Source: Calditrichia bacterium (GTDB taxonomy: Bacteria > Calditrichota > Calditrichia > RBG-13-44-9 > J075). Taken from it: a stretch of 64,000 bases of DNA. The position numbers and the translations under genes were made by a program. Shown here in pieces: positions 1-64,000 of the stretch. Positions within the stretch are counted from its first letter, which is position 1; every line of letters starts with the position of its first letter. The stretch covers positions 1 through 64,000 of the forward strand of contig JANQQU010000002.1 of NCBI GenBank assembly GCA_028284905.1, given 5' to 3'. The notes beneath the pieces are model-generated. The model was not told where the DNA came from. It worked only from the letters and a program-made list of their open reading frames with translations, and did no database searches.

Positions 1-13
1 TTCGCATACATTC

Positions 14-43
14 AACTCTGGGATATAAATCCCCCAGAGAGTT
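14..43. terminator. Hairpin at the left edge
   Basis: An inverted repeat CTCTGGG (16-22) and CCCAGAG (33-39) forms a short hairpin. There is no clear T tract after it. It may be the end of a transcript from a gene outside the window; nothing coding is recognisable from base 1 to 152. Confidence 0.35.
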
Positions 44-98
44 CGAGCAAATAAACCGTGCAGCTTAAATTACTGTCTACCGTTTTGAGGAAGACCAT

Positions 99-140
99 AA
101 CGATCAACGAACAACGATCAACGAACAACGAACAACGATT
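99..140. repeat. Iterated AACGAACAACGATC word repeat
   Basis: The words AACGATC and AACGAAC are repeated about six times just before the kinase start codon. A second stretch with the same words lies at 60364-60388. The repeat stands where a ribosome-binding site would be expected, and no good Shine-Dalgarno sequence is visible for the gene at 153. Confidence 0.7.
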
Positions 141-152
141 AACCGCTATATA

Positions 153-1766
153 ATGCCAAACCTGAAAGATACATATCACCTGACGGAATGCCTGAAAAAA
201 GACGCGCACAGCAGTGTCTACCTGGCAACACATCGTCAGGAAAAACAGCAGGTTATCGTAAAGATCCTTGGGACAGCAGCAGTGCAGGACCCCACCATTC
301 CCAAGCGCTTTCAGCGAGAGGCAAAAATTCTCCGCGGGCTCGATCATCCCAATATCATCAAGTTGCTTTCTGCCGATGCCGCCGAAACAGAAGCCTGGAT
401 TGCCTTTGAGTATTTTCCCAGTGAGAATCTCCGTCAGGCACTGCGCGACACCAGCTTAAGTGAAGAAAGAAAGTTTCAATATACCCATCAATTACTCACT
501 GGCCTGGCATATGCGCATCAGCAGCAGATTATTCATCGCGACATCAAACCGGAAAATATTCTGATCAACAAGCAGGCGCACCTGAAAATTGCTGATTTTG
601 GTTTGGCGCAAGTTCAAAATGAAGCCGGCGTTACCCAGAAATCTTCAATCGTTGGCACGCCCGGGTATATGTCTCCGGAACAAATCAGTGGTGAAAAGCT
701 AACGCCGCAGAGTGATTTGTTTTCCGCCGGTATCGTCATCTTCGAGCTTTTTAGCGGCAAAAATCCATTTGTCGGAAAAGACATCAGCGAAACGATTAAT
801 AATATCCTTAGCAAAAACATTGACGATATTTTTACAGCAGAAAATAACCTGCCGACCGACATTCAACCTATTTTGAAAAAAGCATTACAACGAAAACCGG
901 CAGACCGCTATGGTACAGCCGGAGAAATGTTAGCAGATTTACCGCCGGTTCAGCTACCGGATTCCTCGCCAGCAAACAGTCCGGCAGCCTCCGGAGAAAA
1001 ATCATTTTTTCACCGGCAACAGCTTTGGCTGCTGATACTTTTTCCCCTGCTGCTATTCGCAGTCTTCTTTTCCAGGATTTTTTCTTCTTCTCCACCGGCA
1101 GACACAAATATGAGTAGTAAAAGCGAACGTATTTCAAGAGATACCGCCAGCACAGCTGTAGTTGCTGATTCTATCCCAACAACGACTGACAGCGGTCTCG
1201 ATCTGTCAGCGATCAATACACCAAGCGATACAATCTTGCCGACACTGGAAAAGCCGCTGCCTATAGAAAACCTGCCGGAGACAGCAACGAAAACAGCAGT
1301 GGCAGATAGCCTGACTCCAGCAACGGCCCTAGTTCCCGGCGCATTAACGATTCGCTGCCTTCCCTGGGCGGAAGTTTATATCGATGATAAAAAAATTGAT
1401 ACCACCCCATTGGATAGCCCGATTTCATTGCAACCGGGCAACTACCAGTTGGCCCTGGCGCATCCGGAATATCCCCTTTATCGGAAAGCAATTTCCATTT
1501 CTGCTGCACAACAGTTGACTGTGCAGGTGAATATGGATACCCTTTTCGGTTTTCTCGATTGCCAGGTTTATCCCTGGGCAACAATTATCCTGGACGGCGA
1601 CAGTCTCGGACAAACACCATTAAGTGCGCCGATAAAATTATTGCCCGGTGCCCGGCATTTAAAACTGCTTAATCCAATGTTTCCATCACTGGAAAAATTT
1701 ATTACCATTACCAGACAGGAAACGCTTCGGGTAAATTTTAATCTTGAGGCAGAGAATTCCCCATGA
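153..1766 (+). CDS. Ser/Thr protein kinase with C-terminal PEGA repeats
   Basis: A Hanks-type kinase that would phosphorylate serine or threonine on target proteins from the cytoplasmic side of the membrane. The kinase domain spans about residues 8-262, with the ATP-binding lysine in VIVKIL (Lys37), Glu56, the catalytic HRD (128-130) in HRDIKPEN, the DFG (148-150) and GTPGYMSPE in the activation loop. A single membrane helix lies at about 291-307. The outer part has a Ser/Thr/Pro-rich linker and two PEGA-like repeats (about 393-535) with the pattern PWAEVYIDD / PWATIILDGDSLGQTP. This is the usual PknB-like plan with PEGA as the extracytoplasmic sensor. It sits 60 bases ahead of a kelch protein and a DUF5683 protein on the same strand, so it probably shares their transcript. 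No Shine-Dalgarno sequence is clear because an iterated repeat lies upstream. The kinase and PEGA calls are firm; the signal and targets are unknown. Confidence 0.93.
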   Translation: MPNLKDTYHLTECLKKDAHSSVYLATHRQEKQQVIVKILGTAAVQDPTIPKRFQREAKILRGLDHPNIIKLLSADAAETEAWIAFEYFPSENLRQALRDTSLSEERKFQYTHQLLTGLAYAHQQQIIHRDIKPENILINKQAHLKIADFGLAQVQNEAGVTQKSSIVGTPGYMSPEQISGEKLTPQSDLFSAGIVIFELFSGKNPFVGKDISETINNILSKNIDDIFTAENNLPTDIQPILKKALQRKPADRYGTAGEMLADLPPVQLPDSSPANSPAASGEKSFFHRQQLWLLILFPLLLFAVFFSRIFSSSPPADTNMSSKSERISRDTASTAVVADSIPTTTDSGLDLSAINTPSDTILPTLEKPLPIENLPETATKTAVADSLTPATALVPGALTIRCLPWAEVYIDDKKIDTTPLDSPISLQPGNYQLALAHPEYPLYRKAISISAAQQLTVQVNMDTLFGFLDCQVYPWATIILDGDSLGQTPLSAPIKLLPGARHLKLLNPMFPSLEKFITITRQETLRVNFNLEAENSP

Positions 1767-1826
1767 TAGTCCGGTATGATAATTGCCTGATCGATATTGA
1801 TCATAAAAGGCAAAGGTTTTAAAAAG

Positions 1827-3104
1827 ATGAAGAAGATGCCGAGAAGAATACTGTTAATTTTGCTGTTGTTGTTCTGCCAACCAATTTTTTCGCAGGAATG
1901 GCAGCTCGCGGATATCATGCCCCTGCCGGTAGCTGGAGGGAGAGCTATCGCCCACGATTCGCTGATCTATTTAATTGGCGGATATAACGATCCCAGTGAT
2001 ATTCAAAACAGCATGTCCACGATCATACAAACCTATAATCCCCAAACCGGTGAGTGGGACTCCACAGCAGCCGGTCTGGAAGTCGGACGGGCCGGTTTTG
2101 CCGCCGGCGTTTATCAGGACAAGGTATACTGGGGCGGCGGCGTTTGGGATGTTACCGGCCAGCCCTTCCTCTTTAGCATCGATAGTTGGAATTTTGCCGA
2201 TACACTCACCTCAGTTCAATTTAATCCGGAATTTGGCCGCACCAACACTACTGGCCTGGTTCATAATGGCGCGCTGTATATGATTGGCGGCAGTCCGGTT
2301 GGCGCTGCTCCAGCCGGTTTAGCTTACATTGTCGAATACGATATCGAAAATCGCACGACAGAAACTTATCCCTATATATTTGGAAACAATCCGCCCATCC
2401 AGCACATGACTGCGATTATCGGTGACGGTATTTATATTTTTGGCGGCTACTTCAACGGTTTGCTAAGCTTAACCTTACGTTTCGATACGGTGACCAAGGA
2501 TTTTGAAGCGGCGACCACTTTGCGGAGAGAACGGGCCGGCGGTGCAGCAGTAACGGTCAACGATCGCGAAATTTACCTGATTGGCGGATTCAATGAAAAT
2601 CCCAATCAGACAGCGATGGATTCTCTCACAATCTACAATGTGCACAACGATGACATCACAGCCGGACCAAACCTCAATTGGGGCAGAACCGATCTGATGG
2701 CCGTAAAACATAACAGCTATGTCTATGTATTTGGCGGCTTTGATGAAAACGGGAATATTGTTCCCATCGTGGAACGGATTGCGATCATCACCGGCATTAA
2801 TGACGCTATACCTCCGCTAATATCCGATAGATTTCAGCTCAATCGCAATTATCCTAATCCGTTCAATCCTTCCACGACGATCAGTTATCGGATTGGCCGG
2901 GAAACCGGGGTAAAATTAACCGTATATTCGATTCTCGGGGAAAAAGTGCAAACCCTGGTAGATTATCGCCAGGCGCCCGGAGAATATCAGGTTCGCTGGG
3001 ACGGCCGGGATGAAAACGGCCAGCTTGCCGGCAGTGGCATTTACATCTATCGTCTGGAAACCGATTATTATACCGCAGCAGAAAAGATGACCCTGGTACG
3101 ATGA
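1827..3104 (+). CDS. Secreted kelch-repeat protein with type IX-style sorting domain
   Basis: A signal peptide (MKKMPRRILLILLLLFCQ) is followed by kelch repeats, recognisable by recurring IYLIGG, LYMIGG, IYIFGG and VYVFGG strands, which should fold into a beta-propeller. The last 90 or so residues carry the NYPNPFNPSTTISY motif, a LTVYSILGEKV strand and a GSGIYIYRL ending, the FlgD-like/type IX secretion C-terminal sorting domain. I chose the ATG at 1827 because the signal peptide starts there; a longer reading from a TTG at 1797 adds ten charged residues without better support. It overlaps the next gene by four bases (ATGA). Likely an exported surface protein that binds a ligand; the ligand is unknown. 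Confidence 0.9.
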   Translation: MKKMPRRILLILLLLFCQPIFSQEWQLADIMPLPVAGGRAIAHDSLIYLIGGYNDPSDIQNSMSTIIQTYNPQTGEWDSTAAGLEVGRAGFAAGVYQDKVYWGGGVWDVTGQPFLFSIDSWNFADTLTSVQFNPEFGRTNTTGLVHNGALYMIGGSPVGAAPAGLAYIVEYDIENRTTETYPYIFGNNPPIQHMTAIIGDGIYIFGGYFNGLLSLTLRFDTVTKDFEAATTLRRERAGGAAVTVNDREIYLIGGFNENPNQTAMDSLTIYNVHNDDITAGPNLNWGRTDLMAVKHNSYVYVFGGFDENGNIVPIVERIAIITGINDAIPPLISDRFQLNRNYPNPFNPSTTISYRIGRETGVKLTVYSILGEKVQTLVDYRQAPGEYQVRWDGRDENGQLAGSGIYIYRLETDYYTAAEKMTLVR

Positions 3105-3922
3105 AATATAGTTTTTCGACATTTCTGGCATTGTTTTTTGCTTGCGCTCCCCTTGTAGCTCAGGATTCAACATTGCCATTGCAGGCTATAGAGCAGAGCT
3201 TTAAGTCTTTTAAATACCAGGAAGTTATCACCCTTTCAGAATCAGTCGTATCTCAACAGGATCAGCATCCGGACAGTATACTTTTACCGGTCCTGCGAAT
3301 GCGCACTATTGCTTTTTATTCCCTGGGAGATAGCCGGAACGCAGTGAATAATTATCTGGAGATTCTCCGCCGGCAACCGGATTTTCGTTTTGATCCGCTA
3401 CGTACTTCCCCGAAAATTATCGACTATTTTACAAACATCCGGGAAAACTTTCTGGACCGTCAGTCGACCGCGGATACCAGTTCAACAATTCCCCCGGTTA
3501 CGACTGTTGCTCAGCCTTTTCCGCGGGGGGCGATAATGCGCTCGTTACTCCTCCCCGGTTGGGGACAATTACATCAGGGGAATAAAACCAAAGGATGGAT
3601 TTTCGCGACATTAGGCGCCGCCAGCCTCAGCGGAGCGATATATTTTGCAATAGACACCCGCGACAAAGCGGATCAATATCTCGCCATCACAGACCCTACG
3701 CGCTTTGATGCGGCCTATGACGAGTACAATGCCGCATACCAAAAAAGAAATGTCCTCTTTACTGCCTTCTCACTGGTATGGCTTTACAGCCAGATTGATC
3801 TGCTATATATCACCGGCAATCGTTCCGGAGATGGCAGGCAGAATCAGCAAACGAAGATATTTCCGCTTTTTACTCCGTACGACTCACCGGCTTTTGGTCT
3901 TGGTCTAACACATTCATTTTAA
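3101..3922 (+). CDS. DUF5683-type membrane protein with TPR-like N-terminus
   Basis: The start codon overlaps the kelch stop, so translation is probably coupled. A signal peptide (cleavage after PLVAQ) is followed by a helical TPR-like segment of about 100 residues. After a Ser/Thr/Pro linker comes the block RSLLLPGWGQLHQGNKTKGW with two hydrophobic helices, typical of DUF5683, a family common in Bacteroidota-like lineages whose function is not known. The order kinase, kelch, DUF5683 suggests an envelope-associated module. The family call is from memory of the PGWGQ motif, and the role is open. Confidence 0.8.
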   Translation: MKYSFSTFLALFFACAPLVAQDSTLPLQAIEQSFKSFKYQEVITLSESVVSQQDQHPDSILLPVLRMRTIAFYSLGDSRNAVNNYLEILRRQPDFRFDPLRTSPKIIDYFTNIRENFLDRQSTADTSSTIPPVTTVAQPFPRGAIMRSLLLPGWGQLHQGNKTKGWIFATLGAASLSGAIYFAIDTRDKADQYLAITDPTRFDAAYDEYNAAYQKRNVLFTAFSLVWLYSQIDLLYITGNRSGDGRQNQQTKIFPLFTPYDSPAFGLGLTHSF

Positions 3923-4249
3923 GTATGCCAAATCCGCTACGCATATTTTTCGTCAACTACGAAATTTTTTCGTAGTAATTATTGATCGCTATTTTCACGA
4001 GAACAGATTTTTTCGCCGCACGGATATCTCTAGCAACTTTCCTTAATTTTTTCCACCGGAAAAGCAACTTTAAATCCCCTTTTCCCGCGCTTTAACAATT
4101 TTTATTTTACAATTTTGCTGAAATGTGCCGGAAAAGTTAAAAATTTATCACCGGATTTATTTTCTGGCATCTTATTTGGAGGGGGAATAGACAACGGTTA
4201 CTGGTAATTTGATTAACAGGCTCATTTTACCAAAATATTTGGAGGATTT
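3923..4249. other. Intergenic region, AT-rich, with one palindrome
   Basis: No gene is visible. An inverted repeat ACTACGAAA/TTTCGTAGT (3956-3976, 3-base loop) lies 34 bases after the DUF5683 stop and could be a weak terminator or a regulator site. The Shine-Dalgarno TTGGAGGATTT for the next gene is at the right end. Confidence 0.6.
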
Positions 4250-6970
4250 ATGCAATTATTAAAACGCGTTACACTACTCATACTATTCCTGACTGCCAGC
4301 AGCGGCCTGTTGTGGGGTCAGGGCAATCTATCCGTTAGCGGCACTGCAATCGATGTCACTACCGGACTTGGTGTAGAAAATGTCGAAATCATCGCATTAG
4401 GATTTAATAATAATGGTGATTCATTGTTTTACACAACCACCACCAACCCCAATGGCGCCTTTCAGATCGACAACATTATTGAAGGCACATATTTCTTTTT
4501 AGCAGCTCACCAATCTTATGAACCGGAAAATGTCGGACCAGTTGCCGTCGGGCCAAATACGCCGGCGCCAGTCGTTAATTTCCAGCTGGTTCCCTTAACC
4601 GGTGGCGGCGATGCTTCCCTCAGCGGCAGCGTTTTTGACAGCCAGACCGGTGCTTTGGTAGTCCCCGCACGGGTGACACTATCCAGCGTTACACCAGCAG
4701 GAGATTCGCTCTTCTACGTAGCTGGAATCTCAGCCAACGGCGGTTATATTTTCGATCAGGTACTTCCCGGCTCTTATACGCTTTCCTGCTTTGCGCCGGG
4801 CTATGACCTCTTCACATTTGAGAATTTCCCGCTGAGCAGTGGTCCGAACAACTTTGATATCTTTCTTTCCAGCAATGGCGGAGGTGGCGATGCTTTCCTT
4901 AGCGGTGTCGTTATCGATTCTACCAGCGGTCAAATTATTCCTTTCGCAGAGATAATATTGATAGGCATTAACAGCGCCGGCGATAGCCTTTTCTATCACA
5001 CCTTTACAAATCCCGACGGCAGCTATATGCTGGACAATCTCACTCCCGGGAATTACCTGGTAATTTGCCAGGCGCAGGGATATGAAGATTTAGTGATTCC
5101 TTCTTATCAAATCCTTTCCGGTAGCAATACTCTCAATCTATTCCTTATTCCCGGCAACGTCGGCGGCGAGGCAACGTTATCCGGATACGTTATTGAAGCG
5201 GATAGTACCGCCACCGGCACGCCCATTCCATTCGCGGATATTGTTGCAACGTCCGAAACGAATGGTTTTATTTTTACCGTAACAACGCGTTCGAATCAGG
5301 ATGGCAGCTATTTTTTCCCGAACTTAATCCCGGGCACCTACGAATTGATCTTCTCCGCCCAGGGATATGAAACATTAATTGTGGAAGATTTCGAAATAGT
5401 TGCCGGTAGCAACAGTTTTCTTGCTTTTCTGCAGGGTGACGGCACTTTCCCCACCAGCAGCATCAGTGGTCAGGTCGTATTTGACGATGACGGTGCGCCG
5501 GTTTTTCCCGCCTACCTGGAATTCATCAGCATGAATGGCGCCGGTTATTCTACAGTTACCGACGCGCAAGGTAATTATACTGCCGCCTTACCGGTCGGCG
5601 AGTATTATGTTGCCTGTACTTACATCGACTCCCTCTGGTGGAATTTTTACATCGAATATTATGATGATGTGCAAAATATTTCTGATGCAACACTAATAAC
5701 GCTTGCAGACAGTCAGAATGTTACCGGTATTAACTTTGGTATTCCGGCGATTAATAGTGGCACGATTACCAGCATCAGCGGTACTGTTACTGATAATGGC
5801 AACCAACCATTGGCTGGCGCTGAGGTGGTTATCCAATCTCCAATCTTTGGACCGGTTGGCGACTCGCTCGTTTATCGCGGATTTACTGACGATAATGGTG
5901 AATACACAATTTCAGTTGAAAGTGGCGGTGGTTTTTTCCCGAACATCTTCTTTATCGCCTCTGCAGAGAAGCAAGGCTATCAGATCGAATTCTGGAATGA
6001 AAAGCCGTCTTTCCATCTGGCAGATCCGATCTTCTTCCTTGGGGATACTTCCATTACAGACATCAATTTCACACTCGACCCGGAAGGCAATCCGAACAAC
6101 TCTATTAGTGGTACGCTGACCAATGATACTGGTCTGCCCCTAGCCGGCGCGTTCGTCGTTGGTTCCAATCTCAACTCCGGTGAGATCACATTTACCTTTA
6201 GCGATTCCAGCGGTGGCTATGCACTTGGTGGACTGGATACTGCCCCGCACGTCCTCCTTTACGCTGCGGACGGCCATGTGCCGGAATTTTATGACGATGC
6301 CTATGTCTGGGAAGACGCCCTGCCGGTTTTTGCCAATGGCACAGTGAGCGGAATAGATGCCAGCCTGAACGCGATTTCCAACGCACCGACGGGTGGTATG
6401 GTTACCGGTACAGTCATCGATGCCGGTGGACAATCCCTGGCCGGAGTATTTCTGACGCTGCACAACGAATTTGGTGATGTGATTGGCTACGACTTTACTG
6501 ACAGCCAGGGCGGATACGAAATTCGCGGACTGGTAGACGGTAACTTTGCTGTGCACGCGACCAAGGTTAGCTATAACAGCCAGGCGCAGGACATCGACTT
6601 CAACTCCGCCAGCAGCAACATGATTCTGGCGAACTTCGAAATGTCTGATGCACCGACAGGACTGGAGCCGGAAACTTCCGTGCAGATTCCGCAGGATATG
6701 GAACTGGCTCAGAACTTCCCGAATCCGTTTAACCCGGAAACCCGGATTGGTTTCTCGATTCCGGAGAGTCAGCAAGTTCGCCTTACCGTTTACAACATTC
6801 TCGGTCAGGTAGTAAAAGAACTGGTTAATGAGAATTTAGCCGCCGGATCCTACAAATACAGCTGGAATGGCACAGACCAGCTAGGTCGGAAAGTTGCTTC
6901 CGGTATCTATCTCTACTCCCTGGAAGCCGGCAATCAGAAGCTTGTGCGTAAGATGTTACTGACGAAGTAA
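4250..6970 (+). CDS. Large secreted protein of eight carboxypeptidase-regulatory-like repeats
   Basis: A signal peptide (cleavage near LLWGQ) is followed by about eight tandem beta-sandwich repeats of 75-115 residues. Each starts like SLSGSVFDSQTG or SISGTVTDNGNQPLAGA and ends like DGSYMLDNLTPGNY, the carboxypeptidase regulatory-like (CarboxypepD_reg) fold. Several repeats share GDSLFY, so they probably arose by internal duplication. The C-terminus has NFPNPFNPETRIGFSI and ends VRKMLLTK, a type IX-style sorting domain. The protein is likely exported and attached to, or released from, the cell surface as an adhesin or scaffold. No catalytic domain is visible. A good Shine-Dalgarno (GGAGG) precedes the ATG and a strong terminator follows at 7004. 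Confidence 0.9.
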   Translation: MQLLKRVTLLILFLTASSGLLWGQGNLSVSGTAIDVTTGLGVENVEIIALGFNNNGDSLFYTTTTNPNGAFQIDNIIEGTYFFLAAHQSYEPENVGPVAVGPNTPAPVVNFQLVPLTGGGDASLSGSVFDSQTGALVVPARVTLSSVTPAGDSLFYVAGISANGGYIFDQVLPGSYTLSCFAPGYDLFTFENFPLSSGPNNFDIFLSSNGGGGDAFLSGVVIDSTSGQIIPFAEIILIGINSAGDSLFYHTFTNPDGSYMLDNLTPGNYLVICQAQGYEDLVIPSYQILSGSNTLNLFLIPGNVGGEATLSGYVIEADSTATGTPIPFADIVATSETNGFIFTVTTRSNQDGSYFFPNLIPGTYELIFSAQGYETLIVEDFEIVAGSNSFLAFLQGDGTFPTSSISGQVVFDDDGAPVFPAYLEFISMNGAGYSTVTDAQGNYTAALPVGEYYVACTYIDSLWWNFYIEYYDDVQNISDATLITLADSQNVTGINFGIPAINSGTITSISGTVTDNGNQPLAGAEVVIQSPIFGPVGDSLVYRGFTDDNGEYTISVESGGGFFPNIFFIASAEKQGYQIEFWNEKPSFHLADPIFFLGDTSITDINFTLDPEGNPNNSISGTLTNDTGLPLAGAFVVGSNLNSGEITFTFSDSSGGYALGGLDTAPHVLLYAADGHVPEFYDDAYVWEDALPVFANGTVSGIDASLNAISNAPTGGMVTGTVIDAGGQSLAGVFLTLHNEFGDVIGYDFTDSQGGYEIRGLVDGNFAVHATKVSYNSQAQDIDFNSASSNMILANFEMSDAPTGLEPETSVQIPQDMELAQNFPNPFNPETRIGFSIPESQQVRLTVYNILGQVVKELVNENLAAGSYKYSWNGTDQLGRKVASGIYLYSLEAGNQKLVRKMLLTK

Positions 6971-7003
6971 AAACCTTCACAGATCAGCAATAAGAATCCA
7001 GTA

Positions 7004-7053
7004 ACCGAAGCGGGCGGCAGCCGAAAGGCGCCTGCCTGCTTCGGTTTTTTTGT
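7004..7053 (+). terminator. Rho-independent terminator
   Basis: ACCGAAGC (7004-7011) pairs with GCTTCGGT further down, with additional GC pairs inside, and a run of T follows directly. It lies 34 bases after the stop of the repeat protein. Confidence 0.9.
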
Positions 7054-7103
7054 GGAGTAATCATGCTTTATTCGTATTTGAGTATCGGAGGGCAATAAAA
7101 AAC

Positions 7104-7171
7104 ACCCGCGAAATTTTTCAGAACACGAAACGTTCAGTGAAATCCATTCGCGTCTTTTTTATTCCGCGGGT
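7104..7171. repeat. Inverted repeat ACCCGCG/CGCGGGT
   Basis: Arms at 7104-7110 and 7165-7171 flank an AT-rich interior with CGCGTCTTTTTT. It looks like a decayed intergenic repeat; no function is evident. Confidence 0.4.
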
Positions 7172-7218
7172 AAAATTATAAGACAGAATTAAACATGCCA
7201 TGCTACAAAATTTCTTAG

Positions 7219-7306
7219 TGTCATCGCGAGGCGCTTTTTGCCGAAGCGATCTCTTTGTTGCTTGCACTTTTGAGATTGCTTCGGCAAAAAGCGCCTCGCG
7301 ATGACA
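7219..7306. repeat. TGTCATCGCGAGG inverted repeat, near perfect
   Basis: Two 35-base arms (7219-7253 and 7272-7306) match in inverted orientation with one mismatch. They begin TGTCATCGCGAGGCGC and end at GATCTC, with an 18-base loop. The motif TGTCATCGCGAGG...GATCTC recurs in degraded form at 15158-15270. It is a dispersed hairpin repeat that would form a very stable structure. Confidence 0.9.
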
Positions 7307-7363
7307 GGAGCAAAAAGCATTAATTCTTTGATAACACTACTTACAAAAGAAGATATTTTAATA

Positions 7364-8404
7364 TTAACGGATCCGCTTCCCGGAAATCTTAAACTGGGTC
7401 GTCCAGGTCACGCCTTCATCCTGGGAAATATCCGACTTCCATTCAAAGGTATCATCGGTCATATTGTAAAACACTACCCGGGTCATCTGTCCGGCCTGAT
7501 TTAAACCACCAACCGGCGTCATAATAATTTCTTCCGGGGTGGAGACCGCTTCCAGGTGACTACTGGCAGTGCCACTGCCGCCGGGGATCTGCCCATTATG
7601 CAGCCAAACCACATCCCATTTCCCGCTACTCCGGTCGAATATTCGCAAATTGGTGCCGGCGAAATCGCGATGAGGGGCAGCATTTGTCGGCGGGGCATCC
7701 TCTGCTTTCTGCATCCAGGTATCCTGAACCGCAAAGCCATCAAGGATATACCGCCAGGCCCAGGTGGCCGGCCAGCCGCCCACCCATTGTCCGTTCACAT
7801 TCGCGTAATTGGTACATTGCCAGACACCGGCGAGACGTCCCCAGTGTTCCGTTTCGGGCGGCGCTTCCGGATGCAACCGCCCAAACGGATACTCGGCCCC
7901 CTCCGAAATCAAATCCTCAATTGCGGTGGAGTGAATTCGATTCGGTTGGGTCAATAATTTAATTTTCGCATTGGCATTCCCCTGCAGAAATTGCTTCTGC
8001 TGATCGGGCAAATTAGCACTCTCCAATTTTTCCAGCGCAATACGATAATTTTTCACTGCGGACTCATTTTTACCGCTGCGCATTAACGCTTCTGCATAGC
8101 TATCATATACATTGGGAGACGCCGGATACATTTTGGCGTTCAATGCAAATATTTCAATCGCGACATCCTGCTTACCTTCCCCAAGTAAACGGTAGCCCAG
8201 GTTATTTAACTCGCCCTCAGCGAAAGTATATTGCGCACTTTCTTTATCCCGCAGTTTATGATATTGCTCGACTGCAGCAGTCACCCCTTTGGCAGAAATC
8301 GTTTCATAAAGCAGCGTGCTGATCGATTTCTTTTCGGCGAAAATCCCCGGGACAATCAACATACAACAGAGTAACATTGTTAATCGAATCGCAAATGGTT
8401 TCAT
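7364..8404 (-). CDS. Exported TPR protein with lipocalin-like C-terminal domain
   Basis: A signal peptide (cleavage near GIFAEK) is followed by two or three TPR-like helical pairs (about residues 30-130). The C-terminal half contains GRLAGVWQCTNY, a Trp-rich stretch WPATWAWRYILDG, and strands ending in a conserved-looking DDTFEWKSDISQDEGVTW. That pattern of GxW plus repeated strands resembles the DUF1579/nitrobindin-type small beta-barrels, but I cannot confirm the family. GGAGAGAG precedes the ATG at a good distance. It stands alone, divergent from the DUF5916 gene. The TPR part is fairly sure; the function is unknown. Confidence 0.75.
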   Translation of the reverse strand: MKPFAIRLTMLLCCMLIVPGIFAEKKSISTLLYETISAKGVTAAVEQYHKLRDKESAQYTFAEGELNNLGYRLLGEGKQDVAIEIFALNAKMYPASPNVYDSYAEALMRSGKNESAVKNYRIALEKLESANLPDQQKQFLQGNANAKIKLLTQPNRIHSTAIEDLISEGAEYPFGRLHPEAPPETEHWGRLAGVWQCTNYANVNGQWVGGWPATWAWRYILDGFAVQDTWMQKAEDAPPTNAAPHRDFAGTNLRIFDRSSGKWDVVWLHNGQIPGGSGTASSHLEAVSTPEEIIMTPVGGLNQAGQMTRVVFYNMTDDTFEWKSDISQDEGVTWTTQFKISGKRIR

Positions 8405-8797
8405 AATCTCTCTCCGATAGTTGAAAATTTTACTTTCTCTAAAATACGCACACCTTTATCGGTAAAACAATGCCCCGTCGAGGTGGTTTGAGAAATTTTT
8501 AAATCATCTGTAACCCAGGATGGGGTAACCCGTAGAAAGGAGGCAGGAGACAGTGTACGACTTATCCAAGGGGAATAAATCTAACCAAAGTTACTTTCAG
8601 ATTATCACACATCCGGCGTAATTAACATCATTTTCTCTCGGCCGTGGAAATTCATCTCTGAAAAATTTTCAAAATTGTTGTAAACCTTTTTATTTCTCCG
8701 GAGGTCATACAAGCGGTATTCAATTTAAGAGACATGTCTGTTAATTCATTTTTTTAACCCGGCGAATTATCGGTATTAATCCACAAGGAGTTGCCCT
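8405..8797. other. Divergent intergenic region
   Basis: This 393-base spacer separates the TPR gene (minus) from the DUF5916 gene (plus) and must hold both promoters. A GGATGGGGTAACCCG stretch near 8520 gives a small hairpin, but I could not match it to a known riboswitch. An AAGGAG Shine-Dalgarno precedes the ATG at 8798. No gene is seen. Confidence 0.5.
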
Positions 8798-11425
8798 ATG
8801 CAAAAATGGTTAATAGCATGTTGCCTATTATTCTCCTTTGCCTTGTTAGCGAAGGAACCCATCCTGGTAAAGAAAAAGTACTTTACCCAACGTACGACCC
8901 TCCCCATCAAACTGGACGGCAAACTGGATGAAGCCTCCTGGCAGAGTGTTGATTGGGGCGGTGGCGATTTTATCATCCGCACCCCCAATGAAGGGGAAAC
9001 CCCCTCCGAAAATACTGTTTTCAAAATTTTGTATGATGAGAACAACCTTTATGTCGGCGTTCGCGCTTACGATCAGGAACCGAACAAAATTGAAACGCAA
9101 ATGTCCCGGCGCGACGGTTTCGCTGGTGATTGGGTCGAAATTAATATCGATAGTTATTTCGATCATCAGACCGCGTTTTCATTTACCATCAGTGCATCCG
9201 GTGTCCGTGGGGATGAATTCATCTCCCAGGACGGCGATAATTGGGATTCCAGCTGGGATCCGGTCTGGCACGCGAAGACTTCCATCGACAAAGAAGGCTG
9301 GGTCGCGGAGATGCAAATTCCGCTTAGTCAGCTGCGCTACGGCAGTAAAGAAGATCACGTTTGGGGCATTCAGTTTACCCGGCGCGTCTATCGGAAAAAC
9401 GAGCGTTCCAACTGGCAGTTTATCCCGCAAAATTCCACCGGTTGGGTTCACAAGTTTGGTGAACTGCACGGTATTAAAGGCATTAAAGCGCAACGGCAGA
9501 TTGAGCTTTTGCCTTACAGTGTAGCGAAAAGCGTTAATGCGCCGGCAGAAGCAGGAAACCCTTTCGCGACTGGTACAGACAATGATTTAGCGATCGGCCT
9601 GGACGGCAAGATTGGCCTGAGTGGTAATTTTACCATGGACCTCACGATCAACCCTGATTTTGGTCAGGTAGAGGCAGACCCTTCCGAGGTAAACCTGACT
9701 GCTTTTGAATCATTCTTCCGGGAAAAACGCCCCTTCTTTATCGAAGGTCGAAATATCCTCGATTTTCAGGTAACCGAAGCAGCCTGGGGTGGCTCCTATT
9801 CTTCCGACAACCTTTTTTATTCCCGCCGGATTGGCCGCCGGCCCATTTACAGCCCGGATCTTGGCGATGACGAATACATGGAGAAACCGCAGAACACCTC
9901 TATCCTTGGCGCGGTAAAAATTAGTGGTAAAACCAAGAGCGGGCTTTCCATCGGTATTCTGGAAAGCGTCACCTCCCGGGAGCAAGCGACCATCGATCTG
10001 CTCGGCAATCGCCGGGAAGAAACCGTCGAGCCGCTGGCCAATTATTTTGCCAGCCGGGTACAGCAGGATTTCAAACAAGGCAATACCACAATCGGCGCCA
10101 TGTTTACTGCGACCAACCGGAAGATTGATGAGTCGCACCTCAATTTTCTCCACACCCAAGCCTATAGCGGTGGCGTCGATTTTCTCCATAATATACAGAA
10201 CCGTAATTATTATGTCAGCGGTAACGCCATCTTCAGTCGGGTTTCTGGTGATGCTGAAGCTATTCTTCGCACCCAAACCAGATCCGCCCGCTACTTTCAG
10301 CGCCCGGATGCGGATCACCTTACCCTGGATTCCAGCCGGACTTCTTTAAGCGGCCACGGCGGGACCGTCAGTTTCGGTAAGCGTGGGAACTTTAAGTTTC
10401 AGAGTGGTGCCACCTGGCGTTCCCCCGGCCTGGAACTTAACGACATCGGCTTCCTTTCCCGCGCGGATGAAGTCAATCAGTGGACCTGGATGGGCTATCG
10501 CATCACCAAGCCGTTCAGCATTTTCAACAATATCTCCCTGAATGTGAACGAACGTTTTTCCTGGGATTTCGGTGGGCAATCACTGGGCGGCATCACCAAT
10601 TTCAATTCGCATATTCAGTTTAAAAATCAATGGCGGGTTGGTGGTGGACTGACCTACGAATTTGATAATGTGTCCAACAGTCGCCTGCGTGGCGGACCTT
10701 CTCTGAAGCTGCCCGGCGGTATCGGCACAAACATCTACGTCAATTCCGACCAACGTAAAAATATTATGCTAAACTTTGGATATTATAATTTTGTCGCCCG
10801 GGAAGATGCCGCGGATATTCATAATTTCTGGATGTGGACTTCCTATCGTCCGTCCAATGCGATGTCCTTATCTTTTAATCCTTTTTACACCACACGGAAT
10901 CGCCTGATGCAGTTCGTCGGAACTCAAGAAATGAATAATGACGATCGCTATCTTTTCGGTGCGATCGAGCAGAAAACGCTTGGTGTTACCTTTCGTTTGA
11001 ATTATAGCGTTACACCGAATTTCACCATTGAGTATTATGGTTCTCCGTTTGTATCCGCCGGAGAATACATGGATTTCAAACGCATCACCGATCCATTGGC
11101 AGACCGCCTGGATCAACGCTATGCAGCACTTACCGGTGAATCTGTTACCTTTGCAGACGACGTTTATTCTTTTGATGAAAACGGGGATGGGGTCAGCGAT
11201 TATAGCATCGATAATCCCGATTTTAACTTCCGGGAATTCAACTCGAACCTGGTAATTCGCTGGGAATATCATCCCGGCTCAACGCTTTACCTGGTTTGGT
11301 CCCAGGGGCGCAGCAGCTTTGTAAATGACGGGCGCTTTTCCTATCGCAGAGACTTAAACGACCTTTTTAGCAGCGAGGCCCAAAACGTATTTCTCCTGAA
11401 AATCAGCCGTTGGTTTTCAATGTAA
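8798..11425 (+). CDS. DUF5916 outer-membrane protein with CBM9-like N-terminus
   Basis: A signal peptide (cleavage after LLAKE) leads into LPIKLDGKLDEASW, the start of a carbohydrate-binding family 9-like beta-sandwich (about residues 30-215) with NLYVGVRAYD and the WQFIPQ segment. After it comes GLDGKIGLSGNFTMDLTINP and FREKRPFFIEGR, hallmark strings of DUF5916. The rest is an alternating-strand beta-barrel ending in an aromatic residue cluster (KISRWFSM). Such proteins are thought to sit in the outer membrane and bind or pass a substrate, possibly carbohydrate; that role is inferred from the CBM9 fold only. The length of 875 residues is normal for the family. The gene is monocistronic and followed by a string of hairpins. 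Confidence 0.9.
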   Translation: MQKWLIACCLLFSFALLAKEPILVKKKYFTQRTTLPIKLDGKLDEASWQSVDWGGGDFIIRTPNEGETPSENTVFKILYDENNLYVGVRAYDQEPNKIETQMSRRDGFAGDWVEINIDSYFDHQTAFSFTISASGVRGDEFISQDGDNWDSSWDPVWHAKTSIDKEGWVAEMQIPLSQLRYGSKEDHVWGIQFTRRVYRKNERSNWQFIPQNSTGWVHKFGELHGIKGIKAQRQIELLPYSVAKSVNAPAEAGNPFATGTDNDLAIGLDGKIGLSGNFTMDLTINPDFGQVEADPSEVNLTAFESFFREKRPFFIEGRNILDFQVTEAAWGGSYSSDNLFYSRRIGRRPIYSPDLGDDEYMEKPQNTSILGAVKISGKTKSGLSIGILESVTSREQATIDLLGNRREETVEPLANYFASRVQQDFKQGNTTIGAMFTATNRKIDESHLNFLHTQAYSGGVDFLHNIQNRNYYVSGNAIFSRVSGDAEAILRTQTRSARYFQRPDADHLTLDSSRTSLSGHGGTVSFGKRGNFKFQSGATWRSPGLELNDIGFLSRADEVNQWTWMGYRITKPFSIFNNISLNVNERFSWDFGGQSLGGITNFNSHIQFKNQWRVGGGLTYEFDNVSNSRLRGGPSLKLPGGIGTNIYVNSDQRKNIMLNFGYYNFVAREDAADIHNFWMWTSYRPSNAMSLSFNPFYTTRNRLMQFVGTQEMNNDDRYLFGAIEQKTLGVTFRLNYSVTPNFTIEYYGSPFVSAGEYMDFKRITDPLADRLDQRYAALTGESVTFADDVYSFDENGDGVSDYSIDNPDFNFREFNSNLVIRWEYHPGSTLYLVWSQGRSSFVNDGRFSYRRDLNDLFSSEAQNVFLLKISRWFSM

Positions 11426-11440
11426 TTTTTCTCTTACTTC

Positions 11441-11588
11441 CAACCCAGAGGCTTAATGAGCGCCTCTGGGTTGAGATATGTAACGCCTTGGCGTATTTTA
11501 CCGCAAAGCGGTTACCTGCCATAACCTGGGGCTGAAAATATTTTCAGCCCCAGGTTATGAATCCGCTAAAAGTTTACCCCAAAGGGGT
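11441..11588. repeat. String of five hairpins including a 40-base perfect palindrome
   Basis: Between two convergent genes lie successive hairpins: a 12-bp stem CAACCCAGAGGC/GCCTCTGGGTTG (11441-11473), ACGCC-TT-GGCGT (11483-11494), ACCGC-AAA-GCGGT (11500-11512), a perfect 40-base palindrome centred at 11539/11540 (11520-11559), and ACCCC-AAA-GGGGT (11576-11588). The first could serve as a transcription terminator. The whole string resembles a second one at 61383-61487. Confidence 0.9.
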
Positions 11589-11613
11589 TCCCAGCAATTA
11601 CTAAAGATATTGC

Positions 11614-12726
11614 TCATCTGCTCACTTGCTCATTTGCTGCCTGCCCAATCTTCACATGCGAATTATCACAAAACGGCCCGGCCTTGCTCGCTTTACAATT
11701 ACACAACTTGAACTGCCCGTCTTTCTTCACCTGAAAAAGCAGCGGCTTAAAGCGTGTCCCCTGGTGCGAACCATCGCAGAAAGGCTGGCTGCGGCTTTTT
11801 CCACATTGACACCAGAGATAGTTTTCCCCCTTCTCTAATTGCACAATCGTTGGCACCAGGGTTGTGGTATCACTCTTAACGAATGCCCGGGATAGCTCAC
11901 TTTCCGGTTCCTTAGCTGTGATCAGCGGATAAAAGTAAGCAGCCGTCCATTTCTCTTTCGGGTCGTTGGGAATCCCGTACTCTTCCGGAAACTGGCGGGT
12001 GTAGAGTGCTGTTCCGAATAATTGATCCCAAATGGAAAACATATTTCCGAAATTGCCATTCGGATCGCTGATGCCATCCCGACGGGTTTTCCCATGATGG
12101 GCATGATGAAAGGCCGGGGTGATAAAAACTCTTTCCAGCACCGTCATCAGGGGATGGAGAATTTTATGCCGGTAGAGAAACTCATCCCAGTGCACCCTGC
12201 TATGCGAGCTAATAATCACCAGCTGTTTTAAAACCAAACCAATAGCGATAGCCGTTGCACCACCGAGAAACGTAAATATGCCGATCCACCAGATATTCGG
12301 CATCATTACATAGTATAATCCGGCATTCCGATATGAAACAAAAAAGCCCATTTCTTCCGCCTGATGGTGCGGCCGGTGCAGCTTCCAGAGAAAATCATAC
12401 TCATGGGCAGAGCGGTGATACCAGTATTGCAGGAGATCGTCCACCAGTAAATAGAGGGGTAACATCAGCCACAAACTTTGACTGTTTAGAAAATATTGTA
12501 TTGTGGGGAAAAAAGTGTTTCCGAGAAAAAGAACGGTGAGGACGATGCCCGGCTTTATCAGCAAGGCAAGCACCAGGTAGCCGCCGACTTCCTGAATCCA
12601 GTCAGCAGACGTTCGTTGAGATTCGTGCCAGTAACCTCCCAGCACTTCCAGGGTGATAAAAAATATCAGAATGCCAACCACCAGGTAGACATCCATATTC
12701 GGAATACCAAACAGCGCACTATTCAT
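11614..12726 (-). CDS. Sterol desaturase/fatty acid hydroxylase family protein fused to two CDGSH motifs
   Basis: Residues 1-280 are an integral-membrane di-iron oxygenase of the sterol desaturase superfamily. They show four or more hydrophobic helices and the histidine clusters HRSAH (104-108), HRPHH (117-121) and HHAHH (207-211), which would bind the two irons. The C-terminal 75 residues hold two CDGSH-type 2Fe-2S motifs, each with three Cys and one His: CQCGKSRSQPFCDGSH (306-321) and CNCKASKAGPFCDNSH (342-357). CDGSH domains carry redox-active clusters, so the tail may pass electrons to the di-iron site; this is inference. AAGGTG precedes the ATG. A methyltransferase lies just upstream on the same strand and a second desaturase-type gene beyond it, which suggests a lipid-modifying locus. 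The substrate is unknown. Confidence 0.9.
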   Translation of the reverse strand: MNSALFGIPNMDVYLVVGILIFFITLEVLGGYWHESQRTSADWIQEVGGYLVLALLIKPGIVLTVLFLGNTFFPTIQYFLNSQSLWLMLPLYLLVDDLLQYWYHRSAHEYDFLWKLHRPHHQAEEMGFFVSYRNAGLYYVMMPNIWWIGIFTFLGGATAIAIGLVLKQLVIISSHSRVHWDEFLYRHKILHPLMTVLERVFITPAFHHAHHGKTRRDGISDPNGNFGNMFSIWDQLFGTALYTRQFPEEYGIPNDPKEKWTAAYFYPLITAKEPESELSRAFVKSDTTTLVPTIVQLEKGENYLWCQCGKSRSQPFCDGSHQGTRFKPLLFQVKKDGQFKLCNCKASKAGPFCDNSHVKIGQAANEQVSR

Positions 12727-12852
12727 TCGGGTTCACCTTCAATTCGGATATTTGCCTGAAAAGCGACTCTTCAACTAAAAGAATGAAGACTCAGCGGAAA
12801 AAGTATATCCGCTCAATATACGAAAAAAAACTGAATGTTCAACGAACAGCCA

Positions 12853-13560
12853 CTACTTACGGCGGGCGATATAAACACCTCTGCCGGTTAGCCCTTCGCT
12901 AAAATGCTTCACTTCAAAATCGGCATCTTTAAAGCAATCGCTCATCTCTTTTACTGTTAACAGGCCCAATTCGTGGGTTTCCTGAAAATGCCGGATTTCA
13001 TCCCCTTTCGTCACCAGGTATTCAAAACGGATGTTGGACATCCGCCCTTTTTTTCTGCTGACGCCAATACGACAAACTTTCAGTTTCGGCTTGTCCACCG
13101 TTCGCATGTCCACGTGATGACGTTTTGCATTTCCCGGAGTAAACCAGGGTTCAAGAATCACCAATCCACCGCTGTTCAGATGATTACTAAAATGCCTTAG
13201 TGCAGTGGTTATCCGCTCCTGTGTTTTTAGATAACCAATAGAGCTGAACATACAGAGAATGACGTCATAGGATTTGTTCAGGGCGAGCACACTCATGTCT
13301 TCGCAGTAAAAGTTGCCGGCAGGATGTTTCCGGCGGGCAATATCGAGAAATCCTTCTTCAATATCCACGCCATCCACCAGGTAGCGCCAGCGTTGATGGA
13401 GCAGCGCTGCATGGCTACCGGTACCACAGGCAACATCCAGCACGGTTTCCGCCCGGGGATGATGTTCACGAATTAATTTGGCAATATCCGCCGCTTCGCT
13501 CTCGTAATCTTTGAATTCGTCATAAATCAAATCATAGTAATCCGTTGACTGGGAAAACAT
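12853..13560 (-). CDS. Class I SAM-dependent methyltransferase
   Basis: A soluble methyltransferase of 235 residues. The SAM-binding glycine motif VLDVACGTGSHAALL lies at about residues 40-54, followed by the acidic VDGVDIEEGFLDIARRK strand-turn and the CMFSSIGYL post-motif. GGAGGAAG precedes the ATG. It is 126 bases upstream of the desaturase-CDGSH gene on the same strand, so the two may be co-transcribed and act on the same lipid or quinone-like substrate, but the sequence does not fix the substrate. The fold is certain. Confidence 0.9.
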   Translation of the reverse strand: MFSQSTDYYDLIYDEFKDYESEAADIAKLIREHHPRAETVLDVACGTGSHAALLHQRWRYLVDGVDIEEGFLDIARRKHPAGNFYCEDMSVLALNKSYDVILCMFSSIGYLKTQERITTALRHFSNHLNSGGLVILEPWFTPGNAKRHHVDMRTVDKPKLKVCRIGVSRKKGRMSNIRFEYLVTKGDEIRHFQETHELGLLTVKEMSDCFKDADFEVKHFSEGLTGRGVYIARRK

Positions 13561-13750
13561 TCTTCCTCCATTTACTAAGCGGATGACAATGAAAACCGGT
13601 TGATTAAATCCCGGCCTATTTCTATATTTTTATTGCTGAACTTGGCATATTCACAATCGCTTCAGATTCGAAAAGCTTTACCCTGATGCTATTTTTCTAA
13701 ATCTAATTCAAATTACCAGCTGCCACAAAACTTAACGTAGAACGATAAAT

Positions 13751-15031
13751 ATGGAAACATATGCGCTAGCCTTGATGATCGCCATCCCAATTTTTACAAT
13801 CCTAGTTTTAACAGAGCTTCTTTACGGACGATTGGTGAAGAATCAAACCCATAATGCCATGGATACAATTTCCGGGCTTAGCTCGGGCGTTACAAATACC
13901 GTCAAGGATTCATTTGGCGTGGTTTTGATTATTCTTTCATATCCTTTTTTGACTGATTCCCTGGCAGTTGTTCAGCTGGAAAACACGTTTCTGATTTACT
14001 TTATCGGATTTGTAGCGATCGATTTTGCCAGTTACTGGAATCATCGCCTTAGCCATCGGGTGAATTATTTCTGGAATCGCCACGTTATCCACCATAGCAG
14101 CGAAGAGTTCAACCTGGCCTGTGCACTACGCCAGAGTATCTCAAATTTTATCGGCCTTTTTCCCCTCTTCCTTATTCCGGCAGCAATTTTGGGGGTTCCT
14201 CCAAAAGTGATTGCGACAATAGCGCCCATTCATCTTTTTATGCAGTTCTGGTATCATACCCGGCATATTCCCAAACTGGGTTTTCTCGAATACATTATTG
14301 TGACGCCTTCCCAGCATCGGGTTCACCACGCCATCAATCCGGAATATATCGATAAAAATCTCGGGGCGATATTTTGCATCTGGGACCGCATGTTCGGCAC
14401 TTTTCAGGAAGAACTCGATGATGTGCCGCCAGTCTATGGCGTTTTAAAACCCGCCCAAACCTGGAATCCGATCAAGATTAATTTTCAACATCTCTGGACA
14501 CTCATCGTCGATGCCTGGCATACCAGTAGTTGGAAAGACCGTTTGGTTATCTGGTTCAAACCTACCGGCTGGCGCCCGACGGATGTACGAGACAAATACA
14601 AACTTGATGTAATTGAAGATGTCTACAATTTCGAAAAATATCGCACCCCGGCATCGAATGCATTTATCTTCTGGTCCGCAATGCACCTGGTAATCACCGT
14701 GCTGCTGCTAATGTATATGCTCTATAGTTATGCAGATTTAAGCACTGGCAGTCTTTGGTTATACGGCGGCCTCATCTTTGTCAGCATCTACGGTTATACC
14801 TCTCTGATGGACCGGGACAAATCTGCCGTATGGATAGAAGCACTTCGAGGGATTGCCGGGATGGCAATTATTATCTACAGCGGAGACTGGTTCGGCATTT
14901 CCGGAAAATTTCTTTTCGCGGAGAATTTCATCTTTGCCTATTATCTCGCCACAATTATCGGTGCGGTCTACTTTACCTTCTTCGAAAAAAACACTTCACA
15001 GGAAACCCCGATGCAGCAATCTACACCATAA
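13751..15031 (+). CDS. Sterol desaturase family membrane protein, alkylglycerol monooxygenase-like
   Basis: A second member of the sterol desaturase superfamily, 426 residues. Histidine boxes NHRLSH (97-102), RHVIHH (110-115) and SQHRVHH follow the di-iron pattern. Unlike the first copy it has no CDGSH tail; instead about 150 extra C-terminal residues with several membrane helices follow. That layout is seen in the alkylglycerol monooxygenase (TMEM195/AGMO)-like branch, which cleaves ether lipids, so ether-lipid oxidation is possible. No strong Shine-Dalgarno is visible before the ATG. It is divergent from the methyltransferase gene and shares a 190-base promoter region with it. Confidence 0.88.
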   Translation: METYALALMIAIPIFTILVLTELLYGRLVKNQTHNAMDTISGLSSGVTNTVKDSFGVVLIILSYPFLTDSLAVVQLENTFLIYFIGFVAIDFASYWNHRLSHRVNYFWNRHVIHHSSEEFNLACALRQSISNFIGLFPLFLIPAAILGVPPKVIATIAPIHLFMQFWYHTRHIPKLGFLEYIIVTPSQHRVHHAINPEYIDKNLGAIFCIWDRMFGTFQEELDDVPPVYGVLKPAQTWNPIKINFQHLWTLIVDAWHTSSWKDRLVIWFKPTGWRPTDVRDKYKLDVIEDVYNFEKYRTPASNAFIFWSAMHLVITVLLLMYMLYSYADLSTGSLWLYGGLIFVSIYGYTSLMDRDKSAVWIEALRGIAGMAIIIYSGDWFGISGKFLFAENFIFAYYLATIIGAVYFTFFEKNTSQETPMQQSTP

Positions 15032-15157
15032 TTTTGAGCAAAAAAATCTTCCTAAACGGAAAGCATTCATCAACTCTCCGGAATTTCCAATAAGCTAACG
15101 GGACTGAATCTCTCTAAAAATAAAATAAGGTAGCGTTAAAGGAGTAATGCTACAAGC

Positions 15158-15270
15158 TGTCATCGCGAGGAGTGCCCCAAAGGGATCCCTACGGGGCAAC
15201 GACGTGGCGATCTCTCTGCGGATATAACTTGTGGGATTGCTTCTCCCGGCAATCCGGGATCGCAATGACT
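15158..15270. repeat. Degraded TGTCATCGCGAGG inverted repeat
   Basis: The left end TGTCATCGCGAGGAG (15158 on) and an inner GGCGATCTC resemble the 7219-7306 element. The right end reads GGGATTGCTTC then CGCAATGAC. The interior contains a further hairpin GGGATCCCTACGGGGC. It is a diverged copy of the same family and lies in the 437-base spacer 15032-15468, which otherwise holds nothing recognisable apart from a GGGAG Shine-Dalgarno at its right end. Confidence 0.75.
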
Positions 15271-15468
15271 GAGTCAAAGAGTATTACATGTTCAACACTA
15301 CTTAAAATATTTCGCAAAAAGTTTGAACCATTTTCCTTGATCGGAAGTATTAAGAATATCACCATAGGAAACGCATCAATATTTCATCATCATTTGCTTT
15401 TGCAATACAACTTCGCCTTATTCTGATTTTCGAAAAGTATTCAATACAACTTTAAGCCGGGAGAAATT

Positions 15469-16776
15469 ATGAAAATTCTGCGACTGCTTCTAGTGTTATC
15501 AATCGCTGTTTTCTGGGGATGTGACAAAAAATCGACGGAGCCAACACCTCCGGAAACCCCACCGGATCTTCTCGAACAATTACAGGCCATCGAAGGATTT
15601 ACCGTTACTGAATTGACGCCAACCGATCACTTTCAACGACTATTTGAAATTCATCTTACCCAGTTATTAGATCACGGCAATCCTGCCGGGCCAACCTTCA
15701 CGCAGAAAATTTATGTCGGGCACGTGGATGAAGCCTTGCCGGTCGTCTACGAGACGGAAGGGTATTCCCGCAATAACTTTAGAGTAAGGGATCTCTCCCC
15801 CTGGATGCAGTGCAACCAGATTTCTGTCGAACACCGCTTTAACGGTTCTTCGAAGCCCGATTCTCCGGACTGGCAATATCTAACCATCAAACAGGCCGCG
15901 GATGATTTACACGTAATCGCCGAAAAGCTGAAAACGATTTATGGTGCAGGTTGGGTATCCACCGGCCGAAGCAAGGGCGGCGAAACTGCTGTATTTTATC
16001 GCCGGTTTTACCCGGATGACGTCGATGCGACGGTCGCATTTGTCGCCCCATTGCTTTTGAGTGAGCGCGACGATAGAGTTATTAATTACCTCAATACCGT
16101 AGGTGATGAAGAGTGCCGTAATAAGATCAAATCTTTTCAGCGCGCGTTATTGCGAAATGTTGATCAGCTGGCTGCACTGGTGCCCGGGTATGTCGATTGG
16201 GTGAACCAAACGTTTGATGTTAATATGACTTATTCCATTAGCTATGAATCGGTTATCAAACATGCTGCAATTGACTATCCTTTCGACTTCTGGAGTTCGA
16301 CAGCGCATGGTTGCCTCTCCATTCCGGACAGCACTGCCAGTCCACAGGAAATGTTTGATCATTTAATGGAAGTGATCGACATTTTTCTTTATTACTCGGA
16401 TTATGGATTGGACTTCTGGGAAGGCTGGTATTATCAGGCCCAGACGGAGATTGGAGATTACAAACTGGATAACAGCCACCTGGCAGATTTAATCGGTAAT
16501 CTGGATGTACTCCATGGTTTCGGCAACTCGCTGGTATTCGATCCCGCACCAATGGCAGATGTCGATAATTGGGTAAGAACTTCCGGAGACCGGATCATTT
16601 TCATTTACGGCAGCGAAGATCCCTGGACCGTCGCCCCGTTTGAAACCAGCAACCTGGATGTGCTGAAAATTATCAATCCCGGCACCAAGCACGAGACCGG
16701 CATCGTTCATCTGAATTCAGCCAATCAATCTCATGTAAAAGCAAAACTCACCGGTTGGCTGAACTACAGCTTCTAA
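15469..16776 (+). CDS. S37-type (PS-10) tripeptidyl aminopeptidase-like lipoprotein
   Basis: A serine peptidase of the alpha/beta-hydrolase fold, probably exported. The N-terminus is a lipoprotein-like signal with Cys18 followed by DKKSTEPTPPETPP, a typical tether linker. Residues 60-435 match the S37/PS-10 plan: QLLDHGNP, YVGHVDEALPVVYETEGY, SVEHRFNGSS, and the nucleophile elbow TGRSKGG with Ser168. Late acidic and histidine segments (YGSEDPW and GTKHETG) fit the rest of the triad. Members remove tripeptides from protein N-termini, and here it would act in the periplasm or at the surface. The lipobox is loose (VFWGC), as is usual in this group. The Shine-Dalgarno GGGAG is clear. It is a single gene, convergent with the molybdoenzyme gene. 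Confidence 0.85.
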   Translation: MKILRLLLVLSIAVFWGCDKKSTEPTPPETPPDLLEQLQAIEGFTVTELTPTDHFQRLFEIHLTQLLDHGNPAGPTFTQKIYVGHVDEALPVVYETEGYSRNNFRVRDLSPWMQCNQISVEHRFNGSSKPDSPDWQYLTIKQAADDLHVIAEKLKTIYGAGWVSTGRSKGGETAVFYRRFYPDDVDATVAFVAPLLLSERDDRVINYLNTVGDEECRNKIKSFQRALLRNVDQLAALVPGYVDWVNQTFDVNMTYSISYESVIKHAAIDYPFDFWSSTAHGCLSIPDSTASPQEMFDHLMEVIDIFLYYSDYGLDFWEGWYYQAQTEIGDYKLDNSHLADLIGNLDVLHGFGNSLVFDPAPMADVDNWVRTSGDRIIFIYGSEDPWTVAPFETSNLDVLKIINPGTKHETGIVHLNSANQSHVKAKLTGWLNYSF

Positions 16777-16780
16777 GAAC

Positions 16781-16849
16781 AATGCGGAATGCGGAATGCG
16801 GAATTGCGAATTCGGAATTCCGCATTCGACATTCCAAATTCCGCATTCC
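16781..16849. repeat. GGAATGCGGAATT inverted word repeat
   Basis: Iterated GGAATGCGGAAT on the left and ATTCCGCATTCC on the right form a long imperfect hairpin around GAATTCGGAATTC. It fills the whole 75-base gap between two convergent genes and may act as their terminator. The same words recur at 55228-55445. Confidence 0.85.
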
Positions 16850-16851
16850 AA

Positions 16852-19716
16852 TCACTTTTTCTCGTCTTCCAAATAAAACAACGACTCCACCGGTCGAAGT
16901 GGGCGGTTCATCCACAATGGCCGTCGTAAACCTCCCGGTCCCGGTGCCGGACGGGTCATCGCCAGCCATTCCCGGTATATTTCCATGGATTTTTCCGTAT
17001 CGACTTCTACGTCGCCATAACGGTCATCAGCATGTGCTTTTTCGATGCGTACCTTCTGATGCCAGCAATGCATACCGCTAATCGGGTCCGGATGTACCGG
17101 GAAAGTGATATTTTGATGCACGCCACCATCGCTCCAGAAGATGCGGCGGGAATCCGGATCTTCACTATCGAATGGCCGCACACCATCTAATACGCGCATT
17201 TTAAACTTGCCGCTATTTTCTTCAATAGCAACGGTATTGGTCGCCCAGCGATTGCCAATTTTATCCTGTGGACGACGCCAGCGACCGAGGTGATGAGAAC
17301 AAGCGACAATGCCCGGTTTAATCCCTTCCGTTACCCAAACTTTGTCGACAAAGTAACCAATATCCGTATTTACCCGAACCAGGTCACCGGTTTTGATGCC
17401 GAGCCGCGCACCATCGCTGGTATGCATCCAGACCGGATTCCGGTTGGATATTTCCGTCAACCATTTGGCGTTGGCGGAACGGGAGTGAATCAACGTGGGC
17501 AATCGGAAAGTCGGCACCAATGGAAAGTCGCCTTTTTCCCGGTCCATATTTTCTTCGTGAATATGACTTTTGATGTATGCCGGAATCTGATACTCCGGCC
17601 AGCCCCAATCGACCAACGTTTGCGAATAAAACTCCTGCTTCCGGGATGGCGTGGGAAATCCGCTGACTGCCTTGCCATCAACCATTACGCCCAATGCTTG
17701 CCCATCGCGGGTAATCAGTCCGGTTTTTTCATCAACTTTCGCGCCTTTCAGGGCGCTTTCCGGAATCGCTTTCAAATGCTTTTCGTATGAAGTTGATTCC
17801 ACTTCAAACGCACCATATTTGCGCATGTATTCCAATGGAGCAAGTCCCTCTTCCGCCGCTTTCTCCGGCAGGTTCGGGGTATGCTCGAAGATAAAGCGGT
17901 AATATTCTTCGATGGAAATCTTCTCACCGTCGCGATACGGGGAAATAAAGTGCTCCCGAATGCCCAGGCTGCCATCAGGATCGATTTGCCAGGAAAGTTC
18001 GATCCAGAACTCATCTTCTTCCCATACCTCGCCAGGATTGGCTTCCCAGGTAAACTCGACATCTTTCCCCTGGCGGCGCAGCGCTTCCCGCAACACCGGC
18101 TGGCGGTAGGCCACCCACATACCGGAATGAGTTTCGTAGCTGAGCAGATCATGACGTTCGCCGGAATGCCCCATCGGTAGAACATAGTCGGCATAATATG
18201 CAGTTTCGTTCCAGGTTGGGGTTAGGGCGATATGCATGCCCACCAGCGATTCATCAGAGAGCGCATCCATCCAGACAAATCCATCCGGGTAGGTCCAAAC
18301 CGGATTGAATACCCGGGAGAAATAAACGTCCATTTTCCCCCTGCCCTCTTTCAGGAAATGCGGTAGTAATTGGCTCAGTTCATAATGCGCCAAGGGATAT
18401 TCCTTCGGGAAATGCAACTCATTCCAGAACTTCTGCGCCGGCGGTTTATCAAAAAATGTCGGCTTGTATTTATTCCAGCCACTGGGCGAAGTACCACCAA
18501 CGGTACCAACGCTACCGGTAAGCACATTGAGGAAATGGAGGCAACGGGACACCGCCCAACCGCCAAGGTTACCGCTACCGGCGCTCCGCCAGTTGTGGGT
18601 GGAAAAACGCTCGCCGGCTTCACCGATTTTCCGGGCGACATTTACGATCATCTCCACATCAATTCCTGCTTCTTTTGCAGCGAATTCTGGGGTGTACTCC
18701 CTATACTCTTCCTGCATTGCGGCGATAAAATTTTCGAAGCTGGCTGTTTTTTTCGGATGCACATTAGCCATATAGGATTCCCAATTCACCCAATTCCGGA
18801 TAAACGCTTCATTGTAGAGGCCTTCATCGAGAATCACCTTGGCCATCGCCAGCAGTACTGCCGCTTCCGTGCCCGGATAAGTCGGCATCCAGTAATTTGC
18901 CATGCTCGCGGTGTTAGAGAGACGCGGATCCATTACGGCCAGCTGGGCGCCATCCATCATCCCTTCGATGATCCGCTGGGCGTGAGGATTAAAATAATGG
19001 CCCGATTCCAGATGCGCGCTGATCAGAAGAATAAAGCGAGCGTTGGCATGGTCCGGGGAAGGGCGATCATAGCCATGCCAAATCGCATAGCCAAAGCGGG
19101 CGCCGGAAGAGCAAATATTGGTGTGGCTGTTATGGCCATCGATTCCCCAGGATTGTAGCACCCGATTGGCGTATCCTTCATGCCCCGGGCGACCAACATG
19201 ATATGCCACTTCATTATTGCGGCCTTCCTGCAATGCTTTCCGGATTTTTGCGGCGATATCTTTTAGCGCTTCATCCCAGCTTACCCGCTCCCATTTTCCC
19301 TCTCCCCGCTTCCCGACGCGCTTTAACGGATAGAGAATACGATCCGGGTCGGTAATCTGGTTAATGGTGGCCGGCCCTTTTGCGCAGTTTCTCCCCCGGC
19401 TGCCGGGGTGATACGGATTGCCTTCGAATTTCCGTACAGACATATCATCCTTATCTACATAGGCGAGCAGGCCGCAGCCCGCTTCGCAATTGAAGCAGCT
19501 GGTCGGCACAATCATATAATTTCGTTTTTCCCGGCGATGCCCGCTGGTCGCCTCGTATTCTGCCCAGTCATCCCACTTTTCCGGCGGTGGATAATCGGTC
19601 AAATTACCTGCTTCATTAAGGCGTGGCAAGGCAGCAGTTTCCTCATGCAGGTTCGGGATCAGGCGCAGTTTTTCTGCAATTTTTTCAATAAAGGTTGGTT
19701 TATGTTTTGTTGCCAT
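16852..19716 (-). CDS. Molybdopterin oxidoreductase catalytic subunit (Psr/Phs/Soe-like)
   Basis: A catalytic subunit of the complex iron-sulfur molybdoenzyme family, 954 residues. The 4Fe-4S ligands are Cys74, Cys77, Cys81 and Cys111 (CFNCEAGC and GRNCAKGP). Cys202 in TNICSSGARFGY stands where the family places the Mo ligand, as in polysulfide/thiosulfate reductases and sulfite dehydrogenase SoeA. The C-terminal dinucleotide-binding domain is present, with LVPTFRLPT and NPVWMHTSDGARLGIKTGD. There is no twin-arginine signal, so the subunit probably faces the cytoplasm as SoeA does. Its partner, just upstream, is an FeS-NrfD fusion, and two SulP anion transporters come next. Sulfur oxyanion chemistry is therefore plausible but not proven; the sequence alone does not decide between reduction and oxidation. 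Shine-Dalgarno GGAGATAG. Confidence 0.9.
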   Translation of the reverse strand: MATKHKPTFIEKIAEKLRLIPNLHEETAALPRLNEAGNLTDYPPPEKWDDWAEYEATSGHRREKRNYMIVPTSCFNCEAGCGLLAYVDKDDMSVRKFEGNPYHPGSRGRNCAKGPATINQITDPDRILYPLKRVGKRGEGKWERVSWDEALKDIAAKIRKALQEGRNNEVAYHVGRPGHEGYANRVLQSWGIDGHNSHTNICSSGARFGYAIWHGYDRPSPDHANARFILLISAHLESGHYFNPHAQRIIEGMMDGAQLAVMDPRLSNTASMANYWMPTYPGTEAAVLLAMAKVILDEGLYNEAFIRNWVNWESYMANVHPKKTASFENFIAAMQEEYREYTPEFAAKEAGIDVEMIVNVARKIGEAGERFSTHNWRSAGSGNLGGWAVSRCLHFLNVLTGSVGTVGGTSPSGWNKYKPTFFDKPPAQKFWNELHFPKEYPLAHYELSQLLPHFLKEGRGKMDVYFSRVFNPVWTYPDGFVWMDALSDESLVGMHIALTPTWNETAYYADYVLPMGHSGERHDLLSYETHSGMWVAYRQPVLREALRRQGKDVEFTWEANPGEVWEEDEFWIELSWQIDPDGSLGIREHFISPYRDGEKISIEEYYRFIFEHTPNLPEKAAEEGLAPLEYMRKYGAFEVESTSYEKHLKAIPESALKGAKVDEKTGLITRDGQALGVMVDGKAVSGFPTPSRKQEFYSQTLVDWGWPEYQIPAYIKSHIHEENMDREKGDFPLVPTFRLPTLIHSRSANAKWLTEISNRNPVWMHTSDGARLGIKTGDLVRVNTDIGYFVDKVWVTEGIKPGIVACSHHLGRWRRPQDKIGNRWATNTVAIEENSGKFKMRVLDGVRPFDSEDPDSRRIFWSDGGVHQNITFPVHPDPISGMHCWHQKVRIEKAHADDRYGDVEVDTEKSMEIYREWLAMTRPAPGPGGLRRPLWMNRPLRPVESLFYLEDEKK

Positions 19717-19747
19717 ATCTATCTCCGAGTATGATCCTTTACTTGAT

Positions 19748-19780
19748 CATTGAAAATTGTTCATTCGACATTGGATATTT
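19748..19780. repeat. Solo copy of the 4HB-element end repeat
   Basis: A 33-base stretch matches the right end of the four-helix-bundle cassette (49172-49204) at 27 of 33 positions, including the final TTGGATATTT. It lies between the NrfD-fusion and molybdoenzyme genes and could be a scar or a free copy of the end. Confidence 0.7.
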
Positions 19781-19810
19781 ATCTTTATAACAATGCGCAT
19801 TTCCTTAAAC

Positions 19811-21454
19811 TTAACTTAAGGGAATCATCTGCGGTGCCTGCACCCAAATGTGCTCGGTAATGTAAATGCCAATCAGCACCAACGCACCGGCGACCGGCAG
19901 CATGGCGCTTCCCAGGGCAAGCAGCAAGACCAGCGGGAGTAAATTCCCCAACAGGATTGCACCGCCCCAAAATGCAGTACGATAGCGTCCGGAAAGGATT
20001 GATTTCACGGTTCGGTGCGCATCTTCAGTCGGATGCGTCGTCGTTAATTCGCTAACAAGAATAAGCAGATTTGCAAGAACAGCGCTGATCAAAGTGATAT
20101 TCAGGAAGGATTGCCAGCCACTGCTAGTAGCAGATGCCATCATAAATATGGACAAAATAGCACTACCCGCCATAATTGAATGAACAAGCATATGCAGTGA
20201 CAGCGTTGGGCTTTGCCAAAAATCGCGGCCTTTTGCCTGTGCGAAAAGAAAAGCAGTGTAAACCGCAGTAATTACCGCAAAAATAGCACCGCCCCATAAT
20301 GCAACGCTTGTTAAAGCTGGCAGACCGGCCCATTTTCCGATGCCCCAAAGCGTTAGCATCGCACCATAAATTGTAATCGCATAACCTCCTTTAGTTAGCC
20401 AGGATTGCCATTGCGGACGCAGCAATACGTACAGAAACCGGCCGGGTTGATCGAGATCTTTAATCAACAAAATACCGGTGAGGGTCAGGAACAGCAGCGC
20501 GCTTCCCCACCCCAGCCAAACGCTGCTTTCCGGCTGAGCGACGCCAAACATTGCCGCCATATAAATCAACAGGAAAGAACCGGCAGCAATAGCTTTCGTC
20601 CAGACATATGCAGACACTTCCCAGCCCCATAATACTCCCTTTGCCGGTGCATCATAAACCCGCCGGGCTTTTGTGCGGAGCAAATCGGTAATCGGGTTGC
20701 CGTTCCCCTGCAAAGCTTCACTATCCGGCAATGCTTTCCCTGGCGTGTGGTCGTCAGAGCCATTATCGCCAGAAAGTTGTTTCACCATGGTAATGGGATC
20801 GGCCTTCGCAATCAGCGATTCTGCATACTTGGCAAAATGCCCGACGCCGCTGGACTGGGCGCTCCACATGTAGTCGCTTTGTTGAGGAGTGGCCGTTGGG
20901 TTCAGAGAAACTTCATCGCCATCAATGTAGAAGAGTTTGGGACGAGTGCCTTTTTCAACTTTCCGGGCAGTCACCTGCTCCGTTGCAATCAGTTGCGCAA
21001 TTTCAGAATTGGGATTGTCCATATCTCCGGAAATGATCGCATGCTCCGGGCAGACATTCACACAAGCCGGCTCCAGGCCAATATCCACCCGGTGCGAACA
21101 ATAATTACACTTGGCAGCGGTATGGGTTTGCGGGTCGATGTACAGTGCATCATATGGGCAAGCCTGCATGCACGCTTTGCAGCCGATACATCGCCGCCCA
21201 TCAAAATCGACAATACCATCATCCCGCACATGCAAGGCTTCCACAGGGCAAATTTCCACACATGGTGCACTTTCACAATGATTACAGCGCATCACGGAAA
21301 AGAGCCTGCGAGTGTGCGGATACTCCCCTTTTTCAATATACTTCACCCAGGTACGGTTCACTCCCACCGGCACATCATGCTCGGACTTACAGGCCACCGT
21401 ACAGGCATGGCACCCGATGCACTTGCGATTATCAATCACAAATCCGAAATTCAT
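19811..21454 (-). CDS. Four-cluster ferredoxin fused to NrfD-type membrane subunit
   Basis: One polypeptide combines the electron-transfer and membrane-anchor subunits of a molybdoenzyme. The N-terminal 190 residues have four cysteine groups like PsrB/DmsB: CIGCHACTVAC, CNHCESAPCVEIC, CIGCKACMQAC and CNYCSHRVD with a distant CVNVC, enough for four 4Fe-4S clusters. After a soluble linker, residues from about 275 to the end contain about eight hydrophobic helices of the NrfD/PsrC type, which exchange electrons with quinones. In most relatives these are separate genes. I chose the second ATG (21454) since GAGG lies six bases before it; a start at 21460 adds two residues. It lies 94 bases ahead of the catalytic subunit gene. 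Confidence 0.9.
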   Translation of the reverse strand: MNFGFVIDNRKCIGCHACTVACKSEHDVPVGVNRTWVKYIEKGEYPHTRRLFSVMRCNHCESAPCVEICPVEALHVRDDGIVDFDGRRCIGCKACMQACPYDALYIDPQTHTAAKCNYCSHRVDIGLEPACVNVCPEHAIISGDMDNPNSEIAQLIATEQVTARKVEKGTRPKLFYIDGDEVSLNPTATPQQSDYMWSAQSSGVGHFAKYAESLIAKADPITMVKQLSGDNGSDDHTPGKALPDSEALQGNGNPITDLLRTKARRVYDAPAKGVLWGWEVSAYVWTKAIAAGSFLLIYMAAMFGVAQPESSVWLGWGSALLFLTLTGILLIKDLDQPGRFLYVLLRPQWQSWLTKGGYAITIYGAMLTLWGIGKWAGLPALTSVALWGGAIFAVITAVYTAFLFAQAKGRDFWQSPTLSLHMLVHSIMAGSAILSIFMMASATSSGWQSFLNITLISAVLANLLILVSELTTTHPTEDAHRTVKSILSGRYRTAFWGGAILLGNLLPLVLLLALGSAMLPVAGALVLIGIYITEHIWVQAPQMIPLS

Positions 21455-21492
21455 AAGCATCCTCGTTTGTTAAATCTTTGATTTTTAAGTGA

Positions 21493-21621
21493 TTAGGCTT
21501 TAGGCCATAGGCCATTAGGTGTTAGGTTAAAAGATATTACTCCTCGTGTATTATATCGGCTTAACCTGTTTGATATTATAGCATTGCCTAACGCCTAATT
21601 ACCTAAAGGCCTAAGGCCTAT
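21493..21621. repeat. TAGGCCTTAGG inverted repeat, MITE-like
   Basis: Two arms of about 38 bases (21493-21530 and 21584-21621), made of iterated TAGGCC/TTAGG words, face each other around a 53-base centre. The right arm supplies the last codons and the TAG stop of the SulP gene ending at 21611. It fills the spacer between that gene and the FeS-NrfD start. Confidence 0.85.
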
Positions 21622-23308
21622 CTTTATCATTCATGTCTTCACGTTCATCCAGAAAGGATTTTACTGCTGCTTTTTTGCTAAAGAAAAAGTGGTCTCTCCC
21701 TAGTTTCTCATAGAGCCCGGCCCGTGCCATAACATCCCGCACGGGACCTTTTACATTTGTCAGGTAAAACTCGATATCCTGTGAATGAAGCTCATCAATA
21801 ATCTCATGCAATGCCAATGCTGCGGTCGCATCTATTTCATTAATACTGGTTGCGTCCAGAATAAACGCTTTTACCGGTGTGTCTCTTCTGGCAATGCTCG
21901 CCTGAATTTTATCTTTTAAATATGAAACATTGGCATAATAAAGGGATGCATCCATGCGGAAAATAATCAGTCCTTCGATCTCCTCTGCATTCGGGGCACG
22001 TTTGGGATTGCGAAGCACATTGGTCCCCGGTATCTGCCCCAACAGGGCAATATGCGGGCGGCTGATTCGCTGAATTATTAGCACCAACGAAGCGACAGCG
22101 CTAAGAATAATGCCGTAGAAAGCACCAAATAGCGACGTAATTACAAAAGCAAAAACCAACACCATAAAATCCTGACGCCGGATATAGTAGAGACGTTGTG
22201 CTTCGCGAATATCGATCAATCCAATAACCGCTACAATAACGATTGCTGCCAGCACAGCCTTGGGCATATAGTAAAACAATGGTGTAAACAGCAGCAACGT
22301 CAGTCCGATTACCAGGGCGTTAAAGATTGAAGATAACGCGCTTTTCGCACCTGCTTCGGCATTTATCGCCGTGCGGGAAAAACTACCGGCAATGGGATAT
22401 CCGCTAAAGATACCCGCTGCGCTATTGGCAACGCCTAGCGCCATCAATTCCTGATTTGCATTGATGGTATATCCTTCCTTCGCCGCAATTTTTTTCGCAA
22501 CAGCAATCGCCTCCATAAAACTGATCAATGCGATTGTCGCTGCCAGCGGAATCATCTCCAGAATCGTTGACCATTCCAGGGTAGGTATTGCCGGTTTCGG
22601 AAATCCGTCCGGTACTGCCCCGACGATTGCCAGGCCGGTTTTATCCAATCCACTCATCCAGACAAACAAAGTACTGAGAATAATTGCAATCATTGCCCCC
22701 GGCCAGGCGGGCCGCCATTTTTTTAACGCTAGCAGTAACAGCAAGCAACCTAGACCAATTTCCAGACTCACCCAATGCACTTCATGGAGATGATTGCTTA
22801 TTCGCCAGAGCACTTTAAAAATCTGCTGACTTCCCGCATATTCGATCCCCAGTATATGCTTTACCTGGCTAAAAGCGATGATCAGGGCTGCGGCAGAGGT
22901 AAAACCACTAATCAGCGGCTGCGAAAGAAAGTTGACCAAAAAGCCGAGCCGAAACATCCCCATCAGGAACTGCAAAAGACCAACCATTACCGCCAGCAGC
23001 ATTGCCAGCGCAATGTATTCCTCGCTTCCTTGCCGAGCCATTACACTGACTCCAACAGCCACCAGTAGAGAATCCATCGCCACCGGGCCAACGGAAAGCT
23101 GCCGGGAAGTGCCCATTAACGGATAGACGATCAGTGGAATCAATGCGGCATAAAGGCCCATAATCGGCGGTAAACCAGCCAATAAAGCATAGGCCATTCC
23201 CTGTGGGATCAGCATGGTGCCGACAGTTAAACCGGCTATCGCATCATTTTTTATATATCGCCACTCGTACTGGGGAAGCCAGTGAAGAATGGGAAAAAGT
23301 TTTTTCAT
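21611..23308 (-). CDS. SulP family inorganic anion transporter with STAS domain
   Basis: A membrane transporter of the SLC26/SulP family, 565 residues. About 10-12 hydrophobic segments start with PQGMAYALLAGLPPIMGLYA, the SulP signature, and include SFSRTAINAEAGAKS. The cytoplasmic STAS domain (about 430-550) contains AFILDATSINEIDATAALAL. Members move sulfate, bicarbonate or similar anions. It is a tandem paralogue of the next gene (both 565 residues) and lies upstream of the molybdoenzyme subunits on the same strand. The final residues and stop lie inside a repeat, so the original C-terminus may have been changed. The substrate is undetermined. Confidence 0.92.
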   Translation of the reverse strand: MKKLFPILHWLPQYEWRYIKNDAIAGLTVGTMLIPQGMAYALLAGLPPIMGLYAALIPLIVYPLMGTSRQLSVGPVAMDSLLVAVGVSVMARQGSEEYIALAMLLAVMVGLLQFLMGMFRLGFLVNFLSQPLISGFTSAAALIIAFSQVKHILGIEYAGSQQIFKVLWRISNHLHEVHWVSLEIGLGCLLLLLALKKWRPAWPGAMIAIILSTLFVWMSGLDKTGLAIVGAVPDGFPKPAIPTLEWSTILEMIPLAATIALISFMEAIAVAKKIAAKEGYTINANQELMALGVANSAAGIFSGYPIAGSFSRTAINAEAGAKSALSSIFNALVIGLTLLLFTPLFYYMPKAVLAAIVIVAVIGLIDIREAQRLYYIRRQDFMVLVFAFVITSLFGAFYGIILSAVASLVLIIQRISRPHIALLGQIPGTNVLRNPKRAPNAEEIEGLIIFRMDASLYYANVSYLKDKIQASIARRDTPVKAFILDATSINEIDATAALALHEIIDELHSQDIEFYLTNVKGPVRDVMARAGLYEKLGRDHFFFSKKAAVKSFLDEREDMNDKDRP

Positions 23309-23368
23309 CCAGGGCAGGCAGAAAAGTACTTCTGCGATTTAACAAAAGACTACTAAGGCACAAATTAT

Positions 23369-25066
23369 CTAGCCAATAAATTGGATCTCGTTTTCGATAT
23401 CGCTTTTTTCGCCGTTAATATGCATTACCGCATCATGAATACTGAAGAAGAAATGGTCTTCGCCGAGCACTTTATATAATCCTGAGCGGCGAAGCACATC
23501 CCGCACCGGTCCTTTGACATTGGCAAGATAAAACCCGATACCGCGTTCGGTGAGGTCGCGGACGATGCTGTGGAGCATTGCATCCGCTGATGCATCAATA
23601 TCATTAATACTGCTGGCATCGAGGACAATCGCCCGCAAATTTTCTCTCCCCGCTAAAGCATCGATTTGTGTCTTCAGAAATGCGCAATTGGCGAAGTATA
23701 ATGCCGCGTCTATGCGGATAATCGCTATTCCGTCTGGCGATTTTGCTTCCAGGTATCTTTCCAGATTCCGATAAATATCGCTGCCAGGAATTTTTCCCAG
23801 TATCGCCGTGTGGGGGCGGGTCGTACGCCGGATAACCAAAATGAGTGATGCTACGACACTGACCAGAATCCCTTCTTCAATTCCCAATAGCAGCGTGGCA
23901 AAAAATGCTAATAACAACAGGTAAAAGTCGGCTTTTTTTATCGCATATAAATGGCGGGCTTCCTGAATATCAACCAGGCCAAAAACTGCGACCATTATTA
24001 TTGCAGCCAGGGATGCTGTTGGTAAATAGTAGAATAGTGGGGTCAAAAAAAGCAAGGTAATCGCAACCATAATGGCGGAAATAATTGACGCCAGGCCACT
24101 TTTAGCGCCGGCCTGATCATTAACAGCGCTGCGGGAAAAACCACCAGTCACCGGATATGATGAGAAAAATCCACCGGCAATATTCGCCAGACCCAGGCCG
24201 ACCAACTCCTGGTTAGCATCTATAGCGTAACGATGTTTCGCAGCAAAGTTTTTAGCGACCGCAATCGATTCCATAAATCCGACCAGTGCGATCGTTAAAG
24301 CGACCGGCAATAAATCTGTCAGTTGCGCCGTATTAAATTGCGGCAGCGATAGCGCAGGTAATCCTTCCGGCACCGCGCCAACCACTTTCACGCCTGCTTC
24401 GGTCAGGCTCAATCCCCAGGCAGCAAGGGCACCGATCACTACAACCATCAGTGCACCGGGAAAAACCGGTCGCCAGCGCTTCAATACGATCAACAAAACG
24501 ATACTAACGAGGCCAATGCTCAAGGTAAGCGGATTTATGTCGGATATTTGAGAAATGGCGTGCCAGATGGTTTCATGAATATGATGACTGCGTGGAATAG
24601 AAATCCCTAAAAGATGTTTCAATTGGCTAAATCCGATAATCAATGCAGCTGCAGACGTAAATCCGCTGATCACCGGGTGCGAGAGAAAATTGACCAGAAA
24701 TCCCATTCGCCCAATGCCCATCAGCAGTTGGATGATGCCAACCATCAACGCCAGTAAAATAGCCAGCTGAACAAACTGCTCGCTCCCCGGCGTTGCAAAA
24801 TTGCCGATACCGGATGCAACAAGCAAAGAGACCATCGCTACCGGACCGACCGCCAACTGACGGGAAGTACCAAATAAGGCATAAACAAATAAAGGAAGCA
24901 CCGATGCGTAGAGGCCGATTATCGGCGGCAAGCCTGCTAACAAGGCATAAGCCATTCCCTGCGGAATGAGCATTACTGCAACAGTCAGCCCCGCGCTGAT
25001 GTCCCCTTTTAAATCGGCGTTGCGATAATTAACTGACCATTCCAGGAAAGGGAAGTATTTTCTCAT
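23369..25066 (-). CDS. SulP family inorganic anion transporter, tandem paralogue
   Basis: A second SulP protein of 565 residues with the same plan: PQGMAYALLAGLPPIIGLYA near the start, GFSRSAVNDQAGAKS in the middle and a STAS domain with AIVLDASSINDIDASADAML. It is clearly similar to its neighbour along the whole length but well diverged, so the duplication is not recent. The gap to the downstream copy is 60 bases, which suggests co-transcription. No strong Shine-Dalgarno precedes the ATG. Its function would again be anion uptake or export; pairing with the molybdoenzyme points to sulfate or sulfite as candidates only. Confidence 0.92.
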   Translation of the reverse strand: MRKYFPFLEWSVNYRNADLKGDISAGLTVAVMLIPQGMAYALLAGLPPIIGLYASVLPLFVYALFGTSRQLAVGPVAMVSLLVASGIGNFATPGSEQFVQLAILLALMVGIIQLLMGIGRMGFLVNFLSHPVISGFTSAAALIIGFSQLKHLLGISIPRSHHIHETIWHAISQISDINPLTLSIGLVSIVLLIVLKRWRPVFPGALMVVVIGALAAWGLSLTEAGVKVVGAVPEGLPALSLPQFNTAQLTDLLPVALTIALVGFMESIAVAKNFAAKHRYAIDANQELVGLGLANIAGGFFSSYPVTGGFSRSAVNDQAGAKSGLASIISAIMVAITLLFLTPLFYYLPTASLAAIIMVAVFGLVDIQEARHLYAIKKADFYLLLLAFFATLLLGIEEGILVSVVASLILVIRRTTRPHTAILGKIPGSDIYRNLERYLEAKSPDGIAIIRIDAALYFANCAFLKTQIDALAGRENLRAIVLDASSINDIDASADAMLHSIVRDLTERGIGFYLANVKGPVRDVLRRSGLYKVLGEDHFFFSIHDAVMHINGEKSDIENEIQFIG

Positions 25067-25233
25067 CAGGAAAATCTTTGCTCTTTTTTCAAATTCAGCA
25101 AAGTTTAATTACAGCTTTATTTTTTAATAAACAATTATTTATTGAAATAGAGAATTAAACTTAGAAAGATTATATAACTAAAAAAGCATACAGTAATAAA
25201 TCAAGCAGTTTTTTATTCTGTTTAATCTTACAC

Positions 25234-25461
25234 TTAGATATTTTCCAACTTCTCTGTTATTTCTGCCAATGTCGGAAAGCGGCGTTCCTGCTTCTTGGAA
25301 AAAACCAACTGCTCATTTGCGACAACTTCAAATGCGCCTCCGGACGATTCGATCAGCGTTACTGTAATACCAAATTTTTCTTTTAATTGCTCCGCCAGAC
25401 CGGCGGCTTTCGGGTAATAGTTTCACATTACGCAATATGCAACGGACACTTCTAAAGCCAT
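25234..25461 (-). CDS. SelW-like (Rdx family) selenoprotein with in-frame TGA
   Basis: A 75-residue reading frame with one internal TGA at codon 13 (25423-25425). Read with selenocysteine at TGA, the start is MALEVSVAYCVMUNYYPKAA, giving the CxxU redox motif (Cys10, Sec13) that defines SelW/SelT/SelH proteins. The rest fits the family too: LAEQLKEKFG, SSGGAFEVVANEQLVFSKK, then RRFPTLAEITEKL. The length is normal. A strong Shine-Dalgarno (GGAGGTG, complement of 25469-25475) stands seven bases before the ATG. A hairpin with a GGUCU loop follows the TGA at a SECIS-like distance. Rdx proteins are thioredoxin-fold redox proteins of poorly defined role. The alternative is a sequencing error or a pseudogene, but intact coding on both sides argues against it. 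Confidence 0.85.
25392..25406 (-). promoter_or_regulatory. SECIS-like hairpin with GGUCU loop
   Basis: On the transcript, CCGCC and GGCGG pair around the loop GGUCU, beginning 16 bases after the UGA. The bacterial SECIS of E. coli fdhF, recognised by SelB, has its apical loop around AGGUCU at a similar distance. The stem here is short (5 bp), with no clear lower stem. Confidence 0.7.
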
Positions 25462-25756
25462 TAAAAAACACCTCCATAATTTTGTTCTAGCAAGTTACTA
25501 TTTCCGCCGGAAAGGGACAAGCAACATCACACTTTTTATCTTTTCCAATAAAGTGATACCGCTGACATTTTTCCCAAATACAAACCGGCATATTTGGTAG
25601 CTCATGGCATAATTCTACGCCAAACTGACAGGTTTATTATTGAAATTCGATTTCAGACTAAAATCAGCAATAACAGAAACTTGAGAGATTTTAATTGTAT
25701 GGCATCATATTTGTGGTTTTAGCGCTAACACTGCAAAAAGCAGTGAAGGAGAGAGA
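25462..25756. other. Divergent regulatory region selW/lon side
   Basis: Besides the selW Shine-Dalgarno, this spacer contains a TTGAGA box (25681-25686), a 10-base palindrome TTAGCGCTAA (25719-25728) and a hairpin CACTGC-AAAAA-GCAGTG (25729-25745) directly before the Shine-Dalgarno of the small membrane gene. The hairpin could control translation and the palindrome could be an operator. No gene is seen. Confidence 0.5.
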
Positions 25757-25990
25757 ATGGAATTCTATTTTCCAGCTAAAAACCTGACAAAATCACCGGT
25801 GGTTGTAAATACATTGTTTTTCTTTACATTTATATTTACAATATCTGGTGTATCATTCATTCTCCTTCCGGCAAATTTTATCGCTTTAATAACCGGGATT
25901 TTTGTACTAACCGGAATATCTTTTCTCCTTCCGGCGTATAAAACCCGAAAAGAGATGAGCAGAAATAAAACCATGATTTTTCACTGGTAA
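25757..25990 (+). CDS. Small two-helix membrane protein
   Basis: A 77-residue protein with two hydrophobic segments (about residues 18-38 and 42-60) and a basic, charged tail (KTRKEMSRNK), so probably an inner-membrane protein with its tail in the cytoplasm. AAGGAGAGAG gives a good ribosome-binding site. It ends 16 bases before lon, on the same strand, and likely shares lon's transcript. No family is recognised; its position suggests a link to membrane protein quality control, which is a guess. Confidence 0.7.
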   Translation: MEFYFPAKNLTKSPVVVNTLFFFTFIFTISGVSFILLPANFIALITGIFVLTGISFLLPAYKTRKEMSRNKTMIFHW

Positions 25991-26006
25991 GAAAGGACAA
26001 CTACAC

Positions 26007-28430
26007 ATGTCTACATCATCAAAAATTAATACTGATGATTTTGTTCTTCCGGAATCTATTCCGGTCATATCCGTAAGAAATACAGTCTTCTTTCCACACC
26101 AATTTATTCCGCTGGCAATTGGCCGGCCGAAATCGTTACGCTTGATTGAGCATGCGATTCGCGAAGATATGGTCATCGGCGTTCTTACTCAAAAAGATGG
26201 CAGCATTGACGATCCCAATTATGGTGATCTTTTTACAGTCGGCACCGTTGCCCGTATACTGAAAGTCATCGATTTACCCGATGGCAGCAAAAGCGCATTT
26301 ATTCAGGGAATCTGCCGCTTCAAGGTAGATGAATTCGAAGAAAAAGAACCTTACTTTCAGGCGAAAGTGTCCCGATTGGATGACATCGTGCCGGAAGATG
26401 AGTTAAAAATTCATGCCCTGGCGACCAACCTGAAGAACCTCTTCCAAAAAGCGTCCGACCTTGCGCCGGAAATCACCTCCGAACATCAGGCAATGGTATC
26501 GAATCTGCACGACCCTGGCGTTATCTGTGATCTGATCGTCGCATTTTCCAACATTCAGGTCGAACACAAGCAGGAAGTCCTGGAAATTCTTGATGTCGAA
26601 AAGCGCTTGAATCGCACCACATATATTTTCAATCGTTACCTGCAGGCGTTGGAACTGGGTAAAAAAATTCAGTCCGAAGTTCAGGATGAAATTAGTAAAG
26701 GCCAGCGTGAAATGTATTTGCGCCAGCAAATGAAAGCGATTCAGAAAGAGCTGGGTGAATATGACGACACTTCCGATATCAGCGAAATTCGCAAACGCCT
26801 CGATGAGACGGAATTACCGGAAGAGACGATGAAGGTTGCGGAAAAAGAGCTGGATCGCCTTTCCCGGATGCATCCCTCTTCCGCAGAATATACGGTATCC
26901 CGCACCTATCTCGATTGGCTGCTGGAGCTGCCCTGGTATAATAGCAGCAAAGATAATCTCGATATTCCCAATGTCAGCGACCGCCTGGAAAATGATCATT
27001 TTGGCCTGGAAAAGGTTAAAAAGCGCATCCTTGAATATCTGGCAGTACGGAAACTTAAAAACGATATGCGCGGCCCGATCCTTTGTTTTGTTGGCCCTCC
27101 CGGGGTTGGTAAAACCTCTCTGGGACGTTCCATTGCAGATTCACTGGGCCGGGAGTTTGTTCGTATGTCCCTTGGTGGCGTGCGGGATGAGGCGGAAATT
27201 CGCGGACATCGTCGCACCTATATCGGCGCCTTGCCGGGCCGGGTGGTCCAGGGAATCAAAAGAGCTGGCACCAACAACCCGGTATTTATGCTGGATGAAA
27301 TTGATAAACTGGGCTCCGATTTCCGCGGGGATCCGTCTTCCGCGTTACTGGAAGTACTGGACCCGGAACAGAACCACACTTTTAGCGATCATTACCTGGA
27401 AGTACCGTTTGATTTAACCAAGGTAATGTTTATCGCTACCGCAAATATGCAGGACACCATTATCCCGGCATTGCGGGACCGTATGGAAATCATTGAAATT
27501 CCCAGTTACATCGAACAGGAAAAATTGGAAATCGCCAAGCGCTTCCTGTTACCCAAGCAGCTCAAAGAGCATGGCCTGGAGCCGGATACTGTGAACATTA
27601 CCGATGATGCACTGCAAACCGTTATCCACTCCCATACCCGGGAAGCTGGTGTGCGTAACCTGGAACGGAAAATCGCCACTATTTGCCGTGGTATCGCCAA
27701 GGAAGTAGCTTCCGGGAATGAGCCGCCGGAGGTTGTCGATGCCGATGCAGTTGCTGAATATCTCGGCCCCAATCGTTTCTACAGCGAAGTCGCTGAGCGC
27801 ATTGATGAACCCGGCATTGCGACCGGTCTTTCCTGGACGCCAGTTGGCGGGGATATCCTCTTCATCGAAACACACCGTATGAAAGGTAAGGGCGGGCTCG
27901 TTCTCACCGGCCAGTTGGGTGATGTGATGAAAGAATCAGCCCAGGCGGCACTGAGCTATATCCGCGCCCGCACCGATGAACTGGACGTTGAAGAAGATTT
28001 TAATGAGAAATATGACATTCACGTGCACGTGCCTGCCGGCGCGATTCCCAAAGATGGACCGTCCGCTGGTGTCACACTGTTTACGGCATTACTTTCTCTG
28101 CTCACCAGTCGTTTGGTCCGCAATGATACCGCAATGACCGGCGAAATTAGCCTGCGTGGCAAGGTGCTGCCGGTTGGTGGCATCAAGGAAAAAGTGCTCG
28201 CTGCACACCGTGCCGGATTGAAGCGGGTCATCCTGCCGGAGAAGAATGAAGCCGATTTGGTAGAGATTCCTGATACGGTTAAAAAAGATCTGGAATTTAT
28301 TTTAGTGAAAAATATGAGCGAAGTCATCACCCATGCTTTAAAATCTCGTAAAAATAATAAGGATAAACAGAAATCCAAAGATTGGCAGGAAACTGCAGAG
28401 ATAAAAAGCGAGATTGAAGAAGGGGTTTAG
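26007..28430 (+). CDS. lon: Lon ATP-dependent protease
   Basis: The full-length Lon protease, 807 residues, degrades misfolded and regulatory proteins in the cytoplasm. The N-terminal substrate domain spans about 15-210 and a coiled helical stretch about 215-330. The AAA+ module has Walker A GPPGVGKT (363-370) and Walker B VFMLDEID (426-433). The protease domain has the catalytic Ser686 in KDGPSAGVT and Lys729 in GGIKEKVLAAH. All key residues are present. An AAAGGA Shine-Dalgarno precedes the ATG. It is followed four bases later by a DnaJ-type gene, so proteolysis and chaperone functions are expressed together; a stress promoter would be expected but was not identified with confidence. Confidence 0.98.
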   Translation: MSTSSKINTDDFVLPESIPVISVRNTVFFPHQFIPLAIGRPKSLRLIEHAIREDMVIGVLTQKDGSIDDPNYGDLFTVGTVARILKVIDLPDGSKSAFIQGICRFKVDEFEEKEPYFQAKVSRLDDIVPEDELKIHALATNLKNLFQKASDLAPEITSEHQAMVSNLHDPGVICDLIVAFSNIQVEHKQEVLEILDVEKRLNRTTYIFNRYLQALELGKKIQSEVQDEISKGQREMYLRQQMKAIQKELGEYDDTSDISEIRKRLDETELPEETMKVAEKELDRLSRMHPSSAEYTVSRTYLDWLLELPWYNSSKDNLDIPNVSDRLENDHFGLEKVKKRILEYLAVRKLKNDMRGPILCFVGPPGVGKTSLGRSIADSLGREFVRMSLGGVRDEAEIRGHRRTYIGALPGRVVQGIKRAGTNNPVFMLDEIDKLGSDFRGDPSSALLEVLDPEQNHTFSDHYLEVPFDLTKVMFIATANMQDTIIPALRDRMEIIEIPSYIEQEKLEIAKRFLLPKQLKEHGLEPDTVNITDDALQTVIHSHTREAGVRNLERKIATICRGIAKEVASGNEPPEVVDADAVAEYLGPNRFYSEVAERIDEPGIATGLSWTPVGGDILFIETHRMKGKGGLVLTGQLGDVMKESAQAALSYIRARTDELDVEEDFNEKYDIHVHVPAGAIPKDGPSAGVTLFTALLSLLTSRLVRNDTAMTGEISLRGKVLPVGGIKEKVLAAHRAGLKRVILPEKNEADLVEIPDTVKKDLEFILVKNMSEVITHALKSRKNNKDKQKSKDWQETAEIKSEIEEGV

Positions 28431-28433
28431 TGG

Positions 28434-29345
28434 ATGAATCCTCAAACAAATTATTATCAGGTACTCGGTATTTCGGAAAGTGCCTCAACAGATGAAATCA
28501 AGAGCGCTTACCGCCGGATGGCCAAACAGTATCACCCGGACTCAAGCGGTGGCGATAAAGCTGCGGAAGAAAAGTTCAAGCAAATTGGTGAAGCGTACAG
28601 CGTACTGGGCGATAGCCAAAAGCGCAGCAAATATGACATGTTGAGACGCGGTGGTTACAGCAACATGGGGCCTGGTGGTTTTAATCCCGGCGCCTCCGGT
28701 GGCTATCGGACACAGGCCGAAAATATACAGGATATCTTTAGTAATCTGTTTGGCCCCAATGAGCAGGATGGCGGGTTTAATTTTAATATTGATGATTTTT
28801 TCAATGGGCCCGGCCCCGGCACTCAATCCCGGGGAACCGATATGGAATCGACAATTACGATTCCTTTCGAAATGTCGATCAATGGTGGCGAAACGATCAT
28901 CAAGACTGGTAGTAACAAAAAGGTCAAGATCAAGATTCCCGAAGGCACCGACGATGGGAAGAAAATCCGCATTCGTGGCCATGGTGCGCCGGCAGTTCAA
29001 GGCGGCCCTCCGGGCGATCTTTACCTGATTATTAAAATTGCCCCCCATCCGGAATTTGAACGGCGCGGCAACGACATCCATTCGCATATTTACATTAATG
29101 TTGCGGAAGCGATTCTTGGTACCGAACTACAGGTCAAAACGGTCAGTGGAAAGTTTGTGAAGTTAAAAATTCCCCCGGGCACCAGCAGCGCAAAAATATT
29201 CCGCCTGCCCGGTATGGGTGTAAAAACGACCAATGATCAGGGTGATCACTATGTTCGCATCGAAATCGATGTTCCCCCGAACCTCACGCTTGCCCATAAA
29301 CGCGAGTTTAAAACCTGGGCCAAAAAAATCGGGATGCTCAAGTAA
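28434..29345 (+). CDS. CbpA-type J-domain co-chaperone
   Basis: A J-protein of 303 residues that would stimulate Hsp70 (DnaK). The J domain (about 5-70) holds the HPD motif at 34-36 in KQYHPDSS. A Gly/Phe-rich linker follows, with GGFNPGASGGYR and GFNFNIDDFFNG, then the two C-terminal peptide-binding beta domains (about 135-300) with KVKIKIPEGTDDGKKIRIRG and LKIPPGTSSAKIFRLPGMG. The zinc-finger region of canonical DnaJ is absent, which makes it CbpA-like. It begins right after the lon stop and is closed by a strong terminator. Confidence 0.95.
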   Translation: MNPQTNYYQVLGISESASTDEIKSAYRRMAKQYHPDSSGGDKAAEEKFKQIGEAYSVLGDSQKRSKYDMLRRGGYSNMGPGGFNPGASGGYRTQAENIQDIFSNLFGPNEQDGGFNFNIDDFFNGPGPGTQSRGTDMESTITIPFEMSINGGETIIKTGSNKKVKIKIPEGTDDGKKIRIRGHGAPAVQGGPPGDLYLIIKIAPHPEFERRGNDIHSHIYINVAEAILGTELQVKTVSGKFVKLKIPPGTSSAKIFRLPGMGVKTTNDQGDHYVRIEIDVPPNLTLAHKREFKTWAKKIGMLK

Positions 29346-29371
29346 ACGCTTTTCAGAGTTGATACTTTTTT

Positions 29372-29408
29372 AAAACTGCCGTTCGATTTCGGACGGCAGT
29401 TTTTTATG
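29372..29408. terminator. Bidirectional terminator
   Basis: AAAACTGCCGT (29372-29382) pairs with ACGGCAGTTTT (29393-29403); T tracts lie on both outer sides. It separates the convergent J-protein and reductase genes. Confidence 0.92.
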
Positions 29409-29414
29409 TACGGA

Positions 29415-30593
29415 CTATTCAATCTTTCCCGTCAATGCTGATTTTTCTGCAAACGCTTCCCCACTCGCTAATAATGCCCGGGCAAACTTAAGCTTCTTTG
29501 GCTTGTTCCAAAGGACGATTCCCCGAAGACGATTTTCCTCAAGGTAGTAAATTACCCCTTCCTGGAAAGGGATTTGCCAATCAATCCAGGTATCAAGCTT
29601 TGCATCAGCAATCCCAATACCTTCGTAATTGATATCGAACAATTTGGAATAGAAATAAGGGGAAAGCTTATATTCTTGTGGACTTCCCGCCATTGCCATC
29701 CCCGCATAATAGCCGCCCATATTGGCATTTTCCTCATGAGCGACAACCCGCGGGGTATTCAGAACGGCATCGTGAAATTCCGCATTATCACCGGCTGCAT
29801 AGATATCTGCGACGGAAGTAACCAGGTTTTTATTTACGACAATGCCTTTATTGACCTGAAGCCCGGCATCGCTGGCCAATTTAATATTCGGGCGAATCCC
29901 AATACCGGCGACAGCGGCATCAACAGCAAGCATCTCGTCGTTATCCAAACGCAACGATAATTTATCCCCTGCCCGTACCAATTGTTTAAGGAGTGCGTTT
30001 GTATGAACATCAATACCATTATCCCGGAATTTACCGGTTAAATATGCAGCAATTTCTTCCGGGAAGATATTTCCACAAACTGCGGATTCGGGAAAAATCA
30101 TCGTCACATTTTGCTCATTTTTCAGCAGGGAATTGGCTATTTCCGAACCAATAAAGCCACCGCCGATAACCGCAAAATGTTTGTTCTCGTCAGTCAACTG
30201 GCGAAGCCGGCGATAATCTTCCAGATCGCGCAGATAGATAATTTCCTCATCACCAAACGGTAAACGGATGACCGAACCACCGGTGGCCAGCAATAATTTA
30301 TCATAACCATACTGCTCACCCGCGGCTGTCGCAATAAACTTTTTATCAGGATCGATGTTTTCTACAGTACATTCCAAATGGATGGAAATATCCAGCTTTT
30401 CAGTGCCCCGCCAAATAAATGTTTCCGGCTTACCCAGCCAGAGTCGTTTTGACAGGGGCGGGCGATTATATGGCGGATGAGGTTCCCGCGAGAACATGCC
30501 AATTGTACCCGTCTTATCCACCTGGCGAATCCCCCGAACCGCCGCATCCGCTGTCATCCCTCCGCCAATTATCACGTAGTTATATGATTTCAT
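29415..30593 (-). CDS. FAD-dependent NAD(P)-disulfide-type reductase
   Basis: A pyridine nucleotide-dependent flavoprotein of about 392 residues. The N-terminal FAD motif is YVIIGGGMTADAAVRG, the second dinucleotide motif is FAVIGGGFIGSEIA, and the FAD-closing motif is DIYAAGDNAEF. NRPPLSKRLWLG and the small C-terminal domain place it near the ferredoxin/rubredoxin reductase and apoptosis-inducing factor (AIF-like) group. The protein would pass electrons from NAD(P)H to a small redox partner that is not encoded next to it. I chose the ATG at 30593, preceded by AAAGGATG; the TTG at 30611 has no such support. It is a single gene. Confidence 0.9.
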   Translation of the reverse strand: MKSYNYVIIGGGMTADAAVRGIRQVDKTGTIGMFSREPHPPYNRPPLSKRLWLGKPETFIWRGTEKLDISIHLECTVENIDPDKKFIATAAGEQYGYDKLLLATGGSVIRLPFGDEEIIYLRDLEDYRRLRQLTDENKHFAVIGGGFIGSEIANSLLKNEQNVTMIFPESAVCGNIFPEEIAAYLTGKFRDNGIDVHTNALLKQLVRAGDKLSLRLDNDEMLAVDAAVAGIGIRPNIKLASDAGLQVNKGIVVNKNLVTSVADIYAAGDNAEFHDAVLNTPRVVAHEENANMGGYYAGMAMAGSPQEYKLSPYFYSKLFDINYEGIGIADAKLDTWIDWQIPFQEGVIYYLEENRLRGIVLWNKPKKLKFARALLASGEAFAEKSALTGKIE

Positions 30594-30925
30594 ATCATCC
30601 TTTACAACCAATTATCCAGTAATACAATTCTCAACAGCCGTTAAAAACAAAATTTTAGCGAAAAACCTATCCAAATTTGATTCCAGGAGTGTCAGATTCG
30701 ACTTAAAGCAGTGTCTAAATTTTCTGATTTTTGATACTCGTTTTACCCCTGTTTCAATCGCTGATTACGATGAAATCTCTTGATTATGAAATAATTTATG
30801 CTAACTTATTTTATCAATTTTTATGTTCTTTAAGATAAAAGAGCTTAAGTTCATTTTTAACTGATTTTTTACCCTGCAAATGAAACGATAGTGAATATAC
30901 CCAATTTAACCGGAGGAACAGCTAG
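30594..30925. other. Divergent intergenic region, AT-rich
   Basis: This spacer of 332 bases separates the reductase gene from the DUF6588-like gene. It has an imperfect inverted pair around 30799-30852 and a CGGAGGA Shine-Dalgarno at its right end. No gene or known RNA is recognised. Confidence 0.5.
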
Positions 30926-32068
30926 ATGAAACCAAAAACTATACGCCTTAGCATGCTTGATTTGCCTGGAAAAATTTTTCTTACCTTATTTACGATGCTG
31001 CTGGTCGCTGCTTTTACCTTACCCCTTACGGCTCAGGAAAGCGAATCCGGTAGTACCCTGGAAAGCGTTTTCGAAAGTTTACCGGAATCAGCCGCCAGTG
31101 AATTTGCACAGCCGCTGGTAAATGCTGTTGGCGCCAACCTGAATACTGGCTGGATGACCAAAGCACCGGACCCGGACATTTCCAATTTTGATTTGCGCAT
31201 CGGTATCGTTGGTATGGGTGCTTTTATTGATGGCGAAGAAGACATTTTCCAACTGCTGGATGTTATTTTTCAATTCAATGAAAGAGATGCGGAAACGCTT
31301 GCAAGAGAATCCCTCGGATCCAGCTATGATGCATTAAGTGCTGCCGAAAAATCCGCTTTAATTGACGCAATTACTGCGACCGAGTTTACCGCAACAATTA
31401 CCGGACCGACCATCTTCGGTAGTGAAGACGACATTCTTCAAGTGACACCGGATCAAAAAACAGTGACTGCAAGTGGGCAATCCTTTACAGTTGGTGGCGA
31501 AACCATTAATGTAACCGATGGTGATGGCAACACAATTACCGGTTTAATCGATTCCGGCATCTTCCCCACCGTTGCACCGCAGTTATCTCTTGGTACCGTT
31601 TATGGCACCCAGGCAACGATTCGTTACCTGCCGCCGATCAGCATAGCTGATGAAGTCGGTGACCTGAAATATTTTGGTTTCGGCATCCAGCACAACCCGG
31701 CAGTATGGTTTGCAAATGAATTGCCGGTAAATTTCTCCATCTCTTATTTCACCCAAAAAGTTGAAATCGAAGAAGCAATGGAAGTGACCACAGATGCATA
31801 TGGCCTGCAGGTCAGCAAGACTTTCCGCAGTGGCACTGCCAGCTTCACCCCTTATGTTGGCTATCTTCGCGAAAGCGCAAACATGGCCGTTGATTATGAT
31901 TTTGAACTGAATGGTATTCCGGCAAATCTCAGTTTTGACCTGGAAGGTGAAAATAGTGATCGTTTTATTGTCGGTACCGGCCTGAGCCTGCTTGGCTTGA
32001 ATATTTTCGCAGACTATAACTTCTCAGAAGTTAGCTCTTTCAACTTTAGTCTGATGTACGGTTTCTAA
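30926..32068 (+). CDS. DUF6588-like outer-membrane protein
   Basis: An exported protein of 380 residues. A long N-terminal stretch with a signal peptide ends near LPLTAQ. The mature start contains ANLNTGWMTKAPDPDISNFDLRI, reminiscent of DUF6588 proteins, followed by a beta-rich part that ends in alternating strands (NIFADYNFSEVSSFNFSLMYGF) with a terminal Phe, as in outer-membrane beta-barrels. The Shine-Dalgarno CGGAGGA is clear. No enzymatic motif is seen, so the role is unknown. A hairpin follows at 32085-32114. Confidence 0.75.
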   Translation: MKPKTIRLSMLDLPGKIFLTLFTMLLVAAFTLPLTAQESESGSTLESVFESLPESAASEFAQPLVNAVGANLNTGWMTKAPDPDISNFDLRIGIVGMGAFIDGEEDIFQLLDVIFQFNERDAETLARESLGSSYDALSAAEKSALIDAITATEFTATITGPTIFGSEDDILQVTPDQKTVTASGQSFTVGGETINVTDGDGNTITGLIDSGIFPTVAPQLSLGTVYGTQATIRYLPPISIADEVGDLKYFGFGIQHNPAVWFANELPVNFSISYFTQKVEIEEAMEVTTDAYGLQVSKTFRSGTASFTPYVGYLRESANMAVDYDFELNGIPANLSFDLEGENSDRFIVGTGLSLLGLNIFADYNFSEVSSFNFSLMYGF

Positions 32069-32084
32069 ACCTCCCTATTTGAAC

Positions 32085-32114
32085 AGTCTGCCTGCAAAAT
32101 ACTGTGGGCAGACT
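32085..32114 (+). terminator. Hairpin after the DUF6588-like gene
   Basis: AGTCTGCC (32085-32092) pairs with GGCAGACT (32107-32114) 17 bases after the stop. The T tract is weak, so termination may be partial. Confidence 0.55.
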
Positions 32115-32281
32115 TGATTCACTTTCATTATTCTCAAGTATTTTGATTTACCAAAGGGGCATAATCGCAATCCGATAAAAACCGAAAATTTTTAGTAATC
32201 TCATTTTTATCATCTGGCAGATAGCCAGGTCTGTTTTGCGTTGCCTCTAAATTGCATTAACGTTTATATCCGGAGGATTTC

Positions 32282-33340
32282 ATGCACAAAAAGCTACAAT
32301 TATTAATCTCTTTAGCATTGCTTTTAACTTTCACATTTTCAATACAAGCGCAGCGACTGCAAGCCGTTCATGCTATTTCGGATGATCTTTTGCATCCCGC
32401 CGATGTTTATATTTCCGTCAGTATTATTACTATCACTCTCGACGATGTTCAATATCGCAGCGCAACCCCGATGGCAGATGTACCCTTTGCCGATATCCCC
32501 ATCAATGTTGGCGCTGCCCCGGGCAATAGCACATCTGCTGCAGACACGCTGGTTAATTTTGTTACCACCCTTTCCACCGATATTACCTACATCGGTGTTG
32601 TTCGTGGCCTTAGTGATCCTGCATCATTTGCGCCAAACCCTGATGGCCGCGATACCTTCCTGGATTTTACTTTAAAAGGTGGCGTTAGAGAGCAGTCCAG
32701 CAGTCCGGGTATGGTAGATTTTATCGTTGCACATACCGTTACAGATGCTCCCGCAGTAGATGTTGTCGCGCGCGATGTCGGCACACTCTTCAACGGATTG
32801 CAATATGGTGATGTCTCCGATTATGCCTCAGTAGCGCCCGGTGCTTATGTTATAGAGTTGAAATCTCCCGATGGCACCATGAATTATGGCGCTTTCGATG
32901 TTGATCTGACCGATTGGGCAGATAGCACATTTATCATCACAGCTACCGGCTTTTTGGATCCGTCTCAAAACCAGAATGGCGTTTCCCTTGGCTTGAACGC
33001 ATTTACCCCCAGCGGGCAAATTCTCACTTTCCCAAGCAATCCGACTGCGATTGATGACGAGCTGGCCGCACAGCCAAACAATTACGAATTGACGCAAAAC
33101 TATCCGAATCCTTTTAACCCGGAAACGACAATTTCTTTTACTTTAGCAAAATCGCAGCAGGCCACACTGGCAGTTTTTAATGCTGTTGGGCAACAAATTG
33201 CAACGCTTGCCAGTGGTACACTCAATGCTGGTCAGCATGTGGTTACCTGGAATGCAACCGATTTTCCCAGCGGTATTTATTTCTACCGTTTGCAAACCCG
33301 GGATTTTGAACAGACAAAAAAAATGATATTGCTTAAATAG
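32282..33340 (+). CDS. DUF4397 secreted protein with type IX-style sorting domain
   Basis: After a signal peptide (cleavage near SIQAQ) comes a DUF4397 domain starting LQAVHAISDDLLHPADVYIS and containing YIGVVRGLSDPASF and GAYVIELKSPDG. This is a beta-sandwich family found in surface proteins. The last 90 residues carry NYPNPFNPETTISFTL, LAVFNAVGQQIATL and SGIYFYRLQT, the sorting domain seen in three other proteins of this window. It is probably displayed on the cell surface or released. The Shine-Dalgarno CGGAGGA is good and a strong terminator follows. Confidence 0.9.
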   Translation: MHKKLQLLISLALLLTFTFSIQAQRLQAVHAISDDLLHPADVYISVSIITITLDDVQYRSATPMADVPFADIPINVGAAPGNSTSAADTLVNFVTTLSTDITYIGVVRGLSDPASFAPNPDGRDTFLDFTLKGGVREQSSSPGMVDFIVAHTVTDAPAVDVVARDVGTLFNGLQYGDVSDYASVAPGAYVIELKSPDGTMNYGAFDVDLTDWADSTFIITATGFLDPSQNQNGVSLGLNAFTPSGQILTFPSNPTAIDDELAAQPNNYELTQNYPNPFNPETTISFTLAKSQQATLAVFNAVGQQIATLASGTLNAGQHVVTWNATDFPSGIYFYRLQTRDFEQTKKMILLK

Positions 33341-33354
33341 ATATTGGCAGTACT

Positions 33355-33406
33355 TTTTTTTAAGAAGGTCATTTCGCTCTTTCGGAGTAAATGACCTTCT
33401 TTTTTG
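33355..33406. terminator. Bidirectional terminator
   Basis: AAGAAGGTCATTT (33362-33374) pairs with AAATGACCTTCTT (33389-33401), with T runs both before and after. It ends the DUF4397 gene. Confidence 0.92.
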
Positions 33407-33471
33407 TAGTGCAAAGTAGCGCAGTTCATTGAAAAGAAGCTTGCGTTTAATATGATCAGGAGATGTTGGAA

Positions 33472-35910
33472 ATGGCTAGATACACATTATGGATGATTAC
33501 TGTTTTAACATTGTGCTTATCCTTTTCTTATGCTCAGAACGGGCGTTTAACAGGTAAAATAACAGACGCCGATAACGGCCAGGGATTAGCAGCAGTTAAT
33601 ATCGTACTGAGTGAAACACTTGGCGGCACTTCGGACGCTGAGGGCAGGTATAATCTGGACGTCCCACCGGGAAGTTATCAGGTCTCTTTTATCTATATCG
33701 GTTATGAAGAAGTTAAACGGAATGTGGAGATCGCTGCCGGCCAAACCCGCAGGTTAAATGTTGCAATGAATACGGAGGCAGTCGAGGGGGAAATCGTCGT
33801 AGTTTCCGCTGGTAAATTCGAACAGGACCTGGGAGAGTTAACTGTATCGATGGAAGTTCTACAGCCGCGAATGATCGAAAATAAGAACACCACATCGATG
33901 GATGAAATCCTTGATCAAGTGCCTGGCGTATCGATTGTAGACAATGAACCGCAGATCCGGAGCGGTAGCGGATTTAGCTTTGGCGCCGGCAGTCGGGTCA
34001 TGATTCTTATTGATGATTTACCAATCCTATCCGGGGATGCCGGCAGGCCGACCTGGGGATTTTTTCCCGTGGAGAATGTTGAACAGGTTGAGGTAATTAA
34101 AGGTGCATCATCGGTATTATATGGATCTGCAGCTTTAAATGGCGTTATCAACGTGCGGACTGCCTATCCGCGCGGTGAACCGAAAACCAAGGTATCTTTC
34201 TTCAGTGGTTTTTACGGTGACCCGAAAGATGAAGCAGCAAAATATTGGGAGAAAACCCCAATTGTTAACGGTGCAAATTTCTTGCACTCCCGCATCATTA
34301 ACAACTTTGATGTAATGATTGGCGGTAGTTTTCTCGCCGACCAGGGCCATCTCGGACCATTCGAAAGAACCGAAATAAATGAAGCCGGCGAACTGGTTAA
34401 AATCCCTTATGAAGAGACGTATGATCCTTTCGAAGTTAACCGGGCGGATGCTGCTACCCGGGGCAGAATTAGCGTTAATTTACGCCATCGCAACCCGAAT
34501 ATCGTCGGCCTCGATTATGGTGTTAATACCAGCTGGCAGAAAGCGCAGTCCGTTAGTACGCTGTTGTGGGACAGCATCGGGGTAGATCTCTACCGCCCCT
34601 TTGAAGGCGCAGCGACAACTTCAAAACAAACCATCGGCTATATCGACCCATTTATCAATTACGTTTCCCCCCAGGGCACCAAGTACAGCTTCCGCGGCCG
34701 ATTCAGTCGCTTGAACAATGACAATGATAACGATCAGGCCAATTCGTCGAACGTGTATTTTGGCGAGCTGCAAGTACATCAAAATTTTGCGCCGGTAGGT
34801 ATCGAAGGCATGAATCTAACCACCGGGGTCATGGGAATGTTTACCGATGGCGAATCTGAGCTTTATTCCGGCGGCAATCCGGATGGCTCCAATAGCGCAG
34901 AGAATGTCGCCTGGTATGCCCAGCTGGATCAAAAGCTATTTGACCGTTTGAATATTTCCGGTGGTATGCGCCTGGAAAAGTTTGCCATCAATGATTCCTC
35001 TGAATCGAAACCGGTTTTTCGAGCAGGCGTTAACTATCGACTTGGGGTCGGCACCTTCCTTAGAGCATCTTACGGCCAGGGCTATCGCTTCCCATCCATT
35101 GCGGAAAAATTTATACAGACACAGGCGGGGTTTGTCGTTGTTTATCCCAATGATACCTTGCGTTCGGAAACCAGCTGGAATGCGGAAGCAGGCATTAAGC
35201 AAGGTTTTCAGATCGCAGATTTCCGGGGTTTTCTTGATCTCGCCTATTTTCATCAGGAATATGATGACTACATTGAATTCACCTTTGGTGGCTGGGGTGG
35301 CTTTACCGATCCCTTATTCGGTTTTGGCTTTAAATCGCTGAACACCGGCAAATCACGCGTTACCGGCCTGGATGTATCGCTAATCGGGCAGGGTAAAATT
35401 GGCGGCGTCGATTTTCAGACCTTAACCGGATACACTTATACCAAACCGGTTTCACTGACCCCGGATTTTGTTTATGCCCGGGAAACTTCCGGCGGACGGG
35501 AAGTCACCTATCTTTCTACCAGTTCCGATACCACAGATCATATCCTGAAATATCGCCTTCGCCATATCTTACGGGCAGATTTAGAGTTGAATTATAATCG
35601 CTTCCTGATCGGAACCAGCTATCGTTATACCAGCTTTATGGACAATATCGATTTGGCGTTTATCGAATTCGATGATGATCCGGATGATCCTAATGACGGA
35701 TTTAACCCGTTAACTTCCGGTATTGTAGAGTGGCGGCGGGATAACAATGGTGGGAATCATATCTTTGATATGCGGCTTGGTTATAATTTCAGCGATCGCC
35801 ATCGCCTTGCTATCGTTATTAACAATCTATTTAACAAGGAATACTCTGTGCGTCCGCTAGTAATAGAATCCACCCGGAAAACCGTTCTGCAATATTCTAC
35901 TACCTTCTAA
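33472..35910 (+). CDS. TonB-dependent receptor with carboxypeptidase-like N-terminus
   Basis: An outer-membrane active transporter of about 812 residues. It has a signal peptide (cleavage after SFSYAQ), then a carboxypeptidase regulatory-like domain (GRLTGKITDADNGQGLAAVN), then the plug with MDEILDQVPGVSIVDNEPQI and VEVIKGASSVLYGSAALNGV, and a 22-strand-type barrel ending YSVRPLVIESTRKTVLQYSTTF. The substrate is not evident; no siderophore or vitamin gene is adjacent. I chose the ATG at 33472, since AGGAG lies nine bases before it, whereas the ATG at 33463 directly touches the AGGAG. Confidence 0.93.
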   Translation: MARYTLWMITVLTLCLSFSYAQNGRLTGKITDADNGQGLAAVNIVLSETLGGTSDAEGRYNLDVPPGSYQVSFIYIGYEEVKRNVEIAAGQTRRLNVAMNTEAVEGEIVVVSAGKFEQDLGELTVSMEVLQPRMIENKNTTSMDEILDQVPGVSIVDNEPQIRSGSGFSFGAGSRVMILIDDLPILSGDAGRPTWGFFPVENVEQVEVIKGASSVLYGSAALNGVINVRTAYPRGEPKTKVSFFSGFYGDPKDEAAKYWEKTPIVNGANFLHSRIINNFDVMIGGSFLADQGHLGPFERTEINEAGELVKIPYEETYDPFEVNRADAATRGRISVNLRHRNPNIVGLDYGVNTSWQKAQSVSTLLWDSIGVDLYRPFEGAATTSKQTIGYIDPFINYVSPQGTKYSFRGRFSRLNNDNDNDQANSSNVYFGELQVHQNFAPVGIEGMNLTTGVMGMFTDGESELYSGGNPDGSNSAENVAWYAQLDQKLFDRLNISGGMRLEKFAINDSSESKPVFRAGVNYRLGVGTFLRASYGQGYRFPSIAEKFIQTQAGFVVVYPNDTLRSETSWNAEAGIKQGFQIADFRGFLDLAYFHQEYDDYIEFTFGGWGGFTDPLFGFGFKSLNTGKSRVTGLDVSLIGQGKIGGVDFQTLTGYTYTKPVSLTPDFVYARETSGGREVTYLSTSSDTTDHILKYRLRHILRADLELNYNRFLIGTSYRYTSFMDNIDLAFIEFDDDPDDPNDGFNPLTSGIVEWRRDNNGGNHIFDMRLGYNFSDRHRLAIVINNLFNKEYSVRPLVIESTRKTVLQYSTTF

Positions 35911-35938
35911 AAAAGACTTATACAAATCTGTAAAAATT

Positions 35939-35976
35939 AAAAGGCCGAATTCCGTAATGGAATTCGGCCTTTTCTC
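35939..35976. terminator. Bidirectional terminator
   Basis: AAGGCCGAATTCC (35941-35953) pairs with GGAATTCGGCCTT (35959-35971), followed by TT. It lies between the convergent receptor and GWxTD genes. Confidence 0.9.
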
Positions 35977-36006
35977 TGAGGGAGATGTGAATGTAAGCTT
36001 TTTGGT

Positions 36007-37368
36007 TTACTGCACACCGTCTTCGGTAAAATATATTTCCATTGAAGGATCGTAAAACTCCCCGCGTAAGGTAGAACTTCTCAAGCGATAATCCTTAAAT
36101 CCGGTTTCATCAACAAAAAGGAATTTTGCACCGCCGTCGAGGTTGTGGTAAGTCCAGATCTCATACGGTTCGCTATTGAGGTTGTTGGGGCGTCTCAGAT
36201 TGTGATCCGGCGCGCCATAAAGGATATAAACCCGTCCGCGATCGCTCTTCCAGCCATCCCGGTTGGAGAAACGGAATTGATCGTCGGCATAGGCGACTCT
36301 GGTATAATATTCTTCCTGTAAACCGGGTGTTTCTCTTTCCCGGTCAAACCAGAATTTATAAACGAACATCCGCTTGTTTTCAACGGAAGCCAGTGATTCA
36401 TATACAAGCAATTCAGTTTTGGTCGCGATGTATTTGGCTTGCTCGAAGCGATCGTCTACAACGTCTTCGGACATATTATAATATTCGCTCTGCGGGAAGA
36501 TCGCCATTGGGTCGTCCCCAAAACCACTCTGCGCTTTGTTTACCACGTAAAAATTACTGATATTAAAGGCCGAGTATTCAGAAACCGGATCGACAACAGC
36601 AACCATAAGTGTGTAAAGTCCATTATCCAGTTTAGCAATGTTAAATCTGCCAACCTCGACCAGAGATTCGGAATTGCGATTTCTTTGATAGCGTTTTTGT
36701 TCCAGAGTATTCCCTTGTTTGTCCTTGATTGCTGCATGCACCTCGATCATTCCTTCCGGATCGCTGGCATGTTTGGTAATATTATAAACTTCCAGGTAGT
36801 AGAATAATTGCGGATTGGACATTCCAAAAATCCGGGTGGGATTCGGATATACTTCCATTGTATTTTTGTAGAAAAGACCTTCTTTGTTAGGGGAATTGGA
36901 GCGAATGTTGGAGCAAAGTTCGATGTCACTTACTTTGATCTTCTCGTCCTTAAATGAGGTGGTCTTAAAATCGTATTTGATTGAATCAACACTGGCAGTG
37001 CCGGCTTCATTCAAGCGAAGCATTTTGATCATGTAGTCGCCTGGTGGCAGCACTGTCTTAATTAAGCTACCACGTACTGCCTGACCGGATGCATCGGGCT
37101 TTTCCATTTGAACAGTTATGCGCTCGGATGCCAGCACTGTTTGATCATTCTCGTTTACCAACGAAAAATCCAGAAATACTTCCGAATTCTCAACAACTTC
37201 ATTACGCTGATCATAAAGGGAGTAATAAATTTCCAGGTAGGTGTCTGTATCATCGTAGCGGAACCTCGCAAAGTCGAGATACATTTTCATTTCGCCGTTT
37301 GCGAATCCTGTTTGCATGCAGCCTATCAGAACTAAAAACAGACAGCAAATTCTTAATGTTGACTTCAT
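36007..37368 (-). CDS. GWxTD domain-containing protein A
   Basis: An exported protein of 453 residues with a signal peptide (cleavage near TGFANG). The first 330 residues are beta-rich, with FARFRYDDTDTYLEIYYSLY. The C-terminal GWxTD domain begins at about residue 372 with GWKSDRGRVYILYGAPD and has EIWTYHNLDGGAKFLFVDE. The domain is known from Acidobacteria, Calditrichota and relatives, but its function is not established. It is a tandem paralogue of the next gene upstream (37529-38887). Shine-Dalgarno AAGGAGAAG. The 160-base gap between the two allows separate promoters. Confidence 0.88.
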   Translation of the reverse strand: MKSTLRICCLFLVLIGCMQTGFANGEMKMYLDFARFRYDDTDTYLEIYYSLYDQRNEVVENSEVFLDFSLVNENDQTVLASERITVQMEKPDASGQAVRGSLIKTVLPPGDYMIKMLRLNEAGTASVDSIKYDFKTTSFKDEKIKVSDIELCSNIRSNSPNKEGLFYKNTMEVYPNPTRIFGMSNPQLFYYLEVYNITKHASDPEGMIEVHAAIKDKQGNTLEQKRYQRNRNSESLVEVGRFNIAKLDNGLYTLMVAVVDPVSEYSAFNISNFYVVNKAQSGFGDDPMAIFPQSEYYNMSEDVVDDRFEQAKYIATKTELLVYESLASVENKRMFVYKFWFDRERETPGLQEEYYTRVAYADDQFRFSNRDGWKSDRGRVYILYGAPDHNLRRPNNLNSEPYEIWTYHNLDGGAKFLFVDETGFKDYRLRSSTLRGEFYDPSMEIYFTEDGVQ

Positions 37369-37528
37369 AACTTCTCCTTAGTACTAAAATATTATCTGCG
37401 TTACCTTATCTCCTCTAAAATAAAGATAGCGCTTAAAAGATATAAATAAAATACCATATTTGGGGCATTCATACCAAGGAGTGATTAAAAAAAAAGGCAA
37501 AACTTACCAATATTGGGTGAGCCGCTAA

Positions 37529-38887
37529 TTACTGTTCTGAATAGAGAAGTTCATCCCAGGATGGATCATAGATCTCTCCGCGCATGGTAGAGCTCATCAG
37601 CTTATAATCACGGAATCCGCTTTCATCAACGAACAGAAATCTTGCGCCTCCTTCCAGGTCATGATAAAACCAGACCACAAATGGCCTCGCATCGGGATTT
37701 AGCGGGTGGCGGAGCACCTGATCCGGAAACCCATAAATAACATGCACTCTACCGCGATCGCTTTTCCAGCCCATATTGTTGTAAAAGCGGAAATTCTCGT
37801 TGGCGTATTCAACTCGCTGGTAGTATTCCTTCTCCAATCCGGGATTATGAACTTCCCGGTCAAACCAGAATTTGAACAGGAAAAACCGCTTGTTTTCCAG
37901 CTCACTGAGCTGAGCGTATATATCTCTTTCTTCCTGGGAAGCAATATAAATCGCCTGATCAAATTTCTCATCGATTCGCGGTTCTGCCATGGAAAAGTAG
38001 TCGCTTTGCGCAAAAAGGGCCATAAAGTCCCGGGTTTCTGCCAGTTCTTCGCTGGAATTGATAACATAGAAATTATTCCGTGTATAGACAGAGTAATCGT
38101 TGTGAGGGTCCTTAACGATAAAGACAATGGTATAAAGTCCGTTCTTGAGTCCGGAAACATCAAACATTCCCTGTTCAACCAGCGACTCATAAGCTTTTTT
38201 ACGTTTATACTGTTTATGCGCCTGCACATTCCCTTTTAAATCAACGATAGCAATTTCGACATCAACTTCTTCATCCGTATTGGCACTTTTCAGATTATAA
38301 ATTTCACTGTAATAATAGAGCTGGGAAACCGCACTGCCATAAGTACGCATGGGATTCGGAATCACTTCCATGGTATTTTTATAGAATAATCCTTTTTTAT
38401 TCGTAGAGTTGGTCAGAATGTTCGCACAAAGCTCCAGATCACTCAAAAGGATTTTCTCTGCAATAAATGGCTTTACTGTAAATTCCCGGCTCAAGGAATC
38501 TATACCACTGCCATCAACAGCTTTCCGAACCATCTTTATTTTATATTTACTGGGAGGCAATACCGTCTTTATAACGCTGCCTTTTGCTTTGGAGAGATTA
38601 AATCCATTTGAATTAGTGAGAGATATATCCAGTTGTGAAGTTGCCAGGGTGCTGTCGCGGATAATGTCGGACAGTGAGAAGGTTAAAGAGATGTTTTCGA
38701 CCGAAAAAGTTTCTGCTTCCGAAACATCGTAGAGCATATAATAGATTTCCAGATAAGTATCGCGATCATCGTAGCGGAATCTCGCATAATCCAGAAACAT
38801 ACGGATATTGTCTTGCGCGTTTACCATTACCAGCCCCCCCGGTAATAGCAACACCCACAAAAGAAACAATTTAAACTTACTTTTCAT
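37529..38887 (-). CDS. GWxTD domain-containing protein B
   Basis: A paralogue of protein A with the same order: a signal peptide (cleavage near VMVNAQ), a beta-rich part with YARFRYDDRDTYLEIYYMLY, and a GWxTD domain from about residue 373 with GWKSDRGRVHVIYGFPD. Both keep GWKSD in place of the eponymous GWxTD. I chose the ATG at 38887, which gives a clean signal peptide and has AAAGGCGG upstream; the longer reading uses a TTG at 38908. A terminator of the PorV-like gene lies in the upstream gap, so transcription may start anew here. Confidence 0.87.
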   Translation of the reverse strand: MKSKFKLFLLWVLLLPGGLVMVNAQDNIRMFLDYARFRYDDRDTYLEIYYMLYDVSEAETFSVENISLTFSLSDIIRDSTLATSQLDISLTNSNGFNLSKAKGSVIKTVLPPSKYKIKMVRKAVDGSGIDSLSREFTVKPFIAEKILLSDLELCANILTNSTNKKGLFYKNTMEVIPNPMRTYGSAVSQLYYYSEIYNLKSANTDEEVDVEIAIVDLKGNVQAHKQYKRKKAYESLVEQGMFDVSGLKNGLYTIVFIVKDPHNDYSVYTRNNFYVINSSEELAETRDFMALFAQSDYFSMAEPRIDEKFDQAIYIASQEERDIYAQLSELENKRFFLFKFWFDREVHNPGLEKEYYQRVEYANENFRFYNNMGWKSDRGRVHVIYGFPDQVLRHPLNPDARPFVVWFYHDLEGGARFLFVDESGFRDYKLMSSTMRGEIYDPSWDELLYSEQ

Positions 38888-38981
38888 ATCCGCCTTTGTA
38901 ACATTCAAATGACCGGAATCTACTAAAATTATCCCGAAAACCCAATGTTAAATTCACCTCCGGAAAGCGGATTGGTTCCAT

Positions 38982-39016
38982 AAAAAAAGAGGCCGGTATA
39001 AGAATACCGGCCTCTT
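38982..39016 (-). terminator. Rho-independent terminator after the PorV-like gene
   Basis: On the minus strand, GAGGCCGGTAT pairs with ATACCGGCCTC (39004-39014 and 38989-38999), followed by a T run (38982-38988 on the complement). Confidence 0.93.
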
Positions 39017-39044
39017 CCGAATGTAAGATGGTTATCTGATCTAC

Positions 39045-40085
39045 TTAGAAACCAATGGTCAAGGAGAACAGATTGTTACCATCGAAATATTGGGAATCAC
39101 GGAATGCATAGTCAAAAGTCATGTCCGTGCCGCCAACATTGTAATGCAGGCCAACACCCAGCGTAAAGGAATACAGCTGGTCTTCGGAGTCAACATTGTT
39201 GGTGAACAGGTAGCCGCCTCTTAAAGCAAAGAGATCGGAATACATGTATTCAACACCAAAACGGAAGTTGTCATTACCGAAGTTGTTGTTTTCGAAGTTT
39301 CCGTTGAACTGAACGGAGTTTTCTTCGTTGATGTTACGCAGGTAACCAACACCCAGTTCTACCGTTGCGGGCAGTTCGTGGGTTGCAGTGGGGCGCTCAC
39401 GGAAGTCATTACGTCCGGTAGCCTGGTCTGCAGCCTGAATCAGGAAAGCAGAACCGCCATAAGACATGTTGGAACCAATATTCTTCACTGCGAGACCGAA
39501 GGACATACCGTCGATGCCGCCGAGATTATGATACTGGATACCTACGTCGAATGCAAATGCACTAGCGCTTGCACGCGGCACACTCTCAGTGATCAACTTG
39601 GCAGTAGCACCAACCTGAATAACGTCCGTCAAACGACGAGCATAGGTCAATGCACCAGTCAAGAAAGTCGGTGCGAAAGTTGCGCCGGTAGCGCCGTCAA
39701 TATCTTCGTTGGTTGTAATCGGAATATCGCCAAAATCAAAAACTTTCAGGCTTAAACCAATTGTTCCCAATGCACCAGCTTTTACGCCGAGTGCCAGATA
39801 ATTTACATCTATATCATTAAAAATCTGCATGGTGGAGAATGTACCAGCAGCACTGCTCTGCATTTTAGCAATCCCTGCCGGGTTCCAATAGAGTGCTTCC
39901 AAACCGGAAGTATATGCAATATTGGAGCCACCCATTGCCAGACTGCGCGCGCCAACAGGTACCAATACCTGCTCACCAGCAGCAGTACCGAGACGGGCAG
40001 GATCACCGGCAAATACCGGGGTCAAGCCTAAAAAGAGCACCAGTGCTATCAGGGCAACTACCCCAATGAAATTTTTATGTTTCAT
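39045..40085 (-). CDS. PorV/PorQ family outer-membrane protein
   Basis: A protein of 346 residues with a signal peptide (MKHKNFIGVVALIALVLF, cleavage near VFAG). The mature N-terminus has GARSLAMGGSNIAY and LEALYWNPAGIAKM, the signature of the PorV/PorQ family, and the rest reads as a FadL-like 14-strand barrel ending in DGNNLFSLTIGF. In type IX secretion PorV shuttles cargo whose C-terminal sorting domain is cleaved. Its upstream neighbour, a 1103-residue sorting-domain protein, is a natural client. The start at 40085 has AAGGAGC upstream; the upstream in-frame extension of 38 residues lacks a Shine-Dalgarno. Confidence 0.9.
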   Translation of the reverse strand: MKHKNFIGVVALIALVLFLGLTPVFAGDPARLGTAAGEQVLVPVGARSLAMGGSNIAYTSGLEALYWNPAGIAKMQSSAAGTFSTMQIFNDIDVNYLALGVKAGALGTIGLSLKVFDFGDIPITTNEDIDGATGATFAPTFLTGALTYARRLTDVIQVGATAKLITESVPRASASAFAFDVGIQYHNLGGIDGMSFGLAVKNIGSNMSYGGSAFLIQAADQATGRNDFRERPTATHELPATVELGVGYLRNINEENSVQFNGNFENNNFGNDNFRFGVEYMYSDLFALRGGYLFTNNVDSEDQLYSFTLGVGLHYNVGGTDMTFDYAFRDSQYFDGNNLFSLTIGF

Positions 40086-40198
40086 TATTTGCTCCTTATT
40101 CATTAAACAAAATCCTAACGTTTTACTTTTACTCATTCTGATTGGTGCTGCCAGTGTTTTACTTGTTAGCTGGCAGCGATCATCAGCTGACTTCTTCA

Positions 40199-43100
40199 TT
40201 AGAAGTATTCCAGAATTTCAGCACCCTGAACGATAAATACTTTAACAACTTTTTCCATTCCCAGGTCAGGCAGTTCGATGTGGCAAATATAAACACCACT
40301 TGCTACCGGCAGGGTGGACTCGTTCAAGAGGTCCCACTGTAAGAATTGAGATTCGTCATTCTTCTCCAGTTTGCGCACTTGAACACCGGAAAGACTGAAA
40401 ACTCTAACCGTTGCTTTTTGCGGCAGATGAGTAAAAGTAACGAAACGGTTGAAGCGATTTGCTTCTTCCGGGTTGAAAGCATAGTAAGGATTCGGGAAAA
40501 CGTTAATTCTTTCAACTTCGGCGCGTGCCATGCCATCATCGCCGGTAACAACAGCTTCTGTGGAGAAGGTGAATTTGTCATCGGGATTGTTCGGCAAGTT
40601 AGCGAAGATGTCCATGGTGAACTCTGCTAATAAATATCCACGAGAACCACGCTGCTGCGGCCAGATTGCATAAGCCACGTCCTGAGATGTAGGATCAGCA
40701 CCAGTAGCATAGGTAGCACCTTCATCATAGTCAGTGTTGTGGAAGAACAGATATTCACGGGCACCAAGCGCACCAAATTCAGTACCATTCCAACCCATGT
40801 CCCAAATCAGGTTAGCGTTAACACCAGGCGCACCTTGCGTATCATCTTCTACGAAAGAAACGTTAACCTGACGCGGATTAGCCGGATCAGTATTATCCCA
40901 GGCGGTAAAAGGTAATTCACCAATACCGGAGAAAGGATAACCTAAGTCACGACGAACGGTGGCGCCTTTACTGGCATAACCATTCGCATCAACGTCAGCT
41001 TGATCTTGCCAATCCATGTGTAATGGGAACAAGTCAGCAAGTGTTAATGTAGAACCAAAGAAATTGGCACCGAGGTCCAGGCCACCAAAGAATTCCTGAC
41101 CACCCCAGTTTACACCGGAAACCCAACGATTACCGGAGAAGTCCCAGCCAGCAAGACCGGCTAATTTCGGACCGGACGGACGAACCAAAACACCTTCATA
41201 GATGTTATAGTTGTTGTCACCATTCAGGTTAGTGTTGCCACTAGTGAGTACTTGGTTGGTCGAAGTGTTGGTTAAGCGCCACTTGTACCAGGTACCAGTG
41301 GTATCGCCAGTAGCGTTGGTAGAATACTGCGGCTCATCTTCAAAGCTTACTTCGTAGTTGTCGCCAGTAGTTGCAGCCGGGTCAACAACTTCTACAGTAA
41401 CGCCACCTGTGCTGGCGCCGCCAGTACGGGTAACTTCAAGAGCATCACCAACGGAGCTCGGATATTCCGTGCCAGGCTTCGGGGACTGCGGGATAACAGT
41501 GATGATTTCCAGGGAGCTCTCGAGAGAAGCTTCCGGAACGTCTGTATCCACAAGGCCGTCGCCATTTTTGTCTTTTGCATTGTATGCAGTTACTGCATAG
41601 TAGTAGCGGTTACCAGCAAACAGCGGAGTGTCCTTGATAAAGTCTCTATCAATGGAGATAAAGCGCTGCAGACCGGTGTTGGTTCCGAAACGAACCGGAA
41701 CGTTTACAATGTCACCAAATTCCGGCAGGAACTGATCCTGGTTGATCTGGGAGATTGTGTTGTCTTTATCAAAAGTAGCAATCAGCGTTGCCTGAGACTT
41801 GGTAGCGCTGGCGCTCGGTAATTGATAAACATTATAACCTTCAAAGTTGAAGCCTAACAATGCATCGTCTGCTTCAGTCGCAGTAATACGTTCAGCATCG
41901 GATCCCCATTCCAGTACAACCTGGTCTTCCAGCGGCGTAACAACAACTTTCGGTGCCGGAGGAGGAGAAGGAATGCCTTCGAAACGTGCGTTGAAGATAA
42001 ACTGAGCAAAGTCATCATTCAGTTTTACAGCTGCAACCGCATTACGGTTGTTACCACCATCCTGGGCAATAATACCACCCACAACAGCGAGTACGATTTC
42101 CTGCTCATCACCAGGCTCCATAGTGAAAGGACCGGAGCTCAGGGTCATACGACGGTCGCCAGGAGGCAAGTTAGTTCCAAAACCGTCAATGTCACCAGTG
42201 GACTTAACAGCGTCACCACTAACTGGGAAGAAGGTTGCCTGGCCAGCATTCGGGCCAAAACCAGCGGTAAACGGCTGCGGGTTTTCGATATCATCCAGCG
42301 GCAGGTAACCATTTAACAGGTTATACCACTGCAGAGTACCTTCATAGTCACCCAAAGTCGGGTCAGAAATAGCGCTACCTGCAGCAAAATAACCGAAAGA
42401 GGTCATCGGCAGGTTAATTTTACCAGGACCTACTTCCTGGAAATTGGAAAGACCATAGTCAGAAGCATCGTCTACGCCATTACCATTAAGGTCCTGACCA
42501 GCAACGCCGTCTACCAACGGTCCCTGGAAGAAGTCATAACCGACAGCTGCCGGGGGCAGACCGAAAGCTTCGAAGTCACCGTCAGTCAAACTACCGGTGT
42601 AAGCAAAACCTAAACTTCTAGCAACATCGGAACCAACATAGTCGTCAGTATAAACACCAACGTCCGGGTCACTCCACTGGCTAATGAACATGGAGTCTAA
42701 ACGAAGACCGGATTTGTTGATAACCTTGAAACGCTTAAAGATAATCTGACCCAGTGTAGCACCAGGCTGATTGTAAACCCACAGAGTGGTTTGAATTTCG
42801 AGACCAGTCGAAGGAGAACCATACAGATTTGTGGAAGCACCATCGTCGAGGTCGTTTACTACAAACCAGATAACCTGGTCAGCACCAGCAATACCAGGAT
42901 TGCCACTGCCATCAACCGGAGCGCCTAATGCGGTCGGCCAGTTGTTCCAGTCATCTCTGTATTGATCTAATACAGCTTGCTGCATTTCCGGAGTAACCGC
43001 ATCGCGGGCAACACGGAAGATGTCTGCAGCATCGTTAACCAGTGTAGCTTCACCGATAGTCAGGCTTTCCCAGTCCGTACGAATACGATAGATCGGGGCA

Positions 43101-43510
43101 GCGTTTGCATCAGAAGCAACCGGCGGAGTTGTTGCGGTACCAGGAGTCACGATGTGACCCGGAACAGTACCGATACGATAAGTAGAACCACCAACACGAA
43201 TAGCAGGATCGTCAGGGTTACGGGTGTCATTTACAACAGAACCCCAAATAAGACCATCTTGATAAATCGTTGCAGCAGTTGCACGCGGGTAAATACCACC
43301 GGAGTTATCTTCCGGAGTGTGTGCGGATTTACCAGCGTTAGTAAGCCAATACTCCCAATTAGAGGCATTGGTAACGGTGATCTCTACGAAATCAGAGTTT
43401 GGCTTATACACCGTTCTTGTATTTTCACCGTCTGGCCCCTTGGCAAACACGGAGGTTGCCAGAGAAAAGGCAATCAGGCAGGTTAATACGATGAAGAGTT
43501 TTTTATTCAT
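40199..43510 (-). CDS. Giant surface protein with type IX-style sorting domain
   Basis: A secreted protein of 1103 residues with a signal peptide (cleavage after TSVFAK). It contains calcium-loop-like stretches DLNGNGVDDASDYGLS and DKNGDGLVDTDVPE, and a fibronectin III-like strand set near 525-660 (VVVTPLEDQVVLEWGSD, GYNVYQLPS, YYYAVTAYNAKD). The C-terminus has INVFPNPYYAFNPEEANRFN, VRVFSLSGVQVRKL and SGVYICHIE, the sorting domain. No enzyme motif is visible. It lies between a TonB-dependent receptor and a PorV-like protein on one strand, so it may be a receptor partner or a surface-layer component. Start at 43510 chosen for GGAGC upstream and the signal peptide; a TTG at 43528 is weaker. Confidence 0.88.
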   Translation of the reverse strand: MNKKLFIVLTCLIAFSLATSVFAKGPDGENTRTVYKPNSDFVEITVTNASNWEYWLTNAGKSAHTPEDNSGGIYPRATAATIYQDGLIWGSVVNDTRNPDDPAIRVGGSTYRIGTVPGHIVTPGTATTPPVASDANAAPIYRIRTDWESLTIGEATLVNDAADIFRVARDAVTPEMQQAVLDQYRDDWNNWPTALGAPVDGSGNPGIAGADQVIWFVVNDLDDGASTNLYGSPSTGLEIQTTLWVYNQPGATLGQIIFKRFKVINKSGLRLDSMFISQWSDPDVGVYTDDYVGSDVARSLGFAYTGSLTDGDFEAFGLPPAAVGYDFFQGPLVDGVAGQDLNGNGVDDASDYGLSNFQEVGPGKINLPMTSFGYFAAGSAISDPTLGDYEGTLQWYNLLNGYLPLDDIENPQPFTAGFGPNAGQATFFPVSGDAVKSTGDIDGFGTNLPPGDRRMTLSSGPFTMEPGDEQEIVLAVVGGIIAQDGGNNRNAVAAVKLNDDFAQFIFNARFEGIPSPPPAPKVVVTPLEDQVVLEWGSDAERITATEADDALLGFNFEGYNVYQLPSASATKSQATLIATFDKDNTISQINQDQFLPEFGDIVNVPVRFGTNTGLQRFISIDRDFIKDTPLFAGNRYYYAVTAYNAKDKNGDGLVDTDVPEASLESSLEIITVIPQSPKPGTEYPSSVGDALEVTRTGGASTGGVTVEVVDPAATTGDNYEVSFEDEPQYSTNATGDTTGTWYKWRLTNTSTNQVLTSGNTNLNGDNNYNIYEGVLVRPSGPKLAGLAGWDFSGNRWVSGVNWGGQEFFGGLDLGANFFGSTLTLADLFPLHMDWQDQADVDANGYASKGATVRRDLGYPFSGIGELPFTAWDNTDPANPRQVNVSFVEDDTQGAPGVNANLIWDMGWNGTEFGALGAREYLFFHNTDYDEGATYATGADPTSQDVAYAIWPQQRGSRGYLLAEFTMDIFANLPNNPDDKFTFSTEAVVTGDDGMARAEVERINVFPNPYYAFNPEEANRFNRFVTFTHLPQKATVRVFSLSGVQVRKLEKNDESQFLQWDLLNESTLPVASGVYICHIELPDLGMEKVVKVFIVQGAEILEYF

Positions 43511-43558
43511 TATTTTGCTCCTTATCAAATTTTTCTCAAATCACGAAAAGCGACATGA

Positions 43559-46534
43559 TTAGTAAGACAGCTTAACACCAAAGAAGATTTGACGCGGATT
43601 GCCATACAGCTGGAGACCTAATTCATCCCAGTAAGATTGGCCATTCACGATATTGATCGCCTGGTATTGATTTACCCAGTCTTCACCATGTGCTTCCAGA
43701 TAGCCGTTACGAGTTGCTTCGTTGATGTTGAAGAAGAAACCATCGTCTTCGGCATTACCGGTTGCATTGTATACATTAACAACATTCTTGGTGTTGAACA
43801 GGTTGTTCACACGCATGTATACGGTTGCGCCCAGTTTATTTGTAAGATTAAAGGATTTGTCCAAACGCAGATCGAAAATTTGATTGAACGGCGTGGTGGA
43901 GCTACCAACTTCTTCCAATGCTCTACGGGCACGGGTGTCATTCATATAGTCAACACCAGAGTTGTAAGCATTAGCCTGTCCAACTTCACTCTCAGCAAAG
44001 GTGAACGGGTGACCACTGTTGAAGGTAAAGAGAACATTGGCACCAAAGTTCTGAAGGATGCCGCCGTCGTTGTTACCATAACGATAGTCAAGATTGATTG
44101 AACCGGTATGCGCCTGTGCGAAATCCAGCGGATTTACAACATTCGGACGCGGAGTAGAACGTTCCAGAGCAGCTACGTTAGATGTTCTGGTGGAACCAGT
44201 ACCTTCAGCCTGGCTGAGAGTATAGTTCAACTGTGCCTGGATGCGCTGCACTCTTCTCAAGGTCATGCTGAATTCCAAGCCCTTGGTCGTAGCGAAGTCA
44301 CCATTAACCAAAACGTTAAAAGTTTTGCTAGCAGCACTTACTTTGTCTACCTGAACCTGACCTTTTACATTGCGATAGAAACCAGTCAAGTCAAATGCAG
44401 CAACGGAACTTAATTGCTGACGGAAACCAATCTCGTAAGAAGTGGTTCTTACCGGATCCAAACCATAACCACTCGGGTTCTGGAATGAGAAACCAGCGCC
44501 GATATATTCGAAATTGTAGCGTGCGCTACCGGAGAACATTGCTTCCAGTTCCGGCATCTGGATGAACTTACCATACTGCATGTAGAAATTCGTCCGTTCG
44601 CTTACCGGGAAGGAGAAGCCCAAACGGGGGCTTACTTGCTGGAATACATCCTGCTCAATCCAGGATTCCTGGGAAATGGTATTGGTATTCGCATCGATTA
44701 CCAAGTTGTCCAGATCCAGTCTTTCACCTTGCGGATCGAAATAGTCAAAACGCAGACCAGCGTTGATGATCAAGTCATTGTATTCAATTTTGTCTTGCAG
44801 ATAGAACGAAGAGAATACCGGATTCTTCGGTGCGTCTGCAGTCTGAATACCATCACCTGTAAATGCATCATCATTAGCTTCGTTGCCATAAATGTCAAAG
44901 CCATAGTTGTTCGGCTGTGCATTGGAAATCCAAGAAGTAACCGGTACGTCTTCGATATTAGCAACATTAAATACATCCAGCTGATTCATAGCAGCAGGCT
45001 GTACAGCGAATCTTCTCAGTGTATAACGACGGAAGTCACCACCAATTTTCAATTCGTGATGGCGGCCGGCCTGAGTTACGAAATTCAGGGCACCAGAAAT
45101 ATAGTTCTGCTTTTGATGGACAAAACCATTTCTGGGATCGCCATTACGGGCGAAATTCCAACCGTTGAAACGATAGTTGGCTCTCGGTCTCCATGCATCA
45201 CGGTATGTAACCGCGCCACCGGTGGCCTGGGAAACTTTCGCACTATCATACCAGCTTTGCCAGTCATTACCGAAATAGCTGTCTTCATCTTCTCTATTAG
45301 AGTTGAACATACTAAAAGTACCTTCAAGAAAACTCTTCGGATTGAGGACATAAGTCAACTTACTGGAAATCAAGGTATTAGAGAATGCTTGCTCCCAATA
45401 GCGCTCGTTCAATACATCCAACATCGGAGTGTTGTTGCCAACACCAGTGTTGAACTGACGGGTACGGGCACTGTGAGAACCGCTTAAACGAATCTGCAGC
45501 GGCTGAAAATCAAACAGCAATGTACCTTGAGCTGCCCAGAGATCTTCTTCACGATCCGGAGTAAAGCCATCCGGATAATCGTAGGTGGCGAATGTATCAA
45601 TATATGCTGCATTTGCAGGCTGCTCGTCAATCAGGTCTGTCAGTGTAAATGCTTCACTGAAACGCTGAGTACGGTCACCCTGGAATGCATTTTCAGCAGC
45701 AATGAAGAAGCGTACTTTGTTACCGACCAACGGGCCGCTTAAAGTAGCTACTGCATTGTGATGACGGAAGGAATGGGTTCCCAGGAACTCTTCACCTTCA
45801 TCCGCGAACTTGTCAGTCTGGAAGTCCACAGTTGCTTTGAAATCGGAAGAACCGGTTTTCAATTCAGTTCTGATAATACCAGCATTTGCACCACCGAATT
45901 CAGCAGTGTAACCACCAGCGAGAACCTGCAACTCTTCTACAGCTTCCTGAATGATGTAGAGGGATTGGGTGTTGTTCAAGGGGTTAATGGAAGAAGCACC
46001 GTCGATATAGTAGCCAACTTCATCATCACGGCCACCACGGATGTAAATGTTACCATCCTGAACGACAACACTATTCTGAGTCGCAACGAGACTGTTGAAT
46101 CCACGAATCGGAATATTCTCGATGTCTTCAGAAGTTACTAAAGAAACACTCTGAGTCATGTGCTTCTCTACGAGCGGCTTTTCTGCGGTGATAACTACGG
46201 CCTGACCTTCGATCGCAGCTTCCTGCAATGCGAAGTTCACTTCAGTAGTTTTAGCAGCAGAAACACGAACACCCTGAACGAGAACGTCCTGGTATCCGAT
46301 AAAGCTTGCTCTTACGTCATACGTACCAACCGGCACGTTTAGAATAACAAAATAACCGTCTACGTCGGAAGCTGCACCTAAGGTGGTACCGTCAAGGCTG
46401 ACGTTAACGCCCGGCAGAACTTCGCCGCTTGCCTTGTCGCTAATAACACCTACCAGCTTTCCGGAGGACTGGCCAAATACAATAAAAGGAGTAAATGCCA
46501 GTAAGACTGTTAATAACAGTACTTTTTTACTCAT
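43559..46534 (-). CDS. TonB-dependent receptor with carboxypeptidase-like N-terminus, large
   Basis: An outer-membrane receptor of 991 residues. It has a signal peptide (cleavage near FIVFGQ), a carboxypeptidase regulatory-like domain (GVISDKASGEVLPGVNVSLDG), then a plug with IPIRGFNSLVATQNSVVVQ and IYIRGGRDDEVGYYIDGAS, and a large barrel that ends PRQIFFGVKLSY. This is the layout of Bacteroidota/Calditrichota receptors that pair with a secreted partner. The 48-base gap to the next gene and the common strand suggest co-transcription with the sorting-domain protein and the PorV-like gene. I chose the ATG at 46534, which has GGAGACAGAG before it; the longer frame lacks a signal peptide. Confidence 0.93.
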   Translation of the reverse strand: MSKKVLLLTVLLAFTPFIVFGQSSGKLVGVISDKASGEVLPGVNVSLDGTTLGAASDVDGYFVILNVPVGTYDVRASFIGYQDVLVQGVRVSAAKTTEVNFALQEAAIEGQAVVITAEKPLVEKHMTQSVSLVTSEDIENIPIRGFNSLVATQNSVVVQDGNIYIRGGRDDEVGYYIDGASSINPLNNTQSLYIIQEAVEELQVLAGGYTAEFGGANAGIIRTELKTGSSDFKATVDFQTDKFADEGEEFLGTHSFRHHNAVATLSGPLVGNKVRFFIAAENAFQGDRTQRFSEAFTLTDLIDEQPANAAYIDTFATYDYPDGFTPDREEDLWAAQGTLLFDFQPLQIRLSGSHSARTRQFNTGVGNNTPMLDVLNERYWEQAFSNTLISSKLTYVLNPKSFLEGTFSMFNSNREDEDSYFGNDWQSWYDSAKVSQATGGAVTYRDAWRPRANYRFNGWNFARNGDPRNGFVHQKQNYISGALNFVTQAGRHHELKIGGDFRRYTLRRFAVQPAAMNQLDVFNVANIEDVPVTSWISNAQPNNYGFDIYGNEANDDAFTGDGIQTADAPKNPVFSSFYLQDKIEYNDLIINAGLRFDYFDPQGERLDLDNLVIDANTNTISQESWIEQDVFQQVSPRLGFSFPVSERTNFYMQYGKFIQMPELEAMFSGSARYNFEYIGAGFSFQNPSGYGLDPVRTTSYEIGFRQQLSSVAAFDLTGFYRNVKGQVQVDKVSAASKTFNVLVNGDFATTKGLEFSMTLRRVQRIQAQLNYTLSQAEGTGSTRTSNVAALERSTPRPNVVNPLDFAQAHTGSINLDYRYGNNDGGILQNFGANVLFTFNSGHPFTFAESEVGQANAYNSGVDYMNDTRARRALEEVGSSTTPFNQIFDLRLDKSFNLTNKLGATVYMRVNNLFNTKNVVNVYNATGNAEDDGFFFNINEATRNGYLEAHGEDWVNQYQAINIVNGQSYWDELGLQLYGNPRQIFFGVKLSY

Positions 46535-47356
46535 CTCTCTGTCTCCATACGATTTGTAGTAAAACAAAAACAATTAAAAACGAAGTACCCCAAATGAAAA
46601 ACAGGGTTCGACAAGCTTATGTCATACTGACCCTCCTGATTTAGATTAGACTCTGTAATTAATAATTAACCAGTAACTATATTTAGAAGAATACCAATGA
46701 CTTCTTTAAAACCGAATTTGTTTTGCTGATAATAGAGATGACGCTGTCGTCATCAGGAATGACTGATGGATATTTTTTTTATGAAATGCAGAAAAGAGTG
46801 AAACATTTTGAGAAAAGATGGCGTATTGTAACAAGCTAAACATTGCGCTCCTGTTTCGTTTAGTCAAACGTGCCATTTACATACAAAAATCGTGCACATT
46901 TTTTCACATATCCCCATAAACACATCTAAATCAACTACTTAAGTCGCCCCACATTGATTTTGCATCAAATGTGATAATGATCAAATTTTCCCGGTTACTA
47001 GGAAAAAATTTTCCTAGTAGTGGTAATTTTTTTCGGAATCTCGTTGGGGATAAATGGTATGGTGGTCTGTTCAGCAAATTTACTCTAGCGAATTAATTAT
47101 AATAGACTTACAATTATATAAACCATGTTCCTACTAGTAAAATGCGGCATAGTATAAGTGCTTTTCAGTAAAGATGCAAGTGGTTTTATGCTTTTACCGG
47201 GCAAGATGGATGTATCAGCGGTCACAATGCAGCGCTGCGAAGAACTTACTTCAGTTCCGCTACAAAATAAATACTTTCAATTTTTCAGGAGGTAGAAAAC
47301 ATATCAGCGAACATTTGATATTGTAAAAAGTAATGCCGGCAACACAATCGCAGTGA
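46535..47356. other. Long upstream region with palindromes
   Basis: No gene is visible in 822 bases. It contains a strong Shine-Dalgarno before a two-codon frame ATG ACA TAA on the minus strand (46617-46625), a hairpin GATGACG-CTGT-CGTCATC (46737-46754), an imperfect palindrome ACATTGAT...ATCAAATGT (46951-46972) and a near-perfect palindrome ACTAGGAAAA-AA-TTTTCCTAGT (46997-47018). These may control the receptor operon. Confidence 0.5.
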
Positions 47357-48022
47357 TTATGAATCAACAACACGGCCATCAAGCAAGTGAATGATGCGAT
47401 CACTATATTCCGCATTTCTTTCGGAATGGGTCACCTGCACGATGGTTACCCCTTCCCCGTTAAGGGCTGTTAACAGTTCCATGATTTCTTCGCTCTGTTT
47501 GGAATTGAGATTTCCGGTAGGCTCATCGGCAAGAATCAACCGCGGGGAAATAATCAACGCACGAGCAACACCGACCAGTTGCTGCTGCCCGCCGGACAAT
47601 TGATTGGGGAAGAGATCTTTTTTTCCGACCATCTGGAAACGATCGAGCATTTCCGCGACCATCCCCTGCCGCTGGGATTTTTTTATTTTCTTATAAAGGA
47701 GTGGTGTCTCAAGATTTTCCGCGACTGTTAATTCATCAATAAGATGATAGCTCTGAAAAACAAAACCGATAAACTCCCGCTGAAATTCACTGCGCCGTTT
47801 CTCGGACATTTCGTGCACCGGCTCCCCGAGAAAATTGTATGAGCCACCGGAAGGGGCATCCAGCATCCCCATAATATGCAGCAATGTCGATTTCCCGGCG
47901 CCTGACGGCCCCATAATAGTCACAAACTCACCTTCATCGATTTCCAGAGTGACATCCTGCAATACATAATTTTTGGAAATACCTGATTGATAGTAGCGAA
48001 AAATATTGTTCAGCGCGATCAC
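47357..48022 (-). CDS. ABC transporter ATP-binding protein, LolD/MacB type
   Basis: An ATPase of about 221 residues that drives an FtsX-like permease. Walker A GPSGAGKST (38-46), signature LSGGQQQ (142-148) and Walker B LILADE (162-167) followed by PTGNLNS are present. The residues after the signature are LVGVARAL rather than the usual RVAIARAL. I chose the GTG at 48022, eight bases after CAGGA, which gives the usual LolD length; an upstream TTG adds 33 unlikely residues. No permease is adjacent; the two FtsX-type genes at 55447-60305 are possible partners. Confidence 0.88.
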   Translation of the reverse strand: MIALNNIFRYYQSGISKNYVLQDVTLEIDEGEFVTIMGPSGAGKSTLLHIMGMLDAPSGGSYNFLGEPVHEMSEKRRSEFQREFIGFVFQSYHLIDELTVAENLETPLLYKKIKKSQRQGMVAEMLDRFQMVGKKDLFPNQLSGGQQQLVGVARALIISPRLILADEPTGNLNSKQSEEIMELLTALNGEGVTIVQVTHSERNAEYSDRIIHLLDGRVVDS

Positions 48023-48188
48023 GGCAGCAGTCCTGGTTTCGTTTCCGGTTTTTACAGTTAGCTTTTTCTGGCAGCAGCGAATATCACAATAATAAGCATG
48101 ATAAATAGCCGGGCAAAACAAATTTCCGGCAATTTAGAAAATGGTAATGCCGATACTAAAATTATACTCGTTCAATTTAGCTGGTTAA

Positions 48189-48662
48189 TTAGTTGCCTTC
48201 CTTGGTGCAACGAAAATGCATAGCGCTTTTTTCCTCATTTTCCGGAAAGTATAATATCACTGTTCCATTCATGGTAATGCCGCTTTCGGAAAAATTGCCG
48301 GCAAGGGAAACATTTACACCATCAGCATCCTGACCGAGGAATTCATAAAGCGCGTTGCTGACCAAGGTGAGACCATCGGCATTGGAAGTTTGCACGGTAT
48401 AATATTGACCGAGAGAATCCCTCCAGACTTCCGCAGCGAAGCCAGTTACATTCACCCGATTACCGTCACGGCGAATCGAAACGAACACATCCGACTGATG
48501 GCTGGTTTTGCCGGACCAATCACCAACCAGCAGTGTGTCACTAAAGAGTGATGAGGGCGAAGCCGGCGTATCTACCTGTTGCGGCTCTATTCCCCTATCT
48601 GCACAGCTCCAGACGAATAGCAGTAAAACACCGCTGAACAAACATAGTCTCAAATTATCCAT
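48189..48662 (-). CDS. Putative lipoprotein
   Basis: A 157-residue protein with a lipoprotein signal (LLFVWSC, Cys20) and a Ser/Pro linker. The mature part is beta-rich (LVGDWSGKTSHQSDVFVSI) and could be a small lipocalin-like barrel; no family is recognised. A good Shine-Dalgarno (GGAGGTA) precedes the ATG. It is on the strand of the ABC ATPase gene, but whether they form an operon is not clear. Confidence 0.75.
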   Translation of the reverse strand: MDNLRLCLFSGVLLLFVWSCADRGIEPQQVDTPASPSSLFSDTLLVGDWSGKTSHQSDVFVSIRRDGNRVNVTGFAAEVWRDSLGQYYTVQTSNADGLTLVSNALYEFLGQDADGVNVSLAGNFSESGITMNGTVILYFPENEEKSAMHFRCTKEGN

Positions 48663-48696
48663 CTATCTATACCTCCGGGTTTGATAAGATAAATAC

Positions 48697-49204
48697 AAAT
48701 GTCCAATGTTCAATATTCAATAGCCAATGTAAAAGTTTGGAAACTTTACTTGTTTTGTGCTGTTTGGATGCTCTTGGAAAATATGGCTATAAGCTCATTA
48801 GATTCATTAAGTGCTTTTTGAATCTTGCTCGGATCATAAAGCTGCATTTGGCGCACAAATTTTATCCAAACTTTAGTCTCCCTTAATTCTTTTAAACACA
48901 ACTTCATTTTATGGACAAAATCTTTTCTGGATTCAGCAGCTTGTGCCTCACCATAATTTGCTGCAGGTGCTGTACTACTTCTAATTATTTGCCCAACAAC
49001 GTGATGACTTACTCTGTTCGACGGCAATCGATTAGCAATTTTGCATATTAATACGGCAAAATCAATCAACCGATCTTCCAAGTCATATTTTTTTCTCGTA
49101 ATCATTTTTCCCCCTGTTGCTGTTACAAGAATTAAACCTTAAAAACTTTAGTAATTCATCTCCTTACTTTTACATTGGACATTTATTATTCGATATTGGA
49201 TATT
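48697..49204. mobile_element. Inverted-repeat-bounded cassette carrying a four-helix-bundle gene
   Basis: Two 39-base ends (48697-48735 and 49166-49204) match in inverted orientation at 31 of 39 positions, ending inward in CCAATGTAAAAG. They enclose exactly one gene (48746-49105). A related solo end lies at 19748-19780. This suggests a small mobile or formerly mobile unit of 508 bases without its own transposase. Confidence 0.65.
48746..49105 (-). CDS. Four helix bundle protein (23S rRNA IVP / Avd-like)
   Basis: A helical protein of 119 residues. The pattern LEDRLIDFAVLICKIANRLP, then QIIRSSTAPAANYGEAQAAES, then KLCLKELRETKVWIKF is that of the four-helix-bundle family found in 23S rRNA intervening sequences and as the Avd factor of diversity-generating retroelements. 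The family binds nucleic acid, but stand-alone copies have no known role. No reverse transcriptase or rRNA lies nearby. It has a GGGGGA Shine-Dalgarno and is flanked by the inverted repeats described above. Confidence 0.92.
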   Translation of the reverse strand: MITRKKYDLEDRLIDFAVLICKIANRLPSNRVSHHVVGQIIRSSTAPAANYGEAQAAESRKDFVHKMKLCLKELRETKVWIKFVRQMQLYDPSKIQKALNESNELIAIFSKSIQTAQNK

Positions 49205-49259
49205 TCATCTAATTTTTAGAAAATCAGCGAAATTAAAATCTTTATCCACATACCGAATG

Positions 49260-51599
49260 CTAATTTCCCCAATCCTTCCCATACCATTTCCGCAAAACAG
49301 TTTCCGCCGGTTTGCCGTTCGGGGTAAAATCGTTGTCACGCATACCACCGTATTCCAGAAAGCTCGGCCACTTCCACCAAAAGAGTCCCTGGCACCAATC
49401 TTTATCCTCCAATGCCAAAAAGATTGCATTGTAACACCGCGCCTGATCCTCCAGGTTCAAAGATTTTCTACCAGCGACCTCATGAGGCTGTAACCAGGGC
49501 GAGCGGGTGCTGGTAAAACCGATCTCGGTAAAATAGACCGGCTTCTTATACTGTTTTTGGACACTTTCTATTTTTGCGACAACCGCTTTCGCCCCTTCGA
49601 GCAATTCTGCATCGGTCGCGGAAGTGTCTTTTGATAACGGATAATAACTGTTCACCCCAATGTAATCGAGATCTTTCCAGAAGCTGACATTTTCAAACTC
49701 ATCTCCCCAGTTGGCGGCATACGTCAGCGTGCCGCTGTATAAGCCGCGAATCCGGCGAATCAACTGCTGCCAGCGCGCCTCATTTCCCACCGTCGCCTTT
49801 GCCAGTTCCACACCGAGGCAAAGGCTCTCGACCTCATACATCTCGGATAGCAGCGCATAGTGGCGAATCCAGCGATAATAGTAATCGAAAAAAAGATCCC
49901 AGTCGTGCTCATTGGTCATCTCGATATCCCCCGGCCAGCTTCTTCCTAGCCAGATGTGCGGCTTCATCATTACAGCCATATCCAGCGATTTCGCTGCCAG
50001 CGTTGCATGGATAACACTTTCGTCATTTTCCGAACCGGCACCGCGGGAGAAGTTGAGGAACACCGGTTTATTAGGATTGCGCATATAACTAAAGGGTGTA
50101 ATGGAAACGGCATTCACCCCAATGGTATTCAGCTTCGCCAGCGCCTGGTCGGATTTTTTGGAAATATAACCATTGTAAATTCGATATCCTTCATGGGCAT
50201 GGCAGAACCCTTTTTGAAAACCTTCCATCCCCTGAAAGTTTTTCCGGTCATTTTCAATTTGCCGTCGGTATTTATTCGAGAGGCGATCAAGATAATCATA
50301 CCAGCCGGCCTGTAAGCTGGGCCACTCGCTTTCGGCAGGATCCCAGGTGTTATAATTTTCCAGAAAAGCCTCTATTCCCCATTTTTCCATGGCATAGGCA
50401 ATAAATGTTCCGGCCATCGGGGCCATAACCAATTGCGATTCCTGTTTAAACCGATTGTCATCTAGCATATCCGGGAGCAGGCAGGCGTTGCCGGAGAGAT
50501 AGAGCCGGCTCGCCCAATACTCATAGCCTTTCTCCCGCCACTGCTCACTGAGGTAAACGCTCATTCCCACTTCAAGCATCTTGTGTGATGGTTGCCCCAA
50601 TGTTTGATAAAGCAGGACGCGAACATCCTCGCAGAAGTCATTGCCATGAACATCCGGGCGAATGACCGTGTGCACTTCGTTACGGGCAACATTTGCATTG
50701 GTGAAATCAGTATTCCCGATCATCAATCCCTTATCTTCGAAATTAGGATAGACATGGTAATCGATCTTTTCCAGGTTAGCGGTATTTTTCAAGAGGCGAC
50801 GTGCAGCTTGCAGACGCACTTCCTGTTGGTCAGCGATGTTAGACATCTCCCGGGCAGTAAGGAATGATTTATGAAAATGGAAGCGGTAATTGTCGGTATC
50901 CAGCGTTGTAATTGCCTGCGCTTCGAAATCACGATGATTGGCGGGATCAAATTGCCAGCGATCTTGCGCCTCCTGGGAGAAAAAACCAAACACCAGGCAA
51001 CGATCATTTCGGACAATCCGATAGTCGCCGATGCTGTTAAATAAAAAGCGGGGGCTGTTTTCCAAATGATTCAGTAATCGTTCATCGTCGTTGGCGGCGA
51101 GAATGTTAATCGCATAATTGGGGTTATGGGGATTTGGGTAATAGAAAGTCAGCTGATCCTGAGCATCTCCGTATACTTTCTGGTGAAGGTGAATGCCTTT
51201 ATTACTAAATCGTACCGGCAGGCGTTGGTGCAAGTTTTTTAGCAGTCGATTGGAATGAACAGTGCCGATTAAGTAAACCGTTTTTTCGGCCAAATCATCT
51301 ACACGAACTTCCTGATCGCTCTTCAGTTCTACTTGCATCCAGCGCGATTGTTTTTGAAAATTTGTTAAGGTCGTCTTGTATCTCTCCACAAATTCCGAAT
51401 CACTGGCCCCATATACGATCAGCGCCTGTCGGTTCGCCCGAAAGTTGTCGATCAGCTCACTCCTGGTAGGTAAAATTTCTCCGGAGTCGGGATTGGCGGA
51501 AACCGAAAGCCCTGTAGCGGCATAGAAGAGAAGAATACCCCGGCAAAGAAATGACATTGTATTTCGACGCAGATATCTGTTTATCATATAGATTTTCAT
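49260..51599 (-). CDS. GH113-like glycoside hydrolase with peptidase-like N-terminal domain
   Basis: A 779-residue exported protein. Residues about 460-779 form a TIM barrel like glycoside hydrolase family 113 beta-mannanases: GFCHAHEGYRIYNG, GVNAVSITPFSYM, candidate acid/base Glu598 in LGVELA, DYIGVNSYYPLS, and candidate nucleophile Glu692 in FTEIGF. Residues about 260-450 resemble a peptidase MA/gluzincin-like helical domain (KMLEVGMSVYLSEQWREKG), but no HExxH is visible, so it is probably inactive. A signal sequence lies around residues 15-35. The start is uncertain among three ATGs (51599, 51587, 51557), none with a good Shine-Dalgarno. It is likely an envelope enzyme acting on a mannose-type glycan. 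Confidence 0.8.
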   Translation of the reverse strand: MKIYMINRYLRRNTMSFLCRGILLFYAATGLSVSANPDSGEILPTRSELIDNFRANRQALIVYGASDSEFVERYKTTLTNFQKQSRWMQVELKSDQEVRVDDLAEKTVYLIGTVHSNRLLKNLHQRLPVRFSNKGIHLHQKVYGDAQDQLTFYYPNPHNPNYAINILAANDDERLLNHLENSPRFLFNSIGDYRIVRNDRCLVFGFFSQEAQDRWQFDPANHRDFEAQAITTLDTDNYRFHFHKSFLTAREMSNIADQQEVRLQAARRLLKNTANLEKIDYHVYPNFEDKGLMIGNTDFTNANVARNEVHTVIRPDVHGNDFCEDVRVLLYQTLGQPSHKMLEVGMSVYLSEQWREKGYEYWASRLYLSGNACLLPDMLDDNRFKQESQLVMAPMAGTFIAYAMEKWGIEAFLENYNTWDPAESEWPSLQAGWYDYLDRLSNKYRRQIENDRKNFQGMEGFQKGFCHAHEGYRIYNGYISKKSDQALAKLNTIGVNAVSITPFSYMRNPNKPVFLNFSRGAGSENDESVIHATLAAKSLDMAVMMKPHIWLGRSWPGDIEMTNEHDWDLFFDYYYRWIRHYALLSEMYEVESLCLGVELAKATVGNEARWQQLIRRIRGLYSGTLTYAANWGDEFENVSFWKDLDYIGVNSYYPLSKDTSATDAELLEGAKAVVAKIESVQKQYKKPVYFTEIGFTSTRSPWLQPHEVAGRKSLNLEDQARCYNAIFLALEDKDWCQGLFWWKWPSFLEYGGMRDNDFTPNGKPAETVLRKWYGKDWGN

Positions 51600-51674
51600 A
51601 TATTGTTTTCAAAAGTGTGTGCGTTTAAATTGCTTTCAGACGCATCCGCAAAATACCAAGATAAGGGGGTAGAG

Positions 51675-52388
51675 ATGTTAAAAAAGTTATCCATACCACT
51701 AATTGCACTTATTTTAGTCTTCAGCAGTTGCGATTCTGAAAAATTCCTTAATTATAATTTTGATGCAGAGTTGCAGGTGAAGACTGCAACCGTCTCCGGC
51801 AAAATCACCAACACTTTTGACGCCCGGGATGTGCGGGGAGCAGAAGTTCAGATTGGCAGTCAAACCACCTATACCGACAGTCTTGGCAATTTTAAATTAA
51901 CCTATTTACTGACCGAAGACAACCAGGTTGGTGCCCCGGTGGAAATTATTATAAAGGCCCGAAACTACTACGACCTGACCCTTACCCGGGAAATTTTCGA
52001 AAGCGACAATATCGAATTGAATTTAAAGATGATTTATGGTGCCCCAATTATAGAGCAAGTATCACTAGCGAATTATGAAGTGTGTCAGGCAGTGATTCTC
52101 GATTACCAGGGGCCAGATGATATTGTTTCTGTTATCGGGCATTTTGAGTATCGGAATGCCTCCAATACCGTCACTTTAAAGTATGATCAGGCTTTGTTCC
52201 TGAAGGGTTTTTCCTTCGATGGCACCCGGGCGCATTTTCAAGCCTCGGTCCAACGCACCGGTCTCGCCGATGGGGAGCTGGGCGGCCTCTTTTCCGTTAC
52301 TGCGCGGGACAAGGACGGCTTTGAGCACACCCTTATCCACTTCAATGATCCGCGCAGACCAGACAGTTTTCTTTTTGATCCGGACTAG
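51675..52388 (+). CDS. Lipoprotein with carboxypeptidase-regulatory-like domain
   Basis: A lipoprotein of 237 residues with signal LIALILVFSSC (Cys18 from this start). The mature part begins with a carboxypeptidase regulatory-like domain (ATVSGKITNTFDARDVRGAEVQ, YTDSLGNFKLTY) and continues with a beta-rich region. The ATG at 51675 follows AAGGGGG at five bases and starts the signal peptide cleanly; the upstream in-frame ATG at 51603 adds 24 residues. It is divergent from the glycosidase gene with only about 75 bases between starts, so the two may be co-regulated. The function is unknown. Confidence 0.78.
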   Translation: MLKKLSIPLIALILVFSSCDSEKFLNYNFDAELQVKTATVSGKITNTFDARDVRGAEVQIGSQTTYTDSLGNFKLTYLLTEDNQVGAPVEIIIKARNYYDLTLTREIFESDNIELNLKMIYGAPIIEQVSLANYEVCQAVILDYQGPDDIVSVIGHFEYRNASNTVTLKYDQALFLKGFSFDGTRAHFQASVQRTGLADGELGGLFSVTARDKDGFEHTLIHFNDPRRPDSFLFDPD

Positions 52389-52480
52389 GTCAAATTGCCG
52401 ATGGCCAATTGACAGTGGCTCCGAAGGAGTGTACAGTCAACAGTAGCAGGAAGCAGTTTTTTCCTGCCACTGCTACTGCC
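52389..52480. terminator. Tandem hairpins between convergent genes
   Basis: GTCAAATTG...CCAATTGAC (52389-52413) and CAGTAGCAG...CTGCTACTG (52441-52478, containing TTTTTT) give two hairpins between convergent genes. The second looks like a bidirectional terminator. Confidence 0.65.
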
Positions 52481-52493
52481 CATTGCCACTTTT

Positions 52494-54491
52494 TTACCTT
52501 GCTGCGGAAGCTGCCGGCACATCGGCATAATAGGCCTGTAATACCGCTTTACTTTCCTTATCCTGCACCCAAACGATGATCGCCAGATTATCATGGTTCA
52601 TCTTATCCAGACGCTGCCGCCAGCCACTGCTGCCCAGGCGGGTACCGGGTCGCTTGGCATATTCGTCCAGGTATGCCGCCAATTCGCTTTCTACAACACT
52701 CAAATCGATTGATTCGTTCAGTGCCATAGTATTGCCATTCATTTCCAGCGGTGTACCTTCCCCACCTCCCAGGAGCTTACGCACGACAAATTCATGATTC
52801 GGCACGCCATTACCGCCTTCATAGGAGACATCTGTTTCAACCAAAGCAGCGTTAAACACCGGTGTTATGCCACTCAATGCGTCTGATGAGGTTGTTTCGA
52901 TTTGCACCTCAAGACTTACCTGGTCTTTTGTGCGATCGGTTGTTGCTTTCATGGTTATGGGTGCTTGATTAGCAAGATATTTTTCAATGATCCGTTCGTA
53001 GGTTACGTAACGATTTTTCGTAACAACCGGCGGGCCTCCGCCGCCGACTTTCTCACCGTTAATATATGCCGTGGGCGTTCCGGAATTCTGGCCATAATAG
53101 GCATACCGCGCCTCGGTTGAGGTATTGGTCATCGGATCTGCGCCGGGTATATGCAAGTGATATTTTAGAATAGCCACTTTCGAACGAGGATAATAATTGC
53201 CGAGGGCCTGGTAGGCATAATTGGCGCTAACACAGGGATTACATTCCGCCCCGGTAAACATTTCCGCCAACACTACCCGGCCGCTATTCTTATCATCACC
53301 AGTAAATTCGCCCGGGGTAAAATTTGTCAGCTTCTTTGCGGTGGCAGAAATCTTTTCGTCCGCTCCTTCGGTAGAGCCATACGTTTTTTTGTGGAGAGTA
53401 TAATAGGCATCTTTAACCTTATCCGGCTTAATAACCAGCAGCCCTTGAATGTAGGCATTTAATGCTGCTTCCGTTTGTCCCTCTTTTTCGAACGCCTGAC
53501 CGAGCACATGCCAGAATTCCGTCTTCCACGGCTCAACGAAATCACTTACCCGCGCAGCCGTTTCGATAACCGCGGGATAATCTCCACCATAAAAAGCCGT
53601 TGTTGCCAGTGCGGAATTGTAAGTAACCATCTCGGTAACGGCTGTTTCCGCATCAATGGATGCAACTGCTTCGCGCGTCCATTTAGCGGCCTTATCGGTA
53701 TCGACATTTAACTTTGCCAGAAAAACAGCCGCATTGCAACGCTGACGATGATTTTCCGTGGGTTCTTCACCAAGATATTCCTTTACCGCCGTGCGCACAT
53801 AGCTTTCGATTAGCGCCTTCGCCTCGTTATCGCCGGCAGCTGTCTTCGCCCACTGTTTCAGGTTTTCGACATCTTCTCCTTCCCCACCGAGCAGTGCTGC
53901 CTTTGCGACACTCTTTAAAGCGTCGTCATATTTCTCAACGCCGGCGTAATAGATGGCGAGGCGGCCAAGCATATCAGGATTATTCTCATTTCCTTCCATC
54001 GCCTGTAATTGAAGCGGCACTGCCGCAGCCGCATCGCCACCTTGATAGCGGGCATATGCCTGCGTATCGAGAATATTTCTCAGCGTGCGGGGGCGATTGA
54101 GCGATTTTGCCCATTCAACCGCCATGTCGGCATATTTGTTAGCGGCCTCCAAACCCAGGCCACTTTCAGCAAGGTTCCAGGCGACTTCGTTATAAGCGGA
54201 GCCGCGGCGCCCTTTCGGTGCAGTCTCCAGATATTTTTCTACAGCATTCACTGCACCGCCTTCATCCTCCAATTGGATGTAAGCACGATACATCAGGCGA
54301 TAAGCCCGGTAAACATTGCCGCTCTCGGGGTATTCCTCTACAAAACTTTTTAAAGCAGTAACTTTCTCTTTGGGATCATCAATCCCGCGGGCAGCATCAT
54401 ATGCCGCTTTGTCATCCTGGGCGAAAAGCAGCCCAGCCATTACCAGCATTAGCACACTAATTAGCCTGTTGCGGATAAAGTTAGTTTTCAT
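52494..54491 (-). CDS. Exported TPR protein with thioredoxin-like domain
   Basis: A 665-residue protein with a signal peptide (cleavage near LLFAQ). Residues 30-370 are helical repeats of TPR type. Residues about 400-520 form a thioredoxin-like domain with VVLAEMFTGAECNPC (Cys417 and Cys420 as CNPC) and GTPTAYINGE, resembling redox proteins of the Omp28/thioredoxin type. A beta-rich tail follows. The CxxC suggests disulfide chemistry in the periplasm. I chose the ATG at 54491 because GGAGG stands six bases before it. It may be coupled to a short upstream frame that overlaps its start. Confidence 0.82.
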   Translation of the reverse strand: MKTNFIRNRLISVLMLVMAGLLFAQDDKAAYDAARGIDDPKEKVTALKSFVEEYPESGNVYRAYRLMYRAYIQLEDEGGAVNAVEKYLETAPKGRRGSAYNEVAWNLAESGLGLEAANKYADMAVEWAKSLNRPRTLRNILDTQAYARYQGGDAAAAVPLQLQAMEGNENNPDMLGRLAIYYAGVEKYDDALKSVAKAALLGGEGEDVENLKQWAKTAAGDNEAKALIESYVRTAVKEYLGEEPTENHRQRCNAAVFLAKLNVDTDKAAKWTREAVASIDAETAVTEMVTYNSALATTAFYGGDYPAVIETAARVSDFVEPWKTEFWHVLGQAFEKEGQTEAALNAYIQGLLVIKPDKVKDAYYTLHKKTYGSTEGADEKISATAKKLTNFTPGEFTGDDKNSGRVVLAEMFTGAECNPCVSANYAYQALGNYYPRSKVAILKYHLHIPGADPMTNTSTEARYAYYGQNSGTPTAYINGEKVGGGGPPVVTKNRYVTYERIIEKYLANQAPITMKATTDRTKDQVSLEVQIETTSSDALSGITPVFNAALVETDVSYEGGNGVPNHEFVVRKLLGGGEGTPLEMNGNTMALNESIDLSVVESELAAYLDEYAKRPGTRLGSSGWRQRLDKMNHDNLAIIVWVQDKESKAVLQAYYADVPAASAAR

Positions 54492-54666
54492 ATAAAGCCT
54501 CCAAATCATAGGTATCCGGCCGCTGGCCGATTACAAGGTAGTTGATACATCTATGTGGAATGTTCAAAAATTGTTGGTGGGAAGCGCCGGGTCGTAATAA
54601 AGCATTTTCCAAAATCTTAAAACGACCGTTGGCCAAAACACTGCGGCTTTCCGCGGGAAAGCGCAT
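54481..54666 (-). CDS. Possible small protein overlapping the TPR-thioredoxin start
   Basis: A 61-codon frame starting at an ATG preceded by GGAGGG four bases earlier and ending TAA inside the next gene, which it overlaps by 11 bases. The product (MRFPAESRSVLANGRFKILE...DLEALYEN) matches no family I know. The ribosome-binding site and the overlap argue for translational coupling; the small size and lack of homology argue for caution. Confidence 0.4.
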   Translation of the reverse strand: MRFPAESRSVLANGRFKILENALLRPGASHQQFLNIPHRCINYLVIGQRPDTYDLEALYEN

Positions 54667-54753
54667 AATGCCCTCCGTTGCTGCCGTACATAAGAAACCA
54701 GCCACTACCAGGAAGCAATGGCGGGATTATAATGGCAAATTCAGTTTCCGAAA

Positions 54754-55017
54754 CTAACTAAGACTGCGTTGGCGAAACATGATCGGAATGTGTCTGTCAG
54801 TCGGCTGACCGATATGATACAACTGCCAGTTCGGGTCGTAATTACTAATCATCTCTTTCATGAAACGAACCCGCTCTTCCACCGTGCTCGCTTTTCCATG
54901 CCAGTCGAACAACTCGACACGATAATTATACCGCCGCTTTTCCCCATTCACCTTTACTTCTACTTCAATAAGCTTGTGGGAATCCATTTCCGGAACCTGG
55001 ATACAGATATCTGCCAT
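54754..55017 (-). CDS. Small conserved-looking hypothetical protein
   Basis: An 87-residue soluble protein, MADICIQVPEMDSHKLIEVE..., with RYNYRVELFDW and VRFMKEMISNYDPNWQLYHI. No family is recognised. A strong Shine-Dalgarno (AAGGAG) precedes the ATG. It lies upstream of the TPR-thioredoxin protein on the same strand. The mix of charged residues and Trp/Tyr suggests a folded cytoplasmic domain. Confidence 0.7.
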   Translation of the reverse strand: MADICIQVPEMDSHKLIEVEVKVNGEKRRYNYRVELFDWHGKASTVEERVRFMKEMISNYDPNWQLYHIGQPTDRHIPIMFRQRSLS

Positions 55018-55227
55018 ATTAAACTCCTTAAAATTTGTTGTGCACCCTTCTTAATGATATTGCTTCCTCATTAAAAAAACAATTAGGAAATGTCTCTTAA
55101 CCTTTTTAGATGGCGTCTCTTTCTCCGGGTATTTTTTGCCGATCAATAATCAAACGGGGGAAATTGTTTTGGGTTTCATTAATTTAACGCCAGGCTTTAT
55201 TTTTGTCCGGGCCAAGCGTTGAAGATT

Positions 55228-55445
55228 AATTCGGAATTTCGAATGCGGAATTCAGAACCCAGAATGCGGAATTCGGAATTTCGAATGCGGAATTTCAAAT
55301 GCGGAATGCGGATTAAAATTGCAACCACTACCACCATTGCATCTGCAAGGATCAAAATTAACACGTCAATATTAATACGATGAGCAAATAGCTGTAAACA
55401 TTCAAAAATTAATTCGGAATTCCGAATTCGAAATTCCGAATTTGA
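55228..55445. repeat. GGAATTTCGAATGCGGAATT word repeats around a gene remnant
   Basis: Iterated GGAATTC/GAATGCGG words at 55228-55303 and again at 55408-55445 flank a permease remnant. They are of the same family as 16781-16849. The surrounding spacer (55018-55446) contains no other gene. Confidence 0.85.
55311..55397 (-). pseudogene. Remnant of an FtsX-type permease 3' end
   Basis: The minus strand encodes LQLFAHRINIDVLILILADA and VVVVAILI, clearly similar to the end of the intact neighbour (LQSFAYRINIDVLTLMFAGL, AIVVAILT). The fragment has no start and runs into repeat sequence. It is a decayed partial copy of the permease gene. Confidence 0.8.
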
Positions 55446-55446
55446 A

Positions 55447-57858
55447 TCATTCGTAGCGTAGCGCATCTACCGGGTTGCTTCTCGCTGCTTTGATTGCCTG
55501 GTAACCGATCGTCAGAATTGCAACTACTATCGCTAATAAACCGGCGAACATTAACGTTAGCACATCGATATTAATACGATAGGCAAATGACTGCAGCCAT
55601 TGATTCATTGCCAGATAAGCCACTGGTGCCGAAACGACGCCAGCCAGCAGCACCAATTTCAGAAATTCGCCGGAAAGCAATACGAAAATGCTGGTAATAG
55701 AGGCACCAAGCACCTTTCGAATACCGATTTCCTTAGTGCGACGCTCGGCGGTATAAGCGGCCAGGCCAAACAGCCCCAGGCAGGCAATCACGATCGCTAT
55801 CAGGGAAAAAACACCGATAATTTTTTCTACCTGCATTTCCGCCTTATAAAAACCGGCGATATCTTCATCGAGAAAAGAATATTCAAAGGGATGATCGGGA
55901 TCGAAGGTATTCATAACGCTTTCCAAATGCGCAATTGTTTCCGGAAAATTTTCCGGTTTTACCTTTACAGCCAATTCGTAAAATTGATCCGGCCAGTAAA
56001 GCATTACCAGCGGCCGGATGTCGCTTTGAAGGGTTCGATTATGGAAATCCTTGACGACCCCAATGACCGGACTTTCCAAACGATAAATACCCAGTGGAAA
56101 GCGCTTTCCAATAATTGCCTCGGGATCATTATATCCGAGCATTTTCATCGCTGTTTCGTTGATGATATAGGCATTCATACTATCCACTGCTGTTCCGGTT
56201 TGAAAATTCCGCCCGGCAAGCAGTTCCAGCCCAAACTGTTCAATGAAATCCCCATCGATGCTGTTAATGGCAATCGAAAAGGAGTTCCCTTGGTCGCGGG
56301 TCCCGGGATATAAAGCGGTTACAAAATTATACTCACCAATTGGCGATTTAAAGCAGGCGGCTGTACCAAGCACATTCGCATGCCTGTTCAGCTCGTGTTT
56401 AACGGTCTCATAGCGCTCCTGCACCTTATCGGCATTAATCGGCAGGCTGACAGAAAACGCTTTTTCAAATCCCAGCGGCGCAGTCATCATATATTGTAAT
56501 TGATTACGGACAATCAGCGTGCCGATGATCAGGGCAATCGAGATTGTGAACTGGAGAACCACCAGGTATTTGCGCAACACATTCGGGCGCAAACCACTGC
56601 CTTTCCCGGAAAATCCCCGTCCTTTTAAAGTTGTCGCCGGGCGGGCGGCTGCAAGAAAAAGCGCCGGATAAAGTCCGGAGAGCCCACCAATGATTACTGC
56701 TGCCAACAGCAGCAGCAGCAATAGCTTGCCATAGCCAAGAATGGCCACATCTAATGGCTTGCCGATAAGTGCCGAGAAATAAGGCATCACCAGTTCGATC
56801 ATCGCTAGAGCGAGGGCAAGAGAGAGGAACGTTAACAGTACCGCCTCGCCGAGGAACTGACCGATCAGTTGAGATTTAACCGCGCCAAGCACTTTACGTA
56901 CACCGACCTCCCTGGTACGATGCAGCGAACGGGCTGTCGTCAGGTTCATAAAATTGATCGCGGCGATGAGCAGAATAAATCCGCCGATAGTAGCAATAAT
57001 CCATAGATTGCTTCGCGAATTATTCTCCCAGTAATCGCCGGCAATTTCCGGCGTCAGGTGGATATCCGTAATCGGTTGATAAACGATTCGGCGGGGAATC
57101 TCCCGCAATTTGCCTCCATGTTTATCCATAAAACCGGCGGTTTTTTCCGCAAACGCTTCAGGATCACTACCCGGCGCAAGCGCCACATAAGTATAGTGGG
57201 AAGTATACATTCCCCATTGATCCTGGCGATACTCGAATGTTTCATAATCATCGAGTGCGCTGAAAGCGACCAAACAGTTAAATTGCAAGTGAGAATTCAC
57301 CGGCAGATCTTCAATAACCGCGCGAACCTGAAAGTCATATGTGTTATCATAGGTGAGGATTTTACCCAGAGGGTTTTCTTCGCCGAAGTATTTTTCTGCC
57401 AGCGATTTCGTCAGCACAATATCGTTCGGGCGGGTCAATAATCCGTCACGATTTCCCTGAAGCAGCTTGAAGGAAAAAATCTCAAAAACAGCCGGATCTG
57501 CAAACGCAAAGCCACTCTCGTAAATCTTTTTCTCATCCACCGAGAACATCACACTTTCCTGAAAGAGGAATCGCCCGATTGCCCCAATCTCCGGATAATC
57601 CGCCTGCAGCTGAGGGGCGAGCGGAATTGGCGTCTGTGCACCCCATAAGGTGCCACTGGGACGTTCACTTTCAATCGTTACCCGATAGACATTCTCGACA
57701 TTTTCATAGAATGTGTCATAACTGGTTTCCTGCAGCACATATAGACCAATCAGCAAACAGCAGGTAATACCAACGGCCAGCCCGAAAACGTTGATCAACG
57801 AGTAAATCTTTTGCCGGGCGAGGTTGCGGAAAGCGATTTTAAGATAATTTCGCAGCAT
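55447..57858 (-). CDS. FtsX/MacB-type ABC permease, duplicated-domain form
   Basis: A membrane protein of 803 residues with two FtsX modules. Each has a MacB-like periplasmic domain after a first helix and three more helices: FRNLARQKIYSLINVFGL at the N-terminus, then INFMNLTTARSLHRTREVGV, then QFTISIALIIGTL, and TAERRTKEIGIRKVLGAS near the end. The size and plan match the duplicated orphan permeases described in Acidobacteria, which lack a fused or adjacent ATPase. It is in tandem with a paralogue 17 bases upstream. Shine-Dalgarno AAGGAGAA. It is probably involved in export or envelope maintenance, with the ATPase supplied from elsewhere, perhaps from 47357-48022. Confidence 0.92.
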   Translation of the reverse strand: MLRNYLKIAFRNLARQKIYSLINVFGLAVGITCCLLIGLYVLQETSYDTFYENVENVYRVTIESERPSGTLWGAQTPIPLAPQLQADYPEIGAIGRFLFQESVMFSVDEKKIYESGFAFADPAVFEIFSFKLLQGNRDGLLTRPNDIVLTKSLAEKYFGEENPLGKILTYDNTYDFQVRAVIEDLPVNSHLQFNCLVAFSALDDYETFEYRQDQWGMYTSHYTYVALAPGSDPEAFAEKTAGFMDKHGGKLREIPRRIVYQPITDIHLTPEIAGDYWENNSRSNLWIIATIGGFILLIAAINFMNLTTARSLHRTREVGVRKVLGAVKSQLIGQFLGEAVLLTFLSLALALAMIELVMPYFSALIGKPLDVAILGYGKLLLLLLLAAVIIGGLSGLYPALFLAAARPATTLKGRGFSGKGSGLRPNVLRKYLVVLQFTISIALIIGTLIVRNQLQYMMTAPLGFEKAFSVSLPINADKVQERYETVKHELNRHANVLGTAACFKSPIGEYNFVTALYPGTRDQGNSFSIAINSIDGDFIEQFGLELLAGRNFQTGTAVDSMNAYIINETAMKMLGYNDPEAIIGKRFPLGIYRLESPVIGVVKDFHNRTLQSDIRPLVMLYWPDQFYELAVKVKPENFPETIAHLESVMNTFDPDHPFEYSFLDEDIAGFYKAEMQVEKIIGVFSLIAIVIACLGLFGLAAYTAERRTKEIGIRKVLGASITSIFVLLSGEFLKLVLLAGVVSAPVAYLAMNQWLQSFAYRINIDVLTLMFAGLLAIVVAILTIGYQAIKAARSNPVDALRYE

Positions 57859-57875
57859 ACTATTCTCCTTCCCTT

Positions 57876-60305
57876 TTACTCATACCTTAAGGCGTCTACC
57901 GGGTTAGCCAAAGCGGCGCGCACAGCCTGGTAAGCAATGGTTAGCAATGCGACCAACAATGCCAGCCCGGCGGCCAGTAGAAAGATTGTCGGTTGAATAT
58001 CGATCCGGTAAGCAAAGGCTGTCAGCCAGTTGCTCATCAGCCAGTAAGCGATTGGTGAAGCAATCAATGCCGCGACAGCTATCAACAGGAGAAAATCCCG
58101 GGTAAGCAAAAGAATGATATTATTAACGGTCGCACCAAGCACTTTCCGCACGCCGATTTCCTTTGTGCGTTGTTCCGCAGTATAAGCGGCCAATCCAAAC
58201 AAACCAAGGCAGGCGACAAATATCGCGAGCAAGGAGAATACCCCGACGATATTGACGACATTCTCTTCCTGTGCATAAAGCGCGGCGATATCTTCATCGA
58301 GAAAAGTGTATTGGAAAGGATAATCCGGGGAAAATTCCGCCCAAACGCCACGCATATGATCCAGCGTTTGCGGGATTTCTGCCGATTTTATCTTCACCGA
58401 GAACTGGTTAAAAAAGCGTGGCCAATGCATGATTACAACCGGCTCGATAGCCTGGTGCATTGTGGCGACATGAAAGTTTTTTACTACACCGATAATAGTT
58501 CCATCGATGCGATTGATACCGGAGGACAATACCCTGCCGAGCGCCTCTTCCGGATGACTATAACCCAGGCGAGCCAGGGTGGCTTCGTTGATGATAAAGG
58601 CTTCCCGCACATCACTGGCAAGATTTTCCGAAAAATTGCGTCCAGCTAACAGTTCCATGCCATAAAAATCGAGGTACTCGGTATCAATAATTTTAATGTG
58701 GATGCCAAAACTGCCCCCGGCTTCCCGGCCATTCGGATAGGCGGAAGTGCTAAAACCATATTCACTGAGCGGTGAATTCATTCCGGCCGTTACCGCAAAC
58801 ACATTCGGATGACTGAGGAATTCATGGGTAACCACATCGATCCGACTTTCCAGGGAATCGTCATGAATCGGAATGTTCACTGTATAGGCTTTCTCGAAGC
58901 CTAATTCTGCATCCTGCATGTAGCGCAATTGTTCCTGGGTAATCAGGGTGCCGCTAATTAACAGAATTGTTAAAGCAAATTGTGTTACGACCAGCAGACG
59001 ACGCAATCCGAATATGTTCGTTAAGCGTTGCCAGAGGGTGCTGCTCGCGGTACCGCGCTGGGATGTATTTCCCTTAAGCGTTTCTACCGGCTGATAGGCG
59101 GAAAGGAATAACGCCGGGTAAATACCCGCAAAGATGCCGGTAAGTAAGGTAAAACCAAAAAGGGCGAAGATTGTCCAAGTATTATTCTGTAAGGAAAATT
59201 CAATCGGCGTAGACACCAGCTCGGAGAAGGCCGGCAGCACCAGTTCAACCGCCGCTAACGAGATGAGCATTGCCAATATCGCCAGCAGCAACGACTCTCC
59301 GATAAATTGCCCGATCAGCTGCAATCGCTGCGCGCCAAGCACTTTCCGTACGCCAACCTCCCGGGCACGGCGGATCGATCTGGCAGTCGTCAAATTCATA
59401 AAATTGATGCAGGCGATCAACAGAATAAACGCCCCGATAGTTGCGATGATCATCAGGTTGGAAATATGATTACCAGGGCCGATTTCGTCATCAATATGCG
59501 AATAGAGATAGATATCCTGCATGGGCGTGAGAAATGCTCGGCGGGCACGATCCGGACGCTTGCGGGAGTGTTTATCCATAAAGGTAGAGAGCTTTTCTTC
59601 AAACGCTGCAGCCGAAATATTTTCCGGCAGCAAGAGGTAAGTATACAACGATGTATACATGCCCCACTGGTTTAAGGGAAAACCCATAAAATCATCGGTT
59701 AACGCCATACCGGAAAAGATCATCTCAAATCGAAAATGGGAGTTCACCGGCACATCGGCGATAACTGCCGTAACGGTAAAATCGTATTCATTTTGATATG
59801 TGAGCACTTCTCCCAAAGGATTTTTCGTGCCGAAGTATTTTTCTGCCGCGGATGCGGTTAGCACAACTGAGCGGGGATCATTCAATAAAGCCTCTGCACT
59901 GCCCTGGATAACCTCATAGCTGAAGATCTCGAAAAAGTCCGGATCGGCAAAGATAATATCATCCTGAAAAAACTTTCTGTCCCGAACACTCACCAAATCA
60001 TTTTCCGTGAAGTAAATGCGGGCGATTTTTGCGACTTCCGGATAATCCGCCTGCAATTGCGCTGCTAATGGAAAGGGGGTATTGGCATTGCTGTAAACCC
60101 CTTCCGGCGTGGTATTTTCTACCGAAACACGGTAAATCTGCGGGCCGTTCTCGTGGTAAGTATCGTAGTTGGTTTCCTGAAGAACGTAAAGTGCGATGAG
60201 CAAACAACAGGTCATTCCCAGGGCAAGGCCGAGAATGTTGATTAAGGAATAGGTCTTTTGCTTGGTAAGGTTGCGAAAGGCAATTTTCAGATAGTTTTTA
60301 AACAT
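57876..60305 (-). CDS. FtsX/MacB-type ABC permease, tandem paralogue
   Basis: The first gene of the pair, 809 residues, with the same two-module plan: FRNLTKQKTYSLINILGL, INFMNLTTARSIRRAREVGV, QFALTILLISGTL and TAEQRTKEIGVRKVLGAT. It is similar to its neighbour along the full length but diverged. AAGGAGACG precedes the ATG. The two form an operon (17-base gap). Both C-termini end with NPVDALRYE, the usual FtsX tail, so neither is truncated. The transported substrate is unknown. Confidence 0.92.
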   Translation of the reverse strand: MFKNYLKIAFRNLTKQKTYSLINILGLALGMTCCLLIALYVLQETNYDTYHENGPQIYRVSVENTTPEGVYSNANTPFPLAAQLQADYPEVAKIARIYFTENDLVSVRDRKFFQDDIIFADPDFFEIFSYEVIQGSAEALLNDPRSVVLTASAAEKYFGTKNPLGEVLTYQNEYDFTVTAVIADVPVNSHFRFEMIFSGMALTDDFMGFPLNQWGMYTSLYTYLLLPENISAAAFEEKLSTFMDKHSRKRPDRARRAFLTPMQDIYLYSHIDDEIGPGNHISNLMIIATIGAFILLIACINFMNLTTARSIRRAREVGVRKVLGAQRLQLIGQFIGESLLLAILAMLISLAAVELVLPAFSELVSTPIEFSLQNNTWTIFALFGFTLLTGIFAGIYPALFLSAYQPVETLKGNTSQRGTASSTLWQRLTNIFGLRRLLVVTQFALTILLISGTLITQEQLRYMQDAELGFEKAYTVNIPIHDDSLESRIDVVTHEFLSHPNVFAVTAGMNSPLSEYGFSTSAYPNGREAGGSFGIHIKIIDTEYLDFYGMELLAGRNFSENLASDVREAFIINEATLARLGYSHPEEALGRVLSSGINRIDGTIIGVVKNFHVATMHQAIEPVVIMHWPRFFNQFSVKIKSAEIPQTLDHMRGVWAEFSPDYPFQYTFLDEDIAALYAQEENVVNIVGVFSLLAIFVACLGLFGLAAYTAEQRTKEIGVRKVLGATVNNIILLLTRDFLLLIAVAALIASPIAYWLMSNWLTAFAYRIDIQPTIFLLAAGLALLVALLTIAYQAVRAALANPVDALRYE

Positions 60306-60363
60306 GGCGTCTCCTTATATCGGTAATGATCCGGCAGTGCTTTCGTTTTTCGTTCGCCGAATT

Positions 60364-60388
60364 CGAACAACGATCAACGAACAACGAA
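60364..60388. repeat. AACGATCAACGAAC word repeat, second copy
   Basis: The same iterated words as at 99-140, here in the 287-base spacer between the permease pair and the beta-barrel gene. Confidence 0.7.
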
Positions 60389-60520
60389 AGAGACTAATTC
60401 AAGAATCATACCAAACGTTTTTAGGCGAGAATCGAAGTAATTTCGGGATTTACTGTGTACGCTGAAAACACATTGGTGTGCATTTTCGAACAGTTTTATG
60501 GATGGAGATCGCTTTCATAT

Positions 60521-60563
60521 GAAAACCCCTCACCAGCGATGAATCTGCCGGAAAGGGGTTTTC
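60521..60563. terminator. Terminator of the beta-barrel gene
   Basis: GAAAACCCCT (60521-60530) pairs with AGGGGTTTTC (60554-60563). It lies 30 bases after the stop of the minus-strand gene at 60593. Confidence 0.75.
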
Positions 60564-60592
60564 TTCTTCTATTACGGGAAAATGTTTAGTGC

Positions 60593-61165
60593 TTACCAGG
60601 CAATACCAAACTTCAGTAAATCGATATCAAGCGCCATGCCGGAGCCGGAAATAGTATCACCGGAGTTATCCTCGATACTGCCCCAGGTTTTACCCATGCT
60701 AAAGCTGGTGCCCCAGAAAAATCCATCCTTGGAAATCACCCGGTAACCAAAACCGAAAAGTACAGAGTTGGAAGAACCGGAAACCGAACCAAACTCATCG
60801 GAGCCACTGCCATGCATATAGTGCCAGCCGGCCTGCGCAAAGAATCCGGATTGTTTTTCGTTAAAAAAACGCCGGTAGTTAACGCCGGTCATAAACAGAT
60901 TGACATCGACATTATCTTCATCGTCGATGGAAAAGGGATTGTGCGCATACTGAACAGGGATATTGATTTCCGCTTTTTTATCCACATTCCAGAGATTGAT
61001 TTCTCCTGATCCCCACTGGAATAAAGCCAACACCGGATTGATGGCAACACCCATCTTTTTTCCATGGCTTTCATCATTGAAGTTAAAATTTGTATTTGAT
61101 TGTGCAAAACCAGTACTGCTGAATAAAAACATCGCTAAAGCTGCTGTGAAAAGAATCTTTTTCAT
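60593..61165 (-). CDS. Small outer-membrane beta-barrel protein
   Basis: A 190-residue exported protein with a clean signal peptide (MKKILFTAALAMFLFSSTGF, then AQ). The mature part consists of alternating strands (MGVAINPVLALFQWGSGE, GVNYRRFFNEKQSGFFAQAG, SVLFGFGYRVISKDGFFWGT), consistent with an eight-stranded barrel. No family is assigned. The start at 61165 has AAGGAG upstream; the longer frame from 61195 lacks this. A single gene with its own terminator. Confidence 0.8.
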   Translation of the reverse strand: MKKILFTAALAMFLFSSTGFAQSNTNFNFNDESHGKKMGVAINPVLALFQWGSGEINLWNVDKKAEINIPVQYAHNPFSIDDEDNVDVNLFMTGVNYRRFFNEKQSGFFAQAGWHYMHGSGSDEFGSVSGSSNSVLFGFGYRVISKDGFFWGTSFSMGKTWGSIEDNSGDTISGSGMALDIDLLKFGIAW

Positions 61166-61343
61166 GGTGACTACTCCTTCATTAAATAAACCCAATTAAG
61201 TTATATCCTCTACAGCCGCTGATAACGCGATTTACGTGCCATGGTATGCCAAACTACTCTAAAAGCACCTAACTCTATAAAAAACAACAACCATGAAAAA
61301 CACTACAATAAAACATGGTTAACACAACATTGTTTACAATCGA

Positions 61344-61382
61344 CAAAAATGTCGACATTTTGTATTTTTTACCCATCATTCC
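61344..61382. promoter_or_regulatory. Possible duplicated operator/promoter segment
   Basis: A near-palindrome ACAAAAATGTCGACATTTTGT (61343-61363) and the following TGTAT resemble the region just before the XRE gene (GTTGACATTTGGTATACAAT). The 9-mer CAAAAATGT occurs at 61344-61352 and again at 61490-61498, on both sides of the hairpin string. Confidence 0.45.
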
Positions 61383-61487
61383 GCCCCGGACTTTACGTCC
61401 GGGGCTAGGAGGTGTCGCCCTTGCAGGGCTTTATCCAATTTTTAGGTCCGAAGGACCGGCATATGCTAGCCAGGTGCATACAGCACC
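61383..61487. repeat. String of hairpins, second copy
   Basis: Successive hairpins GCCCCGGAC/GTCCGGGGC (61383-61405), GCCC/GGGC (61417-61429), GGTCC-GAA-GGACC (61445-61457), GCATATGC (61459-61466) and GGTGC-ATACA-GCACC (61473-61487) lie between the beta-barrel gene and the XRE promoter. The arrangement is like 11441-11588, though the stems differ. Confidence 0.88.
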
Positions 61488-61507
61488 GGCAAAAATGTAA
61501 ACAATAG

Positions 61508-61536
61508 TTGACATTTGGTATACAATACGCTACATT
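61508..61536 (+). promoter_or_regulatory. Sigma70-type promoter of the XRE gene
   Basis: TTGACA (61508-61513), a 17-base spacer and TACATT (61531-61536) make a near-consensus promoter. It is followed by an AAGGAGG Shine-Dalgarno (61542-61548). Confidence 0.8.
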
Positions 61537-61554
61537 TCGTTAAGGAGGTTTGCA

Positions 61555-61767
61555 ATGATGTTAAAAAACGAATTACGCACATTTCGTTTTAACAATGGCC
61601 GCATGACCCAGGCAGCTTTAGCTGAAAAATTAGGCATTGCCCGGCAAACGGTGATCGCCGTGGAAAATGGCCGCTTTAATCCATCAGTCAAACTCGCATT
61701 GCGAATGGCAGCGTTGTTTAAGTGTAATGTGGAAGATTTATTCTATCTAACGGAGGAAGAAGAATGA
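61555..61767 (+). CDS. XRE-family helix-turn-helix regulator
   Basis: A 70-residue DNA-binding protein. The helix-turn-helix at about residues 17-40 is TQAALAEKLGIARQTVIAVENG, a classic Cro/C1-type motif as in small YgzD/YozG-like repressors. It probably represses its own promoter; a near-palindrome lies upstream. It overlaps the next gene by four bases (ATGA), so regulator and membrane protein are translated together. The first ATG (61555) is six bases from the Shine-Dalgarno and the second (61558) nine; either could be used. Confidence 0.92.
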   Translation: MMLKNELRTFRFNNGRMTQAALAEKLGIARQTVIAVENGRFNPSVKLALRMAALFKCNVEDLFYLTEEEE

Positions 61768-62099
61768 GAAAGCGATTTTTATTTGAAAGCCTAATTGGCG
61801 CTATCTGCGTATTCGCTGTACTTTTATTTGGTACAGTCGGATTTATCGCTTTTGCCCTGCTTGCTTTACTTCCCATGGTTGCCCGGAATTACCAGCCGGA
61901 CGAACGGGAACTACAGCTTTTTTATAAAACCGGAAATCTTACCATGGGACTTTCGATGGTGGGAATTTACCTGATTTACTTTTTCTCGGAAATTAGCATT
62001 AATGGACATCTGATCGGCAATAACTGGATGCCTTTATGCATTACAACCCTGATTCTTATTCACGGTGTTAGCGGATTGGTTCTCTTTCGATCTGAGTAG
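61764..62099 (+). CDS. Small membrane protein paired with XRE regulator
   Basis: A 111-residue protein with about four hydrophobic helices and a conserved-looking QPDERELQ between helices 2 and 3, as in DUF2178-like proteins that often follow a small XRE regulator. The four-base overlap fixes the start. The function of such pairs is unknown; a membrane stress or sensing role is possible. Confidence 0.82.
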   Translation: MRKRFLFESLIGAICVFAVLLFGTVGFIAFALLALLPMVARNYQPDERELQLFYKTGNLTMGLSMVGIYLIYFFSEISINGHLIGNNWMPLCITTLILIHGVSGLVLFRSE

Positions 62100-62127
62100 C
62101 GTCCGGAGGATTGTAATTAAGAGGAGT

Positions 62128-63786
62128 TTATGTGACCGGCAGCTCGATTTTTACCGTTGTGCCTTTACCAGTAACACTATCTATGGCTATTTTACCCTGG
62201 TGATCCTGGATAATGGTATAAACAATTGATAATCCCATACCGGCGCCATAGCCAACGCCTTTCGTGGTGAAACCGGGGTCAAATATTTTTTCCAGGTTTT
62301 CAGCCGGAATACCGACGCCGCTATCGGCGATTTCGATAGTTACCCCTTCTGGCAGCGAAGCAGTTCGGATAACGATTTCCCCCTTCTCTTCGATAGCTGC
62401 TGCCGCATTCAATAGAATGTTCATAAATGCCTGGTTCAATTTCCCGGGAAAACAATTGATCAGCGGTAATTCCCCATATTCCTTCTTTACGGTAATCCGA
62501 TCTCCTAATTCCGGACTAATAAGACTCACCGTTGCATCCAGACCTTCATGCACGTCGAAAGTATCCCGGGCGGCACGATCCAGGCGGGCAAACTGACGCA
62601 TTCCGCGGATAATACTATCGATTCTCTCCAGAGCACCGCGGGAAGCAGCTTCCAGGTTTTCATACTGGCCAAATATGCGAACCGCCTTTGAGGGCATTTT
62701 TTCCGCATCTTCGACGACCTGCTTAAATGTTTCCTGCAGTTTCAGAATCATTCGATTATAGGTATCCAGACTACTTTGCAGTGCTCCCAGCGGCGTATTT
62801 ATTTCATGCGCGATGCCGGAAACCAATTGCCCCAGGGCGGCCATCTTACTTGCCTGCACTAATTCAACCTGCATATCCTGCAGCTTTGTATAAGCCTCCT
62901 GTAAGGCGGCATTATGTTCTGCAAGGTGCTTAAAATCGAGAAAACGCGCCCAGGCCAGGGAAACGGCGTCGGCAAAACTTTGCAACACCCGCACGGCATT
63001 CACCGGAAAGCCTTTTTTCCGAAACGTATGAATAATCAGCAACCCGTGCGAAAATGGAACACCAATCCAGGCGCGGGGTGTTTTGCGATTATCAGCGGCT
63101 TTATTCTGCCAGATTGCCTGAAAATATGCCGGATAATCGGCGGTATCCTCACTGGAGAATCCGGCCGGAAATTCTCTGGGCAGCGGCCGGCCATCCGGTA
63201 ATGAATCGCAATTAATGTCTTTATGATAGCTATGTAATTTCGGGAGAATATTTCGTTCTACCGGCTTTACGCCATATTGATCTTCCAGCCAGCTGCGTGC
63301 TGCCGCGTAAACCGTTCCGGTATCTTTTTTAGCGTCGACGATATCGATGGCACAATAATCTGCATAAATGCCGACATCATTTAACCCTTCCCATAACACG
63401 CCCACAACGCGGGTGATGTCCGCAGCCGACTGCATTGCCAGCACTTCCGAACGTACCCGCTCGACAATCTGCTGACTGGTAAAAGCGATATCATTTTCAT
63501 CCAAAACCAGGCGGCGCAGGGAGACATTCCCGTTCACCGTCGTCTGGCAAGCCAGGCGGGTGTTATGGCTGAAATGGAGCTGCGAAGCAATTGCGGATTC
63601 CTTATCATTTCGCGGCGCACAATTCTCCAGGCCATCCAGAATAACCACCCGGCAGGTGGTGCAGCGGGTTTTACCTCCACAGATGTAACTATGCGGCACA
63701 CCCGCCTTTAGCGACGCTTGCAGAATCGTGGTCCCATTGTCACAGCTGACGGTTTTTCCGTCGGGTAAAATTTTGATTTCAGCCAT
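62128..63786 (-). CDS. Histidine kinase with N-terminal 2Fe-2S ferredoxin domain and GAF domain
   Basis: A soluble sensor kinase of 552 residues with no membrane helix. Residues 1-95 are a plant/adrenodoxin-type 2Fe-2S ferredoxin: Cys36, Cys42, Cys45 and Cys80 follow the Cx5Cx2Cx34C spacing. Residues about 110-285 look like a GAF domain. A coiled-coil linker (about 285-315) leads to the HisKA helix with the phosphorylated His327 in GIAHEINTPLG. The HATPase domain has NILLNAAAAIEE, IADSGVGIP and GAGMGLSI. The iron-sulfur domain suggests that redox state or oxygen sets kinase activity; that is inferred. No response regulator is encoded next to it in the window. A truncated gene lies 55 bases upstream on the same strand. 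Confidence 0.93.
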   Translation of the reverse strand: MAEIKILPDGKTVSCDNGTTILQASLKAGVPHSYICGGKTRCTTCRVVILDGLENCAPRNDKESAIASQLHFSHNTRLACQTTVNGNVSLRRLVLDENDIAFTSQQIVERVRSEVLAMQSAADITRVVGVLWEGLNDVGIYADYCAIDIVDAKKDTGTVYAAARSWLEDQYGVKPVERNILPKLHSYHKDINCDSLPDGRPLPREFPAGFSSEDTADYPAYFQAIWQNKAADNRKTPRAWIGVPFSHGLLIIHTFRKKGFPVNAVRVLQSFADAVSLAWARFLDFKHLAEHNAALQEAYTKLQDMQVELVQASKMAALGQLVSGIAHEINTPLGALQSSLDTYNRMILKLQETFKQVVEDAEKMPSKAVRIFGQYENLEAASRGALERIDSIIRGMRQFARLDRAARDTFDVHEGLDATVSLISPELGDRITVKKEYGELPLINCFPGKLNQAFMNILLNAAAAIEEKGEIVIRTASLPEGVTIEIADSGVGIPAENLEKIFDPGFTTKGVGYGAGMGLSIVYTIIQDHQGKIAIDSVTGKGTTVKIELPVT

Positions 63787-63841
63787 TGTCTTACCGATAA
63801 ATCGCGATTGATCTACAACCAGTTAAAAAATACTCACTTCG

Positions 63842-64000
63842 TTAAAAACCGTAACCGATGGGACCATGCCCGGGCACACTCACGTAGCCCCGCTGGTTGC
63901 CGGAATCGTAGTTTCCTGCACTGAAGCGGGAAGACCAGAAATTATCCCCGGAGCCACCTTGTCCCCGATAGGCATTTTGTTGCGCAGCAACATACAAATT
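63842..64000 (-). CDS. 3' end of a gene cut by the window edge
   Basis: An open frame enters from the right edge and stops with TAA at 63842-63844. The visible 52 residues are rich in Gly, Ser and Asn (NAYRGQGGSGDNFW, PGHGPIGYGF) and show no domain. It lies upstream of the ferredoxin-kinase gene on the same strand, 55 bases apart, so the two may form an operon. Confidence 0.7.
   Translation of the reverse strand, partial: NLYVAAQQNAYRGQGGSGDNFWSSRFSAGNYDSGNQRGYVSVPGHGPIGYGF

Follow-up and report, generated by a model that had tools for sequence, protein, structure and literature searches.

A SelW-like selenoprotein gene and its SECIS hairpin in a Calditrichota genome

The locus and its gene neighbourhood

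The window, the whole 64,000-nucleotide stretch of DNA that was analysed, holds on its minus strand a short frame interrupted by a TGA (Table 1). Read from 25461 to 25234, this frame yields the product MALEVSVAYCVM-U-NYYPKAAGLAEQLKEKFGITVTLIESSGGAFEVVANEQLVFSKKQERRFPTLAEITEKLENI, and direct reading shows that the TGA at 25425-25423 is the sole in-frame stop inside it. Each detail that an earlier note on this DNA had given for the frame, namely 75 codons, a strong Shine-Dalgarno site, a lone TGA at codon 13 and the motif C-V-M-U, was reproduced from the sequence. The assembled sequence reads TGA at this site and not a Cys or Trp codon; such a codon in the reads was what the earlier note had named as grounds for abandoning its reading. 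Three frames in the window have one TGA only, are preceded by a Shine-Dalgarno site and run on for 55 codons or more past the TGA, and the selW-like frame is one of them. Because it is both short and TGA-interrupted, the gene is easily missed by default gene finders. Scans for promoters and terminators gave matches at chance level only.

Table 1. Features at the selW-like locus, in window positions.
Feature	Position	Strand	Basis
selW-like selenoprotein gene, 75 codons, TAA stop	25234..25461	-	sequence; PF10262 and NF041051 matches
Shine-Dalgarno GGAGGT, ATG 8 nt further on	25470..25475	-	sequence
Predicted Sec codon UGA (codon 13), CxxU motif C-V-M-U	25423..25425	-	sequence, conservation
SECIS hairpin, 5-bp stem CCGCC/GGCGG, loop GGUCU at 25397-25401	25392..25406	-	fold, covariation, bSECIS constraints
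SulP sulfate permease, next gene downstream, 167 nt gap	23369..25066	-	context only

The SulP gene is not a recurrent neighbour of the selW-like gene among relatives, and we therefore claim no link to selenate or sulfate transport. At the loci of the Caldithrix group (L024, L029-L031 and L034-L040), aroC, identified from sequence as chorismate synthase, comes immediately before the selW-like gene and has the same orientation. A thioredoxin reductase-like gene, likewise named from sequence, is found directly downstream in several Calditrichota (L019, L021, L022, L023 and L027; L074, L083, L094 and L115), but because the two genes converge tail-to-tail, this neighbour is a hint only. In Planctomycetota an ABC-F gene is found beside the selW-like gene. 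A conserved operon partner that would reveal function was considered and rejected, since the neighbours vary by lineage.

Elsewhere in the window, the region 16852-25066 on the minus strand carries two SulP genes side by side and, after them, genes for an Fe-S/NrfD fusion subunit and a molybdopterin oxidoreductase, a group that is possibly a sulfur-compound respiration cluster. An in-frame TGA near the molybdopterin oxidoreductase gene was considered as a Sec site and discarded because it precedes the start codon.

Family and predicted fold

For profile searches the TGA was read as Sec and entered as Cys. The product matches the Pfam Rdx family (PF10262; E=1e-19, 70.9 bits against a cut-off of 22.6), the NCBIfam model for SelT/SelW/SelH (seleno)proteins (NF041051; 91.4 bits, cut-off 88) and TIGR02174 (60.6 bits, cut-off 34.2). 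The two residues of the CxxU motif, C10 and U13 in C10-V-M-U13, occupy columns that are invariant across 41 sequences (U written as C). A structure predicted from 41 relatives has a mean pLDDT of 87.5, and its best PDB matches are SelW-related, thioredoxin-like proteins, with TM scores of 0.93 to 2fa8 and 0.71 to mouse SelW. Membership in the SelW-like (Rdx) family, proposed earlier from sequence patterns, is thus borne out by profile scores above the Rdx and SelT/W/H cut-offs and by the agreement of the predicted fold.

Matches by sequence in the PDB are also SelW-related proteins, and the alignments place the Sec codon of the selW-like gene opposite Cys in 2fa8 and 2p0g. The product resembles these two solved proteins in overall sequence and in predicted fold (TM about 0.9), and differs from them in that theirs is Cys where here it is predicted Sec, so that no SECIS would be needed there. 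Cys forms of the family thus exist among more distant proteins.

The hairpin behind the UGA codon

The segment CCGCC-GGUCU-GGCGG starts 16 nt past the UGA, places the loop 21 nt from it, and folds with a minimum free energy (MFE) of -9.5 kcal/mol. The SECIS element of E. coli fdhF is likewise a small hairpin behind a UGA with a GGUCU-type loop; the two are alike in this, whereas gene, stem and spacing differ. Published constraints for bacterial SECIS elements comprise a stem of 4-16 bp with a loop of 3-9 nt, a G at loop position 1 or 2, a UGA-loop spacing of 16-37 nt and an MFE of -7.5 kcal/mol or lower (PMC13188914), and the hairpin lies within all four (5 bp, 5 nt, GG, 21 nt and -9.5 kcal/mol). 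At gathering scores, Rfam gave no match anywhere in the window. Taken alone, the hairpin is weak evidence, because comparable hairpins stand behind 57 of the 2031 TGAs in the window (2.8%) and its single-sequence fold energy is no better than that of shuffled sequences (z = -0.58).

The evidence for a functional RNA comes from comparison. Among 25 sequences, the five stem pairs are kept in 98.4% of cells, and the covariation score is 0.365, compared with 0.135 +/- 0.023 (sd) for shuffled alignments and at most 0.091 when the stem is slid. The second stem pair (21-33) is a standard pair in 79 of 88 distinct sequences (shuffled mean 43.8, maximum 54), occurs as C-G, U-A, A-U, G-C and U-G across species, and has changed state at least 31 times by Fitch parsimony, a rough count on a tree built from short proteins. 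In 85 of these sequences each partner of the pair falls on the third position of an Ala codon, so the pairing cannot be put down to selection on the protein.

These data also bear on whether the conserved AA(S/G)LA peptide by itself accounts for the stem, with the UGA decoded independently of any hairpin. The amino acids do fix the G-C pair 22-32 and parts of positions 20 and 31, and the unremarkable z score of the single-sequence fold also counts in favour of such a scheme. Against this stand the variety of pairs at the free third-position pair 21-33, a standard pair in most sequences, and the control pairs of third positions in the same 88 sequences, none of which rises above its own shuffles. 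We regard a peptide by-product as very unlikely. The hairpin, on this comparative evidence, is under selection as an RNA, and the joint conservation of TGA and hairpin over about 100 homologues is far beyond chance. The earlier proposal that a 5-bp GGUCU hairpin 16 bases past the UGA is a SECIS-like element thus proved exact in its structure and gains support from the published constraints and from covariation, and the locus offers a clean case of a SECIS backed by covariation at synonymous positions. Most Poribacteria homologues, by comparison, carry an A-A mismatch at the second stem pair (loci L092, L096, L099, L103, L107 and others), so this pair can be lost and is not essential everywhere; the SECIS element of Poribacteria may differ.

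Predicted selenocysteine use in the host and among relatives

The host genome (8.55 Mb, completeness 100; the window lies on its contig C33) encodes the entire selenocysteine machinery. A tRNA-Sec with anticodon TCA is found on contig C9 (73 bits), and selB lies on C46 with selA directly upstream; the first part of selA lies at the end of C28, since a contig break cuts the selA-selB operon. The selD gene is on C21 (locus L045:1408-2445, minus strand; 388.6 bits). The earlier note had predicted that selA, selB, selC and selD would be encoded, and held that a genome devoid of selB or tRNA-Sec would undo its reading; all four genes are present, selA being split between contigs. By its single in-frame TGA (MTKEEITKLTHLVTCAGUASKIGPG), the selD gene too encodes a predicted selenoprotein, and this TGA, within TCAGUASK, we take to be the known, classical Sec site of SelD.

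Reading through the TGA of the selW-like gene would also follow if the genetic code of the organism assigned UGA to another amino acid such as Trp. However, TGA ends 5 of the 31 long open reading frames in the window and so also serves as a stop in this genome, the tRNA-Sec, selA, selB and selD are all in place, and the second TGA inside a known gene, that of selD, falls at the classical Sec site. Reassignment of UGA has a vanishingly small probability.

A selW-like homologue was found in 27 of 40 Calditrichota genomes. The TGA is present in 26 of the 27 (two of the 26 being short fragments), and the remaining sequence is masked over the site. A scan of GTDB contigs with a single protein gave no match, its patterns having probably been too narrow or having spelled Cys at the TGA. 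Patterns drawn from aligned sequence downstream of the UGA, which lay outside the TGA so that the scan did not require it, recovered homologues with TGA in all 80 of the closest loci (best 80 of 184). These loci are labelled Planctomycetota, Poribacteria, Zixibacteria, KSB1, Acidobacteria, Deltaproteobacteria and others, and some repeat Calditrichota loci. A Cys form at the TGA site was found neither among these 80 closest (best 80 of 184) nor among the unmasked Calditrichota homologues. A single in-frame stop within an otherwise intact frame is what would be seen in a Cys-type Rdx gene whose codon 13 carried a nonsense mutation or a miscalled base, but such an accident does not account for a codon that reads TGA throughout the unmasked homologues recovered, in many phyla, which we count as refuting it, nor for covariation at synonymous sites in the hairpin behind the TGA, nor for the full Sec machinery of the genome. 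A pseudogene or sequencing error is extremely unlikely.

Frame, family, fold, conserved TGA, selected hairpin and complete machinery are demonstrated computationally, and we hold it to be almost certain that the locus is a genuine SelW-like (Rdx) selenoprotein gene in which SelB and the hairpin would direct Sec to codon 13 of a 75-residue CxxU thioredoxin-fold product. SelB carrying Sec-tRNA(UCA) would bind the hairpin just behind the UGA, selenocysteine would be inserted at codon 13, and the resulting protein of 75 residues would adopt a thioredoxin fold with a CxxU redox pair. From established knowledge of such proteins, the product is most likely a small cytosolic thiol/selenol oxidoreductase.

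The novelty implied by the earlier note was overstated, since the family, the CxxU motif, the SECIS and the annotation misses have all been published and the NCBIfam model NF041051 exists. SelW-like proteins with CxxU and a bacterial SECIS were the most abundant selenoprotein family of the Sargasso Sea data in 2005 (PMC1088965), and the scarcity or absence of Cys homologues in Sec-using bacteria was noted in 2006 (PMC1794560). With these bacterial proteins (PF10262; NF041051; PMC1088965, PMC1794560, PMC2398784) the present one shares length, CxxU, thioredoxin-like fold, a SECIS right behind the UGA and few or no Cys forms among close relatives; it differs in host lineage (Calditrichota) only. 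Epsilonproteobacterial SelW genes, reported in 2015 to have been overlooked by annotation (PMC4607533), are alike in family, 5/6-bp hairpin type and annotation failure and differ in phylum. A literature search of incomplete coverage returned no selenoprotein report for Calditrichota, and its one Caldithrix match concerned another organism. The gene adds one member to an abundant and described bacterial family, in a little-studied phylum, and its practical use lies in better annotation of short TGA-interrupted genes.

Calditrichota encode the selenocysteine trait, and SelW-like genes are widespread in the phylum. Across the 40 genomes, 23 have both selW and selB, 2 have selW only, 6 selB only and 9 neither (the two short fragments not being counted as selW), and the presence of selW follows that of selB (Fisher p = 7e-4, shared ancestry not corrected for). 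Some metagenome-assembled genomes carry selW with no strong tRNA-Sec match, which is probably a matter of genome incompleteness. More tentatively, and with the balance of our judgement against it, a SelW clade with the signature NYYPxAASLAE, spread over many phyla, could be obligately Sec, such that Cys cannot serve its chemistry and lineages drop the gene instead of changing it to a Cys form; if so, the gene would be a tracer of Sec use. One Calditrichota family (f6, six genomes) has no selW, and in it neither selB nor tRNA-Sec scores over the cut-off.
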